Below the pieces are notes generated by a model. The model did not search any database. It was not told where the DNA came from and saw nothing but the letters and a program-made list of their open reading frames with translations. Below are positions 1 to 64,000 of a stretch of 64,000 nucleotides of DNA, in pieces. This DNA is from Corynebacterium accolens (GTDB lineage: Bacteria; Actinomycetota; Actinomycetes; Mycobacteriales; Mycobacteriaceae). The stretch's first letter is position 1; every line of letters starts with the position of its first letter. The position numbers were made by a program, and so were the translations under genes. Location of the stretch: NCBI RefSeq assembly GCF_023520795.1, contig NZ_CP046605.1, positions 434,001 through 498,000 on the forward strand, given 5' to 3'.

Positions 1-230
1 TCAGTCAGCTCGCCAAGGGCGAGGGTCAGCTCACCGCCGTCCTTAATCTCATCGCGGTCTTTTTCGTTGTAGTCACCGGTGGGCTTGACGTCGATCTCTA
101 GGCCACCGACTGCCTTTTTGGAGGAACCGTTACCGTCGCCATCGTCAGAACTCGAGCAGGCGGTGAGTGCGAGTGCCGTGGCGGAGAGAGTGGCAACCGT
201 TGCTATACGGAAGCGACCGAACTTTTTCAT
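1..230 (-). CDS. ABC transporter substrate-binding lipoprotein, N-terminal part (cut by window edge)
   Basis: Only the first 76 codons lie in the window. The protein starts MKKFGRFRIATVATLSA and has a lipoprotein signal peptide with lipobox ALTAC, the acylated Cys being residue 25. A Ser/Asp/Gly-rich linker follows, as in Gram-positive solute-binding lipoproteins. AAGGAG sits 8 bases before the ATG and fixes the start. It lies downstream of permease and ATPase genes of the Dpp/Opp type on the same strand, so it is most likely the peptide-binding (family 5) component of that importer. The binding domain itself is outside the window, so the substrate class comes from context only. Confidence 0.75.
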   Translation of the reverse strand, partial: MKKFGRFRIATVATLSATALALTACSSSDDGDGNGSSKKAVGGLEIDVKPTGDYNEKDRDEIKDGGELTLALGELT

Positions 231-312
231 GGGGATTACTCCTTGCGTGAGATGAAGATGAAGTTGGCATAAACGGAGAGTGAAGTAACCGCAAACTCCA
301 ACTGTGTGAATA

Positions 313-342
313 ACTATACAATATTCAAATTTGTGTCCGCAA
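313..342 (-). promoter_or_regulatory. Candidate promoter for the binding-protein gene
   Basis: On the minus strand, TTGCGG (337-342) and TATAGT (313-318) are separated by 18 bases, inside the 147-bp gap between the ATPase gene and the binding-protein gene. It would let the lipoprotein be expressed more strongly than the permeases, as is common for importers. Assigned by eye. Confidence 0.4.
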
Positions 343-343
343 T
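315..343. other. AT-rich spacer inside the binding-protein upstream region
   Basis: This stretch coincides with the candidate promoter described for the binding-protein gene. It has no coding potential and is noted only because it is clearly richer in A and T than the flanking genes. Confidence 0.3.
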
Positions 344-377
344 CACTTTGAGAAAAGAAGGCGGGGCTAGGGGGTAG

Positions 378-2261
378 CTAGGCCCGAGACTTTTCCCTGC
401 GTGCGCGGGCAACCTTGGGATCCGGATTCGGGATGGCATCCAGAAGTTTCTTGGTGTAGTCGTCCTGTGGGTTATCGAAAATCTCATCCGTCGAACCGGA
501 CTCGACGAACTTGCCCTTGTACATCACCGCAACGCGGTCCGAGAGGTGGCGCACAACGGAAAGGTCGTGGGCAACGAAGAGATAGGACAGGCCCAGCTTT
601 CGCTTCAGGTCCTCGAGCAGGTTAATGACACCCGCCTGGATGGAGACGTCCAAGGCGGAGACTGGCTCATCCAGCACGAGAACCGAAGGACGCGTGGCTA
701 GGGCGCGCGCCAACCCGATTCGCTGGCGCTGGCCGCCAGAAAAGTGGCTAGGGAAGCGGTCCAGCTGCGAGGAATCGAGGCCGACCAGGTTCATGAGCTC
801 ATTCACGCGGGCATCGACATCGCCGTCATAGCCAAGCGAGTTGAGCGGTTCCGCGATGACCTCGCGCACGGTCAGGCGGGGGTTGAGCGAGCTCATGGGA
901 TCCTGGAAGACGATCTGGATGTCTTTGCGGGCCTCGCGGCGCTCGGATCCGCTCATGCCATTGGCGTCCTTGCCGTTGAGGACTACGGCACCGTTTTCTG
1001 GGTCCAAGTCCATGATCTCCAGCAGGGTGGTGGTCTTACCGCAGCCGGACTCGCCGACGATGGCCAGGCACTCGCCTTCGCGGATATCGAAGGTAATGCC
1101 GTCGACGGCCTTGACGGTGCCCACCTTGCGCTTAATTAACGCGCCCTTGGTCAGCGGGAACTGCTTGCGCAGTTCGTTCACAGCGAGGGTAGTCTTGCGG
1201 TCCTCGCGGGGAACGTCGGCCAAGACGTCATCGGAAAGCAGCGGCGGCTTGAACATCAGCTCGCCGTCAATTTTGCGGTCGTGGATCTCCGGCGCGCGCA
1301 GGCAGGCGCTGCGGTGGGAGGTGGATTCGTCCTTGAGCGGAAGCAGGTTTGGCTCGCCGGTCAGGCACGCCTCTTGGGCGACGGGGCAGCGCGGGGCGAA
1401 TTGGCAACGATCCTTTAGATCCACCAAAACCGGCGGGTTGCCCTCGATGGGGGTGAGGGGCTCCGAGGCAGAGGCATCGGGGCGCGGGGTGGAACCGAGC
1501 AGGCCCACGGTATAGGGCATGCGCGGGTTAGAGAAGATGGTATCGACATCGCCGTGCTCTACCGGCTGGCCGGCGTACATGACCATGACATCATCGGCGG
1601 TTTCTGCCACCACGCCCATATCGTGGGTAATCATGATGGTCGCGGCGCCGGTCTCACGCTGGGCTACTCGGATGACGTCTAGGATCTGGGCCTGGATGGT
1701 GACGTCGAGGGCCGTCGTCGGCTCATCGGCAATGAGCACGCGCGGGTTATTCGCAATAGCAATGGCGATGACCACGCGCTGGCGCATACCGCCGGAAAAC
1801 TCGTGCGGGAAGGACTTCAGGCGCAGGTGGGGCTCGGGGATGCCCACCAGATCCAGCAGTTCGGTGGCTTGCTTAAGGGCGGCCTTCTTGCTGACGTCCT
1901 GGTGCGCCTGGATGGCCTCCACCAGCTGCGAACCAATATCGAAGACAGGGGTCAGCGCGGAGAGCGGATCCTGGAAGATCATGCCGATGCCATTGCCGCG
2001 GATGCCGGACATTTCCTTATCAGAAAGACCGAGGAGCTCGCGGCCATCGAATTTCACGGAGCCTTCTACCTTGGCGTAATCCGGCAGCAGACCCATGATG
2101 GACATGGAGGTCACGGACTTGCCGGAGCCGGACTCGCCGACGATGCCCAGGGTGCGACCGGGGTGCAGGTCAAAGCTGACACCGCGTACCGCAGAGACGG
2201 TACCTGCTTCAGAAGGGAAGCTGACGCGTAAGTCATTGACGGACAAGATAGGCGAAGTCAT
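378..2261 (-). CDS. Dipeptide/oligopeptide ABC transporter, fused double ATPase (DppD-DppF type)
   Basis: This 627-residue protein has two complete ABC ATPase domains in tandem. The first has Walker A GESGSGKS at about residue 42, signature FSGGMRQR and Walker B LIADEPTTALD. The second has GESGCGKT near residue 405, FSGGQRQR and LVLDEPVSALD. Between them is the Cys-containing C-terminal segment (CQFAPRCPVAQEAC) typical of oligopeptide/dipeptide ATPases. It should energise peptide import on the cytoplasmic face of the two permeases encoded just upstream; its ATG overlaps the preceding stop by 4 bp. In many bacteria these two ATPases are separate genes, but fused forms are common in actinobacteria. 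Family is certain; the exact substrate is not. Confidence 0.93.
   Translation of the reverse strand: MTSPILSVNDLRVSFPSEAGTVSAVRGVSFDLHPGRTLGIVGESGSGKSVTSMSIMGLLPDYAKVEGSVKFDGRELLGLSDKEMSGIRGNGIGMIFQDPLSALTPVFDIGSQLVEAIQAHQDVSKKAALKQATELLDLVGIPEPHLRLKSFPHEFSGGMRQRVVIAIAIANNPRVLIADEPTTALDVTIQAQILDVIRVAQRETGAATIMITHDMGVVAETADDVMVMYAGQPVEHGDVDTIFSNPRMPYTVGLLGSTPRPDASASEPLTPIEGNPPVLVDLKDRCQFAPRCPVAQEACLTGEPNLLPLKDESTSHRSACLRAPEIHDRKIDGELMFKPPLLSDDVLADVPREDRKTTLAVNELRKQFPLTKGALIKRKVGTVKAVDGITFDIREGECLAIVGESGCGKTTTLLEIMDLDPENGAVVLNGKDANGMSGSERREARKDIQIVFQDPMSSLNPRLTVREVIAEPLNSLGYDGDVDARVNELMNLVGLDSSQLDRFPSHFSGGQRQRIGLARALATRPSVLVLDEPVSALDVSIQAGVINLLEDLKRKLGLSYLFVAHDLSVVRHLSDRVAVMYKGKFVESGSTDEIFDNPQDDYTKKLLDAIPNPDPKVARARREKSRA
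629..658. other. No separate feature: interior of the double-ATPase gene
   Basis: Coding sequence of the second ATPase domain, with nothing additional to report. Listed to avoid confusion with the promoter at 8629-8658. Confidence 0.2.
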
Positions 2262-3250
2262 AGTTTACCTCCGGAATTGGAGTTGGGATCGAGTGCGTCG
2301 CGCAGACCATCGCCAATAAATGCCATGGAGACGGTCAGCAGCGTCAAGGTAGCGGCGGGGAAGTAGAACTGCCATGGGGCGGATTGCAGGGAGGCGGTGC
2401 CGCCCTGCAGCAAGGTACCGAGGGAGACATCGGGAAGCTTCACGCCCAAGCCCAGGAAGGACAGTGCGGTCTCAGAGCCCACGGTGCCCACCACGCCGAA
2501 GACGAACTGGATGATAAGCAGCGAACCAATATTGGGAATGACGTGGCGGATGATGGTCCGCATCTTGGATACGCCCATGTAGCTTGCGGCGCGGACGTAG
2601 TCCTGCTCGCGGACGGTAAGGGCCAGGGACCAAATCACACGGGCCTGGTACATCCAGCCGAAGGCGATAAGGACGACCATCAAAAGCTTCCAGTCACCGC
2701 CGGAGTCTGCCACCACAAGCGCAATGAGCAGGAAGGTCGGGATGGACAGCAGGAAGTGGATAACGGCGAGGACGGCCTTTTCTGCAATTCCGCCCCACAG
2801 CGCTGCGGCACAGCCGATGAATGCGGAGATGACCAACGTGGCAAAGGACACCACGATGGCGATGGTTAGGGACCTGCCAAGGCCGTGGATGGTTTGGGCA
2901 TAAAGGTCATTGCCGGAATCGTTGGTACCGAACCAGTGCTCGGAGCTCGGTGGCTCAGACAGGGCGAGGAAGTCCGGTTCCGTGTAGTCCCACTGGGCAA
3001 AGAAATTGCCAAAAAGGGCGGCGAAGATAAGGAAGCCCAAGATAAACACGCCGACGGTGGCCAGCTTGTTGCGGAAGAAGCGGCGAATATACAGCTTGTA
3101 CCGGGAAGTACCGCGGGGGACCTCCGGCAGGGTGGCCATGCGCTCGGCTTCTTCCTTGCTTACTGGATCCTCGGAGACGACCTCGGTGCGCGTAGAAACC
3201 TCGCCACGGGGCTGTTTCTTGGACATCTTTGGTTCTTTGGGATTTGTCAT
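2258..3250 (-). CDS. Dipeptide/oligopeptide ABC transporter permease (DppC/OppC type)
   Basis: 330-residue membrane protein. A cytoplasmic N-terminus of about 55 residues precedes the first membrane segment (LATVGVFILGFLIFAALF). The N-terminal OppC motif and the binding-protein-dependent permease domain follow, with the EAA-type loop around AASYMGVSKMRTIIRHVIPN that docks the ATPase. It forms the importer channel with the neighbouring DppB-type protein. The genes abut (upstream stop at 3251), and the 3' end overlaps the ATPase start by 4 bp, indicating one polycistronic mRNA with translational coupling. Confidence 0.92.
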   Translation of the reverse strand: MTNPKEPKMSKKQPRGEVSTRTEVVSEDPVSKEEAERMATLPEVPRGTSRYKLYIRRFFRNKLATVGVFILGFLIFAALFGNFFAQWDYTEPDFLALSEPPSSEHWFGTNDSGNDLYAQTIHGLGRSLTIAIVVSFATLVISAFIGCAAALWGGIAEKAVLAVIHFLLSIPTFLLIALVVADSGGDWKLLMVVLIAFGWMYQARVIWSLALTVREQDYVRAASYMGVSKMRTIIRHVIPNIGSLLIIQFVFGVVGTVGSETALSFLGLGVKLPDVSLGTLLQGGTASLQSAPWQFYFPAATLTLLTVSMAFIGDGLRDALDPNSNSGGKL

Positions 3251-4234
3251 TTAGCTCACCCTTACTCGTGGATCCAAGGCGACAACAACGAGGTCTGCCA
3301 GGACGGCGGACACGGCCGTCATCGCGGCGCCGAATGCCGCCACGGCTACCGCGCCATTGATGTCGTTCTTACTGATGGTCTGGATGAAGTACTGGCCCAT
3401 ACCGTTCCAGCCGAAGATGCGCTCCGTCATCACGGCACCGGTGAAGATGCCGGGCACGGAGAAGGCGACAGACGTTGCCACCGGAATGATGGAGGTGCGC
3501 AGCGCGTGCTTGCGGATGGCCTGCTGGCGGGTAAGTCCCTTTGCGCGTGCGGTGCGGACATAATCCGCATCGAGGTTATCGAGCAGCAGCGTGCGCTGGG
3601 TCATGTGGTAGCTGGCGTAGCTGATGATCACCAGGGAAATCGTGGGCAAGACGAGGTGCTGCGCGGAGTCCAGGAGCTTGGGGAAGAATCCCTCGACCCC
3701 CAAGGACTTGGAACCGACGACGTAGAAGATCTTTTTGCCGGTCAAATCGTTGATCTCCAGCGCGGCCCATACGACGGCGATGGAGGCAACAACCACGTGG
3801 GTATTCATTGCAATGATGGAAATTCCCTGCCACACGCGGTCACCGGTCTTGTACTGGCGGGAGGCGGTGTATACACCAACGGCCACGCCGATGACGATGG
3901 AAAGGATGGTGGCCAGCAAGAGCAGCTGTGCGGATACCCAGATGCGGTAGCTGATCTCTTCGTTAACCATCTCACCGACCGGAGATTGTCCCCAGTCCCA
4001 CTTCGTGAGGATATTGGTCAGCCAGGTCCACCAGCGCTCCAGGAGCGGGGTTTCTGGGCTGAGGTTATAAGGCTCGAGGAGGTTATTGATTTCCTCATCT
4101 GAAAGTGGTGGACGGCGCTCGGTGTAGTTCGAACGCGGGTCCAAAAACGAGGCCGCCAAGAAATAAGCCAAGTTAGTGGCTAAAAAGATCATGAGTAACC
4201 AGCCCAAGATCTTTTTGATCAAATACTTTGTCAT
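3251..4234 (-). CDS. Dipeptide/oligopeptide ABC transporter permease (DppB/OppB type)
   Basis: 327 residues, first gene of the transporter operon. The N-terminus (YLIKKILGWLLMIFLATNLA) is the usual first helix of DppB-type permeases. A large extracytoplasmic loop with PLLERWWTWL follows, then several membrane segments and the EAA loop (YVRTARAKGLTRQQAIRKHA). GGAG lies about 11 bases upstream of the ATG. Paired with the DppC-type protein in the membrane. The product class is clear; whether di- or oligopeptides are carried cannot be read from the sequence. Confidence 0.92.
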   Translation of the reverse strand: MTKYLIKKILGWLLMIFLATNLAYFLAASFLDPRSNYTERRPPLSDEEINNLLEPYNLSPETPLLERWWTWLTNILTKWDWGQSPVGEMVNEEISYRIWVSAQLLLLATILSIVIGVAVGVYTASRQYKTGDRVWQGISIIAMNTHVVVASIAVVWAALEINDLTGKKIFYVVGSKSLGVEGFFPKLLDSAQHLVLPTISLVIISYASYHMTQRTLLLDNLDADYVRTARAKGLTRQQAIRKHALRTSIIPVATSVAFSVPGIFTGAVMTERIFGWNGMGQYFIQTISKNDINGAVAVAAFGAAMTAVSAVLADLVVVALDPRVRVS

Positions 4235-4581
4235 GGGGAAATTCTCCGTGCGCGGTTAAGCAGGAAACAGTGCGAATAAATGTGAAGCCAACGATGGAGT
4301 CGTTGTATGTGACCAATCTAATAAGATATAAGCGAGCGCACAATTCACGTAGCCCCGTGATGTACATCGCCAATCAAACGACAGGTATTTTTTCAGTGTA
4401 GACGCTTAGGGCCTTAAAAAGAAAAATGGGATTCAGCTGCAGATTTTAAAACCTGAATTGTTCAACAGTTATAGGGAACGCTTACCTGAAAATAAGTGAA
4501 AACGGGGGTAACCAATCAGCCAAAGCGAGCTGATGCCCCGTGGCTGTAATAGGGCGGAACGGCTCGGTAGGCTAGACCCTT
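4235..4581. promoter_or_regulatory. Divergent intergenic region (347 bp) with candidate promoters
   Basis: AT-rich, no credible ORF. On the minus strand TTGTGC (338-343 past 4000, i.e. 4338-4343) and TAGATT (4315-4320) are 17 bases apart and could drive the peptide-transporter operon. A hairpin (ATCAGC/GCTGAT at 4515-4520 and 4529-4534) flanked by GGGG and CCCC lies at 4503-4540. On the plus strand TAGGCT at 4568-4573 sits 8 bases before the ATG at 4582, the geometry of a leaderless transcript. All assignments are by eye. Confidence 0.4.
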
Positions 4582-5280
4582 ATGGAAGATCCCACTCGCA
4601 TTGACCCGACCTTGGCAGCGCTGCGCAAGGCATGGGAGGGCCAGCCCGATCTGAGCCTGCCGACGCTCTTTGCCTTATTGGCCAACCGGGGCATCGGCTG
4701 GGGCGTGAGCGACGCGGAGTTAGTCACCGAACTCGAGCGGCAGGCCGAGGTTCACCCGCCGCTATTGCCCTTGGAGGGCGGCCGCGTGGGCACTGGTGTG
4801 TGGCTCGTGCTTAGCGATGCCCCCACCTCCCGCATCACCGCCGATTCCTCCCGCATTATCGTGCGCCGCCCGAATGCTCAGCCGGTGGTGTGGGAATACA
4901 GCGCCATTAGGCCAACGGGGCCTGGCCGGCCCTTCGTGGTTACGGATACTGAGGGCTTTGAACACCGCCTTGGGATCGTCTCCAGCATCATGCGCCTGGA
5001 TGAGCCGCTGCCGGAACTTAGCGGCCTGAGCCGTTACGAGTTAGGTGACTTTGTCTATGTCCTCCGCGTGGGCGACGCTATCGCTGTCCTAGACCACGGA
5101 CTGCATCTCTTTCACAAGGAAAACCGGCGGGTGGTTGCCCATAATTATGCGTGGAAGAGGATAGAAAAATGCCGCCCTGGCGAGGAGTTGGAGTTACTCC
5201 TCGAGGGCGGCGATTATGCGCGATTGGGCAAGGTAGTTGAGGTTCTTGTTGCAGAGACCCCAAACCCCTTATTCAGCTAA
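4582..5280 (+). CDS. Conserved hypothetical protein, 232 aa
   Basis: I do not recognise a named family. The protein is soluble, without signal peptide or membrane segment, and rich in acidic residues. Its N-terminal third is helical-looking (LAALRKAWEGQPDLSLPTLF); the rest looks beta-rich. No Shine-Dalgarno sequence is visible before the ATG, but a TAGGCT -10-like box 8 bases upstream would give a leaderless mRNA. It is transcribed alone, divergent from the peptide transporter. Its 3' end overlaps the convergent amaP-like gene by 12 bp. Codon use matches its neighbours, so I accept it as a real gene of unknown function. Confidence 0.75.
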   Translation: MEDPTRIDPTLAALRKAWEGQPDLSLPTLFALLANRGIGWGVSDAELVTELERQAEVHPPLLPLEGGRVGTGVWLVLSDAPTSRITADSSRIIVRRPNAQPVVWEYSAIRPTGPGRPFVVTDTEGFEHRLGIVSSIMRLDEPLPELSGLSRYELGDFVYVLRVGDAIAVLDHGLHLFHKENRRVVAHNYAWKRIEKCRPGEELELLLEGGDYARLGKVVEVLVAETPNPLFS

Positions 5281-5844
5281 ATCCTTCATCGGCTTGACCT
5301 TGGTGAAGTGCAGCTTATAGCTGGTATCTAGGTCAGCGTCGGGGAAAGCCTCCCGGAAGTCGCGCTCATTCGTTTCTACAGCGTTGGTCAGCCGCTCCAG
5401 CGGCGTGTCTGGGTTGGCAACCACCGTGTACTGCAGCGTTGGGCGGGCGCGGTCGTATGCAACCAAGCGCTCGACCCGGTCCACACCCTCTAACGCGTCC
5501 AGATCCTTGGCCACCGCGGTGGCGATGGCGTTCATGGATGCAGAGATTGCGCCTTCTTCATTGGAAGCTGCGGATTCCACATTATTAAAGCGGCGGTGGC
5601 GCAGGTTCACGACGATGAGCCACAAACCAATGAGGAGCAATAGGGCAGAGGCGCCGGCCAAGACCCAGACCCACCAACTATTGTCGCCCAAAGTGCGCCA
5701 CGTATCGTGGTCTACCCACTCGGCCAGGTATTCAGCAAATTCCACATTGAAGTTAATGAGAATCGGCCACACACCGAGCGCGATGAGGATGATTCCGAGC
5801 AGGCCGAGGAGGATTCGGTCAAAGGTAGCAAGCTTTTTAGACAT
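5269..5844 (-). CDS. amaP: AmaP-like Asp23 membrane-anchor protein
   Basis: 191 residues. Two membrane segments (about 10-31, ILLGLLGIILIALGVWPILI, and about 57-83, WVWVLAGASALLLLIGLWLIVV) are followed by a cytoplasmic domain ending in basic residues. This is the layout of AmaP, which tethers Asp23/Gls24 proteins to the membrane in Gram-positive bacteria. It is the last gene of a six-gene minus-strand cluster; its ATG overlaps the upstream stop by 8 bp. Function is inferred from architecture and from the Asp23 and DUF2273 neighbours. Confidence 0.7.
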   Translation of the reverse strand: MSKKLATFDRILLGLLGIILIALGVWPILINFNVEFAEYLAEWVDHDTWRTLGDNSWWVWVLAGASALLLLIGLWLIVVNLRHRRFNNVESAASNEEGAISASMNAIATAVAKDLDALEGVDRVERLVAYDRARPTLQYTVVANPDTPLERLTNAVETNERDFREAFPDADLDTSYKLHFTKVKPMKDLAE

Positions 5845-6403
5845 GATTATCCATCTCCGGAATCTTCTCTACGGCTACGGTGACCTTTGGTGGATGCGCA
5901 AGCACTTCCAAGGCACGGGTGACAGCAGTTTCTACGCGCCCCGGCAATTCGGAGTCTTGCTCATCGCCATTGACGGTAACCTTCGCGCTCTTGGTATCCG
6001 CGGAAGTCTGCGCGGACGCGACTCCCGGAACGCGGCGCGCTGCAGCAGAGCTCAAGCGCGCGACATCAACCGGACGCATCCACATGGAAGCGGACTCGGA
6101 AGCGACCTGGATGTGGGTATTGCGGCGCGTTTTTACCGCAGCGATCACAAAGATGAGACCAACGACGATAGAGCCTACCCCAGCCCAGATCATCCACGTC
6201 TCTAATTGCTCGGTCGCAATAAGATTGAGGACCGGCTGGACCCACGATTGGGCATTGGCGTCTGCGCCGACAAGCCAGGTTTCGCGTACGCCCACAATGC
6301 CAATGGCCAGCAGGACGAAACCTAAAATGACGGTCCACGTGCGCACGGCAGGAGACGCCTTGGGCTGTTGCCCGAAATGCTTAGGCATATTCATCTCAGC
6401 CAT
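5837..6403 (-). CDS. DUF6286-like membrane protein of the Asp23 cluster
   Basis: 188 residues from the ATG at 6403, chosen because AAGGAGG lies 6 bases upstream; an upstream in-frame ATG at 6475 lies inside the preceding gene and lacks such a site. Two membrane segments (near residues 24-40 and 70-90) are followed by a soluble domain of about 90 residues resembling the small alkaline-shock domain (VARLSSAAARRVPGVASAQ). It overlaps the preceding gene by 8 bp and the following one by 8 bp. Probably a membrane partner of the Asp23 proteins; exact role unknown. Confidence 0.65.
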   Translation of the reverse strand: MAEMNMPKHFGQQPKASPAVRTWTVILGFVLLAIGIVGVRETWLVGADANAQSWVQPVLNLIATEQLETWMIWAGVGSIVVGLIFVIAAVKTRRNTHIQVASESASMWMRPVDVARLSSAAARRVPGVASAQTSADTKSAKVTVNGDEQDSELPGRVETAVTRALEVLAHPPKVTVAVEKIPEMDNHV

Positions 6404-7559
6404 TATTGCCTCCTTGCTCGTGGAATGGGGTGATGGAAATGGCACGCAGCGGCTCAGGCCGTGGCGCATAGACATGCAGCGGGCGCTGGCTCGTTGGGGT
6501 TACCTTGATGCGCTTGAGCGGTTCCTGGCGCGGGGCCTGAACCTTGCGCAGTGGGGCAGGCCTTGCGGTCCGCACGCGCTGATCGCTCCGGGAATTATCG
6601 ATCTCGATCTTGCGCAGCGGTCGCGGGCGCGGTGACTGCACCTTGCGCAGGGGAGCCGGCCGCGCAACGCGAACGCGCTTGTACTGTTGCGCATTGTCGA
6701 TGTCGATCTTGCGCAAAGGCTGCGGACGAGGGACAGAGACCTTTGCCTTCTTGGCGAAGGGACGTACCTGTCCGCTCGGGAGCAACCGAGCAGGGCGCGG
6801 GGCGCGAACACTGCGTACCCGCTCTGGGCGCGGTTCGATGATGCGGCGCGGTTCGTGATCTTCTGGAGCACTGATGTCTAGCAGCTGGTGATCCGGAAGA
6901 TCAGCGGAAATGCTTCGCACCGGCGCCTCCCGCGGCGTGTCAACAGAGCGCACCGGAGTATCGCCAGGCGGCGCCGATACTCCGCGGACGGCAACTTCCT
7001 TCCCAGAAGAAATCTCGCGGATATCCGCTTCTGGTGGAACGGCCACTGTGCGAACCACCGCCTCTTGCGGGGTATCGACGGTGCGAACCGCGGCTTCTTC
7101 CGGGGTCTCGATGCCTCGCACCTCGACCGAGTCCTGGGTGACAGGCTGGGTCACGGTAGACGGGGTGACCTCCGGCGTAAAAGCCGAAGCAGCAGGGCGC
7201 TGCGCTACCTGTTCTGCGGTAACGCGAGTATCCGGAACCGATTCACCAACGGTGACATTAACGCGGGTGGTGGTATAGCCGGTGTGGGCAGCAATGGCCT
7301 CTGAAATGGCGGCACGCGTACTTTCCGCGACTGCGGTAACCGGCGATGGCCACACCACAGCGATGGTCGCGCTTACTGCGGCGACCTCACGCTCTGGGGC
7401 CATCTGTACCGAAACCCGTGGATAACCGCGTCCGCCAATGCCAGCAAGCTTGGCATCTAAATCCTTTGTGCCAGGCACGCTAGCAATTGCGGCGGTCACG
7501 ATTCGTTCCATGGTCCGCAGCGAGAAACGCGTGTGGCCCTTAGTGGAACCTTCTGACAT
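6396..7559 (-). CDS. Asp23/Gls24-type protein with two long tandem-repeat regions
   Basis: 387 residues from the ATG at 7559, which shares a base with the upstream stop (TAATG). Residues 1-110 resemble an Asp23/Gls24 domain (RTMERIVTAAIASVPG, RVNVTVGESVPD). The remainder is low complexity. Residues 147-218 hold about seven copies of an 11-residue unit of type VRxVxTPxEAx. Residues 278-375 hold about six copies of a basic PRPxPLRKI unit, some alternating with an IDN spacer. No signal peptide or membrane segment is seen. The Arg/Pro-rich tail could bind acidic partners (nucleic acid, lipid head groups or wall polymers), but this is inference. The repeats make it unlike ordinary 120-170-aa Asp23 proteins. 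Confidence 0.7.
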   Translation of the reverse strand: MSEGSTKGHTRFSLRTMERIVTAAIASVPGTKDLDAKLAGIGGRGYPRVSVQMAPEREVAAVSATIAVVWPSPVTAVAESTRAAISEAIAAHTGYTTTRVNVTVGESVPDTRVTAEQVAQRPAASAFTPEVTPSTVTQPVTQDSVEVRGIETPEEAAVRTVDTPQEAVVRTVAVPPEADIREISSGKEVAVRGVSAPPGDTPVRSVDTPREAPVRSISADLPDHQLLDISAPEDHEPRRIIEPRPERVRSVRAPRPARLLPSGQVRPFAKKAKVSVPRPQPLRKIDIDNAQQYKRVRVARPAPLRKVQSPRPRPLRKIEIDNSRSDQRVRTARPAPLRKVQAPRQEPLKRIKVTPTSQRPLHVYAPRPEPLRAISITPFHEQGGNNG

Positions 7560-7753
7560 TAGCCTTGGCCTTTCTCCTTGCCAATGAGGCCATTCCACAC
7601 AGCGCTGAGGTCAATGCGGCCATCAAAATGGGAGCCCAAGAGGCCACCGATAGCAGCAAGCAGCACGGCGAGCAGCATCCAACCCCAACCTAAGTACAAA
7701 AAGAAGGCAAGTAGCAGGCCGATAACAATGCCCAATGTGGTGTAATTTTTCAT
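7559..7753 (-). CDS. DUF2273-family small membrane protein
   Basis: 64 residues with two closely spaced membrane segments (LGIVIGLLLAFFLYLGWGWM and LLAVLLAAIGGLLGSHF). Proteins of this size and pattern sit between asp23 and amaP genes in many Gram-positive bacteria. Downstream it shares one base with the repeat-rich gene. Role unknown beyond being part of the membrane-bound Asp23 complex. Confidence 0.75.
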   Translation of the reverse strand: MKNYTTLGIVIGLLLAFFLYLGWGWMLLAVLLAAIGGLLGSHFDGRIDLSAVWNGLIGKEKGQG

Positions 7754-7755
7754 AT

Positions 7756-8103
7756 CTAATCCTTCGAGGGAGCAGCGGATAAGCCATCTACGGCATCAGA
7801 AAACTCAACGTCGACGCGATCTAATTCCGTACATGCCTTGCGGGCGGTCGAGCGGATTTCTTCCGCCAGACGGTACAGATCAGGTTGCGCACTGATATCA
7901 ACGCGGACGTTGATTTGCAGGTGGCGATCGTCGCGGGGATCGGGCCGGCGCATGCCGGAAACCCTTTCGCCCGGGAAGAGTAGGTTCACCGAGCCGTAGC
8001 GTCCGCCGTCAAGGCCCGCGACACCGTTGAGCTTTTGCACCGCTTCCGCAATTGCGTGAGCGTGGCTTACCTCGAGCTCAAATTGCGCTCGGGGTTCAGG
8101 CAT
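7756..8103 (-). CDS. Small Asp23-cluster hypothetical protein
   Basis: 115 residues, soluble. It carries a domain reminiscent of Asp23 (ELEVSHAHAIAEAVQKLNGVAG near the start, INVRVDISAQPDLYRLAEEI in the middle), so it may be a degenerate or specialised alkaline-shock domain. It lies 5 bp from the upstream asp23 gene and 2 bp from the DUF2273 gene, so it is co-transcribed. No catalytic motif visible. Confidence 0.65.
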   Translation of the reverse strand: MPEPRAQFELEVSHAHAIAEAVQKLNGVAGLDGGRYGSVNLLFPGERVSGMRRPDPRDDRHLQINVRVDISAQPDLYRLAEEIRSTARKACTELDRVDVEFSDAVDGLSAAPSKD

Positions 8104-8108
8104 TGTTC

Positions 8109-8588
8109 TTATGCCTGGCCCTGGTTCAGTGCAGCCTGCTCTTCAGACTCGGAGTCTTCCTTCGGCAGCTTGACGTTGTGAACAACAACGTCAACGCGCT
8201 CTACAGTCAGGCCGGTCATGCGCTCGACAGCGTTCATGATGTTGCGGCGGATTGCCTCAGCCAGCTCGTGGATGGCAACGCCGTACTCAGCGGTGATGGC
8301 GATCTCGATCTTTGCGGAGCCGTTTTCTACCTCTACGTCAACACCCTGGCGTACGTCCTCGGATGCACCGAAGGACTCGCGGATGGTGCCCATCATGCGG
8401 GCGCCGCCGCCACCGAGGGAGTCAACGCCGGAAACCTCGCGGGCTGCAATGCCGGCGATCTTGGAAACAACGACGTCATCAATGGTGGTGGTGCCGTACT
8501 GAGTCTCCAAGTTGTTGTTTACCTCGCGCTCTTCAGAAGCGGCAACGTTGTTCTCAGAGTGCTTTGCAGGAGTGTTGTTCTCAGACAT
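8109..8588 (-). CDS. Asp23/Gls24 family envelope stress response protein
   Basis: 159 residues, first gene of the cluster. The core DVVVSKIAGIAAREVSGV, a glycine-rich GGGGARMMG stretch and VEVENGSAKIEIAITAEYGV are characteristic of Asp23/Gls24 proteins. The N- and C-termini are acidic and look unstructured. In other Gram-positives Asp23 is an abundant cytoplasmic protein held at the membrane by AmaP and linked to cell-wall stress. AAGGAAAGG lies about 12 bases before the ATG. Confidence 0.85.
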   Translation of the reverse strand: MSENNTPAKHSENNVAASEEREVNNNLETQYGTTTIDDVVVSKIAGIAAREVSGVDSLGGGGARMMGTIRESFGASEDVRQGVDVEVENGSAKIEIAITAEYGVAIHELAEAIRRNIMNAVERMTGLTVERVDVVVHNVKLPKEDSESEEQAALNQGQA

Positions 8589-9299
8589 GGTCTTTAAGGC
8601 CTTTCCTTAAATATTGACTTGCATGGTCGCAATATGAAATTGAAGGACCAAGAACCAACGGTTCAAAATCCCTCTTTGAGCGTACCTACCGCCTAACCGG
8701 ACGTGGGGTCTGTGACAACAATATTTACCAAAACGTGATTATTGGCACTATTGCCGGGGTGGTTTGAAAAACACCAGCCCATCGTGCTTAAATACTTAGG
8801 TTGCTTTAACAGGGCAGCGCGAACCGGTAACGGACCGTCTTTAACACGGTGCATATCGGGGAGACGCTGAGCTGGTAAAGCGAACATGACACCTTCGTTG
8901 TCACCGTGGATCAGGGCTTTCCTGAAACACAGACTGGAAGGTCATCCGATCGGGCTAGGTCCGCGCTAGAGCAGAGACACCCCGAGACGATGGACCGGAG
9001 AAGGGGCATGGCAAATAAACAGCGGCAGTTAGCGAATAGGACACTCTCCACGTGTAATGCGTGAAAACCGTCCTCTTCACAATACTTTGACTACGGGTCT
9101 TGTACCCCGTCAGGAGCACTGCAGACTGGCATTTGTCATGTGCTGTATCTCTTGGTTGTCATGACAGTCAGACCACTGGCGTTGTGTCAGGCCCCAGGCT
9201 CGGACAACGTTATAGAGAAATCGAGAAGCAATTTCCCACCGCTTCACGCCCCGGAAACGCCGGGAATGTGAAAGTGGGGAAGCGAGGAAGAGGATAAGC
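8589..9299 (+). promoter_or_regulatory. Divergent region and long untranslated leader of the S10 operon (711 bp)
   Basis: No convincing gene. A candidate promoter is TTGAAA (8764-8769) and TTAAAT (8788-8793), spacer 18, which would leave a leader of about 500 bases before rpsJ. The leader holds the 11-mer GCTGAGCTGGT (8866-8876), also present in the rpsH leader. It also holds a hairpin ACGGG/CCCGT near 9093-9110 and a perfect palindrome TGTCATGACA (9157-9166). Long structured leaders before rpsJ often carry r-protein feedback control. That is a family expectation, not shown here. Confidence 0.5.
8629..8658 (-). promoter_or_regulatory. Candidate promoter of the Asp23 cluster
   Basis: Minus strand TTGGTT (8653-8658) and TATTGC (8629-8634) with an 18-base spacer, 41 bases before the start of the first asp23 gene. 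Matches the housekeeping sigma pattern loosely. Confidence 0.35.
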
Positions 9300-9605
9300 G
9301 TGGCGGGACAAAAGATCCGCATTCGGCTGAAGGCCTATGACCACGAGGCAATCGACGCTTCTGCAAAGAAGATCGTCGAGACCGTTACCCGTACGGGTGC
9401 TCGTGTAGTTGGCCCAGTGCCGCTCCCAACCGAGAAGAACGTGTACGCAGTTATTCGTTCTCCGCACAAGTACAAGGACTCTCGCGAGCACTTCGAGATG
9501 CGCACGCACAAGCGCCTGATCGATATTCTCGACCCGACCCCGAAGACCGTTGATGCTTTGATGCGCATCGATCTTCCGGCAAGCGTCGACGTGAACATCC
9601 AGTAA
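9300..9605 (+). CDS. rpsJ: 30S ribosomal protein S10
   Basis: 101 residues beginning [19 protein letters not shown], the standard S10 start; the start codon is GTG. S10 is a head protein of the 30S subunit and also, as NusE, takes part in transcription antitermination. First gene of the S10 operon, preceded by a long untranslated leader. An AGAGG sequence lies 7 bases upstream. Full length for the family, no anomalies. Confidence 0.98.
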
Positions 9606-9628
9606 GCGACTTTGGTGGAGAACTAATA

Positions 9629-10285
9629 ATGAGTGAAAACGAGATCAAGGGCATTCTGGGCAAGAAGCTCGGCATGACCCAGGTCTTCGATGACGAGAAC
9701 CGCGTCGTTCCGGTTACCGTCGTCGAAGCAGGGCCATGCGTTGTCACCCAGATTCGCACCCCCGAAACCGATGGCTACAGCGCCATCCAGATCGCCTTTG
9801 GCGAGATTGACCCACGCAAGGCAAACAAGCCTGAGTCTGGTCACTTCAAAAAGGCTGGCGTAACCCCGCGTCGCCATGTTGCGGAAATCCGCATGGACGA
9901 CACCTCCGCATACGAGGTTGGCCAAGAGGTCAAGGTAGACATCTTCGAAGGCATCACTTTCGTTGACGTCACCGGCCAGACCAAGGGCCACGGCTACGCT
10001 GGTGCTATGAAGCGCCACGGCTTCCAGGGTCAGGGCGCAGCTCACGGTAACCAGGCCGCTCACCGCCGCGTTGGTGGTATCGGTGGCGCTGCTACCCCAG
10101 GCCGCGTCTTCAAGGGCAAGCGCATGGCTGGCCGCATGGGCCACGACCGCGTGACGACCCAAAACCTGAAGATTCAGAAAGTCGATGTCGAGTCCAACCT
10201 GCTGCTCATCAAGGGTGCTATCCCTGGTGCGCGCGGCGGCCTCGTCACCGTTAAGACCGCAGTGAAGGGCGGTGCACACGCATGA
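9629..10285 (+). CDS. rplC: 50S ribosomal protein L3
   Basis: 218 residues with the L3 hallmarks [20 protein letters not shown] at the N-terminus and the Gly/His-rich extension [20 protein letters not shown] that reaches toward the peptidyl-transferase centre. An early assembly protein of the 50S subunit. A GGAG site precedes the ATG at 9629. The 3' end overlaps rplD by 4 bp. Confidence 0.98.
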
Positions 10286-10935
10286 GCAACCTCAAGCTAG
10301 ACGTCCACACCTCTGAAGGTAAGACCAATGGCTCCGTGGACCTGCCGGCTGAAATCTTTGACACCGAGGCATCCGTTGCTTTGATGCACCAGGTTGTCAA
10401 CGCACAGCTTGCTGCCGCTCGTCAGGGCACCCACGCCACCAAGACCCGCGGCGACGTCCGTGGTGGTGGCCGCAAGCCTTTCCGCCAGAAGGGCACCGGT
10501 CGTGCGCGCCAGGGTTCCATCCGTGCGCCGCACTACACCGGCGGTGGCACCGTCCACGGCCCGCAGCCACGTAGCTACGCACAGCGCACCCCTAAGAAGA
10601 TGATCAAGGCTGCTCTCTTCGGTGCGTTGTCTGACCGTGCTCGCAACGAGCGCATCCATGTCATCGAAGAGTTGGTTCCAGGCCAGAAGCCGTCCACCAA
10701 GGCGGCCAAGGCTTTCCTCGAGTCCCTGACCGAGCGCGACAACGTGCTGCTGGTTATCGGCCGCGAGGACATCAACGCCCGTCGTAGCGCTAATAACCTG
10801 CCGAACGTTCAGATCCTGGACGCCGGTCAGCTCAACACCTACGACGTTCTCTACTCTGATGACGTTGTGTTCTCCGTTGAGGCGCTACACACCTTCATCA
10901 CTCGCGCTACCGGCGCGGATAAGGAGGACAACTAA
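10282..10935 (+). CDS. rplD: 50S ribosomal protein L4
   Basis: 217 residues. The basic tip loop of L4 ([19 protein letters not shown]), which lines the nascent-peptide tunnel, is intact at about residues 62-82. In enterobacteria L4 is the feedback regulator of the S10 operon. Whether it does this here is unknown, but the long leader upstream of rpsJ would allow it. Coupled by ATGA overlap to rplC; the stop shares a base with the rplW start. Confidence 0.98.
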
Positions 10936-11237
10936 TGGCTAAGATTTCTAACCCGCGCGATGTCATCATCGCCCCGGTTGTATCTGAGAAGTCCTACGGT
11001 CTGATGGAGCAGAACGTTTACACGTTCTTCGTCTCCCCAGACTCCAACAAGTCCCAGATTAAAGATGCCGTCGAGCAGATCTTTGACGTGAAGGTCGACT
11101 CCGTGAATACCGTAAACCGTGCAGGTAAGCGCAAGCGCACCCGCACCGGCTTCGGTCAGCGTAAGTCCACCAAGCGCGCATACGTGACGCTCCGTGAAGG
11201 CAGCGACTCCATCGACGTCTTCGGCGCAGGCGCTTAA
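10935..11237 (+). CDS. rplW: 50S ribosomal protein L23
   Basis: 100 residues, with [20 protein letters not shown] at the start and the basic loop [14 protein letters not shown]23 sits at the tunnel exit and is the docking site for trigger factor and SRP. Its ATG shares one base with the rplD stop. Standard length and no irregularities. Confidence 0.98.
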
Positions 11238-11272
11238 GCGCCACCGGAGAGCCGAAAGGAAAAGGAAGAATT

Positions 11273-12109
11273 ATGGCTATTCGTAAGTACAAGCCGACAA
11301 CTCCGGGTCGCCGCGCATCCTCCGTATCTGAGTTCGACGAGATCACTCGTTCGACTCCGGAGAAGTCCCTGCTGCGCCCGCTGAGCAAAACCGGTGGTCG
11401 TAATAACTACGGCCGCATCACCACCCGCCACATCGGCGGTGGCCACAAGCGCCGTTACCGTCTGATCGACTTCCGTCGTAACGACAAGGACGGCATTCCG
11501 GCAAAGGTCGCTCACATCGAGTACGACCCGAACCGCACTGCAAACATTGCATTGCTGCACTACGTAGATGGCGAGAAGCGCTACATCATCGCGCCGAAGG
11601 GCCTGAAGCAGGGTGCTGTTGTCGAGTCCGGCCCGAACGCAGATATCAAGGTGGGCAACAACCTGCCGCTGCGCAACATCCCGACCGGTTCGACCATCCA
11701 CGCCGTTGAGCTCAAGCCGGGCGCTGGCGCAAAGCTGGCCCGCTCTGCTGGTGCTTCCATCCAGCTGCTGGGTAAGGAAGGCAAGTACGCCGTTCTGCGT
11801 ATGCCGTCTTCTGAAATCCGTCGCGTGGACATCCGTTGCCGCGCAACGGTTGGCGAAGTTGGCAACGCCGAGCAGATGAACATCCGCTGGGGCAAGGCCG
11901 GCCGCATGCGTTGGAAGGGCGTTCGCCCGACCGTCCGTGGTGTCGTTATGAACCCGGTTGACCACCCACACGGTGGTGGTGAGGGTAAGACCTCCGGTGG
12001 TCGCCACCCAGTGTCCCCATGGGGTCACAAGGAGGGTCGCACCCGCAACCCGAACCGTTACTCCAACAACATGATCGTGCGCCGTCGTCGCCCGAACAAG
12101 AAGCGCTAA
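11273..12109 (+). CDS. rplB: 50S ribosomal protein L2
   Basis: 278 residues. The conserved C-terminal motif HPHGGGEG (about residue 229), needed for peptidyl-transferase activity, is intact, as is the N-terminal RNA-binding domain ([20 protein letters not shown]). AAAGGAAAAGGAAG precedes the ATG. A 35-bp gap separates it from rplW, with no terminator visible. Confidence 0.98.
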
Positions 12110-12122
12110 GAGGAGGTAAACA

Positions 12123-12401
12123 ATGCCACGCAGCCTTAAGAAAGGCCCGTTCGTCGATGAGCACCTCCTCAACAAGGTGGATGCTCAAAACGATGCAGGC
12201 ACCAAGCAGGTCATCAAGACCTGGTCTCGCCGCTCGACCATTCTCCCCGATTTCATCGGTCACACCTTCGCCGTCCACGACGGCCGCAAGCATGTGCCGG
12301 TCTTCATCGAGGACTCCATGGTCGGCCACAAGTTGGGCGAGTTTGCACCAACCAAGACCTTTAAGGGTCACGTCAAGGATGACAAGAAGGGACGTCGATA
12401 A
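12123..12401 (+). CDS. rpsS: 30S ribosomal protein S19
   Basis: 92 residues starting [16 protein letters not shown]19 lies at the head of the 30S subunit and contacts S13 and the inter-subunit bridge. AGAGGAGGT is 7 bases before the ATG. Full length with intact [18 protein letters not shown] core. Confidence 0.98.
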
Positions 12402-12404
12402 GCG

Positions 12405-12767
12405 ATGAGTGAGACCATCACCTCCGCATCCGCCACGGCCCGCTACGTCCGCGTTACCCCGATGAAGGCACGTCGTGTGCTCGATCTGGTCCGCGGCAAG
12501 TCCGTAAGCGAAGCTTTGGCAATCCTGAAGTACGCACCGCAGGGTGCTTCCAAGCCAGTTGCAAAGGTCGTTGCTTCCGCAGCCGCTAACGCTGAGAACA
12601 ACTTCGGCCTCGACCCACGCACCCTGGTCATCTCCGAGGCATACGCCAACGAGGGTCCGACCATGCGTCGTTTCCAGCCGCGTGCACAGGGTCGTGCATT
12701 CATGATTCGTAAGCGCACCAGCCACATCACCGTGGTTGTCGAAAGCCAGCAGGAAGGGGCCAAGTAA
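12405..12767 (+). CDS. rplV: 50S ribosomal protein L22
   Basis: 120 residues, with [19 protein letters not shown] near the start and the tunnel-lining hairpin around [19 protein letters not shown]. This hairpin is where macrolide-resistance changes occur in other bacteria; nothing unusual is seen here. Overlaps the rpsC start by one base. Confidence 0.98.
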
Positions 12768-13513
12768 TGGGCCAGAAGATCCATCCTCACGGCCTACGTT
12801 TGGGCATCACTTCCGACTGGAAGACCCACTGGTTCGCGGATAAGGACTACGCGAACTACGTAGCCGAAGACATCAAGATTCGTAACTACCTCAACAAGGG
12901 CCTCGAGCGCGCCGGCATCGCCGACATCGTTATCGAGCGCACCCGTGACCGCGTCCGCGTGGACATTCACACCGCCCGTCCGGGCATCGTGATTGGCCGC
13001 CGCGGCGCTGAGGCTGACCGCATCCGCCGCGAGCTGGAAAAGCTCACCGGCAAGATGGTTGCCCTCAACATCCTTGAGGTCAAGCAGGTAGACGCAAACG
13101 CAACCCTGGTTGCTCACTCCATCGCGGAGCAGCTGGTTAACCGCGTCGCATTCCGTCGTGCAATGCGCAAGGCTATCCAGTCCGCTATGCGCCAGCCACA
13201 GGTTAAGGGCATCAAGATTCTGCTGTCCGGCCGCCTGGGCGGTGCAGAAATGTCCCGCGTTGAGCGCTACCACGAGGGCCGCGTTCCGCTGCACACTCTT
13301 CGCGCCGAGATCGACTACGGCACCGCAGAGGCCCACACCACCTTCGGCCGCATCGGCATCAAGGTGTGGATCTACAAGGGTGACGTCGTCGGTGGCGTAC
13401 GCGAGTCCGAACTGAACGCTCCGGCACAGGGCCGTGGCCGCGGTGACCGCAACGGTCGCTCCCGCCGCGGTGGCCAGCGCCGCCAGCGTGCACAGCAGAA
13501 GCAGGAGGGCTAA
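12767..13513 (+). CDS. rpsC: 30S ribosomal protein S3
   Basis: 248 residues. The N-terminal [13 protein letters not shown] motif, the KH domain with its GXXG loop ([20 protein letters not shown]) and the C-terminal S3 domain are all present. The last 30 residues form a Arg/Gly/Gln-rich basic tail ([20 protein letters not shown]), longer than in E. coli but usual in actinobacteria. S3 forms part of the mRNA entry channel. Confidence 0.98.
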
Positions 13514-13516
13514 TCC

Positions 13517-13933
13517 ATGCTGATTCCTAAGCGTGTTAAGTACCGCCGTCAGCACCGCCCGAGCCGTCGTGGCGTGTCCAAGGGCGGAAACCGCATTAAC
13601 TTCGGCGATTACGCAATCCAGGCACTGGAGCCTGCGTACATCACCAACCGTCAGATTGAGGCCGCACGTATTGCCATCAACCGCCACGTTAAGCGTGGTG
13701 GCAAGGTGTGGATCAACATCTTCCCGGACCGTCCGTTGACCCAGAAGCCGCTCGGTGTTCGTATGGGTTCCGGTAAGGGCCCGGTTGAGAAGTGGGTGGC
13801 TAACGTGAAGCCTGGCCGCGTACTTTTCGAGATGAGCTACCCAACTGAGGCTGTTGCAATCGAGGCTCTGCGCCGCGCTGGCCAGAAGCTTCCTTGCAAG
13901 GTCCGCATCATCAAGAAGGAGGACCAGTTCTAA
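13517..13933 (+). CDS. rplP: 50S ribosomal protein L16
   Basis: 138 residues starting [19 protein letters not shown], with the conserved [20 protein letters not shown] segment that contacts the A-site tRNA region. The stop shares a base with the rpmC start. Nothing unusual. Confidence 0.98.
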
Positions 13934-14163
13934 TGGCAACCGGTACCCCCGCCCACGAGTTCCGTGAGCTCGACAACGCAGAGCTGGAAACCCGTCTGAA
14001 GGATGCGAAGGAAGAACTGTTCAACCTTCGTTTCCAGAAGGCCACCGGCCAGCTGACCAACAACCGCCGCATCGGCACGGTTAAGCGCGACATTGCCCGC
14101 ATCTACACCGTTCTGCGCGAGCGCGAGCTGGGCCTGTCTGTCGCTCCGGGAGCTGAGGCTTAA
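13933..14163 (+). CDS. rpmC: 50S ribosomal protein L29
   Basis: 76 residues from the ATG at 13933 ([20 protein letters not shown]), which overlaps the rplP stop as TAATG. A longer in-frame opening inside rplP has no independent support. The [16 protein letters not shown] helix is the L29 signature; L29 helps form the trigger-factor site beside L23. Confidence 0.97.
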
Positions 14164-14165
14164 TC

Positions 14166-14474
14166 ATGAGTGAGGCTAACGTGACTGAATCCAAGAAGGG
14201 ACCAACTCCGAAGAAGGAGAAGGTCAAGGGTGCTCCTAAGGTCCGCACCGGCTACGTCGTCTCGGACAAGATGTCCAAGACCATCGTCGTCGAGATCGAA
14301 GACCGCAAGCAGCACGCTCTGTACGGCAAGATCATGCGCTCTAACAAGAAGGTTAAGGCGCACGATGAGGAAGAAATCGCAGGCGTAGGCGATCTCGTAC
14401 GTATCGCTGAGACCCGCCCGCTGTCCAAGGACAAGCACTTCCGTCTCGTAAAGATCATCGAGAAGGCTAAGTAA
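14166..14474 (+). CDS. rpsQ: 30S ribosomal protein S17
   Basis: 102 residues, longer than the usual 80-90 because of a Lys/Pro-rich N-terminal extension of about 20 residues ([20 protein letters not shown]). The conserved core [20 protein letters not shown] and the C-terminal [10 protein letters not shown] are intact. Last gene of the S10 operon; a hairpin terminator follows. Confidence 0.97.
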
Positions 14475-14483
14475 ACTCTAGCC

Positions 14484-14536
14484 AGCGCAGCCCCTGTACC
14501 GGACCACATTGTTGGGCGCAGGGGCCTCTCGCTGTT
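14484..14536 (+). terminator. Terminator of the S10 operon
   Basis: GCCCCTG (14490-14496) pairs perfectly with CAGGGGC (14519-14525), with outer AGCG/CGCT pairing. A short TGTTTT run follows, 10 bases after the rpsQ stop. Readthrough into the convergent reductase gene would be unproductive. Confidence 0.75.
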
Positions 14537-14545
14537 TTAGGGCTC

Positions 14546-15367
14546 TTAAGGACGGGCCCTTCCATAACACCAATAGGGCACCCAGGTGACGTCGTCGGTG
14601 GGCAAGCCCCAGCCTTTCACCGCGAGGCCGCGGACCTTCTTTGCCAAATCTCCCTCGCCGGAGACCCACACGTACCCTGGCACCGAGTCACCGGCAAAAT
14701 CTGCTTCCAGCGCGGCAACGACGGAATCCGCCTCCTGGTGCGGCTCGGTGCGAAGGACACGCAGGCTGCGCACGCTGGGCTCCCACCTAGCCGCGAGCCC
14801 GGGTTCTACTTCGTCATCGCTAGTGACCACCGCTACAACGTCGGTGGAAGCGAGCTTCGCCGGGTCATGTTCCTCTTGAAAGGCAAGGATGTGCCGCAGG
14901 GCAGGCAGGGCAGAGGCATCGGCGACCAATAGCTGCGCAGCCTCTGTCGGCCGCCACATCTCGTTGCAGGTAAAGAACCCCGCCGTATCGCCGGGTTGCG
15001 CGCGCAGAATCCACCGCGAGCCGGGGCCGGAATCGCCGTGGGTGACCACATCGACATCGACAGTCGCGTCCTCAGGGTGCAGCGCGCGTATGGTGTACCA
15101 GCGCAGGTCTGGACGCGTTTCCTCGTCCATAGCGGCCACCGCCGCGCGGATATTGACGCCATCGACGGGGAAGGGCGCAAATTCCTGCCCGGCTTGCGGC
15201 ATGACGAGGCCAAAGTATTCATCGGGGCCGGCGAGCTCATACGTCCGGAACGTCTCAGCGTGAAACGTCAGGCGGTGCAGCCGCGGCCGGATCTGCTCAT
15301 TGGCGGTGAGGGTAACGGGGATCAATTCGTGTTCAGGCATCGTGGACGATTGTAAGGAAGAATTCAT
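14546..15367 (-). CDS. Siderophore-interacting protein (FAD-binding ferric-siderophore reductase family)
   Basis: 273 residues from the ATG at 15367. The N-terminal FAD-binding beta-barrel (RLHRLTFHAETFRTYELAGP, RWYTIRALHPEDATVDVDVV) is followed by the SIP C-terminal domain (ADASALPALRHILAF, YVWVSGEGDLAKKVRG). Family members reduce ferric siderophores with NAD(P)H or ferredoxin in the cytoplasm to release iron. No Shine-Dalgarno sequence precedes it, but TATGTT ends 6 bases before the ATG, pointing to a leaderless transcript. Longer upstream openings run into the neighbouring gene and were rejected. Divergent from a siderophore ABC importer across a DtxR-like site. Confidence 0.88.
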   Translation of the reverse strand: MNSSLQSSTMPEHELIPVTLTANEQIRPRLHRLTFHAETFRTYELAGPDEYFGLVMPQAGQEFAPFPVDGVNIRAAVAAMDEETRPDLRWYTIRALHPEDATVDVDVVTHGDSGPGSRWILRAQPGDTAGFFTCNEMWRPTEAAQLLVADASALPALRHILAFQEEHDPAKLASTDVVAVVTSDDEVEPGLAARWEPSVRSLRVLRTEPHQEADSVVAALEADFAGDSVPGYVWVSGEGDLAKKVRGLAVKGWGLPTDDVTWVPYWCYGRARP

Positions 15368-15373
15368 GCGTCC

Positions 15374-15379
15374 AACATA
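15374..15379 (-). promoter_or_regulatory. -10 element for a leaderless siderophore-reductase transcript
   Basis: Minus-strand TATGTT separated from the ATG at 15367 by 6 bases, the spacing expected when the first base of the start codon is the transcription start. It lies next to the DtxR-like box at 15387-15405. Confidence 0.4.
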
Positions 15380-15386
15380 CCTGGGC

Positions 15387-15405
15387 ACAGTTAAGCCTTG
15401 CCTAA
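15387..15405 (-). promoter_or_regulatory. DtxR-like operator between the divergent iron-uptake genes
   Basis: Read on the minus strand, the 19 bases match 13 positions of the DtxR consensus TTAGGTTAGSCTAACCTAA, including the first half TTAGG and the AGGCT centre. The site overlaps the -35 element of the importer promoter and lies upstream of the reductase -10. Repression by iron-loaded DtxR would therefore affect both directions. The consensus is established for corynebacteria; binding here is inferred. A weaker second match with a perfect GGTTAGCCT core lies at 15458-15466, just before the importer start. Confidence 0.65.
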
Positions 15406-15426
15406 TTCTTTTGGGGAGGATAGGAT
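15398..15426 (+). promoter_or_regulatory. Promoter of the siderophore ABC importer
   Basis: TTGCCT (15398-15403) and TAGGAT (15421-15426) separated by 17 bases, 41 bases before the ATG of the binding-protein gene. The -35 is inside the DtxR-like box, giving a direct explanation for iron repression. Confidence 0.6.
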
Positions 15427-15467
15427 ATGCCACGTCATTTACCTCCTTTATTGAAAGGGTTAGCCTC

Positions 15468-16418
15468 ATGAAGATTTTCGGACGCCGCACCATGGGTGTT
15501 GTGGCACTGCTGTCCGCCGGAGCCGTGGCCTTAGCCGGCTGCTCGCGCGGTGAGGGCGACGAAAGCACGCAGTCGTCCACCGAAGCCGCCAGCGAGGAGC
15601 GCGTGGCTAGCCTGGGCTTGGGCGATGCCGATACGCTGCTCGCCTTGGGCATCACTCCCGTGACGGTGGCGCCATGGGGCGCTGAGGGCGACGGCGATCC
15701 TTCCGGTGTTGGCCCTTGGTCAAAGAAGCTGCTTGGCGATGCCAAGCCTGAGACCATCTACAACACCGCAACTGGTTTCACCGCGGAGACCTTCGAGCAG
15801 ATCACCGCTGCCGATCCCACCAAGATCATTGCGGTGAACCAGGCGGTGGATGCTCGCGCGAAGGAATCCCTGGAAGAAATCGCGCCGACTACCGTCAAGC
15901 CGGATGGGTATGAAGACTGGCAGATTCCCTGGGAAAAGCAGGTAGAGGCCATTGCGGACGCCGTGGATAAGGAAGACGACGGCGAAAAGCTCATCAAGGA
16001 CACCGAAAAGGCCTTCGAGGAATTCCGCCGCGAGCACACCGAATTGCAGGGCAAGTCCGCGGCCATCGTTATGCCTTATGACGGAAAGATTGGCCTGTAC
16101 ACCGATGAGGACGGGCGCGGACAGTTCATCGAGGATCTTGGCATGGAGATCCCCGATGAGTTGAAGGGCGATGGCAGCAGCTTCTTCGTCGACATTGCCC
16201 CGGAAAACTACGCAAAGCTCAACCAGGTTGAACACCTCTTTGTCCTGGATTATAACGGCTCCGCAGATGTCTTGAAGAAGGATAAAACCTTCCAAGGCCT
16301 CGATATTGTCAAGGATGGGCGCGTGCGCTACCTGGACACGGATACCGGTAACGCCATGAGCATGCCGAACCCAGTGACTATCCCCTGGGCAATAGATAAG
16401 TTTGAAGAGAAGCTGTAA
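15468..16418 (+). CDS. Iron-siderophore ABC transporter substrate-binding lipoprotein
   Basis: 316 residues from the ATG at 15468 (MKIFGRRTMGVVALLSAG), chosen over upstream openings because of the GAAAGG site and the clear lipoprotein signal; lipobox ALAGC, Cys 25. The mature protein has the FepB/FecB-type helical-backbone domain. Recognisable pieces are LGLGDADTLLALGITPVTVA, AADPTKIIAVNQAVDARAKESLEEIAPTT and the C-terminal region naming the last beta strands. It captures ferric siderophore outside the membrane and delivers it to the two permeases encoded downstream. Substrate identity cannot be read. Confidence 0.92.
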   Translation: MKIFGRRTMGVVALLSAGAVALAGCSRGEGDESTQSSTEAASEERVASLGLGDADTLLALGITPVTVAPWGAEGDGDPSGVGPWSKKLLGDAKPETIYNTATGFTAETFEQITAADPTKIIAVNQAVDARAKESLEEIAPTTVKPDGYEDWQIPWEKQVEAIADAVDKEDDGEKLIKDTEKAFEEFRREHTELQGKSAAIVMPYDGKIGLYTDEDGRGQFIEDLGMEIPDELKGDGSSFFVDIAPENYAKLNQVEHLFVLDYNGSADVLKKDKTFQGLDIVKDGRVRYLDTDTGNAMSMPNPVTIPWAIDKFEEKL

Positions 16419-17498
16419 TTGTCAGCAACCACGAAGGGCAGCCAGAATATCCAGACGGGATCCACGGCGGAAAGCCGCACAGCCACACCGGTGATGGCGC
16501 GGGGAAAGGGGCGCAAGACGTTCCTTGTCGCCCTTATCCTCGCCAGCCTGGCACTGGCGGTGGCGTCCTTGGCGCTGGGTTCCCGTTCCATTCCGCCTGA
16601 TGAGGTCATCGCCGCGCTGCGCGGGGCAGGCGAGCAGGATATCCGCGATATCGTGTGGAACCTGCGCATGCCGCGCACCTTCTTGGCCTATTTCGCCGGC
16701 GCGGCCCTTGCCGTCGCCGGTGTCTTGGCGCAATCGTGGACCAGGAACCCGCTGGCGGACCCGGGCTTTATCGGCATTACCGCAGGCGCATCGTTCTTCG
16801 TTGCCCTGGGCACGGCCATTGGCATCGCCACCACCACCGGCATGCGTACCACCCTCGCGCTCGTCGGCGCGGGCATTACCACGCTGCTGGTTCTGGCCGT
16901 CTCGCGACGGTTTCAGGATCCGCTAACGCTCATTCTGGTCGGCGCCGGCGTCTCAGCAGCCCTGGGATCGGGCGCGGTGATCATCGGCCTGTATTCCACG
17001 GACGTCCTCGATAGCATGCGGCGATGGACCATCGGCTCGACCTTTGGGCGCGGCCCAGAAGACGTCGCCATTGCGGGTATTGGCCTGCTCATCGGCCTGG
17101 CGTGCGCGGCGATGGCGGCCAGGCCGCTTGACCTTTTGGCCATGGGGGAGGAGTCCTCGCTCGCCTTGGGCGGATCCCCTACCACCGCGCGGGTGGGCGC
17201 GGCGCTAAGCGTCGTGGTGCTAGCCGGCAGCGCGACGGCGGCAACGGGTCCCATTGCTTTCGTTGGTTTTGCCATTCCCCACATCGTGCGGCGGGTGGTT
17301 GGCCCGAGCGTTGCCACGATGATCCTGCCTTCCGCGCTCTTGGGCGGTTGTGCCGTGCTCGCCGCCGATATCATCGGCCGGCTCATCGTGGGTAATTCGG
17401 AGCTAGAAATGTCCATCGTGCTTGCCATAGTGGGCGCGCCTTTCCTCATTTGGGGCGCCCACCGCGGCGTGGGCAGAGCGTGGGGCGATAACGCATGA
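16419..17498 (+). CDS. Iron-siderophore ABC transporter permease (FecCD family)
   Basis: 359 residues if translation begins at the TTG at 16419 directly after the upstream stop, where GAAGAGAAG offers a weak ribosome site. An ATG at 16494 would remove 25 hydrophilic residues and cannot be excluded. The protein has about nine to ten membrane segments and the FecCD hallmarks WNLRMPRTFLAYFAGAALAV, RNPLADPGFIGITAGASFF and GFAIPHIVRRVVGPS. Forms the import channel with the next gene product. The 3' end overlaps that gene by 4 bp. Confidence 0.9.
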   Translation: MSATTKGSQNIQTGSTAESRTATPVMARGKGRKTFLVALILASLALAVASLALGSRSIPPDEVIAALRGAGEQDIRDIVWNLRMPRTFLAYFAGAALAVAGVLAQSWTRNPLADPGFIGITAGASFFVALGTAIGIATTTGMRTTLALVGAGITTLLVLAVSRRFQDPLTLILVGAGVSAALGSGAVIIGLYSTDVLDSMRRWTIGSTFGRGPEDVAIAGIGLLIGLACAAMAARPLDLLAMGEESSLALGGSPTTARVGAALSVVVLAGSATAATGPIAFVGFAIPHIVRRVVGPSVATMILPSALLGGCAVLAADIIGRLIVGNSELEMSIVLAIVGAPFLIWGAHRGVGRAWGDNA

Positions 17499-18529
17499 CA
17501 ACAATAAGCAATACCCTGCAAGCGCAGCAGCGTCGCAGGCACGTCCGCGTGCTCGCCGCCACGCTGGTATTTGGACTTATCGCCCTCGCCGCGTACCTGG
17601 TGTTACTGGGGCAAGGACCTTTGGACCTGAGCCCGCGGCAGGTCCTCGATGTGCTCACTGGCGGCGGCAGCGAGAGCCACATCAGGGTGGTGTGGGACTT
17701 GCGCCTGCCTGTTGCCATCGCCACCGTCATCGTCGGCGCCGCCCTCGGCGTGGCCGGCTCATGGACGCAGACCATGGCCCGCAACCCGCTGGCATCGCCC
17801 GATATCCTGGGCGTGACCGGCGGCGCATCGGTCCTGGTCGTGCTGGGTACAGTACATTCGCGCCCCGGTTTCGCGGACGGCATCCCGGACTTCTGGTGGC
17901 GGGCATGCTTGGCGATGATCGGCGCCCTCCTCGTTGTCATCCTCCTCGCCGTCCTGGGTGGCATCGGCACGAGCAACCGCATTGTCATCGTCGGCATCGC
18001 TTTATCGCTGATGTTTCAGGCCGTTGTGGCGTATTTGATGCGCAGCGCACAGATTCAGCGCGCGGCCGAGGCACAAACGTGGCTGGCGGGCTCGACCGGG
18101 TTCGTGCGCATGGAGGTCATCGTGCCTTTACTCATGGCGTTAGCGCCGTTTCTCGCCATAGGCATCTGGTGCGCGCGGGAGCTGCCGCTGCTTGCCCACG
18201 ATGATTCCTCTGCCACCACCCTGGGCGTGAATATCTCCCGCCAGCGCGCCCTGCTGCTCATTGCGGCAACCGGCATCTGCGCCGTGGTGGTCTCGGTGGT
18301 TGGGCCCATTGGCTTTATCGCGCTGCTGGCACCGCACCTGGCGCGGATGGTGGCGCGCACGCCCACGCCATCGCCGGTGGCATCGGCAGCCGCGGGCGCG
18401 GCGCTGCTGACCGTGTGCGCCGTTATCGCCGGCGCGATTCCGGTCAATGCGCCGGTGGGTGCGGTCTCCTCGGTCATCGGCGGCTGCGCCCTGGTGGTAT
18501 TGGTGTGGAATGCGGCCCGGCGCACCTAA
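17495..18529 (+). CDS. Iron-siderophore ABC transporter permease (FecCD family), second subunit
   Basis: 344 residues with the same family motifs as its neighbour (VVWDLRLPVAIATVIVGAAL, RNPLASPDILGVTGGASVLV, GPIGFIALLAPHLARMVART). It therefore forms a heterodimeric channel with the preceding permease, as in FepD-FepG. Coupled through an ATGA overlap. An inverted repeat follows its stop before the ATPase gene. Confidence 0.93.
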   Translation: MTTISNTLQAQQRRRHVRVLAATLVFGLIALAAYLVLLGQGPLDLSPRQVLDVLTGGGSESHIRVVWDLRLPVAIATVIVGAALGVAGSWTQTMARNPLASPDILGVTGGASVLVVLGTVHSRPGFADGIPDFWWRACLAMIGALLVVILLAVLGGIGTSNRIVIVGIALSLMFQAVVAYLMRSAQIQRAAEAQTWLAGSTGFVRMEVIVPLLMALAPFLAIGIWCARELPLLAHDDSSATTLGVNISRQRALLLIAATGICAVVVSVVGPIGFIALLAPHLARMVARTPTPSPVASAAAGAALLTVCAVIAGAIPVNAPVGAVSSVIGGCALVVLVWNAARRT

Positions 18530-18530
18530 A

Positions 18531-18550
18531 CGCTGTGGCGCGCCACAGCG
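18531..18550. repeat. Perfect 20-bp palindrome between permease and ATPase genes
   Basis: CGCTGTGGCG is followed directly by its reverse complement CGCCACAGCG, starting 1 base after the permease stop. There is no T-run, so it is not a normal terminator. It could be an mRNA processing or stabilising hairpin, or an operator; nothing else supports either reading. Confidence 0.6.
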
Positions 18551-18610
18551 AGCGGACAAACGAGCCAACCACAAAGTCCTACACAGTCGTACGTGGATGA
18601 AGGAAAAGAT

Positions 18611-19438
18611 ATGACGGATAATCAGCCCACGCGCTCGAAGCGCCGGTGCAGCCTCCAGGCCACCGGCATCCATGCGGGATATAAGGACGGTGAGGATATC
18701 CTCGCCGGTGTCGATCTGCACGCCCGCGCCGGTGAGGTCACCACGCTCATCGGGCCCAATGGCTGTGGCAAGTCCACGCTGCTCAAGACGCTGTCTAAAA
18801 TCCTGGCCCCGCGGCAGGGCAGCGTCATGGTCGGGGAGGCTGACCTGCATGCGATGAACGCGAAGGAAGCCGCGCAGCAGGTGGCGCTGCTGCCGCAGCA
18901 CCCTGTGGCCCCCGATGGATTGCGGGTAGGCGAGTTGGTCGCGCGCGGGCGCCACCCCTATCAGGGCAGGATGCGAGGCCTTTCTCCTACGGACCGAGAG
19001 ATCATCGCCCAGGCCTGCGAAGCCACGGAGATTGTGGACTTCCTCGATCGCGATATCGCTTCGCTGTCGGGCGGGCAGCGCCAGCGGGTGTGGCTCGCAC
19101 TGGCGCTCGCGCAAGATACGCCGGTGCTGCTTCTCGATGAACCCACGACCTTCCTCGACCCCGCCCACGCCATGAGCATGCTGGAGCTGGCTCGCGCACA
19201 GGCGCGCGCCGGCAAAACGGTGGTTGTGGTCCTGCACGATCTCATGCTCGCGGGCCACTACTCCGATTCCATGGTCGTGATGAAGGCCGGCGATATCATC
19301 GCTCGCGGCGCACCGAAGCAGGCGCTGGCTCCCAAGGTATTGGCGCAGGCCTATGGCATCGAGGCGGAGGCCTGGGACGACCCGCTTGGCGATGCCCCCA
19401 TTATCGTCCCCCGCCGCGTCCTCCCCAGCGACAAGTAA
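18611..19438 (+). CDS. Iron-siderophore ABC transporter ATP-binding protein
   Basis: 275 residues from the ATG at 18611, preceded by AAGGAA at 7 bases; the in-frame GTG at 18593 has no such site. Contains Walker A GPNGCGKST, signature LSGGQRQRVWLALALAQ, Walker B LLLDEPTTFLD and the switch His in VVLHDLML, as in FepC/FecE. Energises the two permeases. It lies 81 bp after the permease gene, with a palindrome in the gap. A terminator hairpin follows. Confidence 0.95.
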   Translation: MTDNQPTRSKRRCSLQATGIHAGYKDGEDILAGVDLHARAGEVTTLIGPNGCGKSTLLKTLSKILAPRQGSVMVGEADLHAMNAKEAAQQVALLPQHPVAPDGLRVGELVARGRHPYQGRMRGLSPTDREIIAQACEATEIVDFLDRDIASLSGGQRQRVWLALALAQDTPVLLLDEPTTFLDPAHAMSMLELARAQARAGKTVVVVLHDLMLAGHYSDSMVVMKAGDIIARGAPKQALAPKVLAQAYGIEAEAWDDPLGDAPIIVPRRVLPSDK

Positions 19439-19439
19439 G

Positions 19440-19466
19440 CGCTCCCCCCGCTAAGCGCGGGGAGCG
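19440..19466. terminator. Hairpin terminator shared by convergent genes
   Basis: CGCTCCCC (19440-19447) pairs with GGGGAGCG (19459-19466), extended by CGC/GCG inside, with a TAA loop. It lies 1 base after the ATPase stop and 16 bases beyond the end of the convergent membrane-protein gene. The T-run is weak. Confidence 0.65.
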
Positions 19467-19481
19467 TGTTGCTCAGATCGG

Positions 19482-19880
19482 CTACTGCCGCGCCAACCGG
19501 CGGATATCCAAAACCGAAATCGCGATGATGAAGAGGTTGAGCACGCAGCCGACGCTGAGGAGGAAATTGCCAATGCGGTAGGTTCCCGTGCCTACTTCCG
19601 CCATATTTCCGTAGATGTAGATCCAGATTCCCCAGCCCACCAGCAGCACGATGCCGGCGATTCCGGAGAGCAGCTTGAGACTGCGTGGGGAAGCGGGAGC
19701 GAAGAACTTAAAGGCGGCATCGATAAGCGCGGCCGCTGCCAGGGCGATGCTTAATCCACCCGAGAGCCACAGTGGGAGCAGGGCTGCGGTGCCAACGACG
19801 ACGGGGAGGATGAAGGCGAGGAACGCTAAGAGGAATAGGCCCAGGTGTATCCACAGCGTGCGTTTGGTGTAGGAGGACAT
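19482..19880 (-). CDS. Small integral membrane protein of unknown function
   Basis: 132 residues with four predicted membrane segments, around residues 11-30, 35-52, 68-88 and 100-122. Not assigned to a named family. The N-terminus (SSYTKRTLWIHLGLFLLAF) is basic then hydrophobic. Transcribed alone and convergent with the siderophore ABC operon. The upstream 240 bp is AT-rich and shows no other gene. Confidence 0.7.
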   Translation of the reverse strand: MSSYTKRTLWIHLGLFLLAFLAFILPVVVGTAALLPLWLSGGLSIALAAAALIDAAFKFFAPASPRSLKLLSGIAGIVLLVGWGIWIYIYGNMAEVGTGTYRIGNFLLSVGCVLNLFIIAISVLDIRRLARQ

Positions 19881-20121
19881 AACTGTGATCTTACTATTCG
19901 ATTAGTCGCATCGGAATTGTATTTAGCTACATTGAAAACTATAAAACCACAAGTAACGGATCTTCCTACTATTACACAGAGTAAGTAGTTAGACCCGTCG
20001 CCGTGTGAATTCAAAGGAATGAGATCAGCTACAAAGAGAACCAAGTGCTTATATGGGCCATTTCTTCTTACCGAAAAGTCTGACAGTGAGCCCATAGAAA
20101 GCTCATGTTTAGGGCAGCAAA

Positions 20122-20610
20122 TTACGCGAAAAAGGTCCTACACGCTGTAAAGACCCCGCCTAAGATCATCACTGCCAAACTTAGGGCAGCGATAAGCCGT
20201 GCAATAGAGTTTGAACCAGTTTCGGCAGGCATGCCGCGTGGAGCATCAACGGATTTTGTCTCAACTGGCGGTTCATGCGGGGCTTCTGTGGGAGCCTCAA
20301 CTGGAGTCTCTTCCTCGACTATGCCGCCTTGAGCGATCACTTCCTCTTTATTGTTTTGGATCATTTCTTGGGACGCAGCTTTTTCCTCAGGGGTAGGCTC
20401 CATATCCGTACGAGACTGGTCCTTAATATATGTAATGCCGTCTTTGGCGAGGTACCAAGTAATGCCGCCGATGACAATAGTCGCGGCTGCGATAACGGGT
20501 ATGCGCCGAGAATCTGCATTTGCTTGCGGTGCTGGAGAGACAGGGGTGGCACCGAAAGTGAGTGCACCGGTTAATACTGCAGCGGTAAGGGCTTTTGGTA
20601 AACGGGTCAT
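20122..20610 (-). CDS. Secreted or membrane-anchored hypothetical protein
   Basis: 162 residues from the ATG at 20610, with AAGGAG 4 bases upstream. A signal peptide (KALTAAVLTGALTFGATPVS, cleavage likely after a later Ala such as in PQANA) is followed by a membrane segment near residue 37-52 (IPVIAAATIVIGGITWYLA). An acidic Glu/Pro-rich stretch comes next (EEETPVEAPTEAPHEPPVET), then a C-terminal hydrophobic segment (IAALSLAVMILGGVFTACR). No recognised domain. The surroundings are more AT-rich than the ribosomal genes, so it may be a later arrival. Function unknown. Confidence 0.65.
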   Translation of the reverse strand: MTRLPKALTAAVLTGALTFGATPVSPAPQANADSRRIPVIAAATIVIGGITWYLAKDGITYIKDQSRTDMEPTPEEKAASQEMIQNNKEEVIAQGGIVEEETPVEAPTEAPHEPPVETKSVDAPRGMPAETGSNSIARLIAALSLAVMILGGVFTACRTFFA

Positions 20611-21206
20611 TTTTCTCCTTAGGGCGACTGAGGGGTAAGGGAACTGGGAAGCTGACCTCAAATAACAGATCAGTAATCGTTTGATTAGTAGTCAATTATT
20701 TTGCCGCTGAAGCGCTTTGAAGGAGCGGGGTGTATCGCGCTTATCCGATGTAAAGCAGGAAGTAAAAGGTAGGTTTAGAAGCTGTTTACGGCGGTGTATG
20801 CGACAGCTTCGAACTCGGGAAAGCTAGCCCAGGCGAGTTCGAATGGTCGATCTGAAAAAAGAAGAACAGTAAAATAGTGTCATGAATTCGGACACCTGGA
20901 TTGGTCAATTTTCAGAAAATCGAAATGTAGCACCTTCTTAAAATAGAATTTTTCTACCCCCGGGGGTGATTGACGGAGGTGAAAATCCTGCGTCTGCACT
21001 GTTTTGGAAGTAGTTAAGCCATGTGGTTCAATGTAAAGGTTGCGAGAGCTGGTCGGTCCGTAGCGGTGCGTTTCCGAATCGCCGGTCCGAGACCCATCGA
21101 CGCTTTACGGTGTTCGTTGTAAAGGCTCGAGCACAGCAAGTTTGTAGACCGCGTGTGGCAAGGACGGAAATCTTGTCACACATCAATCCAGGTCAGGAGA
21201 CCCATA
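20611..21206 (+). promoter_or_regulatory. Intergenic region and leader before rplN (596 bp)
   Basis: No credible gene. It contains an inverted repeat TTCGAACTCG/CGAGTTCGAA (20808-20817 and 20834-20843) and a loopless palindrome ACCCCCGGGGGT (20956-20967). A TTGACG at 20970-20975 could be a -35, but its -10 partner is poor; a TAAAAT lies near 20871. The last 200 bases before rplN are more GC-rich and probably an untranslated leader. I cannot place the promoter with confidence. Confidence 0.45.
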
Positions 21207-21575
21207 GTGATTCAGCAAGAATCGCGTCTGCGCGTCGCCGACAACTCTGGTGCACGTGAGCTTTTGTGCATCCGCGTTCTCGGTGGCTCCGTCCGACGCT
21301 TCGCTGGCATCGGCGACATTATCGTCGCAACCGTCAAGGACGCTGTTCCAGGCGGCAGCGTTAAAGAAGGCGATGTAGTTAAGGCAGTTATCGTCCGCGC
21401 GAAGAAGGAAACCCGTCGTCCGGACGGTTCCTACATCCGCTTTGATGAGAATGCTGCAGTTATTCTGAAGGGCGATAGCGAACCTCGCGGTACCCGTATC
21501 TTCGGCCCGGTTGCTCGTGAACTTCGTGACAAGCGTTTCATGAAGATCGTTTCTCTAGCACCGGAGGTGATCTAA
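21207..21575 (+). CDS. rplN: 50S ribosomal protein L14
   Basis: 122 residues from the GTG at 21207 ([20 protein letters not shown]), with AGGAG 8 bases upstream; an ATG-initiated extension at 21153 would add 18 residues foreign to L14. 122 is the universal length of this family. Contacts the 30S subunit across bridge B8. First gene of the spc cluster's left part. Confidence 0.97.
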
Positions 21576-21579
21576 TCTT

Positions 21580-21894
21580 ATGAAGATCCATAAGGGAGAT
21601 ATGGTGATTGTCATTTCGGGCCCAGATAAGGGCGCGAAGGGCAAGGTCATCGAGGCATACCCGAAGCGCGAAAAGGTCCTTGTTGAGGGCGTTAACCGCA
21701 TCAAGAAGCACGTCGCAAACTCCGCTACCGAGCGTGGCGCCGAGTCCGGCGGAATCGTTACCCAAGAAGCTCCGATCCACGTGTCCAACGTTGCGATCGT
21801 TGACTCCGAGGGCAACCCGACCCGCGTGGGCTACCGTTTCGACGAGAACGGCAAAAAGGTCCGTATCGCGCGTAGCAACGGGAAGGACATCTAA
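21580..21894 (+). CDS. rplX: 50S ribosomal protein L24
   Basis: 104 residues with the KOW motif ([20 protein letters not shown]) at the N-terminus. Initiates 50S assembly near the tunnel exit. It starts 4 bp after rplN, and an AAGGGAG-like site is inside its own first codons. An ordinary family member. Confidence 0.97.
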
Positions 21895-21896
21895 AA

Positions 21897-22448
21897 ATGA
21901 GCGAGAACTACACCCCGCGTCTGAAGACTCGCTACCGCGAGGAAATCCGCAAGAACCTGAACGAAGAGTTCAACTATGACAACGTCATGCAGATCCCTGG
22001 CGTCACCAAAGTCGTCGTCAACATGGGTGTTGGCGAAGCTGCCCGTGACTCCAAGGTCATCAATGGCGCTCTCGAGGATCTGACCGCTATCACCGGTCAA
22101 AAGCCACAGCTGCGTCGCGCAAAGAAGTCCATCGCGAACTTCAAGCTGCGCGAAGGCATGCCCATCGGTGCACGCGTTACCCTGCGTGGCGACCGCATGT
22201 GGGAGTTCCTGGACCGTCTGCTGACCATCGCGCTGCCACGTATTCGTGACTTCCGCGGTCTGTCTGACCAGCAGTTCGACGGCCACGGTAACTACACCTT
22301 CGGCCTGTCTGAGCAGTCCATGTTCTACGAAATCGACATCGACAAGATCGATCGTCCCCGTGGTATGGACATCACCGTCGTTACCAGCGCTACCAACGAC
22401 GAAGAAGGCCGTAAGCTCCTGCGCGAGCTCGGCTTCCCGTTCAAGTAA
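21897..22448 (+). CDS. rplE: 50S ribosomal protein L5
   Basis: 183 residues. Carries the P-site contact region ([20 protein letters not shown]) and [21 protein letters not shown]5 binds 5S rRNA and bridges to S13. In most bacteria rpsN and rpsH follow immediately; here a strong terminator follows and the next ribosomal gene is about 10.6 kb away. Confidence 0.98.
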
Positions 22449-22460
22449 ATAGAGCGCTAA

Positions 22461-22494
22461 AAAATCCCAACTCCCTGCAAGGAGTTGGGATTTT
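22461..22494. terminator. Strong terminator after rplE
   Basis: A 14-bp perfect stem AAAATCCCAACTCC/GGAGTTGGGATTTT with loop CTGCAA. The A-run on one side and T-run on the other make it functional in both directions. It closes the rplN-rplX-rplE unit. Confidence 0.92.
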
Positions 22495-22546
22495 CTAGTT
22501 TTAAATGTCAGTGGTGGATTCTAGAGGAATTAAACAGTTCCCCGTG

Positions 22547-22581
22547 AGAGGCCGTTGCAGTGGAGCGGTGCAACGACCTCT
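22547..22581 (-). terminator. Hairpin terminator of the surface-protein gene
   Basis: AGAGGCCGTTGCA (22547-22559) pairs with TGCAACGACCTCT (22569-22581) with one mismatch. It lies 13 bases beyond the stop of the LASTG surface protein on the minus strand. Confidence 0.65.
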
Positions 22582-22593
22582 GGAGCTTAAGGG

Positions 22594-25500
22594 TTACTGA
22601 CTGTCCTTAGAGCGCTTTTTCACCAATACTATGCCGCCGGCAATAAAGAGTGCGGCGAGCACGAGTACCCAACCAACATTGGCACCCGTGGAGGCCAGGG
22701 ATCCAGTGTTAGAGCTGGAGGAGCCTCCGCCGGATCCGGAGCCTGGACCAGATCCACCGCCTGCACCCTTAGCAGTAGTGGATTTGCTGGAGCCTTCCGA
22801 CTTCCCAGTGCCATTACCCTTGGATGCCTTGGCACCCGCATTTGAGCCAGACGAGTTGGAGGCCTTGGACTTATCAGAGCTCGGCTTATTAGTACCGGTG
22901 CTATTCGAATCCTTATCTGGCTTGGTAGCGCCTGGCTGCTTATCCTGCGAGGAGCCAGCAGGCTTGTCCTTTTCCTTTTCGCTTTCTTCGTCGGAGTCAC
23001 TTCCACCGGGCTGGGTGGTTGAATCACCCACGAGGAAGGTCACGGTGTGCCAGTCGGTGAGTTTGTCGCCGTTGTTGTTGACGGTGCGCATGTCCATCTC
23101 ATAGCGGCCGGGCTCGGTAAAAATCCAGTTCGCGTGGACGTGGAAAGGACCGTCCTCAACACCTTTAATCGTATGGACGCCTGTGCTATCGGCTAAGGTG
23201 CGTTCCGGCGCGTTGAGAGTGGGAAAGTGGCCGGCCCACCAGTGTCCGTCCGTAGGTGCCGACTTAGGGCGAACCTCGATAGCAGCGTCACGGTAGTCTT
23301 GCCCAACCTTGATCGTGTCCCACCCCGGCCAGACAGCGTTATGGTCCTGTTGTAACGGCAGATGGTAAATCTTTGAGCCAGTCTTTACCTTCCCGGTAAA
23401 GGACAGCGTCTTAGCCAGAGAGTCAGGGACCGTCACGCGTTGCGCATCGCGAACGCGCAGGGCGACGTCTTCAGGCACGTTGTGGCGGTCGTCTTCGTTG
23501 ACATAGAAACCGAGCTTATTGTCGACAACCTTTGGCCCGAAGTCGATGTGGCCCTTGGTGATCTCACGCTTTTTGGACGGCTCTTCGCTGGGAGCAGGTT
23601 CCTTTGACTCTGGGGTTGGTTCCTTCGATGGGGCGTTGTTGTCGGTCGTGCCGTCGGTGCTGCCGTTGGAGCCGCCTTCAGTGGCATTATCGTTCCCAGT
23701 GGTGGGTGGGGTAGCAGAAGATGAATCCTCGGTAGCTACCTTGAAGCGCAGAATGGCCTTTTTCGTGGTCTTGCCGTCTTGTTCGGCTACCGTGACACCG
23801 ACTTCATAGGTACCGGGCTTGTTGAATGCCCAGTTGAGGTGCATGTGGTCTGGGCCTTCGGTGGTATAGGAATGAGTGCCATCACTGCCGGCAAGGCGCT
23901 GGTCTAAGCCGGTTCGATCAGCCAGGTATGCCAACCATTCGCCGTCCTTCGGGGCTTTGACGGGGGTGAAGGTAAAGGTGTAATTCTTCTTGGTGTCCTT
24001 GTAAGCATCCTCGGTACTTATTCCCGGCCACACCACGCCGGTGCGCTGTGTCTCTGGCAGGGTGTAGGCGGTGCTGCCTTTCTTTCCAAAATGCGGAATG
24101 TCCTTGTTCAAGGTGGACTTGACCTGCTTTGGAACGGTGAAGAAGGCATCGGAAGGCTTACGCCAGATTGCACCAATGTGGTACAGGTTCGTCTCGTCCT
24201 TAATACCCAGGTGCAGCTCACCATCCTCGTGGATCGGGGCGATATCCACGTGGCCCCGGTGCAGATTGAGCTCCTTGTTGGGCGTGTCCTTATCCTTCGG
24301 GCCCTGCGGTTTGGGTTTGGGGGCATTGGGGACAGAAGGCTTCGGGGTCGTGGAAGGTACCTCAGGCGAGGGGTTCTTGGATGGGGTAGAACCCTCTGAC
24401 TCTTCTGCTTCTTCCGAATCCTGCGGCTTCTCTGGCTTCTCCGAGCCTTCTGGTTCCTGAGCGTCCGCGGAATCGGGAGCATCTGCGAACGAGACGGTGG
24501 TCTCAGCTATCGGCTTATAAGCATCTTTGTGAGTATGGCTAAATAGCGTGGCGCCGCCGGCATCGGAGCGCGAATCAGGAACGATGCGCAGCATGAGCTG
24601 GTAGCCGGGCTGCTTACAGCTATTGATAAGTTGCCTGCTCGTCCTTTGTCCTGGCCCGGAAGTAAAGCCGATTTCGCAATCTGCAATATATTTTTCCGGC
24701 AGGCTGGTCATCGGTTCGCCATCTACTCTATAGAAGCCGCCGGTAACGCGCACGGTGGTGCGGTCATCTTTGGGCTGTACGGTGATGTCGATATTATTGT
24801 TATCCTCGCCATACACCTCGCTGGTGGATACGGTGATATCTGGGCTCTCGATCTCAAGGGGATCGGTGTCAAACGGCTCTATCTCTTCCATTTCGGGAGT
24901 GGGAAGCTCGCCGCTTTTCGTTGTAAAGGCTTCGTCATCTTTAGCGGCCCTTTCCTTGACGGTGACGGCGCTGGTCCAGAACTCCACGGGTTCGGATACC
25001 CAGCGTGGGCTTGGGGCGTCATCGTCTGGGATAAAGATGGCTTGGAAGTCGGATTTTTCTTCACCGATCATTTCATCCCACGATGCCTTACCGCCTTCTA
25101 CCTTGCGCTCGGCAAGGTAGTGGCCATTGATGGTGAAGACGGCGCGGCCGGTGTCTTTGGCATTTCCCGTATCGAGTGACAGCGTGGTGAGGATGCCTTC
25201 CTTCGCGCCCTTGGTATCGGCTGTGGAGGGAGCCATCTTGAACATAGGGGCATCGGACTCGGAATCTTCGGCTGCGGAGCCTTCAGACTTGGCGTCGTTA
25301 AAGGCAGCATCAAGATCGGTAATCGTGCGCTCGGCGGGGTTGGTCCCGCCTACCTGCCAGACTAAGGTTTGTGGCTCGGAGTGGATGAAGGTGCCATCCT
25401 TCTTTCGCGCAGAAGCGCGGTAGGTGACCTCGTAGTGGCCGGGACGGGTAAACGTCGTAGCGTTATGCGTATGCGTTCCCGCGTTAACCCATGTGGTACG

Positions 25501-26031
25501 GAATCCCGGATCGTGGGAGGACCAGAGTCGGTTGAGGGGGTAGTCCTCTCCGTTGTACCTAAATAGCTCCATGCGGCCGGGGCCCTTAAAGTCCACGATC
25601 TCCATGTTGAAGGACTTATCGCGGAATTGATCGGTAGGTAGATCTGCAGCGGCGCCGAACCCAGCCCAGATGGGCATGGTGTTTTTCGGGAAGCCGACCG
25701 CGGGGCCGCCGTAGTACATGAGCTGGTTTGTCTTGGCCTTAAGAAATTCAAAGCGTGGGTCATCGGGCACGCGCCAGGCATAGGCTCCTAGGCCGCCGTC
25801 GACGCGGCCGTGGCTCACCCAGTTGATCGTGTCCTCGATGGGGACTAGGCCCGCACTATTGGACATGAGCTTGAAGTTCCCGTCCTGCCACACCGCGTGC
25901 GGGGAATCCACGTGTGTTTGGGTGCGGACAATCGGGGCATCGCCAGCGAGGGCGAGGGGAGCGTGGAATAACGCGAGCGCCAAGGCCACCACTATGGTGG
26001 CAAAGCGCGCAAATGAGGTGCGCAAAGGCAT
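22594..26031 (-). CDS. Large LASTG-anchored surface protein with three wall-repeat modules
   Basis: 1145 residues. A signal peptide (about 1-29, ending ALA) is followed by three related modules of about 190 residues starting near 39 (QTHVDSPHAVW), 590 (RGHVDIAPIHEDG) and 830 (KGHIDFGPKVVDN). Each ends in the actinobacterial surface-anchored repeat of the TIGR03769 type (THTHNATTFTRPGHYEV, DHMHLNWAFNKPGTYEV, FHVHANWIFTEPGRYEM). Each repeat contains HxH or a close variant. Acidic Pro/Ser/Thr-rich linkers separate the modules. The C-terminus has a Ser/Gly/Lys-rich wall-spanning region, the sortase signal LASTG (about 1110-1114), a membrane helix and a KKRSKDSQ tail. A cell-wall-anchored protein of unknown ligand. 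A sortase gene lies directly upstream. Confidence 0.88.
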   Translation of the reverse strand: MPLRTSFARFATIVVALALALFHAPLALAGDAPIVRTQTHVDSPHAVWQDGNFKLMSNSAGLVPIEDTINWVSHGRVDGGLGAYAWRVPDDPRFEFLKAKTNQLMYYGGPAVGFPKNTMPIWAGFGAAADLPTDQFRDKSFNMEIVDFKGPGRMELFRYNGEDYPLNRLWSSHDPGFRTTWVNAGTHTHNATTFTRPGHYEVTYRASARKKDGTFIHSEPQTLVWQVGGTNPAERTITDLDAAFNDAKSEGSAAEDSESDAPMFKMAPSTADTKGAKEGILTTLSLDTGNAKDTGRAVFTINGHYLAERKVEGGKASWDEMIGEEKSDFQAIFIPDDDAPSPRWVSEPVEFWTSAVTVKERAAKDDEAFTTKSGELPTPEMEEIEPFDTDPLEIESPDITVSTSEVYGEDNNNIDITVQPKDDRTTVRVTGGFYRVDGEPMTSLPEKYIADCEIGFTSGPGQRTSRQLINSCKQPGYQLMLRIVPDSRSDAGGATLFSHTHKDAYKPIAETTVSFADAPDSADAQEPEGSEKPEKPQDSEEAEESEGSTPSKNPSPEVPSTTPKPSVPNAPKPKPQGPKDKDTPNKELNLHRGHVDIAPIHEDGELHLGIKDETNLYHIGAIWRKPSDAFFTVPKQVKSTLNKDIPHFGKKGSTAYTLPETQRTGVVWPGISTEDAYKDTKKNYTFTFTPVKAPKDGEWLAYLADRTGLDQRLAGSDGTHSYTTEGPDHMHLNWAFNKPGTYEVGVTVAEQDGKTTKKAILRFKVATEDSSSATPPTTGNDNATEGGSNGSTDGTTDNNAPSKEPTPESKEPAPSEEPSKKREITKGHIDFGPKVVDNKLGFYVNEDDRHNVPEDVALRVRDAQRVTVPDSLAKTLSFTGKVKTGSKIYHLPLQQDHNAVWPGWDTIKVGQDYRDAAIEVRPKSAPTDGHWWAGHFPTLNAPERTLADSTGVHTIKGVEDGPFHVHANWIFTEPGRYEMDMRTVNNNGDKLTDWHTVTFLVGDSTTQPGGSDSDEESEKEKDKPAGSSQDKQPGATKPDKDSNSTGTNKPSSDKSKASNSSGSNAGAKASKGNGTGKSEGSSKSTTAKGAGGGSGPGSGSGGGSSSSNTGSLASTGANVGWVLVLAALFIAGGIVLVKKRSKDSQ

Positions 26032-26168
26032 AAGGTTCTCCCAAGGTTAAAGGCAGTGAACTTTTATGTAGATTCAAACGAATATTACACTATTGCAAAC
26101 CGTTATCGGTACATGTAGTGAGGTAGGAGAAAATATGCCGGTGCGCTGGGAAAAGGGAGGATATGAAA

Positions 26169-26200
26169 AGTCCCTACTTCCGGCGGTGGAAGTAGGGACT
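26169..26200. terminator. Strong terminator between sortase and surface-protein genes
   Basis: Perfect 13-bp stem AGTCCCTACTTCC/GGAAGTAGGGACT with a 6-base loop, 42 bases past the sortase stop on the minus strand. The surface protein therefore probably has its own promoter in the AT-rich 26.03-26.17 kb gap. Confidence 0.85.
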
Positions 26201-26241
26201 GTGGGGTTCGGGGGAGTAGGTGGCGGAGGGGTACTCAGCGA

Positions 26242-27225
26242 TTAAGACTTCTTGTCCTCCGCGGTATGGGTGGTGCCTTCGTATTGCCATCCCACGACGG
26301 CATTGCGCACGGCGGCCTCGAGCGGGTTGGCGGGCTGGATGCAGCTAATCGTCAGCAGCCTGCCTGGCGTGGCATCATCGCCCCATACGCTGGAGTCACC
26401 GGCCAGGCCCTGTTTATCAGGGTCGTGGAGATCGGTTGCGGTGTAGATGAGCCAGTTCTGGTCGGAATTCTTGGTGCGGACGTAGAGCTTATCGCCGATG
26501 CTGACCTTGTGCTCGTTGGCTGCGCCATCGTAAAGCTTATTGAATACGGCAGGCACGCCTGCGCCAGTGTGGCCAGCGATGACGACGATATCCTCGGCAT
26601 TGGTCCCCGGCAGGGAGTACGGCCGGTCATCGGCGGTATAGGTGCAGGCCTTATCCATGGTGTCAGGGTTGATGGCGCCATCGAGCACGCGGCAGTTGTC
26701 ATCATCGAACTTCGCATGAACGTCGATGGCAGGAATGAACATCTCCACCGCCGCGGATGGCTCAATTACGGGGGCCTGTTCCGCACTGACCTCATTGGTC
26801 TCTAGCCCTTCTGGCGGGCTGATGCTGCGATCGATGGAGCTGATGACCAGCAGCGTTACCACGATGCCAGCCGCAATACGGAGGGTCCAGGAAGACTTCC
26901 ACGCATCTTTGACGCGATCCCAACCGGAAGGCTTCTTCCGGTGCCGGGGCAAAGAGGTCTCCTCGAGGCGGCGGTTGGGGTAGCGGCGCTGGATGCGGCG
27001 CGCGTGATTTTCTGCCTTCCGCCAATCGCGATCGTCGGAACGGTGCCTGCCGGAGCGTCTAGGCTGGGTTCCTATGACATCGCTGCTCGATGGCCGGGGG
27101 CGCGTACTGCGGGTCCTGCGGGAATAGGACGTAGCGGCAGTGGTGCTTTCGGGTGCCGCCGAGTGGCGCGATCGCGCCGCAGAACGTTGGGGCCTCTCCC
27201 TCCGTGGCCGGTCTTGGTGGTCCAT
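26242..27225 (-). CDS. Sortase family protein with a long basic N-terminal tail
   Basis: 327 residues from the ATG at 27225 (AAGG 6 bases upstream); an ATG at 27252 would add 9 residues. Residues 1-110 are an unusual Arg/Ser/Pro-rich basic region, presumably cytoplasmic. A membrane helix (about 114-131) and an extracytoplasmic sortase domain follow. The catalytic triad is visible: His219 in VVIAGHTG, Cys295 in LLTISC and Arg307 in AAVRNAVV. It resembles the single-domain class E/F sortases of actinobacteria, but I do not assign a class. The likely substrate is the LASTG protein encoded next to it. The two genes are separated by a terminator. Confidence 0.82.
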   Translation of the reverse strand: MDHQDRPRRERPQRSAARSRHSAAPESTTAATSYSRRTRSTRPRPSSSDVIGTQPRRSGRHRSDDRDWRKAENHARRIQRRYPNRRLEETSLPRHRKKPSGWDRVKDAWKSSWTLRIAAGIVVTLLVISSIDRSISPPEGLETNEVSAEQAPVIEPSAAVEMFIPAIDVHAKFDDDNCRVLDGAINPDTMDKACTYTADDRPYSLPGTNAEDIVVIAGHTGAGVPAVFNKLYDGAANEHKVSIGDKLYVRTKNSDQNWLIYTATDLHDPDKQGLAGDSSVWGDDATPGRLLTISCIQPANPLEAAVRNAVVGWQYEGTTHTAEDKKS

Positions 27226-27397
27226 GCGACCTTCGAGGAAAAATAGGGACATTAGGGACGATAGGGGTGGGTGTGAACCAAGTTTATAGTAATAATTTCT
27301 GTTTAGTTTTATTGACGCGGTGAATGCATAACGCGCTACGATAATCCGTGATTCTCTTGTCCGTATAAGTACAGCTAAATAAGGAAAATAAAAAACG

Positions 27398-28183
27398 GTG
27401 TCTCTCAACGAAGCTGCCAAGGCCGGATCCCTGAAAAAGGCCGCCCTACTCGATCAATCATTTTCACGATTTTCTGTCCGCGCAATCCTCGCCGGTGTGT
27501 ATCTGTGCATCGGCACCGTATTTGCCGGCGTCGTTGGCCAAGCGGTGGAAGGGCTTGCCCCGGGCCTGGGGTCCGTGACCTTTGCCCTGTTCTTCGGCCT
27601 AGGCCTCTTCGCCATCGTTATCCTCGGTGCGGAGCTGGCCACGGGCAATATGATGTACATGGTCTACGGGGCGATACAGAAGCACTTGTCCTGGGGTAAG
27701 GCTTTCTACGTACTGCTTATTACCACGATCTTTAACCTTGTCGGCGCCATCATCTTTGCCGCCGTCATGGGGATGTCCGCCAAGCTCGCGAATATGGATC
27801 CCTCGCACCTGTTGGTCACCATCTCTGAAGGCAAGCTGACCAAATCCCCGCAGGGAATGCTTGTAGAGGGCATGGCCGCGAACTTCGTGGTCAATATGGG
27901 CATCGTTGGCGCGGTCTTTGCCAAGGAAATCGTGTCGAAGTTCATCGTCATCGTCCCGATTATCGGCATTTTCGTGGGCCTAGGCCTGGAGCACGTGATT
28001 GCCAATTTCTGCCTCTTTGCGCTCACCTTCTTCGGCAGCGATCCGCTGCCGGCAGCGCTGACCGTTGGCAATGTTGCTCTCAACTGGACGCTGGTGTGGA
28101 TTGGCAACTTCATCGGCGGCGGCTTGCTCATCGGTGGCGTGTACGCCTGGCTCAATAATGGGCCGGAGGACTACCGCGACTAG
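27398..28183 (+). CDS. Formate/nitrite transporter family channel
   Basis: 261 residues from a GTG at 27398 (AAGGAA 12 bases upstream). Six membrane segments with FNT features: GAELATGNMMYMVYG after the second helix and NFVVNMGIVGAVFAKEI in the middle. FNT proteins are pentameric channels for formate, nitrite or hydrosulfide. fdhD about 4 kb downstream makes formate the more likely substrate, but this is contextual. Divergent from the sortase gene and followed by a strong terminator. Confidence 0.9.
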   Translation: MSLNEAAKAGSLKKAALLDQSFSRFSVRAILAGVYLCIGTVFAGVVGQAVEGLAPGLGSVTFALFFGLGLFAIVILGAELATGNMMYMVYGAIQKHLSWGKAFYVLLITTIFNLVGAIIFAAVMGMSAKLANMDPSHLLVTISEGKLTKSPQGMLVEGMAANFVVNMGIVGAVFAKEIVSKFIVIVPIIGIFVGLGLEHVIANFCLFALTFFGSDPLPAALTVGNVALNWTLVWIGNFIGGGLLIGGVYAWLNNGPEDYRD

Positions 28184-28273
28184 GCCGTGCAGTGACTTGC
28201 GGGGTTCGCCGCATGGGGGAGCCCCGCTGGAGCTGGTTTAGAGCCGGTATAGGGCCGAAACAAGGTTATGACA

Positions 28274-28320
28274 AAAGGGTGCAGCCTCGACCACACAGTA
28301 TGGAAGAAGCTGCACCCTTT
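28274..28320 (+). terminator. Terminator of the formate/nitrite channel gene
   Basis: 12-bp perfect stem AAAGGGTGCAGC (28274-28285) / GCTGCACCCTTT (28309-28320) with a 23-base loop that can form an alternative CACAGTA/TACTGTG pairing. Confidence 0.8.
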
Positions 28321-28326
28321 ACTGTG

Positions 28327-28365
28327 TTCCTTTACTCCCCCTTTAAATGGTGGGGAGTGAAGGAA
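28327..28365 (-). terminator. Terminator of the glycine-betaine ABC operon
   Basis: 14-bp stem TTCCTTTACTCCCC/GGGGAGTGAAGGAA with one wobble, 8 bases beyond the binding-protein stop on the minus strand. It lies back to back with the previous terminator. Confidence 0.8.
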
Positions 28366-28372
28366 TTACTGA

Positions 28373-29275
28373 TTAGTCAATGTCCTTGACCACGTCGGGG
28401 TTCTTATCCAGCCAGTCCTGGACGGCGTCAGGCTCTTTGCCTTCCTCGAACTGGTTAACAACGTTGTCCTCAAGGGAGCCATACTGCTCATCGTCCAGCT
28501 TCAAATCGCCGAGCCACTCGGAGACCTCAGGGAATTCGTCGCTGAAGCCATCGCGTGCCAACCAGTGCAGGGACTCAGGATCGCCCAAGGAGCCTTTAGG
28601 ATCCTCAAGATCCTTGACCGGGAACTTGGCGTTGGCCCAGAACGGGCGCCACAGGGTCACAACGATGTCGTCCTCGTTGTCTACGGCGGTCTGTAGCTCG
28701 GAGAGCATGGCCGGGGTAGATGAGGTCGACAGGTTGTAGCCGTCCTCATCTAGGCCGTAATCCTCGATGGCCTTCTTGGAGGCCTCGGTCAGACCAGCAC
28801 CTGGTTCGATGCCCACGACGGTGTCGTTGAAATCGGCGGACTTGCCTTTGAGATCCTCGATGGAGTTGATGTCCTCCATGTACTCCGGCACGGCCCACGT
28901 CAAAACGGCGTTGTCGTAGTAGGAGCCCAAGTCCTCGATGTCATCGGAGTACTTGTCCATGTACTGCTCGTGGGTCTTTTCAGACCATGCAGAGGGGTAG
29001 ATATCGATATCGCCGTTGGCAAGGCCGGCGTAGAGCACGGCGGCATCGGTAAGCTCTTCGTGCTCAACGTCGTAGCCCGCTGCTTCCAGCTTGTTTTCCA
29101 GCAGGTACGCGGTGGACAAGCCATCGGTCCAAGAGGGCAGGTAGCCCAGGGTGATGGTGCCCTTATCGCCGTCGGAGCCGCTCGCATCCGAGTCGGAATC
29201 GTTATCCGCGCAGGCTGCCAGGCTGAGTGCTAGGGCAGCGGCCGAGGTGGCCGCAATAGTCTTGCGAATTTTCAT
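28373..29275 (-). CDS. Glycine betaine/proline ABC transporter substrate-binding lipoprotein
   Basis: 300 residues, with lipoprotein signal and lipobox LAAC (Cys 22). The OpuAC-type domain shows GYLPSWTDGLSTAYLLENKLEAAG, DIDIYPSAWSEKTHEQYM and VTLWRPFWANAKF. The tryptophans and aromatic residues are as expected for cation-pi binding of quaternary amines. Third gene of the operon, downstream of ATPase and permease. Imports compatible solutes under osmotic stress. Confidence 0.9.
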   Translation of the reverse strand: MKIRKTIAATSAAALALSLAACADNDSDSDASGSDGDKGTITLGYLPSWTDGLSTAYLLENKLEAAGYDVEHEELTDAAVLYAGLANGDIDIYPSAWSEKTHEQYMDKYSDDIEDLGSYYDNAVLTWAVPEYMEDINSIEDLKGKSADFNDTVVGIEPGAGLTEASKKAIEDYGLDEDGYNLSTSSTPAMLSELQTAVDNEDDIVVTLWRPFWANAKFPVKDLEDPKGSLGDPESLHWLARDGFSDEFPEVSEWLGDLKLDDEQYGSLEDNVVNQFEEGKEPDAVQDWLDKNPDVVKDID

Positions 29276-29309
29276 GAGAAAACCCTTTCTGTAGATGGAG
29301 AGAGATGGT

Positions 29310-30200
29310 TTACGATGTGGAGTTTTTCTTCTTTCGCAGCAAGGAAAGCAGCGAAGAAGGGTAATGGGAGGGATTGCCCAATGCCGCGGTCAGGCGGTCC
29401 AAAAAGACCGCAAGGATGACCACGGCAAGGCCAGCTTCCACGCCCTGAGCCACGTCCAAGGTGGAAATGGCCGAGGTCACTTCTTTACCCAAACCATCGG
29501 CACCGACCATACCGGCAATAACGGCCATGGACAGCGAGAGCATGATGACCTGGTTAATACCAGCCATGATGGTGGGGATGGCCAGTGGAATCTGAATACC
29601 GCGCAAGATCTGCCCGGAAGTCGCACCATAGGAACGGCCGGCTTCCACGGTCTCTTGGTCTACCTGCCGAATGCCTAGCTCGGTCATGCGCACGCCTGGC
29701 GGGAGGGCGAAGATGATGGTGGAAAAGACACCCGGGACAACACCGATGGAAAAGAACGTGACCGCTGGAATGAGGTACACGAAGGCTGGCATCGTCTGCA
29801 TGAAGTCCATGATCGGGCGCACGATGGCGCTGACGGTATTTGATTTCGCCGCCCAAATGCCCAGCGGGATGGCGAGGATAACCGCGGTAAGCGTGGAGAC
29901 CAAGACCAGAGACATAGTCTGCAGCATGGTGTCCCATTGCCGCATGCCTAGGACGAGGACGAAGCCGATGATGGACCCTAGCGCGAGGCGCCACGACCGG
30001 AAGAACCAAGCGATAACGGCGAAGATGACCAGCATGACTGCGGCTGGCACGGAGGTCAGGGCTTCAGAAAAACCCTCCACCAGAAACTTCATCAGGGCAC
30101 TAAAGGCATCAAAGAGCCACTTGGCATTGTCCGTAAGCCAGTCAATGCCATCATTGGTCCAATCCCCAATGGGAATGCGAGGAATGACGTTTTCATCCAT
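29310..30200 (-). CDS. Glycine betaine/proline ABC transporter permease (ProW/OpuAB type)
   Basis: 296 residues. A periplasm-facing amphipathic N-terminus with tryptophans (NDGIDWLTDNAKWLFDAF) precedes the membrane domain, as in ProW. The permease domain contains the EAA loop (EAGRSYGATSGQILRGIQIPLA) and PTIMAGINQVIMLSLSMAVI. The start codon is adjacent to the ATPase stop. Channel subunit of the osmolyte importer. Confidence 0.92.
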   Translation of the reverse strand: MDENVIPRIPIGDWTNDGIDWLTDNAKWLFDAFSALMKFLVEGFSEALTSVPAAVMLVIFAVIAWFFRSWRLALGSIIGFVLVLGMRQWDTMLQTMSLVLVSTLTAVILAIPLGIWAAKSNTVSAIVRPIMDFMQTMPAFVYLIPAVTFFSIGVVPGVFSTIIFALPPGVRMTELGIRQVDQETVEAGRSYGATSGQILRGIQIPLAIPTIMAGINQVIMLSLSMAVIAGMVGADGLGKEVTSAISTLDVAQGVEAGLAVVILAVFLDRLTAALGNPSHYPSSLLSLLRKKKNSTS

Positions 30201-31394
30201 TTAGGCGTTCACCTCTTTCGAATCCGTGGCTACGGCACCAAGGAGTACCTCGCGCGAGATCGTGCCCGTGAGCCGCCCATCATCGTCAGCAACAATGATG
30301 GGGGAAGGCGAATCCGCAGCGAACTGGAAAAGCTCATACGTGGTGGTGTTTTCTTCCACCACGTGCATGTGGTGTGCGGCCGTTTCAGGGAGCGCGCTTG
30401 CGCCTTGGCTTTCGGCCTCCCGCAGATCCTTTTCCCACAGCACGCGGGTAGGGCGTTGATCCTCGTCTACGACGACTACCCACGGGATGTCGGATTCGCG
30501 CAGCTGGTCCTGTGCGGTCGAAATATCGTCGTGCGCGGAGACCACGTTGGCAGTGTCCTGGGCAATATCGCCAGCAGAAAGCACGCGTGAGCGGTCAACG
30601 TCTTGAACAAAGTTCGCCACGAAGTCATTGGCCGGCTGCTGCAGGATTTCCTTAGCGCTGCCGATCTGGACGATTTCACCCGCCCGCATCATCGCGATGC
30701 GATCGCCAATGCGCATCGCCTCATTCAAATCATGCGTAATGAACAAGATGGTTTTATTGAGCTCTTTTTGCAGGTTGATTAGCTGATCCTGCATTTCTTT
30801 ACGGATGAGCGGGTCGAGGGCGGAAAAGGCCTCATCCATGAGCAAGACGTCAGTATCCGCGGCAAGCGCACGGGCCAGGCCCACGCGCTGCTGCATACCG
30901 CCGGACAGCTCACCGGGTAAGTGATTATCCCAGCCTTCGAGCCCCACCATTTTCAGTGCTTCTCGGGCTTTTTCCTCGCGCTCCTTGCGGGAGACACCCT
31001 TGATGTCGAGGCCGTAGGCGGCGTTCTCGGCCACCGTGCGGTGGGGAAGAAGCGCGAAGTGCTGAAAGACCATGGAAATTTTATCGCGGCGAATGCTGCG
31101 CAACTGGGATTCCGACATCTCTGTGAGGGAGGTGCCATCAATTTCAAGGGAGCCTGCTGTGGCTGGTAAGAGGCCATTGACCATGCGGATAAGAGTGGAC
31201 TTACCGCAGCCAGACAAGCCCATCACCACGAAGATTTCGCCAGGTTCGATGTCAAAAGAGGCGTCTATAACCGCAGCCGTGCTGCCTTGTTCCATTAATT
31301 CTTCACGGCTGGTGCCGCTTTTTAGAGCAGCAACCGCCTTATCTGGATTATTTCCAAAGACTTTGTAGAGCCCTCGCGCAGAAATTCCTGTCAT
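30201..31394 (-). CDS. Glycine betaine/proline ABC transporter ATPase with CBS domains (ProV/OpuAA type)
   Basis: 397 residues. The ABC domain has Walker A GLSGCGKST, signature LSGGMQQRVGLARALA and Walker B LLMDEAFSALDP; the variant Ala in DEAFSALD is the usual ProV/OpuAA form. Residues from about 270 carry a CBS pair, where OpuA senses ionic strength or cyclic di-AMP in other bacteria. AGGAGG precedes the ATG. First gene of the three-gene operon. Confidence 0.93.
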   Translation of the reverse strand: MTGISARGLYKVFGNNPDKAVAALKSGTSREELMEQGSTAAVIDASFDIEPGEIFVVMGLSGCGKSTLIRMVNGLLPATAGSLEIDGTSLTEMSESQLRSIRRDKISMVFQHFALLPHRTVAENAAYGLDIKGVSRKEREEKAREALKMVGLEGWDNHLPGELSGGMQQRVGLARALAADTDVLLMDEAFSALDPLIRKEMQDQLINLQKELNKTILFITHDLNEAMRIGDRIAMMRAGEIVQIGSAKEILQQPANDFVANFVQDVDRSRVLSAGDIAQDTANVVSAHDDISTAQDQLRESDIPWVVVVDEDQRPTRVLWEKDLREAESQGASALPETAAHHMHVVEENTTTYELFQFAADSPSPIIVADDDGRLTGTISREVLLGAVATDSKEVNA

Positions 31395-31592
31395 GCAGTC
31401 CTCCTGACAATGCGCAGAGATAGAGGTGAATAGGGAAGGTATGGACCCATCCGCGGCCCCAGGGCAATAAATAGTGGGGATTAGACGAAACGCGCGTTTG
31501 TGGGCTTTACCACCTTTCTACACTTCCACGGATGATGGTGTAAGCCAAAATGGAGGTTTTTCACAGGAGAATTAAATATTTGAAATAAATTA

Positions 31593-32414
31593 TTATTCCG
31601 CGAGCGCGCCTGAATAAAGGTTAAAGCGATCGGCACGGGCAAAGCCCACCAGCGCCATGCCGGTCTCGCGGGCGGTCTCTACGGCAAGGGAAGAGGCGGC
31701 GCTGACGGCAACGAGCATGCCAAAACCGGCCATGGCGGCTTTTTGCACCAGCTCGAAACTGGCGCGGGAGCTCATGACCAAAATGAGGTCATCGGCGGGC
31801 AGGCGCTCTTCCATGAGCAGGTGGCCAATGACCTTATCGGCGGCGTTGTGCCTGCCTATGTCCTCGCGGATGACCACCGGCTCACCCTCGAGGGTAAAGG
31901 CGCCGGCGGCGTGGATTCCGCCGGTCTTGCGGAATTCCTTTTGGGCGGCGCGCAGCTTCTCCGGCAGCTGGACCACCAGCTGTGGGTCCACGGGGATCTG
32001 GGGGATGGAATAGCGCGACTTCTTTGCCAGTGCTTCGATGGACGAGGTTCCGCACACGCCGCAGGCGGAGGTCGTGGTGGTCAGGCGGAGATCGTTCAAG
32101 TCCAACGGCGTATTCTTTACCAAGTCTATGTCTAGCAGGTTATAGGTATTCATGCCCTCGACGGTGGCACCGGCGCAGTAGCGGGCAGTGGTGACATCGG
32201 AAAGCGCGGCAATATGCCCCTCGGAGTGGAGGAAACCGTGCGCCAATTCGATGTCGTGGCCCGGGGTGCGCATGGTGGTGGTGATGGTCTGCCCACCCAC
32301 GCGAATCTCAAGCGGCTCCTCACCGGCGACGGTATCGGCGCGGGTATCTACCTGCGCGTGCTCGCCCAAGCGGACCTTCGTGACGGCAAAGGTGGCATTC
32401 TTGCGTCCGGCCAT
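31593..32414 (-). CDS. fdhD: Formate dehydrogenase accessory sulfurtransferase FdhD
   Basis: 273 residues. FdhD transfers sulfur from IscS to the molybdenum cofactor of formate dehydrogenase. The conserved CGVCG motif (Cys118 and Cys121) is intact, and the C-terminal part (REDIGRHNAADKVIGHLL, SSRASFELVQKAAMAGF) is typical. Its ATG shares a base with the upstream gene's stop. No formate dehydrogenase gene is present in this window. Confidence 0.95.
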   Translation of the reverse strand: MAGRKNATFAVTKVRLGEHAQVDTRADTVAGEEPLEIRVGGQTITTTMRTPGHDIELAHGFLHSEGHIAALSDVTTARYCAGATVEGMNTYNLLDIDLVKNTPLDLNDLRLTTTTSACGVCGTSSIEALAKKSRYSIPQIPVDPQLVVQLPEKLRAAQKEFRKTGGIHAAGAFTLEGEPVVIREDIGRHNAADKVIGHLLMEERLPADDLILVMSSRASFELVQKAAMAGFGMLVAVSAASSLAVETARETGMALVGFARADRFNLYSGALAE

Positions 32415-32662
32415 TACTTCAGCGCCTCCTTGAGGGTTTCGATATTTACCTTGGCTTCTGCCGTGCTTGCCGATGCCAACCCCACCACGAACGCCGTCAA
32501 TGGTGCTGCCGGCCGCGATTGGGTATGGGCCACGTCCTTGGTTAAATCCAGCAGTTCCCGGGTAAGCGCCGTGGCCTCATGGGGCTCGAGGTTTAATAGC
32601 CGCGCGGCTTCTTCAAGCCATTGGTGGGCGGTGCGGATCGGATCTTCGTTCTCGGTACTCAT
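32414..32662 (-). CDS. Small DUF6457-like protein upstream of fdhD
   Basis: 82 residues, helical and soluble (WLEEAARLLNLEPHEATALT, TRELLDLTKDVAHT, PLTAFVVGLASASTAEA). Genes of this type sit beside molybdenum-cofactor and formate dehydrogenase genes in actinobacteria. It overlaps the fdhD start as TAATG, so the two are co-translated. Function not established; probably an accessory of formate dehydrogenase maturation. Confidence 0.7.
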   Translation of the reverse strand: MSTENEDPIRTAHQWLEEAARLLNLEPHEATALTRELLDLTKDVAHTQSRPAAPLTAFVVGLASASTAEAKVNIETLKEALK

Positions 32663-33016
32663 CTCAACTACTCCTCAATTATGTGGCGCTGTATCCGACT
32701 GTAATGAATGCAGGGGATTTATTTGGAAAACCGCAGGATATGGCGTAAAGTGTTCCGGCGTGCCTGCGCTGCAGCCGGTGCACGCGCAAAGCCTTTCGGG
32801 TTTTGCGTGCTGAGCTGGTTAAACGCAGAGCCGAAAAAGAATTGAACATCAACTTTGTTGTAGGCCCCTCGCCGTTTATAGCGGACCGTTGTCTGAATCA
32901 AAGGGTGGCGAGCGCCTTGCGGTATTGACCGTGAGGAGCGTGAGTAGCCCGAAATCACACGGAAAACGCTTTGGTGAGCACGGGAACCGCAACGAGAAAG
33001 GTACACGGTCACTCAT
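32663..33016 (+). promoter_or_regulatory. Intergenic region and rpsH leader (354 bp)
   Basis: No gene. The promoter at 32723-32751 is followed by a GC-rich leader carrying GCTGAGCTGGT (32809-32819), the same 11-mer as in the rpsJ leader, here followed by TAAACGC. Such a leader is a natural place for ribosomal-protein feedback, by S8 in other bacteria; not demonstrated. Confidence 0.5.
32723..32751 (+). promoter_or_regulatory. Promoter of the rpsH operon
   Basis: TTGGAA (32723-32728), a 17-base spacer and TAAAGT (32746-32751). The -35 and spacing are the same as in the infA promoter at 42909-42937. Transcription would start near 32758, leaving a leader of about 260 bases. Confidence 0.7.
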
Positions 33017-33400
33017 ATGACTATGACTGATCCTATTGCCGACATGCTGTCGCGCGTGCGTAACGCAAGTAACGCACACCACGACGTCGTGTCGATGCCT
33101 ACCTCCAAGTTGAAGGCAAACATTGCTGACATCTTGAAGCAGGAAGGCTACATCGCTGACTACACCGTTGAGGGCCACACCCTGTCCCTCGAGCTGAAGT
33201 ACAACAACCGCGAGCGTTCCCTGTCTGGTCTGCGTCGCGTGTCTAAGCCGGGTCTGCGTGTGTATGCAAAGTCCACCGAACTGCCACAGGTCTTGGGCGG
33301 CCTGGGCGTGGCTATCATTTCCACGTCCCACGGTGTGCTGACTGACCGTCAGGCTGAGGAGAAGGGCGTAGGCGGAGAAGTTCTCGCCTACGTCTGGTAA
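33017..33400 (+). CDS. rpsH: 30S ribosomal protein S8
   Basis: 127 residues starting [18 protein letters not shown]; a second ATG 6 bases on is possible. The C-terminal [20 protein letters not shown]-binding region is intact. S8 binds helix 21 of 16S rRNA and is the spc-operon regulator in E. coli. First gene of a separately promoted six-gene unit. Confidence 0.97.
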
Positions 33401-33415
33401 AGGGAGGTTTGACAC

Positions 33416-33952
33416 ATGTCTCGAGTCGGTCTAGCACCGATCGCCGTACCAAACGGCGTCGAAATCAACATCAACGGCCAAGACGTTGAGGTCAAGGGCC
33501 CTAAGGGTACCCAGAGCGTAAACGTTCCGGATCCGATCACCATCAACGTGGAAGACGGCATCTTGACCGTTTCCCGCCCTGATGATCACCGCAAGCACCG
33601 TGCTCTGCACGGCCTGTCCCGCTCGCTGCTCAACAGCGCCGTCATCGGCGTGACCGAGGGCTTCACCATCAAGATGGAAATCTTTGGTGTTGGCTACCGT
33701 GTGCAGCAAAAGGGCCAGGACCTGGAATTCAGCCTGGGCTATTCCCACCCGATCCTCATCAAGGCTCCGGAGGGAATCACCTTCGCAGTGGACGGCAACA
33801 CCAAGCTGTCCATTACCGGTATTGACAAGCAACTAGTCGGACAGATCGCCGCTAATATCCGTCGCCTGCGTAAGGACGATCCTTATAAGGGCAAGGGTAT
33901 TCGCTACGAAGGCGAGCAGATCCGTCGCAAGGTCGGAAAGACGGGTAAGTAA
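33416..33952 (+). CDS. rplF: 50S ribosomal protein L6
   Basis: 178 residues, two L6 domains, with the C-terminal signature [20 protein letters not shown]. Lies beside the factor-binding stalk. GGGAGG is 11 bases upstream of the ATG. Ordinary member. Confidence 0.98.
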
Positions 33953-33955
33953 GCA

Positions 33956-34357
33956 ATGGCAAACACTGAAAACACGAAGCGCACTCCAGTCGGCAAGGAC
34001 ATTTCTTCTCGTCGTCGCGAAGCACGCGCACGCCGCCACTTCCGTATCCGTAAGACCCTGCGTGGCACCCCTGAGTCCCCGCGCTTGGTCCTGCACCGCT
34101 CTTCGCGCCACATGCACGTCCAGGTCATCGATGACCTGGCAGGCCACACCCTGGCTTCCGCATCCTCCATGGAAGCGGACATCCGTGCACTCGAGGGCGA
34201 TAAGAAGGCAAAGGCTGCCAAGGTGGGCGAACTGATTGCTGAGCGCGCCAAGGCCGCTGGCATTGAGCAGGTCGTCTTTGACCGCGCAGGCTACAAGTAC
34301 CACGGCCGCGTCGCTGCGCTGGCAGACGCCGCACGTGAAGGTGGTCTGAAGTTCTAA
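33956..34357 (+). CDS. rplR: 50S ribosomal protein L18
   Basis: 133 residues. The N-terminus is Arg/Lys-rich ([20 protein letters not shown]), followed by the 5S rRNA-binding core ([20 protein letters not shown]) and the C-terminal [20 protein letters not shown]. Binds 5S rRNA with L5. Starts 4 bp after rplF. Confidence 0.98.
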
Positions 34358-34397
34358 TGATCATCGTCAACGGAAACATCAACGGAAGGATCGCGTA

Positions 34398-35021
34398 ATG
34401 TCGGACCGTGAACAGCGTGACGGCGGACGCTCCGCCGAGAACAACAAGAACAACCGCGGCGGCAACGGCCGTCGCAACGATCGTCGTAACCAGCAGGACA
34501 ACGAGCGCGATAAGTACATCGAGCGCGTTGTGACCATCAACCGCGTCTCCAAGACCGTTAAGGGTGGCCGCAACATGTCCTTCACCGCTCTCGTCGTCGT
34601 TGGTGACGGCCAGGGTCAGGTAGGCGTTGGCTACGGCAAGGCTAAGGAAGTTCCGGCTGCAATCCAGAAGGGTGCAGAAGAGGCTCGCAAGAACTTCTTC
34701 CGCGTACCTATGGTTGCCGGCACCATCACCCACCCGGTAGAGGGTCGCGACGCAGCGGGCATCGTCATGATGAAGCCCGCCGCTCCTGGTACTGGTGTCA
34801 TCGCCGGCGGTGCTGCTCGTCCGGTGCTCGAATGCGCTGGCGTGCAGGACATTCTGTCGAAGTCCCTGGGCTCCGACAATGCACTCAACGTCGTCCGCGC
34901 AACCGTGGACGGCCTCAAGCAGCTGGTCCGCCCCGAAGAGGTTGCCGCACGCCGCGGCAAGTCCATCGAAGAGGTCACCCCGGCCCGTATGCTGCGCAAG
35001 CGCGCAGGTCAGGAGGCATAA
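34398..35021 (+). CDS. rpsE: 30S ribosomal protein S5
   Basis: 207 residues, longer than E. coli S5 (about 166) because of an Arg/Asn/Asp-rich N-terminal extension of about 35 residues ([20 protein letters not shown]) usual in actinobacteria. The double-stranded RNA-binding S5 domain ([19 protein letters not shown]) and C-terminal domain are complete. AAGGA precedes the ATG. Confidence 0.98.
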
Positions 35022-35024
35022 ACA

Positions 35025-35210
35025 ATGGCTCTGAAGATTACACAGGTAAAGGGCCTGGTGGGCACCAAGCCGAACCACCGCAAGAACATTGAGGCTCTGG
35101 GCCTCAAGCGCATCGGTCAGTCCGTTGTCAAGCAGGACACCCCGATCATCCGCGGTATGGTTCACAAGGTTCGCCACCTGGTCACCGTCGAAGAAGTGGC
35201 AGGGGAGTAA
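35025..35210 (+). CDS. rpmD: 50S ribosomal protein L30
   Basis: 61 residues, [20 protein letters not shown] followed by [20 protein letters not shown], the complete L30 fold. It is 3 bp from rpsE and 3 bp from rplO. Confidence 0.98.
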
Positions 35211-35213
35211 ACC

Positions 35214-35660
35214 ATGGCTGATATCATCAAGCTGCACGACCTGCGCCCAACCGCAGGAGCAAATAAGCCCAAGACCCGCGTTGGCCGCGGTGAGGCATCC
35301 AAGGGTAAGACCGCTGGTCGCGGTACCAAGGGTACCGGCGCTCGTAAGCAGGTTCCCGCTGCTTTCGAGGGTGGACAGATGCCCATCCACATGCGTCTGC
35401 CTAAGCTCAAGGGATTCAAGAACCCGAACCACGTTGAGTACCAGGTTGTTAACGTGGCTGACTTGGCCGAGAAGTTTGCCGATGGCGGCGACATCACCGT
35501 CGCTGACATCGCAGCTGCTGGCCTCGTCCGCGCTAACCAGCCGGTCAAGGTTCTGGGCAGCGGCGACATCAACGTTAAGTTGAACGTCACCGCAGACAAG
35601 TTCTCCAAGTCCGCCGTAGAAAAGATTGAGGCTGCTGGCGGTTCCGCCAACACCAAGTAA
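35214..35660 (+). CDS. rplO: 50S ribosomal protein L15
   Basis: 148 residues with the Gly/Arg-rich N-terminal extension ([20 protein letters not shown]) that threads into 23S rRNA, and the C-terminal [18 protein letters not shown]-like end. Last gene of the rpsH unit; secY, which usually follows, is 3.6 kb away. A terminator follows. Confidence 0.98.
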
Positions 35661-35677
35661 TCTGGACTAGGCAATAG

Positions 35678-35724
35678 CTGCACCCCCTTTTCTCGCACCC
35701 TATGTGCGGGGCGAGGGGGTGCAG
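35678..35724 (+). terminator. Terminator of the rpsH-rplO operon
   Basis: CTGCACCCCC (35678-35687) pairs with GGGGGTGCAG (35715-35724), with inner CTCGC/GCGAG and GCAC/GTGC pairings. Located 18 bases after the rplO stop. Confidence 0.85.
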
Positions 35725-35802
35725 TCGATCTATGCGGACGTATGCATGGCAGTGGTAGTGTTATCACCGTAAACACTCATCCCTACTAGCTAGGAGTTTG
35801 CT

Positions 35803-35943
35803 ATGTCGTCCATTTCTTCATTCCTTGCCGCTGTCATCTCCGCCGTATTGGCGCTCGCCGGCTCGACCGGCCCCGTTGACGCCAACCCGCAGCTGTCCCA
35901 GCCGGATAACGCTGAGACCGCGCAGGTGGCCCAGGAGCAGTAA
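35803..35943 (+). CDS. Small predicted secreted peptide (46 aa)
   Basis: An ORF below usual length cut-offs: ATG at 35803 with AGGAG 8 bases upstream, stop TAA at 35941. It begins MSSISSFLAAVISAVLALAG, a hydrophobic signal-like segment, with a possible cleavage after PVDA. A mature part of about 19 hydrophilic Gln/Glu/Pro-rich residues follows (NPQLSQPDNAETAQVAQEQ). It sits alone between the rplO terminator and another strong terminator, so it forms its own transcription unit. An overlapping frame giving an Arg/Pro-rich 63-mer lacks these features. Function unknown. Confidence 0.6.
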   Translation: MSSISSFLAAVISAVLALAGSTGPVDANPQLSQPDNAETAQVAQEQ

Positions 35944-35996
35944 TCGCGCTGATTTAAGTCTCGGGCCTCGTCAGAGATTGGGCCCGTAGCTGCAAA

Positions 35997-36030
35997 AAGG
36001 GTGGAACGCTTTCACGAGCGTTCCACCCTT
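35997..36030. terminator. Bidirectional terminator between small peptide and lipid-modification operon
   Basis: Perfect 14-bp stem AAGGGTGGAACGCT (35997-36010) / AGCGTTCCACCCTT (36017-36030), loop TTCACG. It serves the peptide gene on the plus strand and the oxidase gene on the minus strand. Confidence 0.88.
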
Positions 36031-36050
36031 ATGTGGTTTTGGGAGCCGTC

Positions 36051-37553
36051 CTATGCCTCGTCCACGGTCTTTTCAAAAAGGCCGGGGAAGCGGTCATCGG
36101 GGTCCGTTACGGCCTTGATGGCACCGGGAAGCTTCCCGCCATAGAGTTCCTCGAACCGCTCGCGGGAGTAGAAGGCCTCGGAGTACAGCGACTTGTGGCC
36201 GCCCAAGTCATTGACCTTTTCTTCAATGACGCGGTTGAAGGCGCCGTTGCCGGGGGCGCTGGGATCGACGTGATCGCCATCCACACCGGACCAAAAGCCG
36301 ACGTTGACCCACGTCTTTCCGGGGCGCAGTGGGTAGAGCGGCCAGGGGTCCTGGGACTCGGCGGCAATATCGCCGGTGCCCACGAGTTCGCCCACGCCAT
36401 CGCGCAGCCGGATGGGGCACAGCCATACCGGCTGGATATCGGAGGCCTGGAAGAACCAGTGGAGGAACTCCGGGAGGTTTTCCGGGGTGACCTCAATATC
36501 CTGGACCACGCGCTCGGCGCGCGGCTTGCCGTGCGGCTTTTTGATGAAGTTGTACTCCAACTCGTACTTGCGGTCCAGGCGCACCAGCTTCCAATAGAAG
36601 GAGCTGCGGCGCAGCTCGCGCGGCCAGACCTTGCGCACCTTGGGGTTCTGGGCGCCAAATGCGCGGGAGCACCAGAACCAGTCGGTATCCCAACGCCAGA
36701 TATAGTCGCGGATGGTAAGGCGGTCGCGCCGCATGCCCTGGGCGTGCTGCAGGCTGCGGTAGTAGATCTTATCCCGCGTGTAATCGGAGGTAGGGCCTTC
36801 TTCATCGGTAAAGCGCGCGAAGACGAGGTAAGCCTCGTCCTCGGAAAAGACCACGCCGTCTAGGCCATCGACGGTCTCACCCTCGTGGGTGTGGTTGACG
36901 GAGACATCGGCAAGCACGCGGCTTGCCTCCTCCACCGTGTGGAAACGTTGCTCGCGCAGCTCCACGTAGGGCGGGACGGGCTCGAGCTCGATCTTGAGGC
37001 GCACCGCGTAGCCCAGAGAACCATAGGAATTGGGGAAGAGGCGGAAGAGATCGACGTTCTGCTCGCGCGAGCAAGTAAGGATCTCGCCGGTGCCGGTGAG
37101 GATATCCATCTCGATGACGGACTCGTGCGGCAGACCGTTGCGAAAGCTCGTGGATTCCACGCCCATGCCGGTGACCGCGCCGCCCAGGGTGATGGTTTTT
37201 AGCTGCGGAACGACGAACGGCATGAGGCCGTGCGGCAGGGTGGCATCAACCAAGTCCTCGTAGGTGCACATGCCCTGCACATCGGCGGTGCGGGCGAGGG
37301 GATCGACCTCGATGACCCCGCCCAGGCCGGAGACGTCGAGGCCTATCTGATTCTCGCTGCGGCCGCGGAAGAGGTTAGAGGTCTTCTTGGCCAGGCGCAC
37401 GCGCTTGCCAGCGGGGACCTCGCGGAAGCTGCGCAGCAAGGTATCGACGCCGGCGCGGTGGGCCTGCCAGCCCACGGGCTCGATGCGCACGGCATCGACC
37501 GGGCGCGGCTGCAGGGCGGAAACGCGCTCGCGCAAGTGATCCAAAAGGGTCAT
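36051..37553 (-). CDS. tmsA: FAD-binding oxidoreductase, 10-methyl fatty acid reductase type (TmsA/BfaA-like)
   Basis: 500 residues from the ATG at 37553 (AAGGAG 8 bases upstream). The N-terminal FAD-binding PCMH-type domain shows KKTSNLFRGRSENQIGLDVS, PFVVPQLKTITLGGAVTGMG and GLPHESVIEMDILTGTGEIL. The C-terminal half (EYNFIKKPHGKPRAERVVQD) is like DWARF1/FAD-linked oxidases. In mycobacteria and relatives such a protein reduces the 10-methylene intermediate made by a SAM methyltransferase to the 10-methyl branch of tuberculostearic acid. The methyltransferase gene lies immediately upstream with a 9-bp gap, so pairing is strong. The symbol is by analogy. Confidence 0.8.
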   Translation of the reverse strand: MTLLDHLRERVSALQPRPVDAVRIEPVGWQAHRAGVDTLLRSFREVPAGKRVRLAKKTSNLFRGRSENQIGLDVSGLGGVIEVDPLARTADVQGMCTYEDLVDATLPHGLMPFVVPQLKTITLGGAVTGMGVESTSFRNGLPHESVIEMDILTGTGEILTCSREQNVDLFRLFPNSYGSLGYAVRLKIELEPVPPYVELREQRFHTVEEASRVLADVSVNHTHEGETVDGLDGVVFSEDEAYLVFARFTDEEGPTSDYTRDKIYYRSLQHAQGMRRDRLTIRDYIWRWDTDWFWCSRAFGAQNPKVRKVWPRELRRSSFYWKLVRLDRKYELEYNFIKKPHGKPRAERVVQDIEVTPENLPEFLHWFFQASDIQPVWLCPIRLRDGVGELVGTGDIAAESQDPWPLYPLRPGKTWVNVGFWSGVDGDHVDPSAPGNGAFNRVIEEKVNDLGGHKSLYSEAFYSRERFEELYGGKLPGAIKAVTDPDDRFPGLFEKTVDEA

Positions 37554-37564
37554 ATGGGCTCCTT

Positions 37565-38872
37565 TTAAAAGCGACTGTCTTCCCACCAACGGCGCTCAGG
37601 CACGCCGGCGCGGGAGCCGGCCTCACCGAGCTTGATGCCCAGGAAGTGGTAGAGGTTAATGATATTGCGCTCGAAGCCCCACTCCGAGCCGGCCATGTAG
37701 ATGCCGTAGAGGCGGGCGGTGGGCAGGCCTACCAGGTCGCATGCCTCTTCCCAGTTCTCCTTTAAGTTCTCGCACCACTCGTGCAGGGTGCGCATGTAAT
37801 CAAAGCGCAGGGATTCGGTATGGAAGACCTCGAAGCCATTGTCCTGCATGGCCTTGGTGACGTTGCCGGAACCGGTGAGCTCGCCATCGGGGAAAATGTA
37901 GCGGTCGATGAAGCCGCCCTTGGGCGTCTTGTGGTTATCCGGGTAGGTGATGTTGTGGTTCAACATCAGTCCGCCGACCTTGAGCTTGCTGTACATGAAC
38001 TTGAAGAAGTCATCGTAGTTCTGCACGCCGATGTGCTCGATGATGCCGATGGCAGAGATGGCATCAAAGCCTTCTTCGGTGACATCGCGGTAGTCCATAA
38101 AGCGGACCTCGGCCAGATCCTGTAGGCCTTCTTCCTCGATCTTCTTTTGGCCCCACTCGGCTTGCTCTTGCGACAAGGTCACGCCGATGGACTTCACGCC
38201 GCGGCGGGCGGCGTAGCGGACCATGCCGCCCCAGCCACAGCCCACGTCCAGGTGGGTGTCGCCTTCTTTTAGGCGCAGCTTGTCAAAGATGAGGCGGTAC
38301 TTGTTTTCCTGCGCTTCCTCCAGGGTGGCATCCGGGGTGGGGAAGTAGGCGCAGGTATAGGTCATGGAATCGCCCAAGAAGAGCTCGTAGAAGTCATTGC
38401 CCACGTCGTAGTGATCAGAAATGACGTCGGCGTCGCGCTCCTTGGAGTGCTTGGACAGGCCATCGTGCAGCTTGCGGCGCAGCCAAGAGGCGCGCTCTAC
38501 CTCGGGCACCGGCTGGATGTGGAAGGCGCCCATGGAAGCCAGCGAACGAACCACGCGCGCTAAGTCTTTAGCGCCAGGCTTTTCAAACTTGTCATACATG
38601 GCGTGCAAGGCATTGAAGATGCCGTACGGGTGGGCGGGGTGCTCGCCTTCTACAGAGATACCGTCTGTGACATAGGCGCGGGCGAATCCGACATCGCCTG
38701 GGTGGGTGGCGATATAAGCAAGTCCGCCGAGGCTATTGATGGTGACCTTATAATCGGCATCGGCAGGGCCGGTGGCAGAGCCATCAAAGGCTTCCCAGCG
38801 GAAGGGGTTGGGACTAGGGATAAAGACGTCGATGATCTCAGCAACGGTCATCGGCGTGAATTTTTTGCTCAT
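37565..38872 (-). CDS. tmsB: SAM-dependent fatty acid methyltransferase, CFA-synthase family (TmsB/BfaB-like)
   Basis: 435 residues. A helical N-terminal domain precedes the cyclopropane-fatty-acid synthase catalytic domain. Visible are HYDVGNDFYELFLG (about 154), SAM motif HLDVGCGWGG (207-216) and the bicarbonate/active-site region IEHIG. Family members transfer methyl from SAM to the double bond of oleoyl phospholipids. With the adjacent FAD reductase the product is expected to be 10-methylstearic acid rather than a cyclopropane. Acts on membrane lipids at the cytoplasmic face. First gene of the two-gene unit, divergent from secY. Confidence 0.82.
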   Translation of the reverse strand: MSKKFTPMTVAEIIDVFIPSPNPFRWEAFDGSATGPADADYKVTINSLGGLAYIATHPGDVGFARAYVTDGISVEGEHPAHPYGIFNALHAMYDKFEKPGAKDLARVVRSLASMGAFHIQPVPEVERASWLRRKLHDGLSKHSKERDADVISDHYDVGNDFYELFLGDSMTYTCAYFPTPDATLEEAQENKYRLIFDKLRLKEGDTHLDVGCGWGGMVRYAARRGVKSIGVTLSQEQAEWGQKKIEEEGLQDLAEVRFMDYRDVTEEGFDAISAIGIIEHIGVQNYDDFFKFMYSKLKVGGLMLNHNITYPDNHKTPKGGFIDRYIFPDGELTGSGNVTKAMQDNGFEVFHTESLRFDYMRTLHEWCENLKENWEEACDLVGLPTARLYGIYMAGSEWGFERNIINLYHFLGIKLGEAGSRAGVPERRWWEDSRF

Positions 38873-39249
38873 TCAGACTTCTTTCGCAACGTTGGGTTCA
38901 CACCAATAACGACCTTGGCGTTTAGGGACCGCCAGGCCGGAAAACTACGGGTAAAAAATTGCGCAGGGCAATAATTAACATGGTAAACCCCCAGCGGAAT
39001 AAGCGCGAAAGAATGGGCAATCATTGTCACATAATGCGGGTTAGATGTGGCACGCAGATATAAGGCTGGTAGGGTTATGGGGTCAAAAGTGTTCCACCGT
39101 TCCTTTGGGACTCCTTGTCTTTACTTCTTAACGCCAAGTGAGAAAGATGTGGAGCCCTGCGGGAGCCATAGAGTGTCCACCTCCGTGTGTTGCTGCGTGA
39201 GGAATCCATAGATTCGCGCGTGACAGCGGTAGGCCAGGAGGATTTTGTA
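38873..39249. promoter_or_regulatory. Divergent region between the methyltransferase gene and secY (377 bp)
   Basis: AT-rich near 38.95-39.08 kb, no credible gene. It must hold both promoters. On the minus strand TTGCCC with GTAGTT 17 bases on (near 38.95-38.98 kb) is possible. For secY I see several weak -10-like boxes (CATAAT near 39031, TAGGGT near 39070) without clear partners. The secY leader after about 39.08 kb is GC-rich. Confidence 0.35.
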
Positions 39250-40575
39250 GTGTCCGCCATTTTGCAGGCTTTTAAGGATGCCGACCTACGCAAGAAGATC
39301 ATCTTCACCATCGTGATGATAATTGCGTACCGCATCGGTGCACAGATCCCGTCGCCGGGTGTAGATTACGCGTCAATTGCAGGGCGCCTGCGTCAGCTGA
39401 CAGAGGAATCCGGAGACCTCTACTCCGTGATTAACCTGTTTTCTGGCGGTGCCCTATTGCAGCTGTCGATCTTCGCCATCGGCATCATGCCCTACATTAC
39501 GGCGTCCATTATCGTGCAGCTGCTGACCGTGGTCATCCCGCGCTTTGAGCAGCTGAAGAAGGAAGGTCAGTCTGGGCAGGCGAAAATGACCCAGTACACC
39601 CGCTACCTCACGCTCGCCTTGGCGCTGCTGCAATCCTCCGGCATCGTCGCGCTGGCGGACCGCGAGCAGTTGCTGGGTCAAGGCGTGCCGGTCTTGGCGG
39701 AAGACCGCAACTTCTTCACCCTGATCCTGCTTGTGGTGACGATGACCTCCGGCGCCGTCCTCGTGATGTGGATGGGCGAGCTGATTACGGAAAAGGGCAT
39801 TGGCAACGGAATGTCCCTGCTCATTTTCGCCGGTATTGCGACGCGCCTGCCTACCGATGGCATGAATATCCTGCAAAACAACGGCGGTATGGTCTTCGCC
39901 ATGGTGCTGGCTGGCCTTATTGTTCTGGTCGTCGGTATTACCTTCATCGAGCAGGGCCAGCGCCGCATTCCGGTGCAATACGCCAAGCGCATGGTGGGCC
40001 GGCGTCAGTACGGTGGCTCTTCCACTTACCTGCCGCTGAAGGTCAACCAGGCCGGCGTTATCCCGGTCATCTTCGCTTCCTCGCTTATCTACATGCCGGT
40101 GCTGATCACGCAGATCGTCAACTCCAGCTCCGTACACACCCCGGATAACTGGTGGCAGCGCAACGTTATTGCGCACCTACAGGCGCCGTCGTCCTGGCAG
40201 TACATCGTCTTGTACTTCCTGCTGACCATCTTCTTCGCGTACTTCTACGTCTCGGTGCAGTACGACCCCGCTGAGCAAGCCGATAACATGAAGAAGTACG
40301 GTGGCTTCATCCCAGGCATCCGCCCGGGCCGCCCCACCGCGGAGTACCTCGGCTTTGTCATGAACCGCCTGCTGAGCGTCGGTGCCCTGTACTTGGCGTT
40401 GATCGCCATCCTGCCGAATATCCTGCTGGACCTTGGCGTTGGTCACTCTTCGGCCGCCGGCACCTCCGCCTTTGGCGGTACGGCCATCTTGATTATGGTC
40501 TCCGTCGCCTTGACCACGGTCAAGCAAATTGAATCTCAACTTCTCCAATCCAACTACGAAGGACTACTGAAATAA
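39250..40575 (+). CDS. secY: Preprotein translocase subunit SecY
   Basis: 441 residues from the GTG at 39250 ([18 protein letters not shown]), with AGGAGG 9 bases upstream; an in-frame ATG-like extension from 39187 would add 21 non-conserved residues. Ten membrane helices with the plug region and the cytoplasmic loops carrying [11 protein letters not shown] and [20 protein letters not shown]. Forms the Sec channel for secreted and membrane proteins. Coupled to adk by a one-base overlap. Confidence 0.97.
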
Positions 40576-41120
40576 TGCGTCTTGTACTTCTCGGCCCCCC
40601 CGGTGCTGGCAAAGGCACCCAAGCAGCAATCCTGAGCGAAAAGCTCGGCGTTCCACACATCTCCACCGGTGACCTCTTCCGCGCCAATATTGGCGAGGGC
40701 ACCCCGCTGGGCGTTGAGGCGAAGTCCTATATCGACGCCGGCAAGCTCGTGCCTACCGATGTTACCGCGCGCATGGTAGAAGAGCGCCTCAGCCAAGACG
40801 ACGCCAAGAACGGCTTCCTCTTGGACGGCTTCCCGCGCACCACCGAGCAGGCAGACATCTTGGAAGAGCTGTTGTCCAAGAAGGGCGAAAAGCTCGACGG
40901 CGTATTGAACTTCGAGGTTTCTGAGGACGTTGTTGTCAAGCGCATGATGGCGCGCGGCCGCGCCGACGATAACGAGGAAACCATCCGCACCCGCCTGGGT
41001 GTCTACCGCGATGAGACCTTCCCGCTCATCGAGCACTACGGCGACGCCATCATCCCCATCAAGGCAGAGGGCTCCGTCGAAGAGATCAACGCCCGCGCCA
41101 TGGAAGCGCTGGGCAAGTAA
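40575..41120 (+). CDS. adk: Adenylate kinase
   Basis: 181 residues, the short form lacking the long zinc-type LID. P-loop [11 protein letters not shown] (residues 7-17), AMP-binding DGFPRT and arginine-rich LID remnant are present. Interconverts ATP, ADP and AMP. The start overlaps the secY stop and its stop overlaps the map start, so the three genes are translationally linked. Confidence 0.97.
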
Positions 41121-41914
41121 TGGCTTTTCGGCGCCGCACCAAGCGCATTCCCGCCCGCACCCCGGGCGAGCTGGATGCCATGCAGGCGGCTGGCGAGATC
41201 GTCGGCAAGGCGCTGCAGGCAGTTCGCGCCGCGGCGGCGCCAGGAGTGAGCACGCTTGAGCTCGATGCGGTGGCGGAACAGACCATCCGCGCCGCCGGTG
41301 CCACCCCTACCTTCAAGGGCTACGAGGGATTTCCGGGCTCCATTTGTTCCTCCGTTAACGATGTCATCGTGCACGGGATTCCGGATGCGAAGACCGTGCT
41401 TGCCGATGGCGACCTCCTCTCCATCGACTGCGGCGCCACCCTCGATGGCTGGGTAGGAGATAGCGCGTGGTCCTTTCCCATCGGTGAACTGGACCCGGAC
41501 GTTGCGGCATTGAACGCGGCGACCGAGTGGGTGCTCATGGAAGGACTGCAGGCGATGGTCCCGGGCAACCGCCTGACCGACGTGTCCCACGCCTTGGAGC
41601 AGGCAACTTACCGCGCCGAAGACAAGTTTGGCGTATCCCTTTATATCGTGGATGGTTACGGCGGTCATGGAATTGGCCGGACCATGCACGAAGATCCCTA
41701 TTTGGAAAATGAGGGAAAGCCTGGCCGCGGGCCCGTCATTCAGGAGGGCTCCGTCCTGGCCATCGAGCCAATGCTTACTTTGGGCACCGTCGATAGTGCG
41801 GTGCTAGAAGATGACTGGACGGTGGTCACGCTCGACGGTTCCGTTGCCGCACATTGGGAGCACACGGTAGCCGCGACGGCGGACGGCCCGCGTATCCTCA
41901 CCAGGCGCTACTAA
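41120..41914 (+). CDS. map: Methionine aminopeptidase type I
   Basis: 264 residues. The metal-binding residues are visible in [17 protein letters not shown] (Asp pair), [17 protein letters not shown] (His), PMLTLG (Glu) and the C-terminal WEHTVAAT (Glu). Removes initiator methionine from nascent proteins. Third gene of the secY unit. Confidence 0.97.
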
Positions 41915-41980
41915 TAAATTCCCAGTACATATTCCCTGAAAAATCGCCGCTTAAACTAGGCGTAAATCCCCTGAAAGGTT

Positions 41981-41986
41981 TATACT
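41981..41986 (+). promoter_or_regulatory. -10 element for a leaderless L,D-transpeptidase mRNA
   Basis: TATACT with 7 bases to the ATG at 41994, so the start codon is probably at the transcript 5' end. No Shine-Dalgarno sequence fits. A clear -35 is not visible. Confidence 0.5.
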
Positions 41987-41993
41987 CACCACT

Positions 41994-42785
41994 ATGTCTA
42001 AATTCAGCCTCCGCAAGTTAAGTGCCACCGTTGCTGCACCAGCAGTGGCTGGCGTCATGGCATTGAGCACGATTGCCGGCGCCCCTGCAGCCTCTGCTCA
42101 GCAACTCCCTTCCCTCGATCAGCTCACTGCCCAGGCCCAGCAGCAGCTTGATAACTTCCACGGCCAGACCCGCGACCAGGCATGGCAGACCCGCAATGAC
42201 ATCCTGGACCAGGCTGAGAAGTACACCCCGGAACTGGTGCCTAACGTGCAGTCCGCAGTCGATAGCGCCCTGGAATTCCTCTTTCCGGGCCTAGTGGCTC
42301 AGAAGAACGAGGAAGCACGCCAGGCTCGCGAGGCTGCTGAGCGCGCACACGCACAGCAGATTGCGGAAGAAAAGGCGAAGGCTGAAGAGGCGGCGCGCCG
42401 TGCGGAGGAGCAGCGCCGCGCTAACCAATTCGACCGCGGCTCCTGCCCGGCAGATGCCAAGATTTGTGTCGACCTTGACGGCCGCCGCACCTGGCTGCAG
42501 GAAGGTGGCGACGTATCCTACATTTCCCCATCCATGTCCGCCGGCATGGTGGGCGAGGAAACCCCGCGCGGTACCTTCCACGTCAACCGCAAGGTGAAGG
42601 ACGAAATCTCCCGCGAGTTCAATAACGCGCCGATGCCGTTCTCCATCTACTTCACCAATAACGGCCACGCTTTCCACTTGGACAACACCAACGTTGATTC
42701 CAACGGTTGCGTCCACCTGCCTTACGATGCAGCGGTTCGCTACTGGAACGATGTCCAGATTGGTGACAAGGTCTACATCTACTAA
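41994..42785 (+). CDS. L,D-transpeptidase, YkuD domain, secreted
   Basis: 263 residues. The signal peptide has a likely cleavage after AASA near residue 35. A Gln/Ala-rich helical segment and a charged coiled coil (about 105-140, many Glu/Ala/Arg) follow, then a C-terminal YkuD domain. Its catalytic motif reads HLDNTNVDSNGCVHLPYDA, with the nucleophilic Cys in SNGC and the preceding His in AFHLD. Such enzymes make 3-3 cross-links in peptidoglycan. Monocistronic between map and infA, followed by a strong terminator. The N-terminal coiled coil could position the enzyme in the wall; inference. Confidence 0.88.
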   Translation: MSKFSLRKLSATVAAPAVAGVMALSTIAGAPAASAQQLPSLDQLTAQAQQQLDNFHGQTRDQAWQTRNDILDQAEKYTPELVPNVQSAVDSALEFLFPGLVAQKNEEARQAREAAERAHAQQIAEEKAKAEEAARRAEEQRRANQFDRGSCPADAKICVDLDGRRTWLQEGGDVSYISPSMSAGMVGEETPRGTFHVNRKVKDEISREFNNAPMPFSIYFTNNGHAFHLDNTNVDSNGCVHLPYDAAVRYWNDVQIGDKVYIY

Positions 42786-42817
42786 TTCGGTGTAGCTCAC
42801 CGCGTTAACGCGCCTCG

Positions 42818-42865
42818 CCCTCGCGCTTGGTTCCGGAATTTGGAACTGAACGCGAGGGTATTTTT
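42818..42865 (+). terminator. Terminator of the L,D-transpeptidase gene
   Basis: CCCTCGCG (42818-42825) / CGCGAGGG (42851-42858) with an inner GGTTCC/GGAAC pairing and a TATTTTT tail. Confidence 0.88.
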
Positions 42866-42908
42866 AGTTTTCCGCTGCCGGTTGGGGATTTATGAAAGTG
42901 CGTGCGGT

Positions 42909-42937
42909 TTGGAAATCGTGTCGCTGCAGCGTATGCT
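42909..42937 (+). promoter_or_regulatory. Promoter of infA and the alpha operon
   Basis: TTGGAA (42909-42914), 17-base spacer, TATGCT (42932-42937). Same -35 and spacing as the rpsH promoter. The start would be near 42944, about 100 bases before infA. Confidence 0.75.
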
Positions 42938-43044
42938 GGTTTGACGGTGTATAGCGCCAGTAGGTCTGGTTGGCTTGCACCACCGCAGTAGACAACAAAC
43001 ATGCAGGTGACAGGTACTTGTCTGTCGCCAGAAAAGTAGAGGTT

Positions 43045-43263
43045 ATGGCTAAGGAAGGCGCAATTGAGGTAGAGGGTCGCATCGTCGAGCCTTTGCCAAA
43101 CGCAATGTTCCGTGTCGAGCTCGACAATGGGCACAAGGTTCTTGCACACATTTCCGGTAAGATGCGTCAGCACTACATCCGCATCCTCCCGGAGGATCGC
43201 GTCGTCGTAGAGCTGTCTCCTTATGACCTGACCCGCGGACGCATCGTCTACCGCTACAAGTAA
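43045..43263 (+). CDS. infA: Translation initiation factor IF-1
   Basis: 72 residues from the ATG at 43045, AGAGG 5 bases upstream. The OB-fold sequence [20 protein letters not shown] and [19 protein letters not shown] are standard. Binds the 30S A site during initiation. In many actinobacteria rpmJ follows; here it does not, and a 182-bp leader leads straight to rpsM. Confidence 0.97.
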
Positions 43264-43445
43264 ACACAGTCAGCCTCCTCACCCAAGGGCGAAGCATGGC
43301 TTTGTCCTGTACACCTCAGGCTACGGTGGCCTGAGCCCGCACTGGTAAGCAACCCAAGGATTCCCGGCACGGTCCGGGCGAAGCGTTGCATGGAGCGGGA
43401 CGGATGGGGAGAAAACCGCCGTAACAACCCGAAAGGACACGCCTT

Positions 43446-43814
43446 ATGGCACGTCTAGCTGGTGTTGACCTCCCACGCAATAAGCGTATGGAGGTCGCTC
43501 TCACCTACATCTACGGCATCGGTCCAACCCGTGCCAAGGAATTGCTAGAAAAGACTGGCATTTCTCCTGACCTGCGCACCGACAACCTGGAAGATGAACA
43601 GGTTTCGGCACTGCGTGACGCAATTGAAGGCTCCTGGAAGGTAGAGGGTGACCTCCGCCGCCAGGTTCAGGCTGATATTCGTCGCAAGATTGAAATCGGA
43701 AGCTACAAGGGTCTGCGCCACCGTCGCGGTCTGCCGGTACGCGGTCAGCGTACGAAGACCAACGCGCGTACTCGTAAGGGCCCGAAGAAGACGATCGCAG
43801 GAAAGAAGAAGTAG
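43446..43814 (+). CDS. rpsM: 30S ribosomal protein S13
   Basis: 122 residues starting [20 protein letters not shown], with the C-terminal [20 protein letters not shown] tail contacting P-site tRNA. Preceded by GAAAGGA. The 182-base gap to infA contains a CTCAGGC/GCCTGAG hairpin near 43316-43336 and could be a regulatory leader. Confidence 0.98.
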
Positions 43815-43817
43815 TTC

Positions 43818-44222
43818 ATGCCTCCAAAGACTCGTTCCGGCGCACGCCGTTCCGGCCGTCGCGTCGTCAAGAAGAATGTGGCTCTGGGCCACGCATACAT
43901 CAAGTCCACCTTCAACAACACCATCGTCTCGATCACCGATCAGACCGGTGCTGTTATCTCCTGGGCATCCTCTGGCCACGTTGGCTTCAAGGGTTCCCGT
44001 AAGTCCACTCCGTTCGCTGCGCAGATGGCCGCTGAAAGCGCCGCACGCAAGGCAATGGACCACGGCATGAAGAAGGTTGACGTATTCGTCAAGGGTCCGG
44101 GCTCCGGCCGCGAGACCGCCATCCGTTCCCTGCAGGCTGCAGGCCTCGAGGTTTCCTCGATCACGGATGCAACTCCACAGCCGCACAACGGCTGCCGTCC
44201 GACCAAGCGTCGCAAGGTTTAA
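43818..44222 (+). CDS. rpsK: 30S ribosomal protein S11
   Basis: 134 residues with the platform-protein core ([40 protein letters not shown]) and C-terminal [15 protein letters not shown]. Starts 4 bp after rpsM. Confidence 0.98.
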
Positions 44223-44243
44223 GGGAAGGAAAGAGGTAAGAAA

Positions 44244-44849
44244 ATGGCTCGTTACACTGGCCCCGCTACCCGCGTATCCCGCCGTCTTCGCGTCGACTTG
44301 GTCGGCGGAGACATGGCATTCGAGCGCCGCCCGTACCCTCCGGGACAGGCTGGCCGCAACCGCATCAAGGAATCTGAGTACCTGCTGCAGCTCCAGGAGA
44401 AGCAGAAGGCAAAGTACACCTACGGTGTGCTGGAGCGTCAGTTCCGCCGCTACTACACCGAGGCTAACCGCCTCCCAGGCAAGACCGGTGACAACCTGGT
44501 CATCCTGCTGGAGACCCGCCTCGACAACGTGGTTTACCGCGCAGGTCTGGCACGCACCCGCCGCCAGGCTCGCCAGCTCGTTTCCCACGGTCACTTCACC
44601 GTGAACGGCAAGAACATCAACATCCCGTCCTACCGGATTACGCAGTACGACATCATCGATGTCCGCCCGCGTTCCCAGAAGATGGAATGGTTCGAAGACG
44701 CTCAGGACGCTCTTATCGATGCCAACGTACCGGCATGGTTGCAGGTCGTTCCTGATACGCTGCGCATCCTCGTGCACCAGTTGCCCGAGCGCGCTCAGAT
44801 CGACATTCCGCTGCAAGAGCAGCTCATCGTCGAGCTTTACTCGAAGTAA
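44244..44849 (+). CDS. rpsD: 30S ribosomal protein S4, Cys-free form
   Basis: 201 residues. The N-terminus (ARYTGPATRVSRRLRVDLVG) lacks the four zinc-binding cysteines found in some S4 proteins, as is usual in actinobacteria. The S4 RNA-binding fold (TRRQARQLVSHGHFTVNGKN) is complete. Primary 16S binder, and regulator of the alpha operon in E. coli. AAGGAAAGAGG precedes the ATG. Confidence 0.98.
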   Translation: MARYTGPATRVSRRLRVDLVGGDMAFERRPYPPGQAGRNRIKESEYLLQLQEKQKAKYTYGVLERQFRRYYTEANRLPGKTGDNLVILLETRLDNVVYRAGLARTRRQARQLVSHGHFTVNGKNINIPSYRITQYDIIDVRPRSQKMEWFEDAQDALIDANVPAWLQVVPDTLRILVHQLPERAQIDIPLQEQLIVELYSK

Positions 44850-44963
44850 ACTGTTATACCGCACGGCTCTTCAAGGCCACGCGGTCCATCAGGAATCTTC
44901 AACCTCAAGATTTTTACCCCCTCTACCGGCGTCAAATAGCGGTCGCCGAAAAGGAGAATTGCA

Positions 44964-45974
44964 ATGCTCATTTCCCAGCGTCCTCAGCTCACCGAGGAAT
45001 TCATCGACTCGTCTCGTTCCAAGTTCGTCATCGAACCGCTCGAGCCGGGCTTTGGCTACACCCTCGGTAACTCGCTGCGTCGCACCCTGCTGTCGTCCAT
45101 CCCGGGCGCAGCGGTAACCTCCATCAAGATTGATGGTGTGCTCCACGAGTTCACCACCATCAACGGTGTGAAGGAAGACGTTTCTGAGATCATCTTGAAC
45201 ATCAAGAGCATGGTCCTGTCCTCCGACTCCGATGAGCCGGTGGTTATGTACCTGAGCAAGGAAGGCCCTGGTGATGTCACCGCAGGCGATATCCAGCCGC
45301 CGGCTGGCGTGGAGATCCACAATCCGGATCTGCACATCGCTTCGCTGAATGACACCGCTAAGCTGGACATTGAGCTCGTCGTCGAGCGCGGCCGTGGCTA
45401 CGTCCCGGCTGCCGCAACCTCTGGGGAAATCGGCCGTATTCCAATCGACCAGATCTACTCCCCAGTGCTGAAGGTCTCCTACAAGGTCGAAGCTACCCGT
45501 GTTGAGCAGCGCACCGACTTTGACAAGCTGACCATCGACGTCGAAACCAAGAACTCGATTTCCGCACGCGACGCCCTGGCTTCTGCCGGTGGCACCTTGG
45601 TCGAACTGTTCGGCCTGGCACGCGAGCTGAACAACGCAGCCGAAGGTATCGAGATTGGTCCCTCCCCGCAGGAGACCGAGTACATCGCCGCCTACGGCAT
45701 GCCTATCGAGGACTTGAACTTCTCCGTTCGCTCCTATAACTGCCTGAAGCGTCAGGAAATCCACACCGTCGGCGAGCTTGCAGAATGCACCGAGTCCGAC
45801 CTGCTGGATATCCGTAACTTCGGTCAGAAGTCGATTAATGAGGTAAAGATCAAGCTGGCTAACTTGGGCCTTGCTCTGAAGGACACCCCTGAGGACTTCG
45901 ACCCCACCCAGCTCGAGGGCTACGACGCAGAAACCGGTGACTTCAAGGACCCGGCTGCGGACGATTCCGAGTAA
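44964..45974 (+). CDS. rpoA: DNA-directed RNA polymerase alpha subunit
   Basis: 336 residues. The N-terminal assembly domain ([20 protein letters not shown]) and the C-terminal domain that contacts promoters and activators ([20 protein letters not shown]) are both complete. AAAAGGAG is 8 bases before the ATG. A 114-bp gap separates it from rpsD; no terminator is seen there. Confidence 0.98.
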
Positions 45975-46041
45975 AGAATCACCCTGAACTGCGGCACTCG
46001 TTGCCGCGCGCTCAACTTTTACCGCACACGAGGAGTAAACA

Positions 46042-46554
46042 ATGCCTACCCCGAAGAAGGGTGCCCGTCTCGGTGGCTCCGCCAAGCAGCAAGCTCACAT
46101 GCTGAGCAACTTGGCAGCTAGCCTGATCGAGCACGGCGCCATCAAGACCACCGATGCCAAGGCGAAGGTTCTTCGCCCGTACGTCGAAAAGATCATCACC
46201 AAGGCTAAGTCCGGCACGATTGCTGACCGCCGCGCAGTGCTGAAGCTCATCCCGCGCAAGGATGTTGTTTCTCACCTGTTCGACGAGGTTGCACCGAAGT
46301 TTGAGAACCGTGAGGGTGGCTACACCCGCACCATCAAGCTGGACAACCGCACCGGTGACAACGCCCCGATGTCCCAGATCTCCCTCGTTCTTGAGGAGAC
46401 CGTGACCTCCGAGGCTAACCGCGCTACCCGCGCTGCCGCTTCCAAGGCCGCTGAGGCTGAAGAGGCTCAGGCAGACGAGGCTGCGGAGACCGAGGCTCCG
46501 GCCGAGGACACCGCAGCTGAGAACACCTCTGCTGAGGAGTCCGAGGAGAAGTAA
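46042..46554 (+). CDS. rplQ: 50S ribosomal protein L17 with acidic C-terminal tail
   Basis: 170 residues. The L17 core ([20 protein letters not shown] to about residue 120) is followed by a tail of about 45 residues made almost only of Ala, Glu, Asp, Thr and Ser. The tail is absent from the 120-130-aa family standard but is seen in corynebacteria. A terminator lies about 80 bases downstream. Confidence 0.97.
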
Positions 46555-46959
46555 TCTCTCCTGGCTGCTGAATTCACTCCGGCCCTAACGCCGTGCGTGG
46601 ATTGCACCGACTACTCGCAGCAGTAGCGCACAATCGCCGCCTTCCCATTCTCTTTACGAAGAGACAGGGGAGGCGGCTTTTGTCGTTTTGAACTTGGATC
46701 TTTATGTTCCTGGTCCCCGCCGTCGTATGGCGCCATTGCGCGACTCCATCGTGCGGCTGCGCCATGCAGCAGGCCACCCAACGTCCAATGCACTACGACA
46801 CTTATGTCTAACCTCCAACGCTCAACCTCCTATGTGCATCCTCCACTGCGATAACTGAGCAAACAGGGCCCTCAGATATTGCATTGTCTGCTCAAAACGA
46901 ACAGGGGAGGTTGCACGTTTCGGGAACCCGCCGCCGCCTCCGGTAGCATTAGGTCCACC
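46555..46959 (+). promoter_or_regulatory. Intergenic region rplQ-truA (405 bp)
   Basis: No gene. The rplQ terminator is at 46636-46685. The following 270 bp hold the truA promoter, which I cannot place firmly: TAGCAT at 46944-46949 lies about 10 bases before the truA ATG. An isolated CGGGAACC at 46921-46928 resembles the -35 of the two ESX-linked promoters but lacks their downstream block. Confidence 0.4.
46636..46685 (+). terminator. Terminator after rplQ
   Basis: GCCGCCTTCCC (46636-46646) pairs with GGGGAGGCGGC (46667-46677) with one wobble; tail TTTTGTCGTTTT. The stem start and tail closely resemble the terminator after rpsI. Confidence 0.88.
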
Positions 46960-47841
46960 ATGACTGAAGCAGCACCGATCGCACATGAGGGACCAGCAGA
47001 AGGATTCGTTCGGATCCGGTTAGATCTGGCCTATGACGGCACCGATTTTCACGGATGGGCCAGGCAAAAGGGCGGACTGCGCACCGTCCAAGGCGTGCTC
47101 GAGGAGCAGCTAGCAATGATCGCTCGGACGGAGGTACCGCTGACGGTAGCTGGGCGTACGGATGCGGGCGTCCATGCTCGCGGGCAGGTGGCGCACGTGG
47201 ATGTGCCGCAGGAGATGCTGGAGCAACGGTCCGTAGCAAATGATCCCGGGAAGTTGGTGCGCAGGCTTGCCAAGTTGTTGCCGGAAGACGTCCGGGTGCA
47301 CGGCTGCGATTTCGCGCCAGAAGGTTTTGATGCCCGATTTTCTGCGCTGCGCAGGCATTATGTGTACCGGATAACCACCAGCCCGCGGGGTGCGCTGCCG
47401 ACGCGGGCGCGCGATACGGCCGAATGGTTCAAACCGGTAGACATCGGGGCCATGCAAGACGCGGCCAATGCGCTGGTGGGTCTGCACGATTTTGCGGCCT
47501 TTTGTAAGGCCAAGCCGAATGCCACCACCATTCGCGAATTACAGGAATTTAGCTGGCAGGATGTCTCGACGCCGGAGGAACCGCAGCTCTTTGAGGCCCG
47601 GGTGACCGCGGACGCCTTCTGCTGGTCGATGGTGCGCTCTTTGGTTGGCTGTTGCTTAAGCGTTGGGGAAGGCCGCAGGGACGTCGACTTTGCCGCGGCG
47701 TTGCTGCAGGAAACCAAGCGCTCCTCTCGCATCCCAGTGGCACCGGCGAAGGGCCTGTCTTTAGTGCAGGTGGATTACCCGGAGGCGGGCGAAATGTCCG
47801 CGCGGGCGGATATAACGAGGGAAAAGCGCACGACCTTGTGA
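46960..47841 (+). CDS. truA: tRNA pseudouridine synthase A
   Basis: 293 residues from the ATG at 46960 ([20 protein letters not shown]); an upstream ATG at 46879 would add 27 unlikely residues. The catalytic Asp lies in the motif [13 protein letters not shown], and [17 protein letters not shown] and [12 protein letters not shown]-like ([13 protein letters not shown]) segments are conserved. Isomerises U38-U40 in tRNA anticodon arms. Sits at the border of the alpha operon and the ESX-4 locus, as in mycobacteria. Confidence 0.95.
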
Positions 47842-47934
47842 AAACACGCTGCCAAGTGGCAGGGGTGAGGAGCCTGCGCTAGCCTGAGGTCTGGGTTTAT
47901 TTAGACTTTTCGGGGAATTTTCGGGGGGAAATTC

Positions 47935-49218
47935 ATGGCACGTCCATTGCCAACGACCAAGGCCCAAGTCTCGGGCCATAAATTTTTACGCCGGCGTGTG
48001 GAACACGGGCTCGTATTGGGCGATACCCGTATGATCCACGATCCGCTGGCTCGCCGCCGCAAGGCGATGATGTTCGGCGGAGTAGGAGTGGCCTTTTTAG
48101 CGGTCGGCTCGGGCCTTTTGGCTTGGCTGCAGCCGAGCCCGCAGCCAGGGGATGCGCCCATCGTGCGCTCGGAGCAAGGCCAGCTCTTCGTGGACGTCAA
48201 CGATACGTACCACCCCGTCTATAACCTGTCGTCCGCGCGGATCATCGCCGGCGAGGCGGCCGAGGCGCAGACCATTGGGGACGAGCATTTGCGCGAGGCC
48301 TCGTTGGGCACGCCGGTGGGGATTTCGGATGCTCCCGGCTATTTGGCCGCACCGGGCGAGACCCCGCAGCGCTCGTGGGCGGCGTGCCTTGCCGGCCACG
48401 ATGAGCAGCCCGCGGATAATCCCACCAGCATCGATGGCCAACAGGTGGCTCAAGAAGAGGTCATCGTGGTGGCGGATCCGCCGCAGGAGGGTTTTGGGGA
48501 GGAGCGCGCCGCGCTCGCAGAAACGGATGGTGTGCAGTGGCTGCTCACCGCGGACGGGCGCGTGCGCTTGCCCGATGCGCAGAGCACGGAGGGCCGGGTC
48601 ATCCGCCGCGGGATTGGCATCGACGGGAGCACCCATTCCTGGCCCGTTCCCGCGGAGTTGCTCAATGCCTTTGCGGAGCAGCCGCCGTTGACGTTTCCCG
48701 ATCCGCTGCCGGACATCATGGACACCGGGCAGGGTCAGTGGGCCCGGACGGACGACGGCGTCGCCGAGCTCTCCGCCACCCAGGCAGACATGTTGGTTAG
48801 CTACGGCGCGACGCGCAAAGAAGCCTCACCACAAGAGGTAGGCGCGCTTGCCGATGCCCCCTTAAACTTCCGCCTGCCCGCCACCACCTTCGACTTCGTT
48901 GGCCCAGATGAGGGCTGGATGTGCGCTGATAGCGATGGTGGGGCAGCGCTGGTGACTGAGAACCCCGGGACGGTAGCGCTCGCCGGAGAGGGTATAGCGG
49001 ATCGTTTTGGCGGGCTATCGGCAGGAGGAGTTGGTGTGGATACCGGGCATGGCTACCACGTTGTCTCGCCTACGGGGCAGCGCCATGCGGTGGACAATAA
49101 GGAACTCTTAGAGGCCCTCGGCACCGGTATTGGGGCGGAGGTTCCGTGGGAAATCATCCGGCTTTTGCCAGAGGCTTCGCGCTTGGACCGGGACGAAGCC
49201 CTGCAGGTCAGCCCCTAG
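47935..49218 (+). CDS. eccB: ESX-4 type VII secretion protein EccB
   Basis: 427 residues. A cytoplasmic N-terminus with the EccB hallmark (TKAQVSGHKFLRRRVEHGLV) is followed by one membrane helix (46-65) and a large extracytoplasmic domain. That domain has two cysteines (in AACLAG near 150 and WMCAD near 324) of the kind that form the conserved EccB disulfide. Core component of the membrane complex. Preceded by two copies of a TTTTCGGGG-type motif and GGGGGGAAA at the ribosome site. Overlaps the convergent mycP by 4 bp. Confidence 0.93.
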   Translation: MARPLPTTKAQVSGHKFLRRRVEHGLVLGDTRMIHDPLARRRKAMMFGGVGVAFLAVGSGLLAWLQPSPQPGDAPIVRSEQGQLFVDVNDTYHPVYNLSSARIIAGEAAEAQTIGDEHLREASLGTPVGISDAPGYLAAPGETPQRSWAACLAGHDEQPADNPTSIDGQQVAQEEVIVVADPPQEGFGEERAALAETDGVQWLLTADGRVRLPDAQSTEGRVIRRGIGIDGSTHSWPVPAELLNAFAEQPPLTFPDPLPDIMDTGQGQWARTDDGVAELSATQADMLVSYGATRKEASPQEVGALADAPLNFRLPATTFDFVGPDEGWMCADSDGGAALVTENPGTVALAGEGIADRFGGLSAGGVGVDTGHGYHVVSPTGQRHAVDNKELLEALGTGIGAEVPWEIIRLLPEASRLDRDEALQVSP

Positions 49219-50465
49219 GCCGACTTGGGTCGGCGTAGCCCGCGGGCAACCGCCAGGCCCGTCAGCAGCAGGACTAACCCGCCGAGCACCCACCCGGTGC
49301 GGCTCGCCGCTGGGGAGTGTTCGTCTTTGGCGGGTTGGATAGTCAGATCGCGCGCGGGTGCGGCATATTCGCCATCGATATGGGTAAGGGCGGCGAGCGG
49401 ATCGATGAAACCGTTGCCGGGCTCGCCGGCGGAAAGCAGCCGTTGACGTATATCGGCGGCGCTGGCGTCTGGGTAGCGCTCGGCTAATAGGGCGGCGGTG
49501 CCGCTGACTACCGGTGCCGCGAACGAGGTGCCGTGAAACTGTGCCAGGGAATCCTGTTGGTTCTTCCCGTCTGCCCAGCCACCGGCGGGATTAAGCGCTA
49601 AAGGGACGAAGCCGTGGGCGGCTAATTGTGGGCCATCGGCAGGCGTGAGGGAGTACTCGGCGAGTGCGTGGGCATCCTCTTGGGCGCTAACGGATAAAAC
49701 GGTCGGTGAATCAGCGGGAAAGACGTGATCGCCTTCTTCGCAGGTGCCGGAGGAAATATTGCCGGAGGCTGCGATGACTACCGCGCCGGCATCTTCTGCG
49801 TGGCCGAGCGCCTCATCCAAGCGGGAGCTATCGATGCGCCGCGCGGTCTTCTCTGGAACGCAGGACACCACGGAAATATTGATCACCCGGGCGTTGTCCT
49901 CCACGGCATGATCGATGGCGCGGGCCAATGTGTCGAGCGAGCCGGTGGTGCTGTCCTCGTCGGACTCGCCGGCCGTGCCATCGTATTGGCGATAATGCGC
50001 GCTGGTTTGGCGGATGGCGCGGATCTCAGCGCGTGGGGCGATGCCAATATCGTGCCCGGAGATGATGCCGGCGACGACGGTGCCGTGCAGGTCGCAATCT
50101 CGGTGCGGATCCGGTTCTTCCGGAGTGACCAGGTCCGCGCCTGCGGTGAGATTCGGCAGCTGATCGTGGTGGGCAACGCCGGTATCGATGACGGCTACCT
50201 TTATGCCCTCGCCCGTGGCAAAGGAATGCAGCTGGGAACGGTAGGCGCGCTGGTCTGCGGAAGGTTCTGGCGCTAGGGGAGATGGATGCGCGGTGGCGCA
50301 TTCCCGGTCCGGTTCCCGTGCGCCCGCGATGGGCGCGGTGGGAGCTCCTGTGATGAAATCGCCGGTTCCGGCGAGGACACATGCGGTAAGGGCGCAAGCA
50401 GCAAGCCTTGAACTGCCGTTGAACCCAGGTAGTGCGGAAAAACGACGCGAGCGGGTGTGGCCCAT
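49215..50465 (-). CDS. mycP: ESX-4 mycosin, subtilisin-type serine protease MycP
   Basis: 416 residues with a signal sequence and complete S8 triad: Asp94 in VIDTGV, His127 in DLHGTVVAGI and Ser314 in GTSFAAPVVSGTAAL. A C-terminal membrane helix (about 391-409) and short basic tail anchor it. Mycosins stabilise the type VII membrane complex and may process substrates. Its ATG shares a base with the eccD stop (TAATG), so eccD and mycP are co-translated on the minus strand. Confidence 0.95.
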   Translation of the reverse strand: MGHTRSRRFSALPGFNGSSRLAACALTACVLAGTGDFITGAPTAPIAGAREPDRECATAHPSPLAPEPSADQRAYRSQLHSFATGEGIKVAVIDTGVAHHDQLPNLTAGADLVTPEEPDPHRDCDLHGTVVAGIISGHDIGIAPRAEIRAIRQTSAHYRQYDGTAGESDEDSTTGSLDTLARAIDHAVEDNARVINISVVSCVPEKTARRIDSSRLDEALGHAEDAGAVVIAASGNISSGTCEEGDHVFPADSPTVLSVSAQEDAHALAEYSLTPADGPQLAAHGFVPLALNPAGGWADGKNQQDSLAQFHGTSFAAPVVSGTAALLAERYPDASAADIRQRLLSAGEPGNGFIDPLAALTHIDGEYAAPARDLTIQPAKDEHSPAASRTGWVLGGLVLLLTGLAVARGLRRPKSA

Positions 50466-51913
50466 TATCCCAGCCCCCTGATGAGTTCGAAGATCCCGGC
50501 GAGGTGCGCGGCAAGCGGCAGGCAGGCGGCGATGGTGAGGGACTCAATGCGTTCGAACCAGGCGATGGTCGTTGGTTCCACCTCGCTCATTTTGGCCGTC
50601 CACAGTGGTGCGCTTAGCATCGCGGTAAGCAGGAGGGCCGCAACCACCGTTGGCGCCCAAGCGCCAGCAAGCCCATCTACGGCAATCGCATGCACGGCGC
50701 ACAGACAGGCGGTGAGGCAGGCAACCATGGCGACGAGCATGAGAGCCCAGCTGGCAAGCACGCGCCCGTGACGCGCGGCGTGCATGACCACCGTTCCAGC
50801 AACGGAGACGCAGAGCGCTTGGACGAAGCCGAGCCCGGTTAATCCGGTGCCGAAAAGCACGGCGATGCGAGACCCGATGGTAGCGGCGGATCCCGCCTCG
50901 TCCACGGTCCCGTCCGTGGCCACGAGGGTGCCGGTGCCAGTGAAACTGAGCGCGATAAGGGCCGGGATGAGGCAGAGCGCGATTGCGCAGCAGATGCCCT
51001 CGTAGGCGTACCCGGCGCGGGTGGCGCGATTGTCCACATCGGGCTGGAGTTCATCAGAGACGGCAAGGTCTTGGCCCGCGGTGGGCAATTGCGGCACCTT
51101 GAGCCCCGCGGTGGCGATGGTCAGCGCGGGGGCGGTGGCAAGCACAATGACGCCTGCGATAACGGTGCCTGCGGCCGCCGCGGTACCGTGGCTCGTGCCG
51201 ATGCCCGAATTTCCACTGAGCCCAGGAAGCAGGTAGCTCACGGACGCAATGAGCACTAGCCCGGCGATGGTGAGCGCGCCGGAGGTAATGCGTACCGTGC
51301 TTAACCGGGTGAGGTGGCAGGCCAATAACGCCGCGAGCAGGGTGGCGCTGGTGGTGAGGGCGGCATAGGGGGCATCGGCAAGCGCGGGCGAAATAAGTGC
51401 CCAGCCGCTCGCCGCCCCTGCCGCCAGGGTGAGCATGACAAGCGATAGCGCCCGCGTCCACAGTGCGAGCACGAAGGCCGCGATGGCGAGCCCGGCGCAG
51501 GCCACCGCTGGGAGCGAGAGTACCCAAGTGACGGCGAAGGCCGCGGCGAGCCCGGCCCACGCCCAGACGATGGGAATGGCGGAGGTGGTGTCGTCGCGGC
51601 TCTGGGCGGCGAGGGATTCGGCGGCGTCGCGGATTACGGGCGCGGGCCGCTCCTCGCGCGGGGCGAGCACCAGGATGGAGCCTTCCGCTAGCGGCGTGGC
51701 GGCAAGCGGTGCGGTGAGGTCGATGGTGCGCCCAGAGGCCGTGCTGGCGCGCCACGGCGAGGTGATCGCGGGTGCATCGACAAGGTCAGTAAGTTCTGCC
51801 ATGAGCTCGCCGAGGCTGGAGCTTAATGGCAATGCCACGTCTGCTTCCTTGTGGAAGGAATCTGCGTGGATGCGGATGGTAAGGCGCATGTGATGCGCCG
51901 TTGGAGCGGTCAT
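50465..51913 (-). CDS. eccD: ESX-4 type VII secretion integral membrane protein EccD
   Basis: 482 residues from the ATG at 51913 (GGGGG 5 bases upstream); the further upstream openings lack a ribosome site. A ubiquitin-like cytoplasmic N-terminal domain (RLTIRIHADSFHKEADVALP) is followed by about eleven membrane helices. EccD dimers form the channel rim of the type VII complex. Divergent from eccC, as in mycobacterial ESX-4. Confidence 0.92.
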   Translation of the reverse strand: MTAPTAHHMRLTIRIHADSFHKEADVALPLSSSLGELMAELTDLVDAPAITSPWRASTASGRTIDLTAPLAATPLAEGSILVLAPREERPAPVIRDAAESLAAQSRDDTTSAIPIVWAWAGLAAAFAVTWVLSLPAVACAGLAIAAFVLALWTRALSLVMLTLAAGAASGWALISPALADAPYAALTTSATLLAALLACHLTRLSTVRITSGALTIAGLVLIASVSYLLPGLSGNSGIGTSHGTAAAAGTVIAGVIVLATAPALTIATAGLKVPQLPTAGQDLAVSDELQPDVDNRATRAGYAYEGICCAIALCLIPALIALSFTGTGTLVATDGTVDEAGSAATIGSRIAVLFGTGLTGLGFVQALCVSVAGTVVMHAARHGRVLASWALMLVAMVACLTACLCAVHAIAVDGLAGAWAPTVVAALLLTAMLSAPLWTAKMSEVEPTTIAWFERIESLTIAACLPLAAHLAGIFELIRGLG

Positions 51914-52065
51914 AATTCCCCCGAATTGTCTCATGATTGTGGGCATCCCCCTTGCCCAATGCCACATATTGTGGCTTACTGGTGGCGTCGTGTCCACCGC
52001 AGCGCGGGGAATCTTGGCAGGGGGCCAAGAGCGCTAAGCGTGTGGATCGGGGGAGGATTTTACCC
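51914..52065. promoter_or_regulatory. Divergent eccD-eccC control region with stacked inverted repeats
   Basis: 152 bp with three short inverted repeats: GCCACA-TAT-TGTGGC (51961-51975), GGTGG/CCACC (51981-51985 and 51994-51998) and CTTGGC/GCCAAG (52013-52018 and 52024-52029). A CGGGGGA motif lies at both ends, just before eccD and eccC. No clear -35/-10 pair. These may be operators or RNA hairpins. Confidence 0.45.
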
Positions 52066-55000
52066 ATGCTTGGGATCGGGGAAACTCACATCGTGGAGCC
52101 ATTGTCCATGCCGCTTCGGGACGCGCCACCGCCGCTTCCCACCGGCACCATCGAGGCAGAGGAAGTTCCGGAAGCGGTGCGCCCGCAGCCGGTGCCGCTG
52201 GTGCGCCTGCTGCTGCCCATCGTGATGATCGCCGCGATGTTGGGCATGGTGGCGCTGATGGTGTTGGGCGCGGGCGATTCGCGGCATATCAGCCCGGTAT
52301 CCCTGATGTTTCCGCTGATGATGCTGGCCAGTATGGCCATGATGTTTGGGCCGCACAATAGCGGGCAGGACCCGGATGAAACCCGGCGGACCTACTTGCG
52401 CCACATTAAGGCGCTGCGGGAAAAGGCGCTGGATAATGCCGGTGCGCAGCGTGCGCACGAGTTGTATCGGCACCCGGATCCGGCGGGGCTGGAACCGCTG
52501 GTGGGATCGCGGCGCATGTGGGAGCGCGGGCCTGATGATCCGGATGCCTTGGAGGTGCGCGTGGGCACTGGGCCCACCACGTTGTGCACGCCCATCAACG
52601 TGCCTGATTCTGGTGCGACCGAGGACCTGGACCCGGTCTGTGCGGTGAGCATGCGCCAGGCCATCAAGGCGGTGGGTACCGTGCCGGATCTCCCGGTGGT
52701 GATCCAATTGCAGGCCTTTAGGTTTTTATCCTTTACCGGCGATAATGCCCGCGATACGGTGCGCGCCCTCGTCATGCAGCTAGCCCTGGCGCACGGTCCC
52801 GAGACCATCGGGGTTGAGGCCATCGGCGGCGAGTGGGAGTGGCTAAAATGGCTGCCGCATACGCGGGAGCCGGATAAGGCGCGGTTTCGCATTGTGCTTG
52901 TCGATGCCCTCCTTACCACCGGCACCGAAGACTTCTTCCACGGCGATTCTTATACCACCGTCATTGAGGTAGGCGGTGCGCCGTCATCCGCGTTGAGCCT
53001 GCGTGCGGAACAAGAAGGTTTGTGCCTCGTCGCGGCGGATACCCTGCAGGCGGTGACGGCCGCAGGCGTGGAAGAACTGGGAACACCCGATTATTTGGGC
53101 GCCGCCGCGGCCACGATTATGGCCCGCCGAATGGCGGTCTTCCGGCGCCCCGATAGCACCTCCGGGCGCCGGGGCAATGATTTGCTGGGGCTGCTTGGTT
53201 ACAGCGGCGTGGATGAATTGGCCGCCAGCGGCATGTGGCACGGGCGCGATGGTGCCTCGCGGCTCATGGTGCCCATCGGCATCGATTCCATCGGGCAGCC
53301 GGTGACCGTGGATCTCAAAGAATCCGCGCATGGCGGAATGGGGCCGCACGGCCTATGCATCGGGGCGACGGGCAGCGGTAAATCTGAGCTCCTGCGCACC
53401 CTGGTGACCGCACTTGCCGCCACGCATAGCCCGGATGAACTCAATCTCGTGTTGGTAGATTTCAAGGGTGGTGCGACCTTCCTAGGCTGTGATCGCCTGC
53501 CGCATACTTCTGCGGTCATTACCAACCTTGAAGAAGAATCCACCCTGGTAGAGCGCATGTACGATGCCATTTCCGGGGAGATGAACCGCCGCCAAGAACT
53601 CCTGCGCACCGCCGGCAACTTTGCCAATGTGGGCGAGTACAACGCTTCTGCGGATGCCGTGCGGGACTATGGCCCCTTGCCGGCGCTGGTCATCGTCGTC
53701 GACGAATTTTCCGAGCTCTTGGGCCAGCACCCGGACTTCGCCGAGCTCTTCGTTGCCGTGGGGCGCTTGGGGCGCAGCCTCCACGTGCACCTTCTTTTGG
53801 CCTCGCAAAGGCTCGAGGAAGGGCGCTTGCGGGGGCTAGATTCCCACTTGTCCTACAGAATCGGCCTGAAAACCTTTTCCTCCGCCGAATCCCGCCAGGT
53901 CCTTGGCGTGACCGATGCCTACCACCTTCCCGGCCAACCCGGCGCCGGTTACCTGAAATCCGATGCTGAGGACCTCACCCGGTTTCAGGCCTCCTACGTA
54001 TCAGGGCCGCTCGCGCGCCGGGCTGCACCTAGCTCGGGGATGCACGCGGCCACGGATCGGGATGGTAACTCCGCAGGCCCGCCACGCCGGGTGGAGCTTT
54101 TTACAGGATGGGCGCAGGACGATGCCGCTGCACAGAGTTCTCCTGCTGTGGTGATGGATGAATCCACATCGGTTCTTACTGAGGTGGTTCGCGCCGCCGG
54201 CGAAGAGGCCGCCGCGCGCGGCCAGGAGGCCCACCGCATTTGGCTGCCTCCGCTGCCGCCGGTCATTGAACTATCGTCCCTCGATATGGAGGGCGCGGAG
54301 TCCACCGCAGCGGAACTATCCGCGCCGATCGGGATTATCGATAGGCCGTACTACCAGCGCCAAGACCAACTAGTCATCGACTTTCACCAACACGGCGGCC
54401 ACCTTGCCCTGTGCGGGGGACCGCAATCCGGCAAGTCCGGTGCGCTGCGCACGATAGTCTCCTCCTTGGCGCTTAACCGGCGGCCGGAAGATATCCGCTT
54501 TTATGTCATCGACTTGGGCGGCGGGCAGTTAGCGGCCCTAGACCGGTTACCGCACGTTGCCGGGGTAGCCGGGCGCGAAGAAGGCGAAAAGATCCGCCGC
54601 ATTGTCGATGAGGTCGCCGGGTTTATTCGCCGGCCGGAATCGCGCGAGACCTTCTTGATTATCGATGGCTGGCACCACATCGGTCCATCCAATGCGGAGT
54701 TTGAGGATTTAGCCGAATCCATCACGGATATCGTTGCGGACGGTGCCTCCGCCAACGTCCACGTTGTCATCGCGACCTCCCGGTGGACCACGATGCGGCC
54801 GGCGATTAGGGATCTCATTGCGAACCGCCTCGAGCTGCGCTTGGGTGAGGCACTCGATTCGCTTATTGACCGCAAGCTGCAGCAAAAACTGCCCAGCGCG
54901 CCGGGCAGGGGGCTGACACAGGCGGGCGAAAATATGCTGCTCGCGCATACCTCGAATCAAGATATTGCCCATATCTGCCGCGTGCATGCGAACGCCGTTC

Positions 55001-55755
55001 CCGCCCCGCGCTTGAAGATGCTGCCGGCGGTCCTGACCCCAGAGGCGCTCGCCGCCCATGGCGAAGCACCTACTGGCGGCATCCCGTGGGGCATCGGCGG
55101 GCGCGACCTTTCCACCTTGGCGTGGAATCCGGAGCGCGAGCCGCACCTAGTTGCCATCGGCGCCCAAGGCTGCGGCAAGTCCAATTTCTTGGCACAGATA
55201 ATGCGCGGGATTAGTAGCCTTCCGCGGGAGGCGGCGCGGCTGGTGGTCATCGATCAGCGCCGCGCCCACCTGGGCACGCTGGATCAGGACATGGTGGCGG
55301 CCTATGCCGCAACGCAATCAAGTGCGCAGGAGGCAATCGTTAATACCGTGCGCACGCTGGAACAACGCTTGCCGGGGCCGGATATCACCCCAGAGCAACT
55401 TGCCGCCCGCGATTGGTGGGAGGGCCCGGATATTTACGTGGTGATCGATGATGCGGACTTGGTCAGCGATATAGCCTTGGCACCCTTAATCGATCTTCTG
55501 CCTCATGCGCGGGACATCGGCTTGCACATGGTCATCGCCCGAAAATCCGGCGGCATTGGCCGGGCGCTGTTTGGCCAATTCTTTTCCGCGGTGCGCGATC
55601 TGCAACCCGCATTCCTGCTTTTCGATGCCGACCGCGACGAAGGCACCATCTTCGGCCTCAAGCCCAGCCACCAGCCGCCCGGGCGCGGGCAGTGGAGCAT
55701 CCGCGGCGAAAACCTGGGAATCGCCCAGGTGGTTTACGGGGAAGGAGAAGAATAA
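52066..55755 (+). CDS. eccC: ESX-4 type VII secretion ATPase EccC
   Basis: 1229 residues from the ATG at 52066, with GGAGG 10 bases upstream. Two membrane helices (about 45-68 and 78-95) are followed by three FtsK/SpoIIIE-like ATPase domains. Their P-loops are GATGSGKS near 431, GPQSGKS near 785 and GAQGCGKS near 1031. Walker B strands are LVLVDFKGG and LVIVVDEFSEL (first domain), FYVIDLGGG (second) and LVVIDQRRA and YVVIDDADLV (third). It is a single fused protein, as usual for ESX-4. Recruits WXG100 substrates through the last domain and powers export. The stop is directly followed by the next gene's ATG. Confidence 0.96.
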   Translation: MLGIGETHIVEPLSMPLRDAPPPLPTGTIEAEEVPEAVRPQPVPLVRLLLPIVMIAAMLGMVALMVLGAGDSRHISPVSLMFPLMMLASMAMMFGPHNSGQDPDETRRTYLRHIKALREKALDNAGAQRAHELYRHPDPAGLEPLVGSRRMWERGPDDPDALEVRVGTGPTTLCTPINVPDSGATEDLDPVCAVSMRQAIKAVGTVPDLPVVIQLQAFRFLSFTGDNARDTVRALVMQLALAHGPETIGVEAIGGEWEWLKWLPHTREPDKARFRIVLVDALLTTGTEDFFHGDSYTTVIEVGGAPSSALSLRAEQEGLCLVAADTLQAVTAAGVEELGTPDYLGAAAATIMARRMAVFRRPDSTSGRRGNDLLGLLGYSGVDELAASGMWHGRDGASRLMVPIGIDSIGQPVTVDLKESAHGGMGPHGLCIGATGSGKSELLRTLVTALAATHSPDELNLVLVDFKGGATFLGCDRLPHTSAVITNLEEESTLVERMYDAISGEMNRRQELLRTAGNFANVGEYNASADAVRDYGPLPALVIVVDEFSELLGQHPDFAELFVAVGRLGRSLHVHLLLASQRLEEGRLRGLDSHLSYRIGLKTFSSAESRQVLGVTDAYHLPGQPGAGYLKSDAEDLTRFQASYVSGPLARRAAPSSGMHAATDRDGNSAGPPRRVELFTGWAQDDAAAQSSPAVVMDESTSVLTEVVRAAGEEAAARGQEAHRIWLPPLPPVIELSSLDMEGAESTAAELSAPIGIIDRPYYQRQDQLVIDFHQHGGHLALCGGPQSGKSGALRTIVSSLALNRRPEDIRFYVIDLGGGQLAALDRLPHVAGVAGREEGEKIRRIVDEVAGFIRRPESRETFLIIDGWHHIGPSNAEFEDLAESITDIVADGASANVHVVIATSRWTTMRPAIRDLIANRLELRLGEALDSLIDRKLQQKLPSAPGRGLTQAGENMLLAHTSNQDIAHICRVHANAVPAPRLKMLPAVLTPEALAAHGEAPTGGIPWGIGGRDLSTLAWNPEREPHLVAIGAQGCGKSNFLAQIMRGISSLPREAARLVVIDQRRAHLGTLDQDMVAAYAATQSSAQEAIVNTVRTLEQRLPGPDITPEQLAARDWWEGPDIYVVIDDADLVSDIALAPLIDLLPHARDIGLHMVIARKSGGIGRALFGQFFSAVRDLQPAFLLFDADRDEGTIFGLKPSHQPPGRGQWSIRGENLGIAQVVYGEGEE

Positions 55756-56934
55756 ATGTCTACAGAAACGCCTATCTCCGCAGCAACGGCAACGATTACG
55801 GTGACCGTTATGGATGCGGCCACCATCTTTGAAGGCCCAGAAACCGTGTACCGCTACGATCTTGCTGGGACCGGCATCGTAGAAGGCAAGGCACTCGGCC
55901 ACGTCATGGACCAGATCGCGAAGATCGCTGGATCCGCTTGGCCGGACGTGGACGTATCCGTCATCGCGGATCCCTCTGGCACCGCCGTCTCCCGCGAGGC
56001 CGTCACCATTCTTACCCGCCAACTCGATGTAGCCGGCGCCCGCGTGCGACAGCAGGAAGCAACACCCGCACCGGAATCAACTCCAGCACGAGAGGCTGAA
56101 TCGGCTGCGGGCGAGGCAGGGGCACCGTCGGCAGTAGCGGCGGCATCGGCACTTGCGGATGCCCTAGAATCCGCGCCCACCGCCCAGATGGATATTTCCA
56201 CGGGCCGCACGGAAACAACGGCTGACCCGGGAACTGGTGCGCGAGCAGAAAAAGGGCAGGGGACAGGCACGCGGTGGGCCGATAAGCTGCGCGGCTGGAT
56301 AGGTGCCATCGATATGTTTCATGTCGCCATCGTCGTGGTGATCCTCGCCGTCGTCGGCGCCTCGTGGTGGGCCATGGGGGCGAATGCGTCCGATAATGAG
56401 GACGGCGGCGAGGCCGGCACCGCCGCTGGAAGTGCCACCGCTGCGAGCGCCGCCGACTCCGTGCCAAAGGAAGAATCCGGTGGTGGCAGCGATGGCAACG
56501 CGGACGCGGCTGGCGACGCGGGCGGTGACGGCGAGCTCAACCCAGGCGAAAAGCGCCTTGATATCGAAGGGCTCTCCGTCGTCCTTCCCACCGGATTTCA
56601 GGCCACTGTGGAGGAAGGCCTAGTGACCGCCACAGGAGAAGACCCTGATTTAAGGATTCTCTTAGCGGCGGACTCGCTTTTTAACGTGCCGGCCAAGGCG
56701 CTCTTTGGTGAAATCAAAGCGCAGGTAGACAAGGATCCGGAACTGCGCGATGTATCCGAGGACGCAGGGCGTTTGCACTATATAGAAGACCCCGGCGATG
56801 GCTCCGTTGTGGAATGGACCATCTGGGAAGATACCGGGCACCACATGTCGGTGGGGTGCCATACCCGTCATAATGCCAATGCCGTGCAAAAAGCCGCGTG
56901 CCGGATGGCCACCGAATCCCTGAGTAAGAAATAA
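55756..56934 (+). CDS. Type VII secretion-associated protein (Rv3446c family)
   Basis: 392 residues. An N-terminal soluble domain (TATITVTVMDAATIFEGPET) comes first, then an Ala/Glu-rich linker (about 100-175). A membrane helix (about 187-207), a low-complexity Gly/Ala/Asp stretch and a C-terminal domain of about 130 residues (RLDIEGLSVVLPTGFQATVE) follow. Position between eccC and esxU matches Rv3446c of the mycobacterial ESX-4 locus, and the architecture fits the TIGR03931 family. Function unknown; it starts immediately after the eccC stop. Confidence 0.82.
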   Translation: MSTETPISAATATITVTVMDAATIFEGPETVYRYDLAGTGIVEGKALGHVMDQIAKIAGSAWPDVDVSVIADPSGTAVSREAVTILTRQLDVAGARVRQQEATPAPESTPAREAESAAGEAGAPSAVAAASALADALESAPTAQMDISTGRTETTADPGTGARAEKGQGTGTRWADKLRGWIGAIDMFHVAIVVVILAVVGASWWAMGANASDNEDGGEAGTAAGSATAASAADSVPKEESGGGSDGNADAAGDAGGDGELNPGEKRLDIEGLSVVLPTGFQATVEEGLVTATGEDPDLRILLAADSLFNVPAKALFGEIKAQVDKDPELRDVSEDAGRLHYIEDPGDGSVVEWTIWEDTGHHMSVGCHTRHNANAVQKAACRMATESLSKK

Positions 56935-56955
56935 ACAGAAAAGTTTTTAACGTCC

Positions 56956-56987
56956 CGGGAACCAAATGGGTCTGAGCACAGTCCAAT
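56956..56987 (+). promoter_or_regulatory. Shared ECF-like promoter upstream of esxU-esxT
   Basis: CGGGAACC (56956-56963) and AGTCCAAT (56980-56987), with 18 bases between GGGAAC and GTCCAA. The block extends to GGTGAG (56991-56996) and aligns without gaps with 62871-62911 upstream of the post-glmM gene pair. GGGAAC at -35 with a GTC-type -10 is the pattern of extracytoplasmic-function sigma factors. Which sigma factor is unknown. Confidence 0.65.
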
Positions 56988-57067
56988 AACGGTGAGAAAG
57001 CACAGAAGCTTTTTCGGGGGAAATCACACTCAACATCTCTTCCCGCCCTAAGGAGGGGCGCACTGTT

Positions 57068-57382
57068 ATGTCTCAGACTTTTAAGACACAAGCCGATGTC
57101 ATGGTCTCTACCGCCGGCCGCGTCGATAACACCAATGACGAAGTCCAAGGCGAGCTCACCCGCCTGCAGGGTGTAGTGGATTCTGTCCGCGGCAGCTGGG
57201 CCGGCCAGGCACAGGTTTCATTCGATAACTTGATGCAGCGCTACAACACCTCCGCGCAGCAACTGCGCGAGGCATTGACCTCGATTTCTGAAAACATCCG
57301 CAGCAATGCCCACAACTTTGACAACGTCGAAGCCGAAAACACCCAGGCCTTCTCCAATGTTGGCGGCGGCCTCGCCCTGTAA
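57068..57382 (+). CDS. esxU: WXG100 protein EsxU-like
   Basis: 104 residues, helix-turn-helix with the WXG motif in RGSWAGQAQVSF (Trp44). Order (upstream of the EsxT-like gene) and sequence pattern match EsxU. AAGGAGGGG is 11 bases before the ATG. Expected to form a heterodimer with the next gene product and to be exported by the ESX-4 complex. Own promoter region rather than simple readthrough from eccC. Confidence 0.9.
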   Translation: MSQTFKTQADVMVSTAGRVDNTNDEVQGELTRLQGVVDSVRGSWAGQAQVSFDNLMQRYNTSAQQLREALTSISENIRSNAHNFDNVEAENTQAFSNVGGGLAL

Positions 57383-57426
57383 CCCAGCCACCTCCACCAG
57401 CAACTTCGAAAGGAAGCATTTTTCCC

Positions 57427-57714
57427 ATGTCCGAAATTAAGTACCAATTCGGCGCCATCTCTTCTGCCGCAGCCGATATCAACGCCACCTCCGGCCGCAT
57501 CAACAGCACCTTGGCCGACCTCAAATCCCGCCTCCAACCCATGGTGAGCACCTGGGAAGGTGAGTCCGCAGTGGCTTATAACCAGGCACAGGCCAAGTGG
57601 GATAAGGCGGCACAGGAACTCAATACCGTGCTGGCAACCATCTCCAAGACCGTGTCCCAGGGCAATGACGCCATGAGCGATGTTAACCGCCGCGCCGCCG
57701 CTAGCTGGGGTTAA
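57427..57714 (+). CDS. esxT: WXG100 protein EsxT-like
   Basis: 95 residues with WXG in STWEGESAVAYN (Trp43). The second helix reads QAKWDKAAQELNTVLATISK and the C-terminus NRRAAASWG, both close to the EsxT pattern. GAAAGGAAG lies 10 bases upstream. Partner of EsxU. A terminator follows before rplM. Confidence 0.92.
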   Translation: MSEIKYQFGAISSAAADINATSGRINSTLADLKSRLQPMVSTWEGESAVAYNQAQAKWDKAAQELNTVLATISKTVSQGNDAMSDVNRRAAASWG

Positions 57715-57867
57715 CGCACCCTTGGCGGCATCTATCTAACCTGTTTCTTTAAAGCGCAATAGGGGAGTCGGGCGGTGCCCGTGCCCGTATCCATCCGGCA
57801 GGAGGCGAACGCAGCCGCCGTCTCCTTACCGCGCTACTTGCACAAACCGCCACATAGAACCTCTTTT

Positions 57868-57905
57868 ACCGGTACCTCTTCTTCCTGGAAAGGTGCCGGT
57901 TTTGG
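57868..57905 (+). terminator. Terminator of the esxU-esxT unit
   Basis: ACCGGTACCT (57868-57877) / AGGTGCCGGT (57891-57900) with one wobble, followed by TTT and further T-rich sequence. Confidence 0.8.
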
Positions 57906-57909
57906 CGTT

Positions 57910-57939
57910 TTGGTCTTTTACTCCGGTAGCGGCTAAAGT
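57910..57939 (+). promoter_or_regulatory. Promoter of rplM-rpsI
   Basis: TTGGTC (57910-57915), 18-base spacer, TAAAGT (57934-57939), immediately after the esx terminator. Confidence 0.6.
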
Positions 57940-58074
57940 TGTAGCCCTATGTGTTCGCTCGTCGGCAAGCAGCTGGCGAAGCGCTTCCCGCAGGTCTCCA
58001 CCGGCCGCTGTTGGGAAGCGAATGGATGCTTAGCGCTGGCCGGCAGTTCCGAGACAGACTTTCAAGGAGTCATT

Positions 58075-58518
58075 TTGTCTACTTTCCACCCAAAGAGCGG
58101 TGACATCACCCGCAAGTGGTACGTCATCGATGCTACGGACGTGGTGCTGGGCAAGCTTGCTTCCACCGTGGCAGACCTGCTGCGCGGCAAGCACAAGCCA
58201 CAGTTCGCACCCAACGTTGACACCGGTGACCACGTCATCATCATCAACGCTGACAAGATTCACGTTTCTTCCACCAAGCGCGACCGCGAAATGCGCTACC
58301 GCCACTCCGGTTACCCGGGCGGTCTGAAGTCCATGACCCTGGGTCAGTCTTTGGACGCCAACCCGGTCCGCGTTATCGAAGAATCTGTTGCCGGCATGAT
58401 GCCGCACAACAAGCTCTCCCGCGCTTCCATCAAGAAGCTGCACGTCTTCGCAGGCGATGAGCACCCGTACGCCGGTCAGAAGCCGGAAACCTTCGAGTTT
58501 AAGCAGGTGGCACAGTAA
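58075..58518 (+). CDS. rplM: 50S ribosomal protein L13
   Basis: 147 residues from a TTG start at 58075 ([20 protein letters not shown]), with AAGGAG 7 bases upstream; the upstream in-frame ATG at 57949 would add 42 non-conserved residues. 147 matches the corynebacterial L13 length. Early 50S assembly protein. The stop overlaps the rpsI start. Confidence 0.95.
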
Positions 58519-59060
58519 TGGCTGAGCAGAACATCGACAACAATGTAGCCGAGGCTGCTGACATCGCTGCAGCAAGCGCCGCTACCGAAGAGTTCACCAA
58601 CACCATCGGTGATTCGTTGGCTAGCGCCAACGCTGAGACCGAGGCAGAGGTTGAGGCCGCTGCTCCGGTTCACGAGGGTCCAATTCAGACCGTCGGTCGC
58701 CGTAAGCGCGCCGTCGCTCGCGTTCGCCTCGTTGCTGGCTCCGGCCAGATCGTGGTCAACGGCCGCGAGTTCGCTGAGTACTTCCCGAACAAGCTGCACC
58801 AGCAGGACATCCTCACCCCGCTGACCCTGCTGGACCGCGAGAACCAGTTTGACCTGAAGGTCACCGTTAACGGTGGTGGCCCGACCGGTCAGTCCGGTGC
58901 CCTGCGCCTGGCTATCGCTCGTGCACTGAACATCTACAACCCGGCTGATCGCTCCACCTTGAAGAAGGCTGGTTTGCTCACCCGTGACGCTCGTGCAGTT
59001 GAGCGTAAGAAGGCTGGTCTGCACAAGGCACGTCGCGCACCGCAGTACTCCAAGCGTTAA
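58518..59060 (+). CDS. rpsI: 30S ribosomal protein S9 with acidic N-terminal extension
   Basis: 180 residues: about 50 acidic/Ala-rich residues precede the S9 core ([20 protein letters not shown]), which ends in the universal [11 protein letters not shown] tail that contacts P-site tRNA. E. coli S9 is about 130 residues; the extension is seen in other corynebacteria. Starts at the last base of the rplM stop. Confidence 0.97.
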
Positions 59061-59095
59061 TCTCGCTTCTATTGCGCGCGCAAGCGCCATACATT

Positions 59096-59126
59096 GCCGC
59101 TGCTTCCCATTCTGGGAGGCGGCAGC
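59096..59126 (+). terminator. Terminator of rplM-rpsI
   Basis: Hairpin with stem GCTGC..TTCCC / GGGAG..GCAGC and tail TTTGTCGTTTT, 36 bases after the rpsI stop. Similar in sequence to the rplQ terminator. Confidence 0.8.
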
Positions 59127-59290
59127 TTTGTCGTTTTATCGCTCTTGCCGATGCCCCCTTAGGTTGGGCCGGCCAAATCCCGCCTGGCCAGCCTCTTGAG
59201 GCTGAGCCGTGCGTGAGGCATAAGCGCTCAGCCGAGGCCGCGATGGAGCCCGCACGCCGCAGTGCACCACGGACTGTAGGGACAGAGAAA

Positions 59291-59343
59291 AGCCCGCCTC
59301 TCATCGCGGTGAGCGCTAATGCGCAGCGCGATGGAGGCGGGCT
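59291..59343 (-). terminator. Terminator of the BCCT gene
   Basis: AGCCCGCCTC (59291-59300) / GAGGCGGGCT (59334-59343), with inner CATCGCG/CGCGATG pairing and a TTTCTC tail on the minus strand. Confidence 0.85.
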
Positions 59344-59386
59344 AGGGACCTAGAGCCTAGAGGAGAAGGCCGGTTAGGCAGGGAGA

Positions 59387-61312
59387 TTATTCATCGTCTT
59401 CTACGGCCTTGCCCTTGATTTTCTTCTGTGCAAAGTCCTTGAGCTCGGCGCGGCGCTCTTCGCGGAGGGCTGCCTGCTCTGCGAGGTACTCATCCGATGC
59501 GTTGATGGTGTACCACTCATGGAGGTACGGGTCATTGTTTTCAATTTCAGCCCCGGCACCGTGGTTTTCTGGAACGGCAGAAGAGCTGAATACGAAGTCG
59601 CCATTGTGTTCTTGGAGGCCCAAGTGGGTGCCGCGCTCAATGGCGGCATGGGCATATTTCCTGCGCAGTATTGCAGGGTCGCGCGCCAAGTCCTTGCCCC
59701 AGGCCACCATGATGCCGATGAGGATGAAGGTAAACGGCAGCGAACTGGAGACCATGATGGATTGCAGGCCGCTCAGGGCATCCTTGCCGGCGATAAGCAG
59801 CAGAGACAAGGAAATGCCACCCAGGGCAACGCCCCAAATAACGGAAATCGATGTCGAGGGGATTGGTCGGCCTGATTGGGACATGGAGCCCATGACGTTG
59901 GTAGCGGAGTCAGCGGCTGTATTGAAGAAGACGACCACAGCGAGGAGGACGATGACCGTGGTGATACTAGATAGCGGCAGCGATCTCATGAGATCGAACA
60001 TCACATTCTCGCCGGAACCTTCGATCTCGATTCCGTCTCCGTCCAGGTGGGTCTTAATTGCGGTGGCACCAAAGATGACGTACCAGAAAAGCGAAAGGGT
60101 GGTGGGCACGAGCATGATGACGAAGACGAATTCGCGAATGGTGCGCCCGCGGGAAATCTTCGCAATGAACATGCCGACGAAGGGCGACCAGGAAATCCAC
60201 CACGCCCAGTAGAGCATGGTCCATGCGGTGACGAATTCCTTCTCCGGCTCACCCTGGGAGGCGGAGAGGGACATCATGTCTTCGAAGTGCTTGAAGAACT
60301 GCAGCAGGGAGGCGGGAAGCAGGTCCAGAATATAGAGCGTCGGCCCAGTGATGAGCACGAAGACCGCGAGTCCGATGACCAGGCCCATGTTGATATTGGA
60401 CAGGATGCGGATGCCGCGCTTGATGCCGGACATTGCGGAAAGAATGAAAAGGATGGTGAGGATCGTAATGATCACCACCATGATTCCGTTGCCTTCGAGG
60501 GGCTTGCCGGTAAGGATCGAGGTTCCCGTGCGGATCTGCAGGGCACCGATACCCAGCGAGGTCGCCGTGCCGAAGAGGGTGACCAACACTGCGAAGATAT
60601 CGACGATCTTTCCAAATACCCGGTTATTCGAATCCGTAATGAGGGGTTCAAATAGCGAGGAAATAAGCGGGATACGGCCGCGTCGATAAGCGGCATAGGC
60701 AAGTGCGCCGCCCACCAGCGCAAAGATCATCCACGGCAACGTAGCGTGGTGCAGAACCGCCTGGGCAAAGGCAGGAAGGATGGCTTCTTGGCTGCCGGAT
60801 TCGACACCGGAGAGATAAGGCGGTGGAGTCAAGAATAGGGCAAGCGGCTCCATCGGGCCGTAGAAGACCAGGCCGATTCCCATACCGGCGGCAAAGAGCA
60901 TGGCGATCCAGGCGTTCCGGGAGAAATCGGGCTTGGAATCATCGGCGCCGAGCTTAATTTTGCCGGTTGGGGCGATGGCGATTGTCAGCAGGAATGCCGT
61001 GGTGGCGATCATGATGATCGTAAAAAGCCATCCAAAGTTTTGGACGACCCACGCCCGCATGGTGCTTCCTGTGTTGGCCAGGTTATCTGGTGCGATGATG
61101 GCCCACAGGATAATGCCAACTGTTGATGCCAGCGCCACCGCAAAGACAGTTTTATTGGTCTTGAAATCGGCGCGGGTGTTTTCGACACTTACTCCGGGAA
61201 TGAGGGCTGGATGAATAGCGCGTTCCCCAGAAGCGGCTTTCGCAATGGCTGATCGTGCCTTTTGCGAGGTAGTTTCAGGTGACTTGTCACCTGAAGATCT
61301 AGGTTCGTTCAT
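59387..61312 (-). CDS. BCCT family osmolyte transporter (betaine/carnitine/choline type)
   Basis: 641 residues with twelve predicted membrane helices. Hallmarks are the glycine-rich MGIGLVFYGPMEPL segment and the BCCT signature around YWAWWISWSPFVGMFIAKIS, whose tryptophans bind the quaternary amine. The N-terminus (about 50 residues) and C-terminus (about 90, Lys/Glu-rich) are long and hydrophilic, as in corynebacterial carriers where the tail senses osmotic stress. It could be BetP-, EctP- or LcoP-like; sequence alone does not settle which. Second osmolyte uptake system of the window. Confidence 0.93.
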   Translation of the reverse strand: MNEPRSSGDKSPETTSQKARSAIAKAASGERAIHPALIPGVSVENTRADFKTNKTVFAVALASTVGIILWAIIAPDNLANTGSTMRAWVVQNFGWLFTIIMIATTAFLLTIAIAPTGKIKLGADDSKPDFSRNAWIAMLFAAGMGIGLVFYGPMEPLALFLTPPPYLSGVESGSQEAILPAFAQAVLHHATLPWMIFALVGGALAYAAYRRGRIPLISSLFEPLITDSNNRVFGKIVDIFAVLVTLFGTATSLGIGALQIRTGTSILTGKPLEGNGIMVVIITILTILFILSAMSGIKRGIRILSNINMGLVIGLAVFVLITGPTLYILDLLPASLLQFFKHFEDMMSLSASQGEPEKEFVTAWTMLYWAWWISWSPFVGMFIAKISRGRTIREFVFVIMLVPTTLSLFWYVIFGATAIKTHLDGDGIEIEGSGENVMFDLMRSLPLSSITTVIVLLAVVVFFNTAADSATNVMGSMSQSGRPIPSTSISVIWGVALGGISLSLLLIAGKDALSGLQSIMVSSSLPFTFILIGIMVAWGKDLARDPAILRRKYAHAAIERGTHLGLQEHNGDFVFSSSAVPENHGAGAEIENNDPYLHEWYTINASDEYLAEQAALREERRAELKDFAQKKIKGKAVEDDE

Positions 61313-61494
61313 CGTTGATCCTCTCTAGGGCAAAAGAGTGAAGTATAACCTAGCTAATAATTTCATATAAAAGCCAAAAAGTACGACTTTAAGCAAATTT
61401 TGCTTTTCATCACAAGGACATTTTTCGTGATGTTGGTTACCCAATTAGCCCGCTTGCCGATGCCCCAAACATGCGACCCGCGGGACTAACAAGG

Positions 61495-61500
61495 CATAAT
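61495..61500 (+). promoter_or_regulatory. -10 element for a leaderless glmM mRNA
   Basis: CATAAT with 7 bases to the ATG at 61508, the same spacing as at the L,D-transpeptidase gene. No Shine-Dalgarno sequence is present. Confidence 0.45.
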
Positions 61501-61507
61501 TGTCTGC

Positions 61508-62851
61508 ATGACTCGACTATTTGGAACCGATGGAGTTCGCGGCCTCGCGAATAAAAAGCTGACTCCCATTTTGGCCTTGACGCTGGGACAAGCGGCTGCA
61601 GAGGTCTTTACTGCGCAGCGCGAATCTTATGAGCGCCGCCCCTTGGCAATCATCGGCCGTGACCCCCGCGTATCGGGCGAAATGCTCGATGCCGCTATCG
61701 CCGCAGGCTTGGCGTCGCGCGGCGTGGACGTTGTGCGCGTGGGGGTGCTTCCTACCCCAGCCATCGCCTTTTTGACGGATGATTACGGAGCGGATCTCGG
61801 CGTGATGATCTCGGCCTCCCATAACCCGATGCCAGATAATGGCATTAAGTTCTTCTCCGCAGGCGGCAAAAAGCTGCCGGATAGCGTGGAAGATAAGATT
61901 CAGGCCGCGATGGATAACCTCGTTGAGGAGGGCCCGACGGGCACCAAGCTGGGCCGCATTATCTCGGAGGCGCCCGATGGGCGTGAGCGCTATCTAGCGC
62001 ACCTGAAGGAGGTCGTCTCCACTGACTTGAGCGGCATCAAGGTGGTCGTGGATACGGCCAATGGCGCGGCCTCAAAGGTTGCTCCGAGTGCCTATGAAGC
62101 AGCAGGCGCTGAGGTCATCCCGATCTACCACCGGCCCAATGCCTTTAATATCAACGAAAATTGTGGTTCCACCCATATCGAAAAAGCCCAGGCAGCGGTG
62201 CTCGAGCATGGTGCCGATTTGGGTCTTGCCCACGATGGCGATGCGGACCGCTGCCTCGCCGTCGATGCCGAAGGCAACGTCGTCGATGGCGATCAGATCA
62301 TGGCCTTGCTCGCGGTAGGGATGAAGGAAGACAATGACCTGCGCTTTAACACGCTCGTGGCCACGGTCATGTCCAATTTGGGCCTGACGCTTGCCATGGA
62401 GGAGCAAGGCATTGAGGTCCGCCACGCGGCGGTGGGCGATCGCTATGTTCTCGAAGAGCTCCACCGCGGCGATTTCTCCTTGGGTGGCGAGCAATCCGGG
62501 CACGTCGTGCTTCCCGATGACTCCACTACCGGCGATGGCACCCTCACCGGCCTTTCCATCATGGCGCGTATGGCCAAGTCCGGAAAGAGCCTGAAGGAAT
62601 TGGCCTCCGTGATGACCGTATTGCCGCAGGTGCTCATCAACGTTCCGGTATCCAATAAGGCGGCGATCATGGATTCTGCCGAGGTCAAGCAGGCCATCGT
62701 CGAGGCAGAAGAAGAGCTCGGGGAAACCGGCCGCGTCCTGCTCCGACCCTCTGGCACCGAAGAGCTGTTCCGCGTCATGGTGGAAGCTGCAGAAGAGGAA
62801 CATGCCCGCAAGGTGGCGGGTAGGCTTTCTGCCGTCGTCGCCTCGGTATAG
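61508..62851 (+). CDS. glmM: Phosphoglucosamine mutase
   Basis: 447 residues. The phosphoserine loop ([17 protein letters not shown]), the metal-binding DGDADR, the sugar-binding GGEQSGH and the phosphate-binding RPSGTE loop are all intact. Converts glucosamine-6-phosphate to glucosamine-1-phosphate for UDP-GlcNAc and peptidoglycan synthesis. Synteny with rplM-rpsI-glmM next to ESX-4 is the same as in mycobacteria. Confidence 0.97.
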
Positions 62852-62870
62852 GCAGGAAAATAAGAAGTAC

Positions 62871-62902
62871 CGGGAACCATTTGGTATAAACCCCAGTCCA
62901 AT
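62871..62902 (+). promoter_or_regulatory. Shared ECF-like promoter after glmM
   Basis: CGGGAACC (62871-62878) and AGTCCAAT (62895-62902), same spacing as in the esxU promoter, followed by GGTGAG (62906-62911). In the gap between glmM and the uncharacterised gene at 62947. Confidence 0.65.
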
Positions 62903-62946
62903 GAAGGTGAGCACACTTACCGCATATGGATTTGGGGATTATACCG

Positions 62947-63261
62947 ATGTCTGAGGTTTTTCTTCGCCCCGCAGAGGCGATGTCCGCACTACAACAAGCT
63001 ATAAGCGCCAACGATGAACAGCGCCAAGCCCACCGCGCCGATGTTCCAGACTTTCCCGTTGCCGCGGCTGGGCGGAATTTTTCCGGCCACGGGGAGCGCA
63101 TACGCAGCATCCTCGCGCGCATTCATGACAATGGAACGTGGCGCTTAGACAATATCTCTGCCACGGGCCAGGCAGCGCACGATCAGATGCGCGCATTCGC
63201 CACGTACGATGCCGGCTTTAGCCGCTCCTTTGCAGGAGAAAGCGGAAAGGCAGTGGACTAA
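62947..63261 (+). CDS. Small helical hypothetical protein, possible type VII-linked factor
   Basis: 104 residues from the ATG at 62947 (GGGGA 8 bases upstream); an ATG at 62926 would add 7. No signal peptide or membrane segment. Predicted mainly helical, with a single Trp in the middle (HDNGTWRLDNISATGQAAHD) and ending YDAGFSRSFAGESGKAVD. Size and helical character recall WXG100 or EspC-type (DUF2580) proteins, but no canonical WXG is present. The shared promoter block with esxU-esxT supports a link. The stop overlaps the next start (TAATG). Function unknown. Confidence 0.65.
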   Translation: MSEVFLRPAEAMSALQQAISANDEQRQAHRADVPDFPVAAAGRNFSGHGERIRSILARIHDNGTWRLDNISATGQAAHDQMRAFATYDAGFSRSFAGESGKAVD

Positions 63262-64000
63262 TGAGTACGTTGACTAAGTCGCTTTTAGGGGATTATTCCG
63301 CCGCCATTTCGCAGTTCCAATTGGCCTGCCTGGGAAATTACTCCGGCCCCAGCATGCCCTTGGGGCTTCTGAGTGAGCTCATCAGCGCGGTAGATGGAAT
63401 CGCCCCACAAAACATTCTGCGCCATACCATTTCCGCGGTGGGCGGCAATCTCCCGCACGGTGGTGGAAAGGGGCTTGCGGATTTCTTGCGCACTGACGAC
63501 TCCGATGTTGCTAACGGCACCTTGCGCGAGCACCTGACCGGCATTCAAAAAGACTTTGATATCCACCGCGATGAAGGCAAGCAGCTTACTGACTCTGCCA
63601 AGCAATGCTCCGGCGCTATTTCCGATGTCGTCGATACCTCCGATACCGCACTCACCGAGCTGATTTCTGCGGTAATCCCACTGCTCAATATCTTGTCCAT
63701 GGTGGCTACCAGGCACCCGCTGGCCAAGTTCATTATTCCCATCGTTTCCACCATTGGTTCGAAAATTATCGATGACACCAATGACTCCATCGCTAGCACG
63801 TGCCGGGACCGCGATGATGCCATTGAATCCTGCTATGACGAGTTTGAGTCGCGCTGCGAATGCGTCTGTGAGCGGCCTCTTCCTGAGGAATGCCCCGAGC
63901 CGGCAGAGGCCGAGGAGGATTCCTGCCCACCACCGGTGGAAAAGTGCCCAGATACGCCAGCTCCCACGCGTCCGATGCCCGATGGCGGGGGCGACACCAC
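63261..64000 (+). CDS. Cys-rich hypothetical protein, 3' end beyond the window
   Basis: An uninterrupted frame from the ATG at 63261 to the window end (246 codons), starting STLTKSLLGDYSAAISQFQL. It overlaps the preceding stop by one base. Residues 1-130 look helical. A hydrophobic stretch (about 131-168, LTELISAVIPLLNILSMVAT) may enter a membrane. Residues 181-229 hold eight cysteines in a Glu/Pro-rich setting (for example RCECVCERPLPEECPEP), followed by a Pro/Gly-rich tail. No signal peptide. I recognise no family. Co-transcribed with the previous gene, so it may be exported by, or work with, ESX-4. Confidence 0.7.
   Translation, partial: MSTLTKSLLGDYSAAISQFQLACLGNYSGPSMPLGLLSELISAVDGIAPQNILRHTISAVGGNLPHGGGKGLADFLRTDDSDVANGTLREHLTGIQKDFDIHRDEGKQLTDSAKQCSGAISDVVDTSDTALTELISAVIPLLNILSMVATRHPLAKFIIPIVSTIGSKIIDDTNDSIASTCRDRDDAIESCYDEFESRCECVCERPLPEECPEPAEAEEDSCPPPVEKCPDTPAPTRPMPDGGGDT

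Follow-up and report, generated by a model that had tools for sequence, protein, structure and literature searches.

The operon after glmM

The window analysed here is a 64,000-nucleotide stretch of Corynebacterium accolens DNA that contains an ESX-4 cluster and, after glmM, a small operon of which the last gene that can be seen runs past the end. In the ESX-4 cluster, eccB (47935..49218, plus strand; PF05108, E = 9.7e-55 at G000:C1:481950-482702) is accompanied by two minus-strand ORFs that from their position we take to be a mycP-like subtilisin-type gene (49215..50465) and the gene of an eccD-like membrane protein (50465..51997), and by a plus-strand ORF, judged in the same way to be presumably eccC (51937..55755), whose true start probably lies downstream. 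The WXG100 genes esxU (57068..57382; PF06013, E = 2e-20) and esxT (57427..57714; PF06013, E = 9.6e-21) are on the plus strand, and both are also matched by TIGR03930. On the same strand lie the gene that we take from its sequence to be glmM (61508..62851), P1 (62947..63261), coding for a small EspC-like partner, and the first part of P2 (63261..64000), whose stop is located about 1045 bases past the window. The original prediction, made from the letters of the window, described a two-gene unit here (a 104-aa protein, then a Cys-rich protein running out of the window), and both genes proved to be real ORFs: P1 encodes 104 aa from ATG 62947 and P2 encodes 594 aa with 23 Cys. A third small gene, P3, is found downstream of P2 in the C. 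accolens genome.

The operon was followed through 121 evenly drawn Corynebacterium genomes, of which 110 are matched by a P1 profile and 58 by a query made from the P2 N-terminus. Among the loci of these 58 genomes glmM was found in 57, and in all 57 P1 stands after glmM, the conservation that had been proposed as a check of the pair. In 56 of the 57 loci an open P2 adjoins P1, and 46 of 53 genomes have a recognisable P3-like start motif downstream of P2. The P2 start in the window is 97-98% identical to four entries (Corynebacterium sp. or uncultured). EccB was found in 120 of the 121 genomes, the sole exception (G114) being an 88% complete draft of about 160 contigs that has a P1 gene; because EccB is nearly universal, co-occurrence of the pair with ESX-4 is uninformative.

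A promoter block common to the pair and esxU-esxT

The block upstream of the P1-P2 pair (62872..62901, plus strand) is of the SigM type and consists of GGGAACC (62872-62878), N16 and AGTCCAA (62895-62901), with GGTGAG at 62906-62911; the copy upstream of esxU-esxT occupies 56957..56986 on the plus strand, with GGTGAG at 56991-56996. An ungapped alignment of positions 62871-62911 with 56956-56996 spans 41 bases and has 30 identities (30/41), CGGGAACC, AGTCCAAT and GGTGAG being identical in the two copies and GGGAAC being separated from GTCCAA by 18 bases in both. The runner-up 41-mer in the whole window, both strands searched, has 24 identities only, and the highest 41-mer score in 60 simulated windows (first-order Markov) was 27. 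A search of the window for the block before eccC found none. In the complete C. accolens genome, a single contig of 2.47 Mb, a pattern derived from the block, GGGAACCANNYGG-N9-CAGTCCAA, gave four exact copies and two more with 2-3 mismatches (backward control, 0), and in all four exact copies N16 separates GGAACC from AGTC. The block thus has a GGAAC-type -35 element, a GTC-type -10 element and a fixed spacing, which are the marks of a SigM-type ECF promoter.

Across the genus, the pattern GGGAACC-N16/17-AGTCNAA was matched 200 + 219 = 419 times on the two strands of the 121 genomes, and the same pattern read backwards 7 + 3 = 10 times; there is a match in 81 genomes, four or more in 55 and none in 40. 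Most of the sites examined carry AGTC[CT]AA as the -10 element. A promoter-like element with the core GGGAACC-N16-AGTCCAA thus recurs throughout the genus. Among 57 orthologous pair promoters, 45 contain GGGAACC-N15/17-NGTC (reversed and complement controls, 0/57), and the remaining twelve comprise six with a GGAACC form, four with a looser form and two with neither, these further forms being counted without a control. The strict block precedes the pair in 22 of 23 named loci, e.g., in C. macginleyi, C. tuberculostearicum, C. aurimucosum and C. striatum, and is absent from the pair promoter of C. flavescens. The 41-base alignment with its identical blocks and 18-base spacing was therefore reproduced, the block predicted to occur in related genomes is present there, and its reading as an ECF-type promoter is supported by its recurrence before a defined set of genes across Corynebacterium.

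This gene set was defined in 14 mostly complete genomes, which we picked from the 58 with a P2 N-terminal match and which hold 97 strict sites (control, 3). The downstream DNA was read for 91 of these sites, the remaining six being pair sites, and the classification into families applies to the 14 chosen genomes and not to the sites of the 121-genome scan. From 83 of the 91 sites the block leads into one of twelve gene families, a count in which some sites count themselves since the family references were partly drawn from the sites they classify; eight sites match none of the twelve. Family identities were taken from the matches of representatives. The block lies upstream of ORF205 in 13 of the 14 genomes (in several of which a RelA/SpoT-like gene comes next), of esxU-esxT in 11, of an NlpC/P60 operon with its own small partner in 10, and of an SAF protein with a weak RcpC/CpaB match in 9. 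An HNH/GmrSD-type nuclease follows it in 6 genomes, a DUF3558 lipoprotein and/or a 550-609-aa protein likewise in 6, the methyladenine glycosylase Tag in 5, and eccC and an AbiEi-like gene in 3 each; RecA follows it in only 3 and a prepilin peptidase in only 2. The P1-P2 pair was met in 8 genomes among the inspected sites, plus the 6 pair sites whose DNA was not fetched, and its total of 14/14 holds by construction because the block had been seen before the pair in each genome before the choice was made. In the C. accolens genome the NlpC/P60 operon adjoins upp and a SatS-like gene. Defined as the genes with a promoter in common with esxU-esxT or with ESX-4 core genes, the ESX-4 regulon includes the pair, and the co-regulation of the pair with esxU-esxT that was originally proposed is supported by the same block recurring before both in related genomes.

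The families also differ in the distance from the block to the start of the gene. Counting any ATG or GTG 7-8 bases past the block, which is a codon at that position and not a proven start, we found one before SAF in 9/9 sites, NlpC/P60 in 10/10, HNH in 6/6, AbiEi in 5/6, Tag in 4/5 and the prepilin peptidase (PilD) in 2/2. Such a codon is rare before eccC (2/4), DUF3558 (1/6) and ORF205 (1/13), and was found before none of the esxU-esxT (0/11), pair (0/8) or RecA (0/3) genes. A distance of 7-8 bases is the place expected for leaderless transcripts. The starts of the pair and of esxU-esxT lie further downstream, after purine-rich stretches that could serve in ribosome binding.

Eight sigma-70 family genes are present in the C. 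accolens genome. The best NCBIfam matches of six of them are SigE, SigH, SigK (under the cut-off), a SigC-type model pair, ShbA (presumably the SigD gene) and SigM, and the other two were taken, from their sequence, as the putative SigA and SigB genes. The gene closest to the SigM model, L014, stands before trxB and scores 145 bits, below the model cut-off of 190; no ORF of at least 60 aa is listed between sigM and trxB, and no anti-sigma ORF was seen beside sigM in this genome. A related promoter form of other genera, GGAACC-N16-CGTC (see below), fits what we take to be the M. tuberculosis SigM consensus, which speaks for SigM over other factors. The promoters compared with the block were those given for three C. 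glutamicum factors, SigC (GGGAACT/CGACTA), SigH (GGAAt/GTTgaa) and SigE (entries mostly GGAAC-N16-CGTT). SigM is described in a 2017 study as the one C. glutamicum sigma factor without any confirmed promoter. An earlier microarray had suggested 23 genes as SigM-dependent in oxidative stress (ESX genes are not named in the passage that reports it), four supposed SigM promoters turned out to be SigH-dependent when retested in C. glutamicum, and the T7SS core genes of that species are reported to be Fur-repressed. In M. tuberculosis, SigM is reported to activate the esx-4 and esxEF-cpnT genes (PMC10117145, PMC8593097), and in M. smegmatis contact-activated SigM is said to act on ESX-4, a cell wall hydrolase and a nuclease (PMC9514802, citing a 2018 paper).

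Because the SigC, SigE and SigH promoters differ from the block, no C. glutamicum SigM promoter has been confirmed and the mycobacterial SigM targets are alike, SigM is the most likely sigma factor for the block, an assignment that we infer from the resemblance of the gene set to the mycobacterial list. It seems unlikely that the block belongs instead to another ECF factor (SigC, SigD or SigK) or to an unrelated regulator, with a coincidental link to SigM. The SigC -35 element is likewise GGGAAC, but its -10 element, CGACTA, is unlike AGTCCAA, and those of SigE and SigH have GTT; and although the sub-threshold score of L014, the lack of any confirmed SigM promoter in the 2017 study and a promoter comparison that covered SigC, SigE and SigH leave room for another factor, the genes behind the block resemble the SigM targets of mycobacteria.

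P1, P2 and their counterparts in other genera

Searched against 200 genomes of the order, the P1 profile gave two matches only, the C. accolens genome included. By position, a gene of about 95-100 aa follows glmM in 10 of 13 glmM loci of other genera of the family (presumably Mycobacteriaceae), the ten genes having been picked by eye after the motif had been seen at four of the loci; two of them run past the locus end, and the other three loci have no such small gene within about 1.5 kb. The distance from glmM is 41-52 bases in six and 724-1246 bases in four. At most 120 bases upstream of all ten lies GGAACC-N16/17-CGTC (N16 in nine; shuffle mean 0.012), which reads as the corynebacterial promoter with one -10 base changed. 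Seven of the ten counterparts were aligned (A4), and every one of them matches the EspC family PF10824 with E no higher than 0.1, the best value being 2.8e-11; the match of the first aligned counterpart is under the Pfam cut-off.

When the corynebacterial P1 alignment (A2, 25 of the 57 P1 sequences) was compared with these counterparts in hhalign, the match reached a probability of 84.7% (E = 6.6e-6) over 62 columns, and 60 column-shuffled controls gave at most 1.6%. The match of P1 to the small partner of the NlpC/P60 operon (nine sequences) was stronger, at 95.1% and E = 3.5e-8 (40 shuffles, at most 0.9%). The NlpC partner did not match the outside counterparts (2.5%), and EsxU matched neither P1 (2.9%) nor the NlpC partner (0.4%). 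P1 itself has no Pfam family match, and PF10824 and PF06013 matched none of the 25 corynebacterial members (0/25) at E up to 0.1. Of the WXG100/EspC-like partner that had been predicted, the EspC-like half is upheld by the counterparts and the profile comparison; P1 as a WXG100 protein is ruled out, as the WxG turn is absent and PF06013 found no match among the 25 members. Like P1, the proteins of the EspC family are of about 100 aa, with a conserved AAGRxF centre and a C-terminal hxxxD; unlike them and the WXG100 proteins, corynebacterial P1 has no Pfam match and no WxG, and the likeness spans 62 profile columns. Because the direct Pfam test failed, P1 is here called EspC-like, on profile comparison, rather than a member of the EspC family.

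The C-terminus of P1 carries a pattern of the form hxxxD..h...h (F84, D88, F91 and F95 in the window). A C-terminal export motif is described as HxxxD/ExxhxxxH or YxxxD/E (PMC10117145), and P1 shows this pattern: the D/E column is kept in 56 of 57 P1 sequences, the full HxxxD/ExxhxxxH is present in 36 of 57 (shuffle mean 12.8, maximum 22), and [YF]xxxD/E in 32 of 57 (shuffle maximum 19).

P2 is laid out as a conserved N-terminal region of 200 residues, Cys/Pro/Glu-rich spacers, a Gly-rich TM-like segment and a C-terminal ARKAGQW. The alignment of the N-terminal 200 residues (A1) holds 22 P2 ends, and no known relative of this region turned up in the libraries searched. A reading of P2 as one of the known toxins or defence proteins was rejected, nothing scoring above the curated cut-off in Pfam or NCBIfam and PADLOC giving no match; a Pfam PARP match (2.4e-05, far under the cut-off) and the matches in the PDB look like low-complexity or designed-helix matches. 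Among the matches listed in a literature search by P1 and P2 locus tags, all were unrelated by title.

The segments beyond the N-terminal region were counted in 53 P2 sequences of at least 300 aa, leaving out G025 (no glmM match) and G063, G091, G102 and G114 (P2 absent, short or cut). A TM-like segment lies past residue 220 in 42 of the 53, and is Gly-rich in 38 of these. The C-terminal end is [RKH]KAGxW in 44 of 53 (counted without a control for the tail) and exactly RKAGQW in 21, with one Ser after the Trp in three; a looser tail, [RKHQ][KR][AVTM][GSR]xW, is found in 52. Conserved tails in proteins that otherwise drift suggest a receptor. Two candidate receptors can be suggested for the P2 tail: a PDZ protease or, if P2 behaves like other substrates of ESX systems, EccC, the ATPase of ESX-4.

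The place of the operon could also suggest that P1, P2 and P3 work inside the cell as housekeeping helpers in the synthesis of cell-wall precursors and just borrow an ECF promoter, given that P1 follows glmM in 57 of the 58 loci and that in the C. accolens genome what we take to be a glmS-like gene is located further down the same strand, with two other ORFs in between. We consider this highly improbable, since the P1 profile resembles the NlpC partner and the EspC-family counterparts, P1 ends in an export-type pattern, P2 is Cys- and Pro-rich, and the promoter is common to the pair and ESX-4 genes.

Outside Corynebacterium, the small gene after glmM is followed by a Pro/Ala-rich gene in six genomes of one other genus, presumably Mycobacterium; five of these genes are readable to the end and encode 443-481 aa. 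All five tails read there end in TPCE[IV]AAxxLPQVGx, whereas xEAGPL is the ending of two P2 proteins from a further genus. Homology of the corynebacterial and outside P2 proteins was rejected, the comparison of A1 with the alignment from one other genus (A5) giving 0.4% in hhalign. Rv3440c-Rv3439c are the M. tuberculosis genes after glmM, Rv3439c presumably two places after it; like the corynebacterial pair, the arrangement in the other genus is one of a small gene, a Pro/Ala-rich gene of 440-480 aa and a SigM-type promoter. Rv3439c is given in a review as Ppr2, a protein that bound the PDZ domain of the site-2 protease Rip1 in an M. tuberculosis two-hybrid screen (PMC6963305), and PDZ domains of bacterial envelope proteases have been suggested to be readers of C-terminal residues. 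Ppr2 differs from corynebacterial P2 in having no detectable sequence similarity to it and a different tail, with agreement in position, promoter and architecture.

These data raise a further reading of P2, as a regulator of intramembrane proteolysis and not an effector acting outside the cell, in which the exported tail would enter the PDZ domain of a site-2 protease and feed back on sigma-factor activation. The capture of Rv3439c with the Rip1 PDZ domain, the glmM-linked arrangement in six genomes, the suggested recognition of C-terminal residues by such domains and the keeping of tails within lineages (44/53 in Corynebacterium, 5/5 read in the other genus) are all consistent with it. We nevertheless hold it to be rather improbable: the tails vary between genera, and in the other genus the last residue is not hydrophobic; sigM is followed by trxB with no listed ORF of at least 60 aa between them in the C. 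accolens genome; and the two-hybrid result is cited from a review and was obtained with a P2 to which the corynebacterial one has no detectable similarity.

A proposed SigM-ESX-4 regulon

We propose that the block is probably an ECF promoter, most likely of SigM, that switches on ESX-4 together with its cargo, including P1-P2-P3. Block recurrence, gene set, gene order, partner homology and the C-terminal tail were computed directly; from these we infer that SigM is the sigma factor, that ESX-4 exports the cargo, that the tail has a docking partner and that the system serves cell-cell contact, remodelling of the wall or exchange of DNA. In the proposed scheme, SigM, once freed by a signal, would transcribe esxU-esxT (and eccC in some species) along with the cargo genes. 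P1 and the NlpC partner would act as EspC-like escorts, P1 by way of its C-terminal export pattern, and P2, a Cys- and proline-rich envelope protein, would be the larger cargo exported with P1, its tail docking onto a receptor that might be EccC at the time of export or a PDZ protease later on; P3 may be a small accessory protein. Another operon built in the same way, with a homologous small partner and an NlpC/P60 wall hydrolase, would be co-expressed; the wall would be opened by the hydrolase, and the envelope would be spanned or marked by P2. Against SigM and ESX-4 cargo stand the Fur control and the microarray view of SigM in C. glutamicum, the absence of any strict match from 40 of 121 genomes and the lack of P2 similarity across genera.

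A broader reading is that SigM governs a contact- or competence-like DNA-exchange programme comprising ESX-4, EsxU/T, the NlpC/P60 protein with its EspC-like partner, the HNH nuclease, the prepilin peptidase, the CpaB-like SAF protein, RecA, Tag and P1-P2-P3, in which the P2 tail would be an undescribed ESX-4 recognition tag or PDZ docking tag. This is a speculative extension, to which we give perhaps one chance in four.

The proposed regulon was compared with three known systems. The mycobacterial SigM/ESX-4 regulon likewise has an ECF factor driving esxU-esxT and ESX-4, joined by esxE-esxF with cpnT in M. tuberculosis and by a hydrolase and a nuclease on contact in M. smegmatis, as far as the sources cited above describe it. 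The corynebacterial set adds the glmM-linked operon, the NlpC/P60 operon, ORF205 with the RelA-like gene, SAF, Tag, RecA and the prepilin peptidase, and differs in its -10 element, AGTC[CT]AA in most sites, and in that no anti-sigma ORF was seen beside sigM in the C. accolens genome. EsxE-EsxF-CpnT of M. tuberculosis is described as having small secreted partners beside a large cargo and as being under SigM control with ESX-4; no toxin domain was found in P2, and we do not claim membership of that system for P1-P2. EssH of Staphylococcus aureus (T7SSb) is described as a wall hydrolase devoted to a type VII system, but it belongs to the CHAP proteins and carries a Sec signal, whereas the corynebacterial hydrolase is an NlpC/P60 protein with a P1-like partner, tied to ESX-4 by its promoter only.

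The link between SigM and ESX-4 is already known in mycobacteria. Among the matches listed in literature searches on corynebacterial SigM with type VII secretion, WXG100 or competence, titles and the opening lines of abstracts mention no such regulon, and within the reach of these searches the regulon in corynebacteria with its promoter, the SigM promoter candidate, the family of P1 and the NlpC partner, and the P2 tail are new. The 419 strict sites supply promoter candidates for SigM, the factor without a confirmed promoter in C. glutamicum, and the genes behind the block name new likely candidates for ESX-4 cargo, among which a design of small partner plus cargo appears in two operons or more. 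Should the DNA-repair members, the nuclease and the prepilin peptidase be genuine, the link of SigM and ESX-4 to DNA exchange described for M. smegmatis (PMC9514802) would reach a second genus.

Genes next to glmM and esxU

The third gene after glmM, P3 (L006:4046-4324), lies downstream of P2, the gene for the Cys-rich protein, and its product begins with a sequence of the type FxEFARxFRxRTAxRxxEFE, recognised in 46 of the 53 genomes in which P2 reaches at least 300 aa; tails of the VxSVLRR or VxGVLRR type were seen at the end of many P3 proteins. On the other side of glmM, between it and the ribosomal genes, a 641-aa ORF on the minus strand (window 59387-61312) has the appearance of a membrane transporter. 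Between eccC and esxU there is a 392-aa ORF (window 55756-56934), the middle of which is Ala/Glu-rich.

The candidate sigM locus and eccB

At L014:1423-3030 the candidate sigM is followed by trxB, which starts about 130 bases after it, and no ORF of 60 aa or more between the two is found among those listed for this locus. This order differs from the mycobacterial gene order. The strict form of the promoter-like block (GGGAACC-N16/17-AGTCNAA) was also observed on the strand opposite eccB in three genomes, G043 (511472, L108), G089 (758504, L168) and G116 (592566, L104), directed away from eccB and located upstream of the EccB match at a distance of approximately 150 bases or less.

Other genes preceded by the block

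At L008:6629-8255 a gene for a 205-aa protein that belongs to no recognised family is followed by a RelA/SpoT-like gene. A block upstream of genes for relatives of this 205-aa protein was present in 13 of the 14 genomes, which were chosen after the block had been seen before P1-P2 in each. Another block-preceded group consists of a DUF3558 lipoprotein and/or a 550-609-aa protein (L155:226-2548; L138:404-2230); the 550-609-aa protein terminates in PGVIGxW[VA]RG in all five cases whose ends were read, with Trp near the end, and is possibly further ESX cargo. In the C. accolens genome itself, the same type of block as before P1-P2 is the putative promoter of an operon, adjoined by upp and a SatS-like gene, that encodes an NlpC/P60 protein and a small P1-like partner of 92 aa (L007:5606-6793 = G000:C1:575605-576792). 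It appears to be another operon for a partner and its ESX-4 cargo, in addition to P1-P2.
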